A DNA stretch of 26,182 nt from an uncultured Phascolarctobacterium sp. (GTDB taxonomy: Bacteria; Bacillota; Negativicutes; Acidaminococcales; Acidaminococcaceae), in NCBI GenBank assembly GCA_949287345.1, contig CASEGD010000014.1, positions 1 to 26,182 on the forward strand. Direction: 5' to 3'. The notes beneath the pieces were generated by a model. The model saw only the letters and a program-made list of their open reading frames with translations. It searched no databases and was not told where the DNA came from. The translations under genes were made by a program, and so were the position numbers. The stretch's first letter is position 1. Each line of letters starts with the position of its first letter. Below are positions 1 to 26,182 of the stretch, piece after piece.

Positions 1-102
1 GGGCACGTCATCTGGGGTTTGACGGCGCGTATTCTGCACGGATTTTTAAACAGGTTTGCCGCACAGCTTAAAGCGGCGTTAGAGGGGGAAGCATCTTGCT
101 GA
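1..102 (+). CDS. NUDIX hydrolase (CoA pyrophosphatase-like), C-terminal fragment
   Basis: An open frame runs from the first base to a TGA at 100-102 and gives about 33 residues. They contain H-V-I-W-G-L-T-A-R-I-L followed by an amphipathic tail. This matches the C-terminal end of NUDIX hydrolases of the CoA-pyrophosphatase type, where a W-G-x-T-A-R-(I/M)-L segment is common. The catalytic NUDIX box would lie upstream, outside the window. The stop overlaps the TTG start of the next gene by 7 bases, which suggests an operon. The fragment is short, so family membership is likely but the substrate is not known. Confidence 0.55.
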   Translation, partial: GHVIWGLTARILHGFLNRFAAQLKAALEGEASC

Positions 103-1573
103 CAGCGCATGTAAAAAAAATACTGGTGCTGGCGCTGATTTTAATTGCGGCGGCCAGCTACTGGTCTTATTCGTTTATCGACGGCGGCGATGACAGCCCG
201 CTGGATAATTTAACGCGTGAAGAACGCCTTGACTTGAAAAAGAACATTGTAGTGCTTGGCGTTGACGAGCGCCCTTCCGAAGAAGATACGGGGCGCAGCG
301 ATACGCTGTTTGTGGTGATGCTCGACACGGACGAGGACAATGTTTCGCTGCTTTCCGTGCCGCGCGATACGAGGGTAAAAATCCCCGGTTACGGCTGGGA
401 TAAAATCAACCATGCCTTTGCCTTCGGCGGGCACAAGCTGACGCAGGAAACCACGGAACAGCTGCTCGGCATCCGCATCAACAACTATGTTATGATTGAC
501 TTTACCGGTTTTAAAGGGCTGGTGGACGCTATCGGCGGCGTGGATATTGAAGTTGAAAAACCGATGAGCTATTACGATGAGTGGGACGGCTTTACCATTG
601 ACCTTGCGCCCGGCATGCAGCACATGGACGGCGACAAAGCCATTCAGTACGTGCGCTACCGCGACGAGGAGGGCGACATCGGCCGTATCCGCAGGCAGCA
701 GAAATTTTTGCGCGCCGTTTACGATAAGGTAACTTCCGTTGAGATTATTTCGCACCTGCCGGCGCTGGTAAAACAGGCCAACGACATGATTGACACCGAC
801 CTTTCCCTTGGCGACATGATGGATTTGGCACAGGCTATGCACGGCATGATGGAAAAACACGGCAAGCTGCAAACGGCAACGGTGCCCGGTCTGCCAGAAT
901 ACATCGACGGCATCAGCTACTGGATTCCCGATATCACCGATTTGCGCCAGCAGATGGCAGAAATGCAGGGCGCGCAGATGACCGACCGCTTCCGCCGCGG
1001 CGCAGAACGCATGGAAGCCGAATATGTGCGTAACCTTGAACGCGCCAAACAGGCGATTGAGGACGAGCTGAACGGCGTTGACAGCGACGAGGACGAAGAT
1101 AAGGACAAAAAGGCTGACGAAGATAAAGAGCAGGTAAAAGGCAGCAAAGAAGAAAAAGCTGAAAAGAAAGCTGTTAAAGAGAGCAAAAAAACCGACAGCC
1201 GCCGCAGCGCCAAACGCGCAGCACAGGAATTTGCCGGTGAACGCACCAAAGAACCTGCTAAAGAACCAGCCAAAGAAGCACCAGTTGTAAAAGAAACGCC
1301 CAAGCAGACTTACGGCGGCGTTATCCGCGTGGTTGTAATTGATTGCAGCGGCGACCCTGCCAAAGCAGCCAGCGCGCGTGAACGCCTTGCGGGCATGGGC
1401 ATGAGCGTAACGGACGGCGGCAGCGGCAATGCGCGCGAGGAAACGCTGATAGTTTCAACAACAACCAGCGGACCCGCCTGACGGAAGCGCCGTTTGTGCA
1501 TGGTATGAGCATCAGCCGCAATCCCGGTGCCGATTTTGACGGCATCGTTTACGTCGGCAAAGACTATAAATAA
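96..1573 (+). CDS. LytR-CpsA-Psr (LCP) family protein with LytR_C-like tail, frameshifted near its end
   Basis: LCP proteins are membrane-anchored phosphotransferases that attach glycopolymers to the cell wall. I start it at the TTG at 96, which has a GAGGGG ribosome site about 8 bases upstream. Residues 8-25 form one membrane helix. The LCP domain spans about 50-205, with G-R-S-D-T, S-V-P-R-D-T-R, K-I-N-H-A and the R-x-R-D-E-E-G-D-I-G-R-I-R-R-Q-Q block that holds the catalytic arginines. A Lys/Glu-rich linker follows (about 330-400), then a LytR_C-like domain. The frame stops at 1481, inside that last domain. One base further along, the next frame continues with a good LytR_C ending (A-D-F-D-G-I-V-Y-V-G-K-D-Y-K) to TAA at 1571-1573. 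A single T missing from the T run at 1453-1455 would explain the break. The enzymatic domain is intact. Confidence 0.85.
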
Positions 1574-1679
1574 GCAAAACTGTTTCATAAGCAACAAAAA
1601 TTAAAAGTTTTTTATAATTACCCCTTGCTAATTACTGATAAAGATGTTATACTTAAATTATCAAATAGCCCCTCATTTG

Positions 1680-1705
1680 GCCCTTCTCGTAAGGGCTTTT
1701 TTTTT
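1680..1705 (+). terminator. Rho-independent terminator after the LCP gene
   Basis: A 6-bp stem GCCCTT/AAGGGC (1680-1685 with 1691-1696) has a 5-base loop and is followed by nine T residues (1697-1705). It ends the LCP transcript before phnX. Confidence 0.85.
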
Positions 1706-1767
1706 GCGTATTTTTGGGTAACTCTGCAATTTTACGCGGATTTTAAAAACGCTTAAACTGTATTTGC

Positions 1768-1796
1768 TTGTTTGCGCCGCACGCCTGAGCTATGAT
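1768..1796 (+). promoter_or_regulatory. Probable sigma-A promoter of phnX
   Basis: TTGTTT (1768-1773) and TATGAT (1791-1796) are separated by 17 bases. The -10 box matches consensus at 5 of 6 positions and the -35 box is weak. It lies just after the previous terminator and 36 bases before the phnX ATG. Confidence 0.5.
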
Positions 1797-1832
1797 AAAA
1801 CGGTACAAACCCTTACAAAGGAGCAATAACCA

Positions 1833-2633
1833 ATGACTGAAAAACAGCAGATTAAATTAGTAGTATTCGACTGGGCGGGCACAACGACGGATTTCGGTTC
1901 GCAGGCGCCGGTTGACGTGTTTGACAGAACCTTCCGCCAGAAAGGCCTGGTATTTACCAAAGATGAAATCAACGCACCGATGGGCATGGAAAAGAAAGCG
2001 CACATTACCAGCATGCTCAGCACTGAAAGAGGGCGGCAGCTTTGGCAGGAAACTTACAGCCGCAGCTGGAACGAGGACGACATCGAAGAAGTTTACCAGT
2101 GCTTTGAAGCAAACCTGCGCACCGTTGTTGCCGAATACGCCAAACTCATCCCCGGCGTGAAGGAGACCGTTGATAAATTGAGGGAAATGGGACTTAAAAT
2201 CGGTTCTACCACCGGTTACACCGCCGAGATTATGCAGTATGTGCTGCCGGTTGCCAAAGAGCAGGGCTACGAACCGGATTGCTGTGTAACGCCGGACGTT
2301 ACCGAATACAGCCGCCCAACACCGTTTATGGTGTTTGAGTGCATGCGCCGGTTAAATGTGTTCCCGCCGAAGCTGGTTGTTAAAGCAGGCGATACCGTAA
2401 TGGATATTCTGGAAGGCAAAAACGCAGGCGCGTGGTCTGTCGGCATTATTAAAGGCAGCAGCGTGGTTGGTTTAAGTGAAGCCGAATATAATGCATTGAG
2501 TGAAGCAGAACGTAAAGAGCTGCACGAAAAAGCAAGAAAGATTTACATGGAAGCCGGTGCCGATTATGTAATTGAAGACATTACAGAACTGCCGGAAGTA
2601 ATCGCAAAAATCAACGCCGAACTTGTAAAATAA
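1833..2633 (+). CDS. phnX: Phosphonoacetaldehyde hydrolase (phosphonatase)
   Basis: It hydrolyses phosphonoacetaldehyde to acetaldehyde and phosphate, the last step of 2-aminoethylphosphonate breakdown, in the cytosol with Mg2+. It is a HAD-superfamily enzyme of 266 aa, the usual length. The nucleophile motif F-D-W-A-G-T-T is at 12-18, with Asp13 as the nucleophile. The cap motif P-M-G-M-E-K places Lys54 where the Schiff-base lysine of the Bacillus cereus enzyme lies (K53 there). The late motif K-A-G-D-T-V-M-D-I and the segment N-A-G-A-W-S-V-G are typical of PhnX. The ATG follows an AAGGAG site. The gene has its own promoter and terminator, and ychF separates it from the transporter and phnW genes. 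Confidence 0.95.
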   Translation: MTEKQQIKLVVFDWAGTTTDFGSQAPVDVFDRTFRQKGLVFTKDEINAPMGMEKKAHITSMLSTERGRQLWQETYSRSWNEDDIEEVYQCFEANLRTVVAEYAKLIPGVKETVDKLREMGLKIGSTTGYTAEIMQYVLPVAKEQGYEPDCCVTPDVTEYSRPTPFMVFECMRRLNVFPPKLVVKAGDTVMDILEGKNAGAWSVGIIKGSSVVGLSEAEYNALSEAERKELHEKARKIYMEAGADYVIEDITELPEVIAKINAELVK

Positions 2634-2660
2634 AATTTAACATCGCAAATTTACAACAAA

Positions 2661-2693
2661 AAGCCCCGAAGGATTTTCCTTTGGGGCTTTTTT
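2661..2693 (+). terminator. Rho-independent terminator after phnX
   Basis: A 13-bp stem (2661-2673 with 2677-2689, one G-T pair), a 3-base TTT loop and a T run to 2693 lie 27 bases after the phnX stop. Confidence 0.9.
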
Positions 2694-2704
2694 ATCGCTT
2701 TCTT

Positions 2705-2733
2705 TTGCTTTTTAGCGGTAATTATTGTAAAAT
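2705..2733 (+). promoter_or_regulatory. Possible promoter of ychF
   Basis: TTGCTT (2705-2710) and TAAAAT (2728-2733) have a 17-base spacer, just after the phnX terminator and 39 bases before the ychF start. The region is AT-rich, so other placements are possible. Confidence 0.4.
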
Positions 2734-2772
2734 AATAAAATAGTAAGATTGAAAACCTAAGGAGCGATAGAT

Positions 2773-3879
2773 GTGAGTACAAATTTAGAAGTAGGTATTG
2801 TAGGCCTGCCTAACGTAGGCAAAAGCACGCTGTTTAATGCTATTACCAAGGCCGGAGCGGAAGCGGCCAATTACCCGTTCTGCACCATTGAGCCGAACGT
2901 CGGCGTTGTAGATGTGCCGGATGCGCGTCTTAACGTGCTTGGCGAAATGTTCAAATCCAAAAAAATCGTGCCTGCCGCCATGCGCTTTGTCGATATCGCA
3001 GGGCTTGTAAAAGGCGCGTCCAAGGGCGAAGGCCTCGGCAATAAATTCCTTGCGCATATCCGCGAGGTTGACGCCGTTGCGCAGGTTGTCCGCTGCTTTG
3101 AAGACGGCAATATTACGCACGTGGAAGGCAGCATTAACCCGCTGCGCGATATTGAAATTATCAATACCGAATTGTGCCTTGCCGATATGGAAACAGTGGA
3201 AAAACGCCAGGAACGCCTTGTTAAGCTGTTAAAAACCGGTGATAAAAAAGTGCCGGTGGAAAAAGCTGTTCTTGATAAGGTTATGGAGGGCCTGGGTGAA
3301 GCCGTTCCGGCACGCCGTCTTGGGCTGACTGATGAAGAAAAGGAATTTTTGACGGAGCTGCACTTACTCACAATGAAACCGGTGCTGTATGTTGCCAACG
3401 TAGCTGAAGACGAAGTGGCAACGCCGGAGGCAAACGAGCATGTGCAGGCAGTTATGAAATACGCCGCTGAAGAAGGCGCGGAAACCATTACCGTATCCGC
3501 TAAAATGGAATCGGAAATTGCCGAACTGCCCGACGACGAAGCCAAAGAGTTTTTGGAAATGGCAGGGCTTGAAGAAACCGGCCTTGACCGTTTAATCAAA
3601 GCGGGCTTTAAGCTTTTGGGCCTGATGACCTATTTAACCGCGGGCGAAACGGAAAGCCGCGCATGGACGATTAAGCAGGGCACCAAAGCACCGCAGGCGG
3701 CAGGCAAAATCCACAGCGATTTTGAACGCGGATTTATCCGTGCCGAGATTGTATCCTACGACGACCTTGTGGCTTGCGGCAGCAAGGCGGCGGCACGCGA
3801 CAAAGGGCTTGTGCGCCTTGAAGGCAAGGACTACGTTATGCAGGACGGCGACGTGGTAGAATTCCGCTTTAACGTATAA
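2773..3879 (+). CDS. ychF: Redox-regulated ribosome-binding ATPase YchF (Obg family)
   Basis: YchF is a universally conserved P-loop ATPase that binds ribosomes and takes part in stress and translation control. The length of 368 aa is typical. The P-loop G-L-P-N-V-G-K-S is at 11-18. The G3 region V-D-I-A-G-L-V-K-G-A follows, and the N-V-A-E-D-E stretch stands in place of the usual N-K-x-D, the family hallmark that favours ATP over GTP. The C-terminal TGS domain begins near T-Y-L-T-A-G-E and ends at V-E-F-R-F-N-V. I chose the GTG at 2773 because it sits 8 bases after AAGGAG and gives the conserved N-terminus; the overlapping ATG at 2771 is out of frame. It is a housekeeping gene inserted between two AEP units. 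Confidence 0.95.
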   Translation: MSTNLEVGIVGLPNVGKSTLFNAITKAGAEAANYPFCTIEPNVGVVDVPDARLNVLGEMFKSKKIVPAAMRFVDIAGLVKGASKGEGLGNKFLAHIREVDAVAQVVRCFEDGNITHVEGSINPLRDIEIINTELCLADMETVEKRQERLVKLLKTGDKKVPVEKAVLDKVMEGLGEAVPARRLGLTDEEKEFLTELHLLTMKPVLYVANVAEDEVATPEANEHVQAVMKYAAEEGAETITVSAKMESEIAELPDDEAKEFLEMAGLEETGLDRLIKAGFKLLGLMTYLTAGETESRAWTIKQGTKAPQAAGKIHSDFERGFIRAEIVSYDDLVACGSKAAARDKGLVRLEGKDYVMQDGDVVEFRFNV

Positions 3880-3898
3880 ACAATTTAAAACAAATTAT

Positions 3899-3934
3899 AA
3901 GCAGACAGTGTTTATTGCACTGCCTGCTTTTTTT
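3899..3934 (+). terminator. Rho-independent terminator after ychF (repeat family member 1)
   Basis: GCAG-A-CAGTG (3901-3910) pairs with CACTG-C-CTGC (3918-3927) around one A/C mismatch. The loop has 7 bases and seven T residues follow. Its sequence resembles the terminators at 8656 and 12011. Confidence 0.9.
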
Positions 3935-4024
3935 ATTTTCGGTAAAGGTTTATTAAGCTTTTGTTGCATTTTTGTTAGTAATGTAAAACCTCTGCAAAGT
4001 ATGGTTAAAAAGCTGTAAATGCCC

Positions 4025-4053
4025 TTGCAGCGCGGTTTTTGCTTGGTTACAAT
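4025..4053 (+). promoter_or_regulatory. Probable promoter of the AEP transport operon
   Basis: TTGCAG (4025-4030) and TACAAT (4048-4053) are 17 bases apart, followed by a 55-base leader and a strong GGAGG site before the ATPase gene. I saw no Pho-box-like direct repeat. Confidence 0.45.
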
Positions 4054-4108
4054 AGTGGGGAAGACGCAAAGTTATAACAGTTTTAAGCAGATTACGGAGG
4101 ATTGAAAA

Positions 4109-4885
4109 ATGCTGCAATTACAGGATATCCACAAATCGTATGACGGCAAGGTCATCCTTGACGGTATTTCGCTGGATATTAACGACGGCGAAATAGTTTC
4201 TATTTTAGGGCCTTCCGGCAGCGGCAAAACTACTTTGTTGAACGCTATTCTGGGGCTGACGGAAATTGACGGCGGCCGCATTGTTTTTGACGGTAAGGAT
4301 TTAACGGGCGTGCCGATGAAGGACCGCGGCTTTAATATTGTGTTTCAGGATTACGCGCTGTTCCCTAACCTGAACGCTTATGAAAACATCATCTACGGGC
4401 TGCGCAACAAGCCCAATATCTCCACGCCGGACGAAGTAAAAGAGCTGATTGAGCTTCTGGGCTTGAAGGAACATTTAAATAAACGCATTGACCAGCTTAG
4501 CGGCGGGCAGAAGCAAAGGGTGGCGCTGGCACGCACGCTGGTGATGAAGCCGAAAATCCTGCTGCTGGACGAGCCTTTAAGCGCTCTGGACGGCGTTATT
4601 AAAGAGTCCATTAAAGAACGCATCCAGCTGATTGCCAAGCAGTACCATTTAACGACCATCATCGTTACGCACGACCCGGAAGAAGCGCTGACCCTGTCCG
4701 ATAAGGTGCTGATTATCAACGAAGGGCAAATTTCCCAGTACGACCGGCCGCACGTTATCGTCAACGCGCCGCGCACCCAGTTTGTCGAAAACTTTATTCT
4801 TTCGCAGCTGCGCATTAAGCGCGATAATATTTTCCGCCTTTTCGGCGATAATATGCCGGCCGCCATTGCAGGGGTTGCAAGATGA
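4109..4885 (+). CDS. phnT: 2-Aminoethylphosphonate ABC transporter, ATP-binding protein
   Basis: This is the ATPase subunit that powers uptake through the permease encoded next. Walker A G-P-S-G-S-G-K-T is at 34-41, the Q-loop Gln at 80, the signature L-S-G-G-Q at 130-134, Walker B I-L-L-L-D-E-P at 150-156 and the H-loop His at 188. The length of 258 aa is at the short end because the C-terminal TOBE-type extension of many spermidine/iron-type ATPases is absent. The ATG follows ACGGAGG. Its last four bases overlap the permease start (ATGA). The AEP substrate is inferred from phnW in the same operon and phnX nearby. The ATPase sequence alone would also fit an iron or polyamine importer. Confidence 0.85.
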   Translation: MLQLQDIHKSYDGKVILDGISLDINDGEIVSILGPSGSGKTTLLNAILGLTEIDGGRIVFDGKDLTGVPMKDRGFNIVFQDYALFPNLNAYENIIYGLRNKPNISTPDEVKELIELLGLKEHLNKRIDQLSGGQKQRVALARTLVMKPKILLLDEPLSALDGVIKESIKERIQLIAKQYHLTTIIVTHDPEEALTLSDKVLIINEGQISQYDRPHVIVNAPRTQFVENFILSQLRIKRDNIFRLFGDNMPAAIAGVAR

Positions 4886-6526
4886 ACAGAAAAAGTTTTG
4901 AACTGAAATTCTGCTTCTGGTTTGTCTGCATTGCCTTCGCCTTCTTTTTGGGCGTGCCGCTGGCAAATCTGGCTTATAAATCGCTGCAAAGCGGCAATGC
5001 GATAGGCCTTGCTAATTACAGCCGTATTTTAACGGACGCAACTTTTATCGAAGCGTTCCGCAACAGCTTTGTAATATCCGCGCTGGAGGCGGCGATAACC
5101 GTTGTTGTTGCCTTTATGCTGGCTTACGGGCTGCAAGCTCATCATCATGATGCCGATGTTCCTGCCTTCCATTACTTACGGTTTTGCCGTTATTTACTCT
5201 TTCGGCAAGCAGGGGCTGATAACAAAACTTATTGGCGAGCAGCTGTTCCCGATTTACGGTTTCTGGGGACTGCTCATCTCCTACATTGTGTACACCCTGC
5301 CGCCGGCGTTCCTTGTTTTGTACAATGCCTTTTTCTATATTGATAAGAACTTCATCACGGTTTCCAAAATCATGGGCGACAGCCCGCTGCGTACCTTCTT
5401 GATGACGAGCGTGCGCCCGCTTTTGGGCAGCCTGATGGCGGCGTTCATTCTGTCGTTCTTCCTCAGCTTTACGGATTTCGGTATTCCGGTTTCCATCGGC
5501 GGCGAATACGAGGTAATTGCCGTTGAGCTGTACATGAAGATGATGGGTGCGCTGCCCGATTTTGAAAGCGGCAGTGTAATCGCCATGGCGATGCTGGTAC
5601 CTTCCATCATCAGCGTAATGCTGCTGCGTTATATGGAGAAATTTAACTTCCGTTACAACAAAATCAGCCGTTACGAAGTGCAGCGCTCTTTTGTGCGCGA
5701 CGGCGCATTCAGCCTGTTTTTTGCGGCGGTGACGCTGCTGTTTGTTTCGGTTTTCGCCATTATGTTCATTGTGCCGTTTGTAAAAAGCTGGCCGTATCAG
5801 CCGGTGTTCACGCTTGATACCTTAAAGCGCGTGTTCAGCGACAGCGCACTGGTTGACGTTTACGCCAACTCGCTGATGGTGGCGGGCATAACGGCGGTAC
5901 TGGGCACGGTTTTGTGCTACGCGGCGGCCATGGTTAATGCGCGCAGCGATTTAAACAAATACTGCAAAATTATCATGGATGTTATCGCCATGGTTACCAA
6001 TACGGTGCCGGGCATGGTGCTGGGTGTTGCGTTCATCTTCATCTTCTCCGGCACGCCGCTGCAAAGCACGTTTGCCATTTTGATTATCGCCAACATCCTG
6101 CACTTTTTTACCACGCCGTATTTAATGATAAAATCGTCGCTTTCCAAAATGAATGAAAGCTGGGAAACGACGGGCCTTTTAATGGGCGATACCTGGCTGA
6201 AAACGGTTATCAAAGTAGTAATCCCCAACTCGCGGGCAACCATCTGCCAGATGCTGAGCTACTTTTTCGTTAACGCTATGGTAACAATCAGCGCCATTGT
6301 TTTTCTGGCAGGCGCGCGGACGATGGTTATTACCACCAAAATCAAAGAGCTGCAATACTTTGAAAAGTTTGACGCTGTCTTTGTACTGTCGCTTTTAATC
6401 TTCTTTACCAACGTGGTGGCAAAAACCTTCTTCGATATGCTTGCTGAACAGGAGGAAATCCCTCTGTATAAAAAAATCAAAAATCTATTCAAAGCAAAGG
6501 AGAACACCAATGAAAAATTTTGCTAA
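4882..6526 (+). pseudogene. 2-Aminoethylphosphonate ABC transporter permease, two fused MetI-type domains, frameshifted
   Basis: This is a double permease (about 548 aa, about 12 membrane helices) similar to fused FbpB-type permeases; it would do the work of PhnU plus PhnV. The first frame starts at the ATG at 4882 and reads correctly to A-F-M-L-A-Y-G-L-Q near 5140. The family sequence (L-I-I-M-M-P-M-F-L-P-S-I-T-Y-G-F) then continues in the next frame to TAA at 6524-6526. MetI proteins usually have about 8-10 more residues between these blocks than I see here. The lesion may therefore be a deletion of about 26 bases rather than a single-base slip. The rest, including both domain cores, is well preserved, so the damage is recent or a sequence error. 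It overlaps phnT by 4 bases and the binding-protein gene by 17. Confidence 0.8.
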
Positions 6527-7505
6527 ACTGATGAGCACCGCCCTGATGATAGGCTGCCTTGCCGTGGGCATTGCAGGCTGCGGCGGCAGCGAAACCAAAG
6601 AAGCTGCCAATGTAAAACAAACCGTAATTTACACCAACAGTGATGAAGAAGCACAGGTTGCCATGAAAACCGCCCTTGATAAAAACGGTTTTGAAGGCAA
6701 ATATATTATGCAGTCCTTTGGTACTTCCGAACTGGGCGGCAAACTTGCAGCCGAAGGCAAGAACATCGAAGCCAACGTAGTAACCATGACCAGCTACTAT
6801 CTGGACAGCGACCAGAAACAGCACCCCATGTTTGTAAAAATTGCCGACCCCGCTAAACCGCTTGTGCAGCACCCCGATTTTTATGTACCGGTGCTTGGCA
6901 ACTGCGGCGCGCTGTTTGTAAATACCGAAGAACTTAAAAAAGCAAACTTGCCGATGCCGAAAGCCATTAAAGACCTGGCTGACCCGATGTACAAAGGGCA
7001 TATCTCCGTGCCCGATATCACCGGTTCTTCCACCGCGTGGCTGATGACCCAGGCTGTGCTTAACGAATACGGCGACGAAGAAGGCGCCAAAATTATGAAA
7101 CAAATTGAAGCCAACGCTATGCCGCATCTTGAAAAATCCGGCTCCGGCCCGCTGAAAAAAATCCGCGCAGGCGAAGTTGCAGTAGGTTTTGGTTTGCGTC
7201 ATCAGGCTGTGGCCGATAAAGCCAAAGGCCTGCCCGTTGACTATGTTGACCCCGTGGAAGGCAACTTTATGCTGACCGAAGCCGTTGCCGTTATTGACAA
7301 AAACGCTGCGGAAAACGAACAGGCTATGAAAATTGCCGAATGCATTGCTAAAAACGCCCGCCCGGAACTTTTAAAAATTTACCCGGTAGCGCTGTTTGAA
7401 GGCGAAAAAATTGACGATGCTAACAAACCTGCCAACCCGAAAGTTTACAAAGAGCCCCTGACCGTTGAACTTTTGCAGAAACATCAGGAACTTATTAAAA
7501 AATAA
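6510..7505 (+). CDS. phnS: 2-Aminoethylphosphonate ABC transporter, substrate-binding lipoprotein
   Basis: This is the extracytoplasmic binding protein of the AEP importer, about 331 aa. I place the start at the ATG at 6510, with AAAGGAG about 7 bases upstream. It gives a lipoprotein signal peptide: M-K-N-F-A-K, a hydrophobic stretch, then a lipobox ending G-I-A-G-C, with Cys24 as the lipidated residue. An upstream in-frame start at 6441 lies inside the permease gene and would bury the signal. The mature part is the class seen in iron and phosphonate uptake (Y-T-N-S-D-E-E, S-V-P-D-I-T-G-S-S-T-A-W, G-S-G-P-L-K-K-I-R-A-G-E). The AEP substrate rests on the operon context. Confidence 0.85.
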   Translation: MKNFAKLMSTALMIGCLAVGIAGCGGSETKEAANVKQTVIYTNSDEEAQVAMKTALDKNGFEGKYIMQSFGTSELGGKLAAEGKNIEANVVTMTSYYLDSDQKQHPMFVKIADPAKPLVQHPDFYVPVLGNCGALFVNTEELKKANLPMPKAIKDLADPMYKGHISVPDITGSSTAWLMTQAVLNEYGDEEGAKIMKQIEANAMPHLEKSGSGPLKKIRAGEVAVGFGLRHQAVADKAKGLPVDYVDPVEGNFMLTEAVAVIDKNAAENEQAMKIAECIAKNARPELLKIYPVALFEGEKIDDANKPANPKVYKEPLTVELLQKHQELIKK

Positions 7506-7524
7506 TTTATAACAGGTGACCCAA

Positions 7525-8632
7525 ATGGACAAAAACACTTACAAACTTTTAACCCCCGGCCCTTTAACTACCACCGCAACCGTTAAGGAAGCCATGCAGA
7601 TTGACCGCTGCACCTGGGACGAAGACTACAAAAGCATGACGCAGGGCATCCGCAGCGGGCTGTTAAAGCTCGCCCATGCGGATAACGGCGCGCGCTTACA
7701 CTACCGTGCTGATGCAGGGCAGCGGCACTTTCGGCGTAGAAAGCGTGCTTTCAAGCGTTATCAGCAGTACGGACAAGGTGCTGGTGCTGCAAAACGGCGC
7801 TTACAGCAAGCGTATGGTGGAAATGTGCGATTACCACGGCATTAAATACGTGGTTTACGAAGAAGATTACGCGCATATCCCCGACTCGAAGATTGTGGAG
7901 GATGTTTTAAAAAGCGACGGTAACATTACCCACATCGCCATGGTACACAGCGAAACCACCAGCGGGCTTTTGAACGACATTGCTTCTATCGGCGCGCTGG
8001 CGCAAAAATACAACAAAAAGTTTATTGTTGACGCCATGAGCAGCTTCGGCGGCGTGGATATCAATGTGCCGCAGCTTGGCATTACCTACCTTGTAAGCAG
8101 CGCCAATAAATGCATTCAGGGCGTGCCGGGCTTCAGCTTTATCATTGCCAATATTGAAGATTTGAAAAAAACCAAAGGCCTTGCCCGCAGCCTGTCGCTG
8201 GATTTATACGCCCAGTGGGAAACCATGGAAAACGACGGCGGCAAATGGCGTTTTACATCGCCGACTCATGTTGTGGCGGCATTTGCACAGGCCATGCAGG
8301 AACTGGAAGCGGAAGGCGGCGTTACCGCAAGGAATGCACGCTATGCCGCTACCAACCGCGCCCTGCGCAAAGGCATGGAAGAACTTGGCTTTAAGGCCTA
8401 TATCGACGAAGCTCATCAGGGACCGATTATTACCACCTTCTTTTATCCGGCTGACTGCAAATTTACCTTTGCGGAGATGTACGCCTACTTAAAAGAACAC
8501 GGCTATGTAATCTACCCCGGCAAGCTGACCGACGCGGAAACCTTCCGCCTTGGCAACATCGGCGAAATCTATATGGACGACGTGGAAAAAATCCTTGCCA
8601 TTTTTAAAGAGTTTACAGGGTTGAAGAAGTAA
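7525..8632 (+). pseudogene. phnW: 2-Aminoethylphosphonate-pyruvate transaminase, frameshifted
   Basis: PhnW is a PLP aminotransferase that moves the AEP amino group to pyruvate, giving phosphonoacetaldehyde and alanine. The start is the ATG at 7525, five bases after AGGTGA. The first frame carries L-L-T-P-G-P-L-T-T-T and C-T-W-D-E-D-Y. After D-N-G-A-R (about 7692) the family sequence continues in the next frame with A-Y-T-T-V-L-M-Q-G-S-G-T-F. Loss of one GC unit from the GCGCGC run at 7687-7693 explains this exactly. The second frame then runs intact to TAA at 8632. It includes S-A-N-K-C-I-Q-G-V-P-G-F, whose lysine is the PLP-binding residue. The intact product would be about 369 aa, the normal length. 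Confidence 0.9.
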
Positions 8633-8655
8633 GAGGGAAATAAAAACAAAATTTT

Positions 8656-8690
8656 AAGCAGGTAGTGTTTATGGCACTACCTGCTTTTTT
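8656..8690 (+). terminator. Rho-independent terminator after phnW (repeat family member 2)
   Basis: A perfect 10-bp stem GCAGGTAGTG/CACTACCTGC (8658-8667 with 8675-8684), a 7-base loop and a run of six T residues. It is closely related to the hairpins at 3899 and 12011. Confidence 0.9.
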
Positions 8691-8747
8691 GTTTGGGCGT
8701 AAAAAATTTAAAACTGCATTTTAGCGCCGTCCAACTGACGCCGAACT

Positions 8748-8786
8748 AAAAATACCGCACTGTGCGCAGCGTAGTGCGGTATTTTT
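8748..8786. terminator. 14-bp hairpin, possible bidirectional terminator
   Basis: A perfect 14-bp inverted repeat (8748-8761 with 8773-8786) with an 11-base loop. One arm starts with five A and the other ends with five T, so it could terminate on either strand. There is already a terminator at 8656, so this may instead be part of the repeat element that follows. Confidence 0.6.
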
Positions 8787-8803
8787 GTGTCATGGCGAAC
8801 CTG

Positions 8804-8854
8804 CCCCCACCGGGAGGAAAAGTTCAGCGGAGTGAACTTTTGCTTGCGGGGGGG
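8804..8854. repeat. Compound inverted repeat (REP/MITE-like?)
   Basis: An inner 9-bp stem AAAAGTTCA/TGAACTTTT (8818-8826 with 8833-8841) lies inside outer C5 (8804-8808) and G7 (8848-8854) tracts that can pair. It is non-coding and sits between the phn operon and the HTH gene. The shape suits a dispersed palindromic element, but I see no second copy in this window. Confidence 0.4.
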
Positions 8855-8927
8855 AGATGGTCTGGTAAAATAATTATATATAATGCGGCGTATATTTTAA
8901 TATTATCAATTAAAGGTGTGGTGACGT

Positions 8928-9284
8928 ATGGAAATCAAAAACATTCCCTTCGCGCAGGACGTTGTAACAAAAGCCGCCGCAGGCGGTGAAATTGAGTTTT
9001 ATAATTTTTCGCCCAACAGCAAAACCGGCATTAAAAATCTGGAGCTTAAAATTTATTACCCCGGCGGACAGCGCAAAATAATTGTGCTGCACGATTTTGG
9101 TTTTCAAATAACATCGGAAGAAGTTGAGGTAAGGCCGTTTATCAACAAAGCGGAACGCGACCGCGAAATATGCAGGCTTTATAACGAACATAATTTATCG
9201 CAGAACTTTTTAGCAAACTTTTTCGGCATCAGCCAGCCTTCGGTATCGGTAATAGTAAAAAGGTATAAAACCGCGCAGGGCTGA
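8928..9284 (+). CDS. Small helix-turn-helix protein, unknown function
   Basis: A protein of 118 aa whose family I do not recognise. The N-terminal 70 residues look like a beta-rich domain (E-I-E-F-Y-N-F-S, L-E-L-K-I-Y-Y-P-G-G-Q-R-K-I-I-V-L-H-D-F). Residues about 76-115 form a helix-turn-helix of homeodomain-like type: R-E-I-C-R-L-Y-N-E-H-N-L-S-Q, then F-G-I-S-Q-P-S-V-S-V-I-V-K-R-Y. It therefore probably binds DNA. The ATG follows AAAGGTG, and a TATAAT sequence at 8879-8884 is a plausible -10 box with a poor -35. It is 46 bases upstream of the autotransporter in the same direction, which makes it a candidate local regulator of that gene. Confidence 0.75.
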   Translation: MEIKNIPFAQDVVTKAAAGGEIEFYNFSPNSKTGIKNLELKIYYPGGQRKIIVLHDFGFQITSEEVEVRPFINKAERDREICRLYNEHNLSQNFLANFFGISQPSVSVIVKRYKTAQG

Positions 9285-9330
9285 TTATATAATTTTTTAT
9301 TTTGATTTGAGGAAAAGAAGTTAGTGGGAA

Positions 9331-11997
9331 ATGACGGCGAGATTGGACAGAAAAACAAAAATTTTAACGGCGGCGGTACTCTGCGCCTGCACAACGCTGT
9401 GGGCAAATCCGGTGTGGGCAGCAAGCGGCGGTAGTGCTAAAAATGGAGCTTATTATGGCGGAAGAAATACGGCTGTAAGTGGCAAAGTTGAAGGGAAGAC
9501 TGTAACTATTGAAACAGGGGATAATTTTAAAGGTGTTTATGGTGGTTATGCTTTTGAAGAGAAAATGGGATGGGGTAGCAATGAACCAATATTATCAAAA
9601 GAGAATCCAAATAATGAAGATGAGATGATACCTGGGAAATCACAGGCTAATAATAATAAAGTTATTATTAATGGGGGTACTGTGAATAGCGGATTGCTTA
9701 TGGGCGATAGTAGAAATCCGTTTTACGGTTCGATTGCAGGTGCTTGGTCGAATTATGCTTCTGGTAATGAAGTTGAAATGAATGACGGTACTTTTATTGG
9801 ACAATCAGTTTCACTTGGAGAGATGAGACCAGGCGTTTATGGCGCAATAGTATTAGTGAATGATAATAAGAGTGAAGATCATCCTGATATTATTAACAAT
9901 AGCGTTTATATTGGAAATGCTACAATAGATGGAGGAAATGTTGCTGGTGTTTATGTGGATGCGTTGAAAGCTGCTGGTAAAAATTCAAATAACAATAATG
10001 TAATAAAAAATAATTCAGTGATTATTGATGGAGCGATTATTCAATCTACTTCAAATTTATCAGGAAATATTTATGGTGCTTATTCTATTGATAATAATAG
10101 TATATTGGATGGAAATACAGTTACAATAAAAAGTGGTGAAATTACTTCGTCGAGTGCCGAATATGGTGGTGGTATTTATGGTGCTTGGGCTGATAGAGAA
10201 GGTAGTATTACGAATAATAATACTGTAATTATAGAAGGTGGAGAAATAAACGCAAATATTTATGGAGCGTATGGCTATCTTGTAAATGATGAAGATTCTG
10301 ACAAAAATGATGATATTGATGATTCAGTTATAACCGGTAATAAAGTTATAATCAGTGGTGGTACAATAAATGGCAAAGTTTATGCTGCTGATACACGTAG
10401 AATAGAAGGAACATTAAAAAATAACGGTATTGAAATAAGTGGTACTGCTAATTTATCTAATACTGAATTAGCTGGATATAGAGATGCACAAAAAATAGAA
10501 AAAGCTACAGATATTTATTTAAATATAAATGACTTTACGGGCAATGAAGGAAAAATAAAAGGAATAAATCATTTTAATATTGTTGATATAAGTAATAGTA
10601 TTGTTGATGCTGAAAGTGTTGATTATGTTGATGTAATTAATATAAAAAATCAAAATAAAAGTACTGTTAATTTAGGTAAAGTTAATACAAAATCAAATGA
10701 TGCTATGTCCGATTTTCAGAATGGAAGTATAATTAATACTGATTCAAAAATTAAAGCTCAATCTTTGGAAAATATAAATTCTATCAATGTCGATATGACT
10801 GCTATAAACTGGGAGAAAGACAGTGCCGTTATTGATGTAAGCGGTACTGCTGATTTGACGGGCACTGCTATCAGCGCCACCGGTACTTTGGCTGCGGCAG
10901 CGGGAACAGAAGTGCAAAACGGCGACACCATGAGCTTTATTAAAGCAGGTACTTTAACCGGCGCAACTGCAAATGATATTGATATTAGTAATCTGCAAAT
11001 AGGTTTTGCAACGGAAGCGCAGGTTGAAGTGCAGGACGGCGATAACAGCATTGATTTTGTCGTTACCGGTGCCAAGCAGGCAACGGAGCAGGTAAGCATT
11101 ATCGGCGAAAGCCGTACGGCTGCCATTGCTTTTGTAAATCAGGGCAGCGATATTTTAAACAATGCCTTTGGTTTGATGGATGACGGCAAATACGGCATTA
11201 AAACTTTTGCGGCGGCGCATGGCAATTACAGCAAGTACGAAACCGGCAGCCATATCCGTGTTAACGGCTGGAGCATGCTGGCGGGCGTCGTAAGCAGCGA
11301 AAAGGTTAATGACGGTACTTTCAGCTGGGGCGTATTTTTTGAAAACGGCAGCGGCAATTACCGTACTTATAACGATTACAACGGTTTTAATCTGGAAGGC
11401 TTCGGTAGTGCTGTTTACAATGGTGGCGGTGCGCTGGCGCGTTACCGCAGCAACGCAGGCAATTATGCCGAAGTTGGCGTGCGTGCCGGTATGCTGAAAA
11501 ACAGTTTGAGCAATGCGGTTGCCGACGGCTTTGGCGTGCAGGGCGGCTATGACGAGGATACCACTTATTATGGTGCGCATGTTGGCGCAGGTCGTATTTT
11601 TACGCTTGATGACCACAGCAGCCTTGATGTTTACGGCAAGTATTTCTATACGCATCACGACAGCGATGAGTTTGAAATTTTGGGCGATGAGGTAAGGTTT
11701 GATTCTGCCGACAGCAGCCGTTTGCGTTTGGGTATGCGCTATAACCAAAATGACGGCAACGCCTTCAGCCATTACTACGGTTTGGCATGGGATTATGAGT
11801 TTAACGGCGACGCTGATGTTACGGCGGCTGGCTTTGATACCGGCAATCCCAGTTTAAAAGGCAGCACGGCGGTAATTGAAGCGGGTATTCATTACGCGCC
11901 GGATAAATCTCCGTGGAGCGTTGACCTTGGCTTGCAGGGCTACGGCGGTCAGCGTGACGGTTTCAGCGGCACAATGCAGGTAAATTATTCGTTCTAA
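9331..11997 (+). CDS. Autotransporter with beta-helix passenger and C-terminal beta-barrel
   Basis: A type V secretion protein of 888 aa that carries its own outer-membrane pore. Residues 1-30 are a signal peptide (basic start, A-A-V-L-C-A-C-T-T-L, A-x-A-type cleavage near V-W-A-A). The passenger (about 31-500) has about nine imperfect repeats built on N-x-V-x-I-x-G-G-x-I followed by I-Y-G-A-Y, suggesting a beta-helix. It has no cysteines. The barrel domain starts near 587 and ends in the expected aromatic residue (V-N-Y-S-F). An in-frame TAG at 9322 rules out a longer N-terminus. The ribosome site is poor: GAGGAAAAG is about 14 bases away. The passenger is strikingly AT-rich, while the signal peptide and barrel match the rest of the genome. 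The substrate or adhesion target is unknown. Confidence 0.9.
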   Translation: MTARLDRKTKILTAAVLCACTTLWANPVWAASGGSAKNGAYYGGRNTAVSGKVEGKTVTIETGDNFKGVYGGYAFEEKMGWGSNEPILSKENPNNEDEMIPGKSQANNNKVIINGGTVNSGLLMGDSRNPFYGSIAGAWSNYASGNEVEMNDGTFIGQSVSLGEMRPGVYGAIVLVNDNKSEDHPDIINNSVYIGNATIDGGNVAGVYVDALKAAGKNSNNNNVIKNNSVIIDGAIIQSTSNLSGNIYGAYSIDNNSILDGNTVTIKSGEITSSSAEYGGGIYGAWADREGSITNNNTVIIEGGEINANIYGAYGYLVNDEDSDKNDDIDDSVITGNKVIISGGTINGKVYAADTRRIEGTLKNNGIEISGTANLSNTELAGYRDAQKIEKATDIYLNINDFTGNEGKIKGINHFNIVDISNSIVDAESVDYVDVINIKNQNKSTVNLGKVNTKSNDAMSDFQNGSIINTDSKIKAQSLENINSINVDMTAINWEKDSAVIDVSGTADLTGTAISATGTLAAAAGTEVQNGDTMSFIKAGTLTGATANDIDISNLQIGFATEAQVEVQDGDNSIDFVVTGAKQATEQVSIIGESRTAAIAFVNQGSDILNNAFGLMDDGKYGIKTFAAAHGNYSKYETGSHIRVNGWSMLAGVVSSEKVNDGTFSWGVFFENGSGNYRTYNDYNGFNLEGFGSAVYNGGGALARYRSNAGNYAEVGVRAGMLKNSLSNAVADGFGVQGGYDEDTTYYGAHVGAGRIFTLDDHSSLDVYGKYFYTHHDSDEFEILGDEVRFDSADSSRLRLGMRYNQNDGNAFSHYYGLAWDYEFNGDADVTAAGFDTGNPSLKGSTAVIEAGIHYAPDKSPWSVDLGLQGYGGQRDGFSGTMQVNYSF

Positions 11998-12010
11998 TTA
12001 AATAATATAA

Positions 12011-12043
12011 AAGCAGACAGTGCTAAAACACTGTCTGCTTTTT
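12011..12043 (+). terminator. Rho-independent terminator after the autotransporter (repeat family member 3)
   Basis: A perfect 12-bp stem AAGCAGACAGTG/CACTGTCTGCTT (12011-12022 with 12029-12040) with a 6-base loop and five T residues. Confidence 0.9.
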
Positions 12044-12087
12044 GTATCTATGGCATTCAAAAAATAGTAAATTGCAGGTGCTGCTGA

Positions 12088-12115
12088 AAATTTTTGCGAG
12101 TACTCGCAAAAATTT
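12088..12115. repeat. 28-bp perfect palindrome
   Basis: Two 14-base arms meet with no spacer at 12101/12102, centred on GCGAGTACTCGC and flanked by A3T5 and A5T3. It lies between the convergent autotransporter and mocR genes, just after the mocR stop. It could end the mocR transcript or bind a protein. It lacks a classical GC stem followed by unpaired U. Confidence 0.6.
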
Positions 12116-12131
12116 GAAATAGGATTATATT

Positions 12132-13493
12132 TTACAATCCCCACACTTTTTGCAGTTCTTGCAGTGCGGGTTCGATATCGTCTTCGGCGATGCCTGCGAA
12201 GGAGAGCAAAATCTCCGGCGCGGCTGGTTTGTTATCCGCGTAAGCGGTGGTTGGACTTACGGGCAGGATGTGGATGCCTGTACTGGCTGCTTGTTGTGCA
12301 AGGCGTTGTGCCGTGCTGTTGGTATGTACGGCTAAACGGATATGCAGGCCGGATTCATACGCCATGATGCTGATTTTGCTGCCGAAAATTTTGGCCAGCG
12401 CGCTGCGTAAAAGCGTGTTTTTAACGGCGTAACGGCGGCGCATTTTTTTGATGTGGCGGCGCAGGTTGCCGGAAGCGATAAATTCTGCCAGCGCGAATTG
12501 TTCGATGCTGGACGAGGTTTGGTTGTACAGGTTTTTAACGCGGCTGTACGCGGGCAGCAGGCTTTGCGGCAGTACCAGGTAGCTTATGCGCAGGCTGGGC
12601 AGCAATATGCGCGAGAACGAGCCGCAGTAAATTACGTTCTGCCCGCCGCTCATGCCTTGCAGGGACGAGATGGGGTGCGTAAAATAGCGGAACTCGCCGT
12701 TGTAGTCGTCCTCTAAAATGTAGCTGCCGCTTTGGCGTGCCCATTGCAAAAGGTTCAGCCTGCCTTGCGGCGATAACGAGCGCCCTTTGTACGGGTTGGA
12801 GGGGCTGACGTATAACAGCGGCGGCAGGTTTGGCGTGAGCTGTTCCGAATCGAAGTGGCCGACCTGCCAGCCCGCCGTTTTAAAAAGCTGTTCGGCTTTG
12901 GTGAAGCCCGGTTCTTCAAAGGCAATGGCGTGCGGAGCTTCGCCAAGCACGGCAAGCAGTATTTGCAAAAGGCTTTGTATGCCCGCGCCGATGACGATTT
13001 GCTGCGGCGTGCAGATGACGCTGCGGGCTTCGTGGCTGTAACGCGCAAGGGTCTGGCGCAGGTAGGGTTCGCCCTGCGGGTCGCCGTAACCGGCAAGCAG
13101 CGGTGCGTTTTGCAGTGCGTGCCCAAGGCAGCGTTTCCATACGGCGGCGGGGAACAGGCTGCTGTCGATGTAGTTGTTGCCAAAGTCGTAACGCAGCGGC
13201 GTTGTATTGGTTGGCGCGCTTGGCAAATCAACTTCCGCCATGGGGCGGGCGGCGATACCGGCGGCAAAGTAGCCGCGCTTTGGTTCGGCAAGCAGGTAGC
13301 CTTCGGCAACAAGCTGGTTGTAGGCTGCTTCCGCCGTGGTGCGGCTGACGCCCAAATCATCCGCCAGGTGGCGCAGGGATGGCATTTTTTCGCCGGCGGC
13401 GATTTCACCGCTGTGGATTTGCTGTTTTATTTTGTTGATTAAGCGCAGGTACAGCGGCGCGGCGCCTTCTGCCTGCGGCAGGGTGATGAGCAT
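12132..13493 (-). CDS. MocR/PdxR-type transcriptional regulator (GntR HTH plus aminotransferase-like domain)
   Basis: A protein of 453 aa, normal length. Residues 12-76 form a GntR winged helix (M-P-S-L-R-H-L-A-D-D-L-G-V-S-R-T-T). Residues about 100-450 are an aminotransferase fold type I domain used for sensing. E-D-D-Y (261-264), including the Asp that contacts the PLP ring nitrogen, is kept. The segment that normally reads G-x-F-S-K-T-L, with the PLP-anchoring lysine, reads G-S-F-S-R-I-L, so residue 295 is Arg. MocR proteins normally bind PLP through that lysine. The gene is divergent from a pyridoxine kinase gene, so I infer PdxR-like control of vitamin B6 salvage. The start has a good AAAGAGGA site. 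Confidence 0.85.
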   Translation of the reverse strand: MLITLPQAEGAAPLYLRLINKIKQQIHSGEIAAGEKMPSLRHLADDLGVSRTTAEAAYNQLVAEGYLLAEPKRGYFAAGIAARPMAEVDLPSAPTNTTPLRYDFGNNYIDSSLFPAAVWKRCLGHALQNAPLLAGYGDPQGEPYLRQTLARYSHEARSVICTPQQIVIGAGIQSLLQILLAVLGEAPHAIAFEEPGFTKAEQLFKTAGWQVGHFDSEQLTPNLPPLLYVSPSNPYKGRSLSPQGRLNLLQWARQSGSYILEDDYNGEFRYFTHPISSLQGMSGGQNVIYCGSFSRILLPSLRISYLVLPQSLLPAYSRVKNLYNQTSSSIEQFALAEFIASGNLRRHIKKMRRRYAVKNTLLRSALAKIFGSKISIMAYESGLHIRLAVHTNSTAQRLAQQAASTGIHILPVSPTTAYADNKPAAPEILLSFAGIAEDDIEPALQELQKVWGL

Positions 13494-13539
13494 AAAACTG
13501 TCCTCTTTAAAAATGTAAATTCTGGCTATTTTTTTAATT

Positions 13540-13566
13540 ACAGTTTTAGTATATCATAAGAGCTGT
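13540..13566. promoter_or_regulatory. Candidate operator between mocR and the pyridoxine kinase gene
   Basis: An imperfect palindrome runs from ACAG at 13540 to CTGT at 13566 around an AT-rich centre. It lies in the 113-base divergent gap where a MocR regulator would bind. The arms match only partly, and MocR sites are often direct repeats, so this is a weak call. Confidence 0.3.
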
Positions 13567-13606
13567 GTTAAAAACATAATTTTTTTGTAATATTGGGGGC
13601 TTTAAA

Positions 13607-14407
13607 ATGGCATTACATAAGGCTATGACTATTGCAGGCAGCGATACCAGCGGCGGCGCGGGTATGGAGGCCGATTTAAAAACCTTTACGGCGATGGGCG
13701 TTTACGGCATGACGGCGCTGACCGTTATTGTGGCGCAGAACCCGAAGGATTGGGCGCACGAGATGTACCCCATCGGCATGGACGTTATTGAAAAACAGAT
13801 TAAGACGATTGTGGAAGGCATCGGCATCGACGCGATGAAGACCGGCATGCTGGGCAGTGCGGAGCTGGTGCAGCTTGTTGCCGACACGATTGACAAATAT
13901 AATTTGAAGAACGTGGTTATCGACCCGGTTATGGTGTGCAAGGGCATTGACGCGATTATGGTGCCGGACGCTGCCGCCGCGATTAAAGAAGTGCTGGTAA
14001 GCCGCGCCGACGTTATTACGCCGAACACGCTGGAAGCCGCCTACCTTGCCGGTATGGATAAGGTGGAAACGCTGGACGAAATTAAAGAAGCGGCTGCGCG
14101 CATTCAGCAGATGGGCGCAGGCTATGTTGTTATTAAAAGCGGCTCGCGCAATGACGGCGACGAAGCGGTTGACGTTTTGTACGACGGTAAGGATTACACC
14201 GTCAATGCGGAAAAGAAGCTGGAAGGCTGCTTTAACCACGGCGCAGGCTGCACTTTTTCGGCGGCCATCACCGCAGGGCTGGCTAAGGGCTTAAGTGTTA
14301 AGGACGCGCTGGCCGAAGCCAAGGAGTTTATCACTGTTGCGCTGAAAAACTCCTTCCGTTTAAACCAGTTCAGCGGCGCAACCGACCACTGCAAATGGCA
14401 TAAGTAA
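13607..14407 (+). CDS. pdxK: Pyridoxine/pyridoxal kinase (ThiD-like PdxK)
   Basis: This ribokinase-family enzyme phosphorylates B6 vitamers and feeds PLP formation; its close relative ThiD phosphorylates HMP and HMP-P. The length of 266 aa is typical. Seen: T-I-A-G-S-D-T-S-G-G-A-G near the N-terminus, V-I-D-P-V-M-V-C-K-G in the middle, and H-G-A-G-C-T-F-S-A near 204-212. The Cys in that last motif replaces the Asp of G-A-G-D and marks the B. subtilis-type PdxK that looks like ThiD. The divergent MocR gene supports B6 rather than thiamine. The ATG follows a GGGGG site. ThiD annotation is a reasonable alternative. Confidence 0.8.
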   Translation: MALHKAMTIAGSDTSGGAGMEADLKTFTAMGVYGMTALTVIVAQNPKDWAHEMYPIGMDVIEKQIKTIVEGIGIDAMKTGMLGSAELVQLVADTIDKYNLKNVVIDPVMVCKGIDAIMVPDAAAAIKEVLVSRADVITPNTLEAAYLAGMDKVETLDEIKEAAARIQQMGAGYVVIKSGSRNDGDEAVDVLYDGKDYTVNAEKKLEGCFNHGAGCTFSAAITAGLAKGLSVKDALAEAKEFITVALKNSFRLNQFSGATDHCKWHK

Positions 14408-14437
14408 AACTTATAAATAGCATAAGCAGATAAAATA

Positions 14438-14470
14438 AACGGCAGTCCGTAAATTGGGCTGCCGTTTTTT
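14438..14470 (+). terminator. Rho-independent terminator after pdxK
   Basis: An 11-bp stem (14438-14448 with 14456-14466, one G-T pair), a 7-base loop and a run of six T residues. Confidence 0.9.
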
Positions 14471-14472
14471 AC

Positions 14473-14502
14473 TTGACGCGCACGGCTGATTAAAAATATA
14501 AT
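14473..14502 (+). promoter_or_regulatory. Promoter of the AsmA-like gene
   Basis: TTGACG (14473-14478) and a perfect TATAAT (14497-14502) with an 18-base spacer, 26 bases before the ATG. A second TATAAT at 14508 has no matching -35. Confidence 0.6.
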
Positions 14503-14528
14503 CAAGGTATAATAATGTTGAGGTAGTT

Positions 14529-15842
14529 ATGCTGAAAAAATTTTATCATCCCAAATTATATATCGTGCTTGTTGTTATCGCGCTGGCGCTGACGGGCGCT
14601 TACTTTTGGCTGTGCCGCATGGCGGGCGATAAGGCGCTGGAGATTTTTAACCGCGAAATGGCAAGGCAGCATTTGCTGGAAGGCAGCTTGGCTGTTGAAA
14701 GCATCAGCGCCGATATGTGGGGCAACGTGGCTTTTAGCGGGCTGAAATGGCTGGACGCGGACGGCGAGCCGGTGGTGTTTGTGCCGGACGGGCATTTTAA
14801 GGTTAAGCCGTGGGACGTTGTTACCGGCAGCGTTAAGCTAAGCAGCTTGCAGGAGGCGGAGCTGAACAATCCGGTTATTGCCATCCGTTTTAATAAGGAG
14901 ATGCGCCCCAGCTTTTTGCCCAAGGCGAAGAAGAAAACGGAAGGCGCAGCCGAGCCGCGCAAACGCGGTTTGCACATTAATCTGCCGGATAATCTGCCGC
15001 AGAGCAGCATAAAAATAAATAACTGCACGCTGACCGCCAGTTACAGGCACCGCTATTTTGTGTTAAGCGGCGTTAATATCGCTGCGCGCAGCGAAAAGGC
15101 GGACGAGCTGAAGCTGAAAATTACGGCGAATAACCTTGGCGGTATGATGATTGGCGACGAGCTGGGCATCAGCGGCAAGGTGCTGCTTAACGGTGGCGAG
15201 ACGCAGTGCGATTTGTACCTGTCGCTGAAAAACGTCGTGCCGGAATCGCTGGGGCTGGGCAAGGTTAAGGACACCGCCAGCGTATACGGGCATGCCACCG
15301 GGTCTTTAGCAGGGCCTGTTATCGACGGGCGCATTGAATTTGCAGAGCTGAACATACCGGCGCTGCGTTTTTACAAGGTGAACGGCGACTTTTTGTATGA
15401 GGACGGGCATATTGACTTTAGTAACGTGACGGGCGGTATTTACGGCGGTACGGTGGAAGCGACGGGAACTTACGATATCGACAGCCGCGCTTACACCATT
15501 GACGCGCTGGGGCATGACTTGATGGCTTCCGTTGCAGCCAAAACCAGTAAAATTAACTGCCGCGTGGAGCTGGATTTAAAAATGCGCAGCGACGGCAACC
15601 CGCACAACGTGCTGACTTACGGCAGCTTTACCGGCGGCGCTGGCACTTACAGCCTGATACCGTTTGAAAGCATCAGCGGCAGCTTCAGCGACCAGAACGG
15701 CGTGCTGCAATTTACGGACGTAAAAATAAAAACGCCGCTGGGCGAAGTAACCAGCGACGCTTTTGAAATCGTCAAAGGGCGCGTGCATATTAAAGATATT
15801 TTCCTCACCGCCCCGCAGGGCGAACGGATACAGATAAAATAA
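14529..15842 (+). CDS. AsmA/TamB-like inner-membrane-anchored envelope protein
   Basis: A protein of 437 aa with one N-terminal membrane helix (about 10-28) and a long periplasmic part rich in beta strands. Typical phrases are S-I-S-A-D-M-W-G-N-V-A-F-S-G-L, K-V-K-P-W-D-V-V-T-G, Y-G-G-T-V-E-A-T-G-T-Y-D-I and S-G-S-F-S-D-Q-N-G-V-L. These match the repeating groove of AsmA, TamB and YhdP-like proteins, which in diderms help move lipids or build the outer membrane. It is much shorter than TamB, so I cannot assign it to one subfamily. It stands alone with its own promoter. No terminator separates it from the next gene, which has its own promoter. Confidence 0.6.
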   Translation: MLKKFYHPKLYIVLVVIALALTGAYFWLCRMAGDKALEIFNREMARQHLLEGSLAVESISADMWGNVAFSGLKWLDADGEPVVFVPDGHFKVKPWDVVTGSVKLSSLQEAELNNPVIAIRFNKEMRPSFLPKAKKKTEGAAEPRKRGLHINLPDNLPQSSIKINNCTLTASYRHRYFVLSGVNIAARSEKADELKLKITANNLGGMMIGDELGISGKVLLNGGETQCDLYLSLKNVVPESLGLGKVKDTASVYGHATGSLAGPVIDGRIEFAELNIPALRFYKVNGDFLYEDGHIDFSNVTGGIYGGTVEATGTYDIDSRAYTIDALGHDLMASVAAKTSKINCRVELDLKMRSDGNPHNVLTYGSFTGGAGTYSLIPFESISGSFSDQNGVLQFTDVKIKTPLGEVTSDAFEIVKGRVHIKDIFLTAPQGERIQIK

Positions 15843-15856
15843 AATTTTGAATAGTT

Positions 15857-15885
15857 TTGCCTATTAAAATAATTGGTGATAGAAT
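15857..15885 (+). promoter_or_regulatory. Promoter of the AT-rich two-gene cassette
   Basis: TTGCCT (15857-15862) and TAGAAT (15880-15885) with a 17-base spacer. The boxes match consensus at 4 of 6 and 5 of 6 positions, and lie 31 bases before the first start codon. Confidence 0.55.
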
Positions 15886-15915
15886 AATTATATAAAATAT
15901 TTGAGAGGATGTATT

Positions 15916-16821
15916 TTGATAATGGGTATATTTGATGCTACAAGGGCAGGAATGATGATGGGATCTAATAATGGGTACAATTCATATAATAAACATATAC
16001 AATTTGATGAATATGTGAAGATGGTAATAGACGATAATTATTTTGTTGATAGGCTTCCTCTTGATGATGATATAAAAGAATTGCTTGCTAAATCTGATTT
16101 TTTGAGAAGCCGAAATAATTATAAACATCTTTGGTTTGCTGATGGTATAGTCGATTTATCAGACCCCAGTAGATTTAAATGGTCAGTTGAAGAATATAAA
16201 GAATATGGCTATAAAATAGAAATTACTGAAAGTTTGCCTGCTTTTATATTTAATTGTATAAAGACTGCAAGAATGTTACAAGAACAAAGAAGCAATTATA
16301 ATATTAAAGTTGATAATACTAGTCGGTTGGAAGAAGAAATACATTATTTAAGTGAAATAATTGATCGGTTAAGAGAAATTCGAAATAGTGTTTATGAAAG
16401 ATTTGGAAAAAAGTATAATATTTCTCCAGAAGAAATAGGCGCGATGATACTTAAATCCGATAAAAAATTTGGATTTTATTTAGGTAAAAATGTACGATCA
16501 ATAAATCTGAAAAAGATAGAAATAGGTTCTCTTGGAATTACGGCTGGTATTTTGACAATTGGTTTATTTTGGACTTTTCTCGGTAATAGAAAAGAAAAAA
16601 ATATTTTAAAAGGTAGAGAAGAAGCTAGAAAAATTTTTGAAAAATGTTTAATGGAAATAAGTGATAGTTTTAATAAGAAAATAGAATCTTACATAAAAGA
16701 AAATAACTTTATGAATACTAAAGAAAAAGAACTAATAACATTAAAAAGCAAATGTTACTATATTTTATCATTATTAAATTTAGAAATTCAAACCGTAAAT
16801 AATTTATGTAAAGAGGAATAG
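15916..16821 (+). CDS. Unknown protein with one membrane helix, first gene of AT-rich cassette
   Basis: A protein of about 301 aa; I do not recognise a family. I prefer the TTG at 15916, seven bases after GAGAGG. The ATG at 15922 is the alternative, and TTG at 15901 precedes the ribosome site. The N-terminal third is soluble, with L-S-D-P-S-R-F-K-W and aromatic residues. Residues about 135-165 look like a charged coiled coil. One clear membrane helix lies at about 205-223 (L-G-I-T-A-G-I-L-T-I-G-L-F-W-T-F). A Lys/Glu-rich helical tail follows. Codon use is very AT-biased (TTA, AGA, ATA), unlike the flanking genes. The stop is two bases before the next ATG, so the two are coupled. Confidence 0.75.
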   Translation: MIMGIFDATRAGMMMGSNNGYNSYNKHIQFDEYVKMVIDDNYFVDRLPLDDDIKELLAKSDFLRSRNNYKHLWFADGIVDLSDPSRFKWSVEEYKEYGYKIEITESLPAFIFNCIKTARMLQEQRSNYNIKVDNTSRLEEEIHYLSEIIDRLREIRNSVYERFGKKYNISPEEIGAMILKSDKKFGFYLGKNVRSINLKKIEIGSLGITAGILTIGLFWTFLGNRKEKNILKGREEARKIFEKCLMEISDSFNKKIESYIKENNFMNTKEKELITLKSKCYYILSLLNLEIQTVNNLCKEE

Positions 16822-16823
16822 TA

Positions 16824-18014
16824 ATGAATAATATAAATCAAGAACTGGAAAAAATTAAAGCAGATATTGGTGCAAGTAAAGAGAGAAGAACTATAATTGA
16901 TGAAGAATGTCTGAGTAGTTTACAAAAACAAATCGAAATTACTAATTACATTTATCATGCACCGGAAAGAATATCTGATTTAGCCAAAGAGTTTGAAAAT
17001 AAAACAAAGTTGACAGGTCAAGATGTTTCAATTTTATTTGTAGCGATAGGTTTACAAATCATCAGACAATTTCTACAAGAGAAAATCTCTTTTCCTGAAG
17101 AACGTCTTGATGATCAAACTGCCGCAGGCAAGCATAATTATAGTAAAGAAGAAAGAAATAAAGGATATTATAATCCAAGTTTATCAGAAATAGTAACAAA
17201 GCCTGTACCATTCGATGTAATTGATGGGGCAGATGGTAAATTTAAAGGTAGTGGAAAATTTGGACATAGAGGAAAAACATTAGGACATGACCCATTATTA
17301 GGATTAGTATTTGGCACTGCTAATATTGCAACAGCAACAGTTACATTAACGCATGGGAATTTTAATTATGAATCATATCATGTTAGAACTAATGAAAGAA
17401 ACAGAGATAGCTTTGCTGAGCATGCAGATACGATAAAAGTTTTAAAATATACAATAGACAAAATAGTAAATAATACAGGTAAAGATGGACGAGAACGAGT
17501 TGCGGCAGCGTTTGCTAAAGAAATTGTTCATTTAAAATCTGATGAGAATACTAAAAAAAGTCTACCGTTGCCTATATTGACTTCAATTTCTCCTGAATTA
17601 GCAGGGAAATTAGCTGAATATGGCTTAGATTGTGCTAACTTATTATACGTTGGTAAACAATTAGAAGTAATAGGAAAACAAGCTGGTTATGCCATTTTTA
17701 TTAATTATCTCGTATCAATTTTTCATCGATTGTTTTTTGATGGAACGACCAAAGAAGAAGAAAAATTATACGAAGTAAGAACAAGAAAAATTATTGCTTT
17801 TTCTAATGTAATATCATCAGCTTTTAATTTAGGTATTTGCGGTTTTGCTGCGTATAATGGTGGTTATAAAAAAGCAGTTGAAAATCTTGATATCGGTGGA
17901 TTGTGTGTAACCGTCTATAGAGTAATAACAGATACTAAATTTATAAATAAGGTTAGACATGAATTAGTAATTGGTACGTTTAGAAAAGAAATAGAAGAAA
18001 TTTTAAATTCATAA
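16824..18014 (+). CDS. Unknown protein with GHDPLLGLVFGTANI motif, second gene of AT-rich cassette
   Basis: A protein of 396 aa; I cannot name a family. Residues 1-65 look helical and charged. Residues 67-84 are hydrophobic. The centre has F-G-H-R-G-K-T-L-G-H-D-P-L-L-G-L-V-F-G-T-A-N-I (about 146-168), then S-Y-H-V and a stretch with H-A-D-T-I-K-V. The two His-containing clusters look like a conserved, possibly catalytic or metal-binding core. Later hydrophobic stretches (Y-A-I-F-I-N-Y-L-V-S-I-F; N-V-I-S-S-A-F-N-L-G-I-C-G-F-A-A-Y) could insert in or lie on a membrane. The AGAGGA ribosome site lies in the end of the previous gene. Base composition shows the same AT bias as its partner. Function is unknown. 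A two-gene defence or toxin unit is one guess from the context. Confidence 0.75.
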   Translation: MNNINQELEKIKADIGASKERRTIIDEECLSSLQKQIEITNYIYHAPERISDLAKEFENKTKLTGQDVSILFVAIGLQIIRQFLQEKISFPEERLDDQTAAGKHNYSKEERNKGYYNPSLSEIVTKPVPFDVIDGADGKFKGSGKFGHRGKTLGHDPLLGLVFGTANIATATVTLTHGNFNYESYHVRTNERNRDSFAEHADTIKVLKYTIDKIVNNTGKDGRERVAAAFAKEIVHLKSDENTKKSLPLPILTSISPELAGKLAEYGLDCANLLYVGKQLEVIGKQAGYAIFINYLVSIFHRLFFDGTTKEEEKLYEVRTRKIIAFSNVISSAFNLGICGFAAYNGGYKKAVENLDIGGLCVTVYRVITDTKFINKVRHELVIGTFRKEIEEILNS

Positions 18015-18019
18015 AAGTA

Positions 18020-18062
18020 TATAAAAATAGCGTATGCGTTTAATGCATACGCTATTTTTATA
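18020..18062. terminator. Bidirectional terminator between the cassette and arsR
   Basis: A perfect 18-bp inverted repeat (18020-18037 with 18045-18062) with a 7-base loop. The GC core GCGTATGC is flanked by A5/T5, so it can stop transcription from both converging genes. Confidence 0.85.
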
Positions 18063-18071
18063 ACTCTTAAA

Positions 18072-18395
18072 TTATACACGATGTTTGATGTGGTCCAGCG
18101 CCTGGGCGAACAGGGTTAATACATGCTGGTCGTCAAGGCTGTAAAATACTTCCTTGCCGGTTTTGGTAAATTTAACCAGCCCCGCATGGCGCAGAAGCCT
18201 TAACTGATGTGAAATGGCGGATTGCGTCATCTCCAAAGAATCCGCGATATTCGTCACGCAGGCTTCGCCTTCGGCAAGCAGCGCCAGAATACGGATGCGC
18301 GTCGGGTCGCCCAGCACTTTAAAGGTATCAGCCATGGGCTGCACAAATTTTTCGGCAATGGGCACGTCCAGTTTTAAAGTTTTTTCTTCACTCAT
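18072..18395 (-). CDS. ArsR/SmtB-family metal-sensing repressor (zinc/cobalt/nickel type)
   Basis: A winged-helix repressor of 107 aa. The recognition helix region lies at about 47-72 (V-T-N-I-A-D-S-L-E-M-T-Q-S-A-I-S-H-Q-L-R). Near the C-terminus, Asp89, His91, His102 and His105 are spaced D-x-H-x10-H-x2-H. That is the alpha-5 metal site of CzrA/SmtB-type sensors, where zinc (or cobalt/nickel) binding releases DNA. No arsenic-type C-V-C site is present. I start at the ATG at 18395, seven bases after AAGAGGTGA; a longer reading to 18452 lies inside the upstream gene. It is the last gene of the thiW operon. The regulated gene is not known and may be the operon itself. Confidence 0.85.
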   Translation of the reverse strand: MSEEKTLKLDVPIAEKFVQPMADTFKVLGDPTRIRILALLAEGEACVTNIADSLEMTQSAISHQLRLLRHAGLVKFTKTGKEVFYSLDDQHVLTLFAQALDHIKHRV

Positions 18396-18399
18396 AATC

Positions 18400-18666
18400 T
18401 CACCTCTTAATGCCCTTGCTGAAAAAGAAAAGCAGTACGGCGTAATACACAAAGCTGCCCATCACGGTGCGGGTTGAAAATAACAGCGGGAACACGATAA
18501 ACGCCAGAAGCAGCACGCAAAGCTGCACAATAGCGCTCAATAATCCGCGCGAGCGGACGGCACGCCATGCCAGCACGCTGTAACGCGAGGCAAAAATGCC
18601 AAAGAAAAAACCGCTGAGCACGTATAGAATTTGCGAAAGTAAATTATCAAGGTTAAAATCCATCAT
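18400..18666 (-). CDS. Small membrane protein, unknown
   Basis: A protein of 88 aa, mostly hydrophobic, with about three membrane helices (I-L-Y-V-L-S-G-F-F-F-G-I-F-A; L-L-S-A-I-V-Q-L-C-V-L-L-L-A-F-I-V-F; F-V-Y-Y-A-V-L-L-F-F-F). I do not recognise the family. Its start overlaps the thiW stop by four bases (ATGA), and its own stop overlaps the arsR ribosome site, so the three genes are translationally coupled. It has no metal-binding His/Cys cluster that would mark it as a metal exporter. A role next to ThiW in transport is possible but only inferred. Confidence 0.7.
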   Translation of the reverse strand: MMDFNLDNLLSQILYVLSGFFFGIFASRYSVLAWRAVRSRGLLSAIVQLCVLLLAFIVFPLLFSTRTVMGSFVYYAVLLFFFSKGIKR

Positions 18667-19169
18667 TTGCCTGCCTTGCTGGAAAGCTGCGTTGGCATGA
18701 TATGGCTGAGCACGCCGCTTTTAATTAAAAGCCCGGCGATAATGCTGCCGCCGACGGTGCTGATTAAAAACGGGGGCACAAAAAACCACGCCGCCGCTTT
18801 GCTGTCTAGTATTGCCCAGGCAATAACCCACGCCGCAAGGCCGCCCAAAATGCCGGTGCCGAAAATTTCTCCGGCCATGGCCGCGCCGGTGCTGTTAAAA
18901 CGACGGTAAGCAAGGCCTGCCAGCAGCGCGCCAATCATGCTGCCGGGGAAGGCGAGCAGCGAACCGGTGCCTGCCATGTTGCGCAGGCAGCTGATGACAA
19001 ACGCTACGGAAACGGCTTCCTTCGGCCCTAAAATAACGGCGCACAGCACGTTGATGGCGTGCTGGACGGGGAAGCATTTGGAAGCGCCTGCCGGTATGTA
19101 AACAATGTGCGCGCTTAATGCGCCGATAGCGACGAGCAGCGCCGCCAAAGTTAATTTATGAATGTTCAT
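18663..19169 (-). CDS. thiW: ThiW-type ECF transporter substrate-binding (S) component
   Basis: An integral membrane protein of 168 aa that captures a thiamine precursor, thought to be the thiazole moiety, for an energy-coupling-factor transporter. Diagnostic stretches are Y-I-P-A-G-A-S-K-C-F-P-V-Q-H-A-I-N-V, A-F-P-G-S-M-I-G-A-L-L-A-G-L, G-E-I-F-G-T-G-I and F-F-V-P-P-F-L-I-S, all typical of ThiW. I start at the ATG at 19169, after GGAGTGA; the longer frame to 19199 has no ribosome site. The ECF ATPases and T component are not in this window. ThiW genes are often under a TPP riboswitch, but I found none upstream. Instead the operon ends with a metal-type ArsR gene. Confidence 0.85.
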   Translation of the reverse strand: MNIHKLTLAALLVAIGALSAHIVYIPAGASKCFPVQHAINVLCAVILGPKEAVSVAFVISCLRNMAGTGSLLAFPGSMIGALLAGLAYRRFNSTGAAMAGEIFGTGILGGLAAWVIAWAILDSKAAAWFFVPPFLISTVGGSIIAGLLIKSGVLSHIMPTQLSSKAGK

Positions 19170-19229
19170 CAAAATCACTCCAAAACATAAAAATGACAAA
19201 AGTTTCAGCTATAATTTTACTACAATAAT

Positions 19230-19258
19230 ATTATACATATTTATACTTGCCGCCGCAA
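19230..19258 (-). promoter_or_regulatory. Promoter of the thiW operon
   Basis: On the minus strand TTGCGG (19258-19253) and a perfect TATAAT (19235-19230) are 17 bases apart. The spacer is AT-rich, but I could not find a clean SmtB-type 12-2-12 palindrome. A small hairpin CTTGC/GCAAG (19246-19259) overlaps the -35. Confidence 0.55.
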
Positions 19259-19334
19259 GATAAAAAGGAAAACGCCCCGCCGTGTAGAATTATATAAGCA
19301 TATTTACAGCAAGCAGCCTTTGGAGGGATTTTAT

Positions 19335-20448
19335 ATGCAGGTTTTAAACGGAATAAAGGTTATAGATTTCAGCAAATGGCTGCCGGGGCAGTACGCCGGA
19401 CGTTAAGGGCGACGTTACGCGCGGCTTTACGCCGGAAAAAGAGCCGGGCATGAGCTACTGGCATTTAATGCTGAACCGCAACAAACGCGGCATTACCGTC
19501 AACCTAAAAACACCGGCGGGGCGCAAAGTGCTGCTGCGCCTTTTAAAAGAAGCCGACGTTTTTCTGGAAGGCTTCCGCCCGGGATATTTAAAAATGCTGG
19601 GGCTGGATTACGAAACTGTCAGCAAAATTAACCCGCGGCTTATTTACTGTTCCATTACCGGCTTCGGGCCGGAGGGCAAATACAAACACATGCCTTCGCA
19701 CGATTTGAACGTCGTCGGGCTGGCTGGCGTCGATGCGCAGGAGGACGGAACGGATATCAGCGTGCCTTCGGTGCAGGTGGCGGCGCTGGGAAGCAGTTTA
19801 AACGCCATCAGCGGCATTTTGCTGGCGCTGTTCGCGCGTGAGCGCACCGGTAGAGGGCAGGCGGTGAACATTGATTTGTACAGCACTGCCATCAACACGC
19901 AGATTACCGGCATTAGCAGCGTCATCGGCTGCCGCGAAACGGGTATGCCTTCCTTCGGCCGCACGGCATCGCACTATTACAGCGTTTACCAAACCAGGGA
20001 CGGGCGCTGGCTCAGCATCGGCACGATTGAGCCGAAGTTCTGGCAGAAGATGTGCGAGCTGATTGAAAAGCCGGAATTAAAAGACCGCCAGTTTGATTTT
20101 GCCCATTCGGCAGAGCTGAAAAAGATTCTGGCTGAAGCCTTCCGGCAGAAAACACAGGCGGAATGGCTGGAACTTATCGGTAAGGACGAGTTTTGCGTAA
20201 CGCCCGTGCGCACTTTGCTGGAGGCTTTGGACAGCGACTTGACGACGGAGCAGTGCGATATGCTGCTGACTAAAGAAGAAGATTTCGGTAACTATACCTA
20301 TGTAAAACCGGCGGTGAAGCTGTCGGAAACAGCGGGCGCAATCAGCCGCCGCGCGCCGTATTTGGGCGAGCATACGGACGAAGTGCTGGCTGGGCTTGGC
20401 TATACAACAGAAGAAATCGCCGCCATGCGCGCAAAAGGAGAGATTTGA
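19335..20448 (+). pseudogene. Family III CoA-transferase (CaiB/BaiF type), damaged by an internal deletion
   Basis: Family III CoA-transferases move CoA between acids. The ATG at 19335 follows GGAGG and opens the family N-terminus (G-I-K-V-I-D-F-S-K-W-L-P-G-Q-Y-A-G). That frame stops at 19404-19406. The family sequence resumes at once in the next frame (D-V-K-G-D-V-T-R-G-F-T-P) and continues to 20448. The conserved segment between them, normally about 15 residues including G-A-D-V-x-K-x-E, is missing, so bases were deleted and the frame lost. The sequence at the catalytic Asp of formyl-CoA transferase (x-D-A in G-K-G-Q...S-M-x-D-A) reads Y-S-T-A here. The stop touches the next ATG. It is probably non-functional as read; the substrate is unknown. 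Confidence 0.75.
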
Positions 20449-21558
20449 ATGGCATTAAAAAATATAGGCAAATTACTGGGCGGGCTGCTGTTTGCCGTGT
20501 ATCTGCTGCTCGGCAGCGTGCTTCCGGCAGAAGCGGGCATCATCAGCAAGCAGCAGGAAATTGAAATGGGGCGCGAAACTGCGATGGCGCTGGAAGCAAA
20601 ATACGGCGTGGTGCAGGACTACGAATTGCAGGAGCGCGTCAACCGAATCGGGCAAAGCCTTGTTGCCGTCAGCGACAGGCAGGATTTACAGTACAGCTTT
20701 AAGGTACTGAACTGCGACGAAGTAAATGCTCTGGCCTGCCCGGGCGGCTTTGTGTATGTGTTTAAAGGCTTGATTGATTACATGCCGAGCGATGCGGAAC
20801 TGGCGGGCGTGCTGGGGCATGAGGTGAGCCATATTGTTGAAAAGCATACCGTACACCAGATTGAAAAACAGCTTTTAACAACTTTGCTTTTAGCAGTCGC
20901 CACCAAGGGCGATATGGGGCTGACGGGGCTGGCGTCGCAGGCTTTGGCGGCAGGCTACAGCCGTACCGATGAACGCGGCGCGGACAAAGAAGGCTTTAAC
21001 CTGTGCGTGGCGGCGGGCTATAATCCGTACAGCATGGTGCTGACCATTAACAAGCTGGAAGATTTGTCCAAGGAAAAAGGCAACCCGGGCTACGGTCTGT
21101 TCAGCAGCCATCCGGAACCGGAAGAACGCCTGAAACGCGTGATGAAACAGATTAAAAAGCTGGACCCGCACCCGGACATTACCGTGCATGAAGATGGCAC
21201 GGCAACCGTGCATGAGGGCGACTGGACTTTCAACATCAGCGAAAAAATCGGTAACGACAAGCCGGAATACCGTGCCTATATGCTGGCAGGTTCGCTGTAT
21301 GTGGCGCGCCAGCGCGGACCGATTGACCCGTACCGCTTTATTGTGTACGACAACGGCGGCAGCGCAACGCTGTATTATGAGGACATTCAGCTCTTAACCG
21401 TGTATAATCAGGACGCTTACGCCGCAGGCTTCGGCGACGCGGGAAGCTACGCAAACGCATGCAGCCAGCTTCTGCGCGAATGGGCACCCATTGCCAACGC
21501 CAACGACGCCGCGGATAACGACAAAGATAAGGATAAAAAGAAGAAATCCAAAGACTAA
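20449..21558 (+). CDS. Exported M48-family zinc metalloprotease
   Basis: A protein of 369 aa with an N-terminal signal peptide (about 1-29, L-L-G-S-V-L-P-A-E-A-G). The zinc motif H-E-V-S-H is at 124-128, and Y-S-R-T-D-E-R-G-A-D (170-179) supplies the third ligand Glu175 and Asp179. This layout resembles periplasmic M48 peptidases such as BepA and LoiP, which act in outer-membrane quality control. The C-terminal 110 residues form an extra domain, then a Lys/Asp-rich tail. The ATG directly follows the stop of the CoA-transferase (TGAATG), with GGAGAG upstream, so the two share a transcript. The peptidase reading frame is intact. Confidence 0.85.
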   Translation: MALKNIGKLLGGLLFAVYLLLGSVLPAEAGIISKQQEIEMGRETAMALEAKYGVVQDYELQERVNRIGQSLVAVSDRQDLQYSFKVLNCDEVNALACPGGFVYVFKGLIDYMPSDAELAGVLGHEVSHIVEKHTVHQIEKQLLTTLLLAVATKGDMGLTGLASQALAAGYSRTDERGADKEGFNLCVAAGYNPYSMVLTINKLEDLSKEKGNPGYGLFSSHPEPEERLKRVMKQIKKLDPHPDITVHEDGTATVHEGDWTFNISEKIGNDKPEYRAYMLAGSLYVARQRGPIDPYRFIVYDNGGSATLYYEDIQLLTVYNQDAYAAGFGDAGSYANACSQLLREWAPIANANDAADNDKDKDKKKKSKD

Positions 21559-21570
21559 AACGCAAAACAA

Positions 21571-21602
21571 AAACACCTGCTACCTTACGGTAACAGGTGT
21601 TT
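21571..21602. terminator. Bidirectional terminator between the M48 peptidase and rubrerythrin genes
   Basis: Stem AAACACCTG/CAGGTGTTT plus TACC/GGTA around one C/A mismatch, with the loop TTAC. On the minus strand it is followed by T5, which suits the rubrerythrin transcript best. Confidence 0.8.
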
Positions 21603-21632
21603 ATTTTGCTTATTGCTTAAATAACCGTTAAA

Positions 21633-22178
21633 TTATTTGTTGAAGTAACGGACAAGCAGGCCTGCGAAAGCTCTGCCATGGCGAGCTTCGTCACGTGCCA
21701 TTTCATGAACGGTGTCATGGATAGCGTCGAGGCCGAGTTCTTTAGCGCGTTTTGCAAGGTCGGTTTTGCCTGCGGTTGCGCCGTTTTCAGCTTCTACGCG
21801 CATTTCAAGGTTCTTTTTGGTGCTGTCGGTAACAACTTCGCCGAGCAGTTCAGCAAATTTAGCTGCGTGTTCTGCTTCTTCGTAAGCAGCTTTTTCCCAG
21901 TACAGGCCGATTTCAGGATAACCTTCGCGATGAGCAACGCGAGCCATAGCAAGGTACATGCCTACTTCGCAGCATTCGCCGTTGAAGTTAGCGCGCAGAT
22001 CGTTTTTAATATCTTCGGGAACGTCTTTGGCTACACCAACAAAATGTTCTGCAGCCCAGGTCATTTCACCTTTCATTTCTACAAATTTGGAAGCCGGAGC
22101 TTTGCACTGCGGGCAGTATTCCGGAGCAGCTTCACCTTCATAAACATAGCCACAAACCTGGCAAACAAATTTTTTCAT
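21633..22178 (-). CDS. Rubrerythrin with N-terminal rubredoxin domain (reverse rubrerythrin)
   Basis: A non-haem iron peroxidase that reduces hydrogen peroxide in anaerobes, 181 aa, cytosolic. The rubredoxin iron site comes first: Cys6, Cys9, Cys22, Cys25 (C-Q-V-C-G-Y and C-P-Q-C). The ferritin-like di-iron domain follows, with helices carrying [14 protein letters not shown] and D-E-A-R-H. In classical rubrerythrin the order is reversed, hence the name. The ATG has a GGAGG site. A strong promoter and an AT-rich operator candidate lie about 75-125 bases upstream, consistent with peroxide-responsive control. The protein is intact and its codons match the core genome. Confidence 0.9.
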
Positions 22179-22251
22179 TATTCATTCCTCCATTAAAGTA
22201 CAATAAAGTGTAATTTGTTTTGTGCGGCAATCAGTACCGCTTACAGTATTG

Positions 22252-22280
22252 ATTGTAACACGGCAGTGATAAGTTGTCAA
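22252..22280 (-). promoter_or_regulatory. Strong promoter of the rubrerythrin gene
   Basis: On the minus strand a perfect TTGACA (22280-22275) and TACAAT (22257-22252) are exactly 17 bases apart. This is the closest match to sigma-A consensus in the window. Confidence 0.75.
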
Positions 22281-22301
22281 TAATAATTATTATTTATTGA
22301 C
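22276..22301. promoter_or_regulatory. Candidate operator overlapping the rubrerythrin -35 box (PerR/Fur-like)
   Basis: GTCAATAA (22276-22283) and TTATTGAC (22294-22301) form an 8-bp inverted repeat with a 10-base AT centre; the 16-base AATAATAATTATTATT palindrome sits inside the left part. It covers the -35 box. The AT pattern resembles PerR boxes, and rubrerythrins are common PerR targets, but the regulator is inferred. Confidence 0.45.
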
Positions 22302-22379
22302 GCATTTTAAATTAAAATTTTTGTGAAATGCAATTAAAATATCCGCCGCGGCGGGATAAGGCAAAATTTAGCGTTACTA

Positions 22380-22408
22380 TTGTAGAATGACGCAGAACTT
22401 GCTATAAT
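22380..22408 (+). promoter_or_regulatory. Promoter of the 101-aa gene
   Basis: TTGTAG (22380-22385) and TATAAT (22403-22408) with a 17-base spacer; TGC just before the -10 makes it an extended -10 promoter. Confidence 0.6.
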
Positions 22409-22433
22409 ATACAGAAGATACCGGAGGTACGAT

Positions 22434-22739
22434 ATGGAAAAGTTTATTGTTACATTAAATTGCCATGCCCATTATGGTTACGTTGAATATGACCCCGCAA
22501 CCAAAACGGCAAAAGTTTGCCTTGACGTGCCCGAAGCAAAGGCGCGCGTTGAAGAATTTTTGCAGAAACCGCTGACGCTGGATTTGCCGGAAGGCGATAC
22601 CATCCGCCAGTTTGTAACCAAAACCTTAATGCCGCTTGACAGCTTGGAAAACTTTAAGGTTTGCCTTGGCAGGCTTTGGGTTAATACAGATGTCAGGGTT
22701 GAGTGGAGCATGCCTCCCGGAGCAATGGCTGAACTGTAA
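22434..22739 (+). CDS. Small hypothetical protein
   Basis: A protein of 101 aa, soluble, family not recognised. It begins M-E-K-F-I-V-T-L-N-C-H-A-H-Y-G-Y-V-E-Y-D and contains repeated short beta strands and P-E-G-D-T-I-R-Q-F-V. It has two cysteines in the first third and one later, with no transmembrane segment and no signal peptide. It has a good promoter, a GGAGGT ribosome site and core-genome codon use, so it is a real gene. A tRNA follows 31 bases after the stop with no terminator between, so both may share a transcript. Confidence 0.75.
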   Translation: MEKFIVTLNCHAHYGYVEYDPATKTAKVCLDVPEAKARVEEFLQKPLTLDLPEGDTIRQFVTKTLMPLDSLENFKVCLGRLWVNTDVRVEWSMPPGAMAEL

Positions 22740-22770
22740 TTGCCGTTATTTTAATTGAACAGCTTATTTT

Positions 22771-22847
22771 GGTTCCGTAGCTCAGTTGGATAGAGCATTC
22801 GCCTCCTAAGCGAAGGGTCGGCAGTTCGAATCTGCCCGGGATCACCA
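22771..22847 (+). tRNA. tRNA-Arg (anticodon CCU)
   Basis: A 77-base cloverleaf including the encoded CCA (22845-22847). The acceptor GGTTCCG pairs with CGGGATC (with G-T pairs), the D-arm is AGCTC-AGTTGGATA-GAGC, and the T-arm is GGCAG-TTCGAAT-CTGCC. The anticodon stem TTCGC/GCGAA holds loop CTCCTAA, giving anticodon CCU, which reads AGG. Confidence 0.95.
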
Positions 22848-22856
22848 GTAAATATG

Positions 22857-22888
22857 CGCACTTGCAAGTAATTGTGGGTGCGTTTTTT
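22857..22888 (+). terminator. Probable terminator after the tRNA
   Basis: A short stem CGCAC/GTGCG (22857-22861 with 22878-22882) with a long loop, followed by six T residues. The stem is weak but the position after the tRNA fits. Confidence 0.5.
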
Positions 22889-22919
22889 GTTTTTTACGAT
22901 GGTTATTTTGGTTGTAATT

Positions 22920-23867
22920 TTAAAATTTTACAACTATATTTTTCTTCGGTACTTTTTGCCAGTCAAACAGTGGGATGAGTTCAGCAGCTTTAATTGCTTC
23001 TTCTTTATCAATAACTCCTGCGAGGCAGGCGAGTTTGCCAATAACGGCTTCCGGCGTTTTATAGTGCTGGCGCAGCGCGCCCATGTCCAGATCAAGGTCG
23101 CGTTTGGCAAGGCGGCGTCCGTCCGGCGCTGTCAGCAGCGGCAGGTGTCCAAACTGCGGCGCGTTAAAGCCAAGCTGCTTGTACAGATAAAGCTGCGGCG
23201 CGGTGGAAGTCAGTAAATCGCTGCCGCGGATAACTTCCGTGACATTCATCAGCGCGTCGTCGATGACGACGGCAAGCTGGTACGCGTAGATGCCGTCGCT
23301 GCGCCGCACAATGAAGTCGCCCCATTCACGCGCAAGGTTAAGGCTTTGCCTGCCGTAATGCAAATCATCAAACGTAACATCAGCACCCGGCACCTTAATG
23401 CGCCATGCGCATTTATGCGCGCCCGCAAGTTTTGCGGCGCGCTGTGCCGCCGTTAAACGGAGGCAGGTGCCGGGGTACACAAAATGCCCGTCGCTGGAGT
23501 GCGGTGCGCTGGCGGCATGCAGCTCGGCGCGGCTGCAAAAGCAGGGGTAAATTAAATCCTGCGCCGCAAGTTCATCAAAGTATTTTTTGTATATCCCGCT
23601 GCGGCGGCTCTGGTAGTATTCGTCAGCAGGTTTATCCGGCACTGCGCCGTAATCCCAGTCTAAACCTAGCCACAGCAAATCATCTATCAGCACGCGCGCT
23701 TTTTCTTCCGTGCAGCGCGAGGTGTCAAGGTCTTCAATGCGCAGCAGCATGTTGCCGTTTTGGCTGCGCGCGCTAAGCCACGCCAGCAGAGCGCAAAAAA
23801 TGTTGCCAAGGTGCATTCTGCCGCTGGGCGACGGCGCAAAACGCCCGCAGATTTTATTTTCAGCCAT
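22920..23867 (-). CDS. gluQ: Glutamyl-Q tRNA(Asp) synthetase
   Basis: A shortened class I synthetase that attaches glutamate to queuosine in tRNA(Asp), 315 aa. It has the catalytic core but not the anticodon-binding domain of GluRS. Seen: A-P-S-P-S-G-R-M-H-L-G-N (11-22), the HIGH-motif equivalent, L-R-I-E-D-L-D-T-S-R (42-51), and R-L-A-K-R-D (252-257) in place of KMSKS. Cys109, Cys111, Tyr131 and Cys135 give the zinc site. The start has a strong AAAGGAG. It is divergent from the yybS gene. The gene symbol gluQ is also written yadB or gluQRS. Confidence 0.9.
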   Translation of the reverse strand: MAENKICGRFAPSPSGRMHLGNIFCALLAWLSARSQNGNMLLRIEDLDTSRCTEEKARVLIDDLLWLGLDWDYGAVPDKPADEYYQSRRSGIYKKYFDELAAQDLIYPCFCSRAELHAASAPHSSDGHFVYPGTCLRLTAAQRAAKLAGAHKCAWRIKVPGADVTFDDLHYGRQSLNLAREWGDFIVRRSDGIYAYQLAVVIDDALMNVTEVIRGSDLLTSTAPQLYLYKQLGFNAPQFGHLPLLTAPDGRRLAKRDLDLDMGALRQHYKTPEAVIGKLACLAGVIDKEEAIKAAELIPLFDWQKVPKKNIVVKF

Positions 23868-23895
23868 TGTTAAGCTCCTTTAACGTTAATTTACT

Positions 23896-23923
23896 TTGCT
23901 TTTTTGCCTTTTTGCGGTACAAT
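23896..23923 (+). promoter_or_regulatory. Possible promoter of the yybS-gdpP operon
   Basis: TTGCTT (23896-23901) and TACAAT (23918-23923) with a 16-base spacer. An overlapping TATAAT at 23923-23928 is a second possible -10. Both lie before the strong AAGGAGG site at 23954. Confidence 0.4.
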
Positions 23924-23966
23924 ATAATTACGTGGGCATATGCCCTGTTAATTAAGGAGGAAAATT

Positions 23967-24909
23967 TTGGTAAGAAAAACTTCGGAAATGGTGGAAGCCG
24001 GTATTTTAGCGGCGGTTGCCGTTTTGTTTGCCTTTCTTGGCGCATATCTGCCCGTGCTGGGCGCGCTGTTTAATTTGCTGTGGCCGGTGCCGGTGGCAGT
24101 GTGCGGCATGCGCAACGGCCTGCGCTGGAGCGTGATGACTTTAATCGTCGCCTGCGCGGTAATCGGTTCGCTGCTGGGGCCTTTGCAGTCGCTTTCCATT
24201 ATGGCAATGTTCGGACTGATGGGGTTGGTGCTTGGCGAGTGCCTGCACCGCGGTTACAGGCCGGTTAAAACGCTGCTGTTTTCATCGGTGGCAACACTTA
24301 TTTCCATTATATTAAGCATCGGTCTTGGCATGCTGGTGCTGGGCACCGACCCGGTGAACCTGATGTTTGAAGGCATGGAGCAGGCGATGCAGGAAAGCAC
24401 CGTTTATTACCGTGAAGCCGGTATGAGCGAGGAGCAGATTGCCGCTGCCGTTAAAGAATTTACTTGCAACTATTCGTTTAATCCTGCCGGGTTCGCTGGT
24501 GGTATGTTCGCCGATACTGGCGTTTGCCAACTACATGGCGGCGCGCAAAATTCTTGGCAAAATGGGCGTGGCATTTGAGCCGCTGCCGCCGTTTACGCAC
24601 TGGCGCGTGCCGGAATATTTTATCTGGCCTTACGGCATATCCGTCATGGTGGTTTCGTTCTGGCGAGATGCGCCGCAGCTTGTTTATGATTTGGCAATGA
24701 ACCTGCAAATGGTTGTCAGCGTCGTCTTTTTCTTTCAGGGGCTGGCAGTTGTTTACTGGTGGATTAATAAAAACCAAAAGCCGCAGTGGTGGGGCACAAT
24801 AGCAGTTATTCTGGCATTTGCGGTGCAGGTGTTTTCCGTAATGATAGTACTTTTGGGTGCGTTTGAATCCGTTTTTGACTACCGTAAATTAAAGGAACGC
24901 AGCCTGTAA
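23967..24909 (+). pseudogene. yybS: YybS-family membrane protein (DUF2232), frameshifted
   Basis: A polytopic membrane protein (about 314 aa when joined, about 7-8 helices) found upstream of gdpP in many Firmicutes; its function is not established. The start is TTG at 23967, six bases after AAGGAGG. The first frame runs through M-V-E-A-G-I-L-A-A-V-A-V-L-F-A-F and on to A-A-V-K-E-F near 24460. Then the family sequence continues in the next frame (L-L-A-T-I-R-L-I-L-P-G-S-L-V-V) to TAA at 24909. Loss of two T from a T5 run, or one extra base, around 24459-24464 explains it. Both halves are otherwise well preserved, so a sequence error or a very recent mutation is likely. Confidence 0.75.
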
Positions 24910-24923
24910 AGGGAGCGGTAAAA

Positions 24924-26182
24924 ATGTTTAATAAAATCTGGAACTTTTGGAACGACACGGCTGGTGGTGGCTGCCTGTGGGTTTAGCTGCGATGGGCGGT
25001 TTATACTGGTACAGCCGCCGCAGCTTTTATAATAAGGAAATCCAGTTTAACGGCTACCTTGACAATATTGTGCGCAACATTGAGCGCACCAGCCATTACG
25101 CCGTGCAGAACCTTGACGTGGCGATGGCGGTGTTCGGGCAGGACGGCAAATTGCAGTGGAAAAACGAGCTGTTTGCCGAATATGCCGGTTACGCAGGTGT
25201 AAAAAACGTGGACGGCAAACGCCCGGAAGAAATTTTTGACCTGCCGGAAAATGCCTTTGATACTTTAAGCATTAAGGACGGCGAGCGCCTGCTTTTGATT
25301 GACGGGCGTTATTACAAGCTGCGCCACTGCCGCGTGTCTGCGGGCGGCAACAGCAAAAAGGACGGCGGCAAAGGCTTCAGCCTGATTTTTTACTTAACCG
25401 ATGTGACGGATTTTGAACTGCTGCGCCAGAAATACGCTAACGAAAAGCTGTGCCTTGCCTATGTGCGTTTTGATAACTACGAGGACGTTACCAAGGGCAT
25501 GGTCGAAAGCGCGCGTGCCAATATCTCCGGCGAGGTTAACGAGGTTTTGAGCAAATGGGCCGAAGAAGAAAGCGGCTTTATCCTTGCCAATAATAAGGAA
25601 AGCTTTCTTATCGGCATCAATCAGGCTTCCTTGCAGGACTTAATGGAAAAGAAATTCCCTGTACTGGATAAGATACACGAAATTCAGGTCGGCAACAAAA
25701 TTACGCCAACTATCAGCGTGGGCATTTCCTGCGACGGGCGCAGCCTTGAAGAAGTAAGCCTTAACGCGGCCAAAGCGCTTGATCTGGCATTGGGGCGCGG
25801 CGGCGACCAGGTAGTTGTCACTATCGGCGGCAACATGCAGTTTTTTGGCGGCGTTACAACCGTTACTGCCAAAAGTACGCGCGTGCGTGCCCGCATTGTG
25901 GCGCATACCGTGCATGAGATGATGGCTAACGCCGAAAAAATCTTTATCATGGGGCACACCATGGAAGATTTTGACGCTGTCGGCAGTGCGATTGGCATGG
26001 CCAAGATGGCGCGCAGCCTGAACAAGGAAACCTACATCGTCGTCAGCGGGCGGAACGAATCGGTAACTAAAATTGCCGAAGCTCTGCGCAGCAACGATAT
26101 GAAGCTGATGGACGAGGACGATGTTTACGCCGATATCATGGTTGAAGAAGAAGAAGCGCTGAAGCATATTACGCCCAAGTCG
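24924..26182 (+). pseudogene. gdpP: GdpP-type cyclic-di-AMP phosphodiesterase, 5' part, frameshifted and cut by window end
   Basis: GdpP degrades the second messenger c-di-AMP. The ATG at 24924 follows GGGAGCGG and opens M-F-N-K-I-W-N-F-W-N-D-T. That frame stops at 24984-24986. From about 24959 the next frame reads G-W-W-W-L-P-V-G-L-A-A-M-G-G, a membrane helix, and stays open to the end. One missing G at 24959-24960 restores it. Then come a PAS-like region, a degenerate GGDEF region (about 25440-25800) and the start of the DHH domain: G-H-T-M-E-D-F-D-A-V-G (about 25951-25983). Only one of the usual two N-terminal helices is visible, so some bases may be missing there. The order yybS-gdpP, 14 bases apart, is classical. 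Confidence 0.85.

What the first reader, a model, noticed from the sequence alone, without database searches (positions are those of the whole stretch)
15857..18062. AT-rich two-gene cassette of unknown function
Seen: two coupled genes (2-base gap) with their own promoter and a perfect 18-bp terminator, far more AT-rich and with different codons than both neighbours. The first protein has one membrane helix and a coiled coil. The second has an unusual G-H-D-P-L-L-G-L-V-F-G-T-A-N-I core and several hydrophobic stretches. Inference: a recently acquired accessory unit, possibly a membrane-linked defence or toxin system. No integrase, att site or flanking repeat is visible.
Basis: partly seen in the sequence, partly recalled or inferred. 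Interest (0 to 1): 0.72.

Follow-up and report, generated by a model that had tools for sequence, protein, structure and literature searches.

The report
Bunzi-like phage-defence gene pair
A gut bacterium carries an acquired pair of genes that looks like an unusual version of a little-understood anti-virus system called Bunzi, in which a shared core protein is teamed with changing partner proteins.

Summary
Two genes (15901-16821, 16824-18014) form a block of 26-30% GC, with third-position GC 14-17% against 54-67% in the neighbours. The block is missing at this site in 5 of 5 other genomes of the genus: an insertion of about 2.2 kb. Gene 2 belongs to the BnzB family of the Bunzi anti-phage system (PADLOC E 3e-17); with 82 relatives, 83 of 83 match BnzB and 15 positions never vary. 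Gene 1 is an orphan with one membrane helix. It sits where BnzB relatives keep different partners. Many of these share a motif, G-x3-[AGS]-x3-[FY]-E-x-K: 33 of 126 adjacent genes, 1 of 435 distant genes. Gene 1 has only a weak version after its helix (27 of 5000 shuffles as good) and no detectable BnzA or TerB; tests of its kinship to known partners are mixed. Best reading: an acquired Bunzi-type two-gene defence module with a divergent membrane partner. The mechanism is inferred only.

The parts
15845..18071 (.). Inserted segment (2227 bp) between an AsmA-like gene and a convergent arsR gene. The 3' limit may be about 18020 if the terminator is native.
   Evidence: Homology to L138-L140 stops at 15844 and resumes at 18072, with 24 nt in between in the relatives; in L141 it resumes at 18021.
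15857..15885 (+). Promoter-like site TTGCCT-17-TAGAAT with extended TG; no better than chance
15901..16821 (+). Gene 1, 306 aa (301 or 299 aa from TTG 15916 / ATG 15922): orphan partner, N-terminal part of unknown kind, one membrane helix
16522..16584 (+). Predicted membrane helix of gene 1 (residues 208-228)
   Evidence: hydropathy scan
16612..16641 (+). Weak copy of the partner motif in gene 1 (GREEARKIFE, residues 238-247), starting 10 residues after the membrane helix
16824..18014 (+). Gene 2, 396 aa: BnzB-family core protein
   Evidence: PADLOC BnzB E 3e-17; 83 of 83 aligned members match BnzB
17283..17327 (+). Signature GHDPLLGLVFGTANI (residues 154-168), with invariant G154 H155 D156 G160 G164 T165 N167 I168
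17529..17543 (+). Invariant H236-x3-D240 (HLKSD)
18020..18062 (.). Terminator hairpin between the convergent genes
   Evidence: resembles the hairpin at the same site of L141

Best explanation
The segment is a horizontally acquired two-gene anti-phage module of the Bunzi (BnzB) kind. SHOWN: gene 2 is a BnzB homologue; the segment is an insertion; relatives have one conserved core gene beside partner genes that differ from locus to locus; many partners share a G-x3-[AGS]-x3-[FY]-E-x-K motif, in some next to a membrane helix and in others near the N-terminus. INFERRED: gene 1 is the partner here. It sits in the membrane, senses infection or its consequences through its unique N-terminal part, and holds gene 2 through the motif. 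On infection the hold changes and gene 2, a protein of several moderately hydrophobic helices with an invariant His/Asp set (H148, H155, D156, H236, D240), acts at the membrane, so that the phage or the cell stops.
For: BnzB match E 3e-17 and 83 of 83 aligned members matching. Insertion with an empty site in 5 of 5 congeners. Patchy presence: 13 of 380 genomes of the class, own included. Known defence genes among 142 sampled flanking genes (GajA, GajB, RT-Toprim, HerA, AbiU, PDC families), against only DndA, SspA, E1-E2 and C3a212 models among 60 control genes. On a quick tree gene 2 lies in a starred set of 12 loci: 7 with coiled-coil/membrane partners, 1 (L030) of another class, and 4 unclassed (window, L028, L044, L046). 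Motif: 33 of 126 adjacent genes against 1 of 435 distant genes; 52 of 88 loci, window included, have a carrier above a threshold set on the controls (the motif's training sequences are among them). Gene 1's best motif score falls right after its helix: 27 of 5000 shuffles, 77 of 5000 heptad-block shuffles and 2 of 435 control genes reach it. The adjacent partner of L028, in the same starred set of three, has the similar stretch GADYARKIYE.
Against: Gene 1 has no significant hit to BnzA, TerB or any family; its TerB score is no better than shuffles. A profile of the C-terminal part of the coiled-coil partners does not find gene 1 (272 of 958, 438 of 989 and 461 of 994 reported decoys of three kinds score as high). 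The full-length profile gave only 8.7 bits, E 0.11, though above all 401 decoys. The strict motif is absent from gene 1, and by the weight matrix also from the L028 partner (-2.0). 36 of 88 loci have no adjacent motif carrier. The BnzB model is matched over 230-433 of 504 positions only. No phage data exist for this pair, and no structure could be computed.
Confidence: 0.6

Rival explanations
1. Gene 2 is a metal-dependent membrane hydrolase distantly related to YdjM-like proteins (PF04307): an enzyme that cuts a lipid or another membrane substrate when phage infects.
For: Same order and similar spacing of motifs by eye: P-x-D, H-R-x2-T-x2-H-D, H-x3-D, then S/G-L-P. H148, H155, H236 and D240 are conserved in 92-93 of 94 aligned members, D156 in 90. 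The short local hhalign alignments place H-x3-D on H-x3-D.
Against: Statistics are negative: hmmsearch with a profile of 21 YdjM-type proteins (of 30 loci fetched) gives at best 3.7 bits while shuffled BnzB proteins reach 5.5; hhalign P-value 0.34 at best. Pfam YdjM is not among the families listed for the 83 members (first 25 of 61 families shown).
Confidence: 0.25
2. A toxin-antitoxin or addiction pair whose benefit is its own upkeep, without phage defence.
For: Two coupled genes on an insertion; one may neutralise the other. Nothing computed here excludes it.
Against: The family carries the name of a tested anti-phage system (recalled: Millman et al. 2022), relatives lie near defence genes, and no toxin or antitoxin family was hit significantly.
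Confidence: 0.1
3. An orphaned or decaying module: gene 2 lost its proper partner and gene 1 is unrelated cargo.
For: Gene 1 has no homologue in 380 class or 398 phylum genomes beyond hits of E 0.001-0.05, none on plasmids or in viral contigs. Related loci L029 and, weakly, L030 have TerB and this one does not. No WYL regulator was recognised within three genes.
Against: Both frames are open, with a 2-base gap like that of L086; gene 2 keeps every residue that is invariant in the other 82; gene 1 has the membrane-helix-then-motif order.
Confidence: 0.15
4. A host membrane or envelope gene pair, not defence.
For: It lies beside an AsmA-like gene.
Against: Absent at this site from 5 of 5 congeners, foreign base composition at third positions.
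Confidence: 0.03

Closest known systems
Bunzi (BnzA + BnzB)
   Same: Gene 2 matches PADLOC BnzB. Two-gene layout with a membrane partner. Some loci of the family have TerB beside the core (L029 E 1.8e-7; L030 only 0.019), a domain that PMC10952713 (table passage seen) lists for Bunzi and Shango.
   Different: Gene 1 does not match BnzA, shows no TerB, and has one single helix in place of the glycine-rich hairpin of a BnzA-matching partner such as L105. The BnzB match covers about 40% of the model.
Lactococcal plasmid loci (pNP40 L019, pLLI11B L017) and Lachnospira eligens plasmid locus (L018), gene 2 homologues annotated 'hypothetical protein'
   Same: Gene 2 homologues at 39-46% identity over 84-89% of the protein.
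   Different: A WYL gene lies upstream in each and the partners differ: an EF-Tu-like C-terminal domain on pNP40, a dynamin-like GTPase in L. eligens, a coiled-coil/membrane partner on pLLI11B.
Phascolarctobacterium sp. ET69 locus (L002/L086), same genus
   Same: Homologue at 37% identity with an upstream partner and a 2-base gap.
   Different: Different site, WYL gene upstream, and a 180-aa membrane partner with a TerB-like look (recovered by my small TerB profile, which included it; no Pfam TerB hit).
YdjM / PF04307 inner-membrane putative hydrolases
   Same: H-R..H and H-x3-D motifs by eye
   Different: No significant profile match.
Eleos / LeoA-LeoBC and PADLOC candidate PDC-M09
   Same: Some partners of BnzB relatives match these models (at E 0.01: LeoBC 16, LeoA 7, PDC-M09A up to 5 of 86 partners).
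   Different: The window pair does not (gene 1 to PDC-M09A only E 0.02).

Membership tests
Bunzi | BnzB homologue | tested here: met
   PADLOC BnzB E 3e-17, 60.9 bits, model positions 230-433 of 504; 83 of 83 aligned members match
Bunzi | BnzA homologue next to it | tested here: not met
   Gene 1: no BnzA hit at E up to 1
Bunzi | TerB domain in the system | tested here: not met
   No Pfam TerB in gene 1 or gene 2 at E up to 0.5. Gene 1 against a local TerB profile: -2.3 bits; against six single TerB queries, 16 of 397 to 257 of 479 reported shuffles score as high.
Bunzi | Adjacent co-oriented two-gene unit with a membrane partner | tested here: met
   2-base gap; gene 1 helix 208-228 by hydropathy
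Bunzi | Protection against phage | not testable with these tools
   Needs plating assays
Coiled-coil/membrane partners of BnzB relatives (L017, L023-L026, L068, L071, L075) | Sequence homology to gene 1 | tested here: inconclusive
   Full-length profile: 8.7 bits, E 0.11, above all 401 decoys. C-terminal profile: fails. phmmer best hit L071, E 0.0013 in a small set of partner proteins; blastp 0.013.
Partner motif carriers | G-x3-[AGS]-x3-[FY]-E-x-K | tested here: inconclusive
   Strict form absent; loose form at residue 238 (103 of 5000 shuffles also have one); weight-matrix score 7.7 (27 of 5000 shuffles)
YdjM PF04307 | Significant profile match | tested here: not met

The most novel reading that the evidence does not exclude
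BnzB-family proteins are one common membrane-acting core that many unrelated sensor proteins plug into through a single short docking motif (G-x3-[AGS]-x3-[FY]-E-x-K). The sensors bear exchangeable domains, at least one of which looks like a copy of a host protein that phages may touch (an EF-Tu C-terminal domain on pNP40) and so may serve as bait. Bunzi as now catalogued would be only one branch of a modular sensor-plus-core immune family, and the window pair a branch with an unknown sensor.
Probability: 0.35. Interest if true: 0.75.

Novelty: new variant of a known kind. Interest (0 to 1): 0.56.

Why it matters
The review passage I read lists Bunzi among systems of unknown mechanism (PMC12926258). 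The family alignment gives a short list of invariant residues to test, and the shared partner motif gives a direct, testable idea of how different partners could be joined to one core protein. It also points to a pair annotated as hypothetical on pNP40, a plasmid on which a third resistance mechanism affecting phage DNA penetration was reported in 1996 (Garvey et al.; title seen in reference lists only), while the passage I read of a 2021 paper lists AbiE, AbiF and LlaJI (PMC8194271).

Tried and rejected
YdjM-like hydrolase homology of gene 2: suggested by motif order, rejected as a claim after hmmsearch with decoys and hhalign gave nothing significant; kept as a rival. Hits to solved structures: only coiled coils in the N-terminal part, E 1.6 or worse. 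PAP2-type phosphatase: considered from memory, set aside because no conserved Arg/Lys set seemed to fit; not tested with a tool. TerB hidden in gene 1: not supported. Gene 1 as a plain member of the coiled-coil/membrane partner family: unresolved (for, against, weak). Similar DNA in phage records: none. Close relatives of gene 2 from a single-sequence pattern scan of genome contigs: none confirmed; the alignment query confirmed 104, of which 80 were kept. While checking this report I found that I had first placed L029 in the starred set of three with the window; the tree shows L028 and L030 there (L030 joined at only 55%), and L029 only in the set of 18.

Rows dropped before counts: A2 holds 83 proteins, that is the window plus 82 of the 84 loci (L051 and L106 left out as truncated; L090, also truncated, kept). 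The tree has 82 rows (L090 left out), 68 of them with a partner label. The partner tallies use 92 loci; the motif tallies use the 126 (127 with the window) adjacent same-strand genes lying -60 to 100 bp away, WYL genes included (14 of the 127). L029's partner was missed by my gene caller and so is not among these; it was found by hand. The flank sample was 142 of 150 picked genes, and PADLOC printed only the first 25 of 155 families, so I give no count of defence genes. Its control had 60 genes, not 142, from a different set of genomes. The motif was noticed by eye before it was tested, so its enrichment is exploratory; the 15 matrix training sequences come from partners that are counted.

Full report
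WHAT IS THERE. The window comes from a fragmented genome (207 contigs) of the same genus as Phascolarctobacterium sp. ET69 (G001; its contig 4 has the same length, 121,906 bases, as the named record behind L086). Gene 1 (15901-16821) and gene 2 (16824-18014) lie between an AsmA-like gene (14529-15842; PF05170 E 0.011, below the cut-off) and a convergent ArsR-family gene (18072-18452). The pair has 26% and 30% GC and 14-17% third-position GC; flanking genes have 54-67%. A terminator hairpin ends the block. The promoter-like site is no better than chance.

IT IS AN INSERTION. The AsmA-like and ThiW genes are found in 6 of 6 genomes of the genus, own included. In the five others the two flanks are joined by a short spacer. 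Alignment to L138-L140 stops at window 15844 and resumes at 18072; these relatives have 24 nt there, holding a different hairpin. In the more distant ET69 (L141) alignment resumes at 18021, and its hairpin resembles the one at 18020-18062, so the terminator may belong to the site rather than to the cargo. In L142 alignment stops at 15844 and resumes at 18082. No flanking repeat was found.

GENE 2 IS A BnzB-FAMILY PROTEIN. Pfam and NCBIfam give no hit and PHROGs only E 0.65, but PADLOC BnzB matches at E 3e-17 over residues 122-328. Within 100 relatives only the own genome and ET69 have a homologue; in the class 13 of 380, own included; in the phylum the BnzB model finds 10 of 398, own included, two of them marginal. 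A profile scan of the genome contigs gave 104 confirmed relatives, 80 kept; 4 more came from viral contigs. All 83 aligned proteins match BnzB. Invariant: F57, D131, H148, G154, H155, D156, G160, G164, T165, N167, I168, T174, H236, D240, P250. With more distant BnzB proteins added (94 in all), H148, H155, H236 and D240 are kept in 92-93 and D156 in 90. This is the pattern of a metal or catalytic site (inference), but the resemblance to YdjM-like membrane proteins is by motif only and failed the statistical tests made.

THE PARTNERS CHANGE. In 92 loci I classed same-strand neighbours within three genes: WYL regulator in 26, a TerB-like group in 26, a coiled-coil/membrane group in 17, glycine-zipper groups in 17 (15 + 2), a 139-aa group in 8, and smaller groups including dynamin-like GTPases in 3; 16 loci, the window among them, have no recognised partner. 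The group names come from local profiles and inspection. Pfam finds Dynamin_N in 3 and beta-helix in 4 of 86 partners, TerB in L029 (E 1.8e-7), weakly in L030 (0.019), and an EF-Tu C-terminal domain in the pNP40 partner (E 7.1e-23); the large TerB-like partners L049, L061 and L034 have no Pfam hit at all. PADLOC BnzA matches 12 of 86 partners. On a quick tree of 82 gene 2 homologues, 68 labelled, partner type follows the tree (16 changes; shuffled mean 38.3, 0 of 200 as low), yet changes more often than the minimum of 5. The window protein lies in a starred set of three with L028 and L030 (its pairing with L030 has only 55% support), inside a starred set of 12: 7 with coiled-coil/membrane partners, L030 of another class, and window, L028, L044 and L046 unclassed. 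L028 has two related upstream genes with helical partners; L030 has a downstream membrane protein with a weak TerB match and a motif score just above the control threshold. L029, with a separate TerB protein and a membrane/motif protein (motif score 31.3), lies further out, in the starred set of 18.

A SHARED MOTIF. Partners that otherwise look unrelated share G-x3-[AGS]-x3-[FY]-E-x-K: 33 of 126 adjacent genes, 1 of 435 genes four or more places away, mean 0.2 in shuffled partners. 52 of 88 loci have an adjacent gene above a 1%-of-controls threshold, 36 do not. The motif was first noticed by eye, so these numbers are exploratory. I propose that it docks the partner to the BnzB-like core; nothing here shows binding.

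GENE 1. It has no clear homologue: 0 of 99 other relatives; in the class and phylum searches the best non-self E is 0.0011 and 0.0014; none on plasmids or viral contigs. Genome contigs were not scanned with gene 1, the cap being used by gene 2. Tests of kinship to known partners are mixed: the full-length profile gives 8.7 bits (E 0.11), above all 401 decoys; the C-terminal profile fails; phmmer gives L071 at E 0.0013 in a small set. Its best motif match, ILKGREEARKIFEKCLMEIS at residues 235-254, lies directly after the single membrane helix; 27 of 5000 shuffles, 77 of 5000 heptad-block shuffles and 2 of 435 control genes do as well. TerB is not detectable.

DEFENCE CONTEXT. Among 142 flanking genes sampled from 76 loci, PADLOC's listed best matches include GajA, GajB, RT-Toprim, HerA, AbiU and candidate families PDC-S01, S04 and S25, best E 6e-74 to 7e-217. 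Among 60 genes beside YdjM genes it finds only DndA, SspA, E1-E2 and C3a212 models (best E 5e-65). On pNP40 the homologue shares the plasmid with LlaJI, an Abi-family gene and AbiE.

LITERATURE. Eight papers in the held library name Bunzi together with phage. I read passages only. PMC10952713 lists TerB for Shango and Bunzi, activity N/A; PMC12926258 lists Bunzi under unknown mechanism; PMC11206119 reports BnzA/BnzB in an Aeromonas trota strain. A search for BnzA or BnzB gave 27 papers, and among the titles of the 20 listed I saw no mechanism paper. The original Bunzi paper (Millman et al. 2022) was not seen; what I know of it is recalled.

VERDICT. A real, horizontally acquired, Bunzi-type gene pair with an orphan membrane partner. 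Membership in Bunzi proper is not claimed, because BnzA and TerB were tested and not met. The mechanism (membrane partner senses and holds, core acts) is an inference from anatomy.

Noticed in passing
window 9331-11997 (+): 888-aa protein with a signal-peptide-like start and a C-terminal part that looks by eye like an autotransporter barrel; 30-36% GC at 9501-11000 against about 51% behind. No Pfam, NCBIfam or PADLOC hit at the thresholds used, PHROGs only E 0.21.
   Followed up: no
L019 6092-7552 (pNP40 33611-35071): The partner of the pNP40 BnzB homologue ends in an EF-Tu domain-3-like domain (PF03143 E 7.1e-23): a possible bait for phage factors that touch EF-Tu. The pair is a candidate for the plasmid's reported block to phage DNA entry.
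   Followed up: partly
L049 7072-8961, L061 7077-9254 and similar partners: Large partners share an N-terminal TerB-like part (local profile, no Pfam hit) but differ in their C-terminal parts; 4 of 86 partners match beta-helix and 1 leucine-rich repeats, which would suit variable sensors.
   Followed up: partly
L093, L097, L101, L104, L105 upstream partners; L020 682-1293 in a phage record: Glycine- and alanine-rich hydrophobic hairpins (GLSAAGITSGLA...GGGMAAG); the one tested alone, L105, matches BnzA at E 1.5e-12. By eye and from memory they recall animal interferon-induced IFI6/27-type proteins; not tested.
   Followed up: no
L054: Two BnzB homologues in one locus, each with a TerB-like-group gene nearby.
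   Followed up: no
L009, L010 (G290, G329): Open frames of about 800 codons in which a BnzB-like domain is followed by a second hydrophobic part, a natural fusion that suggests the two parts work together.
   Followed up: no
window 15843-18071 against L138-L142: The spacer between the convergent asmA-like and arsR genes holds different hairpins in different congeners: terminators at this site seem to be replaced as units.
   Followed up: partly
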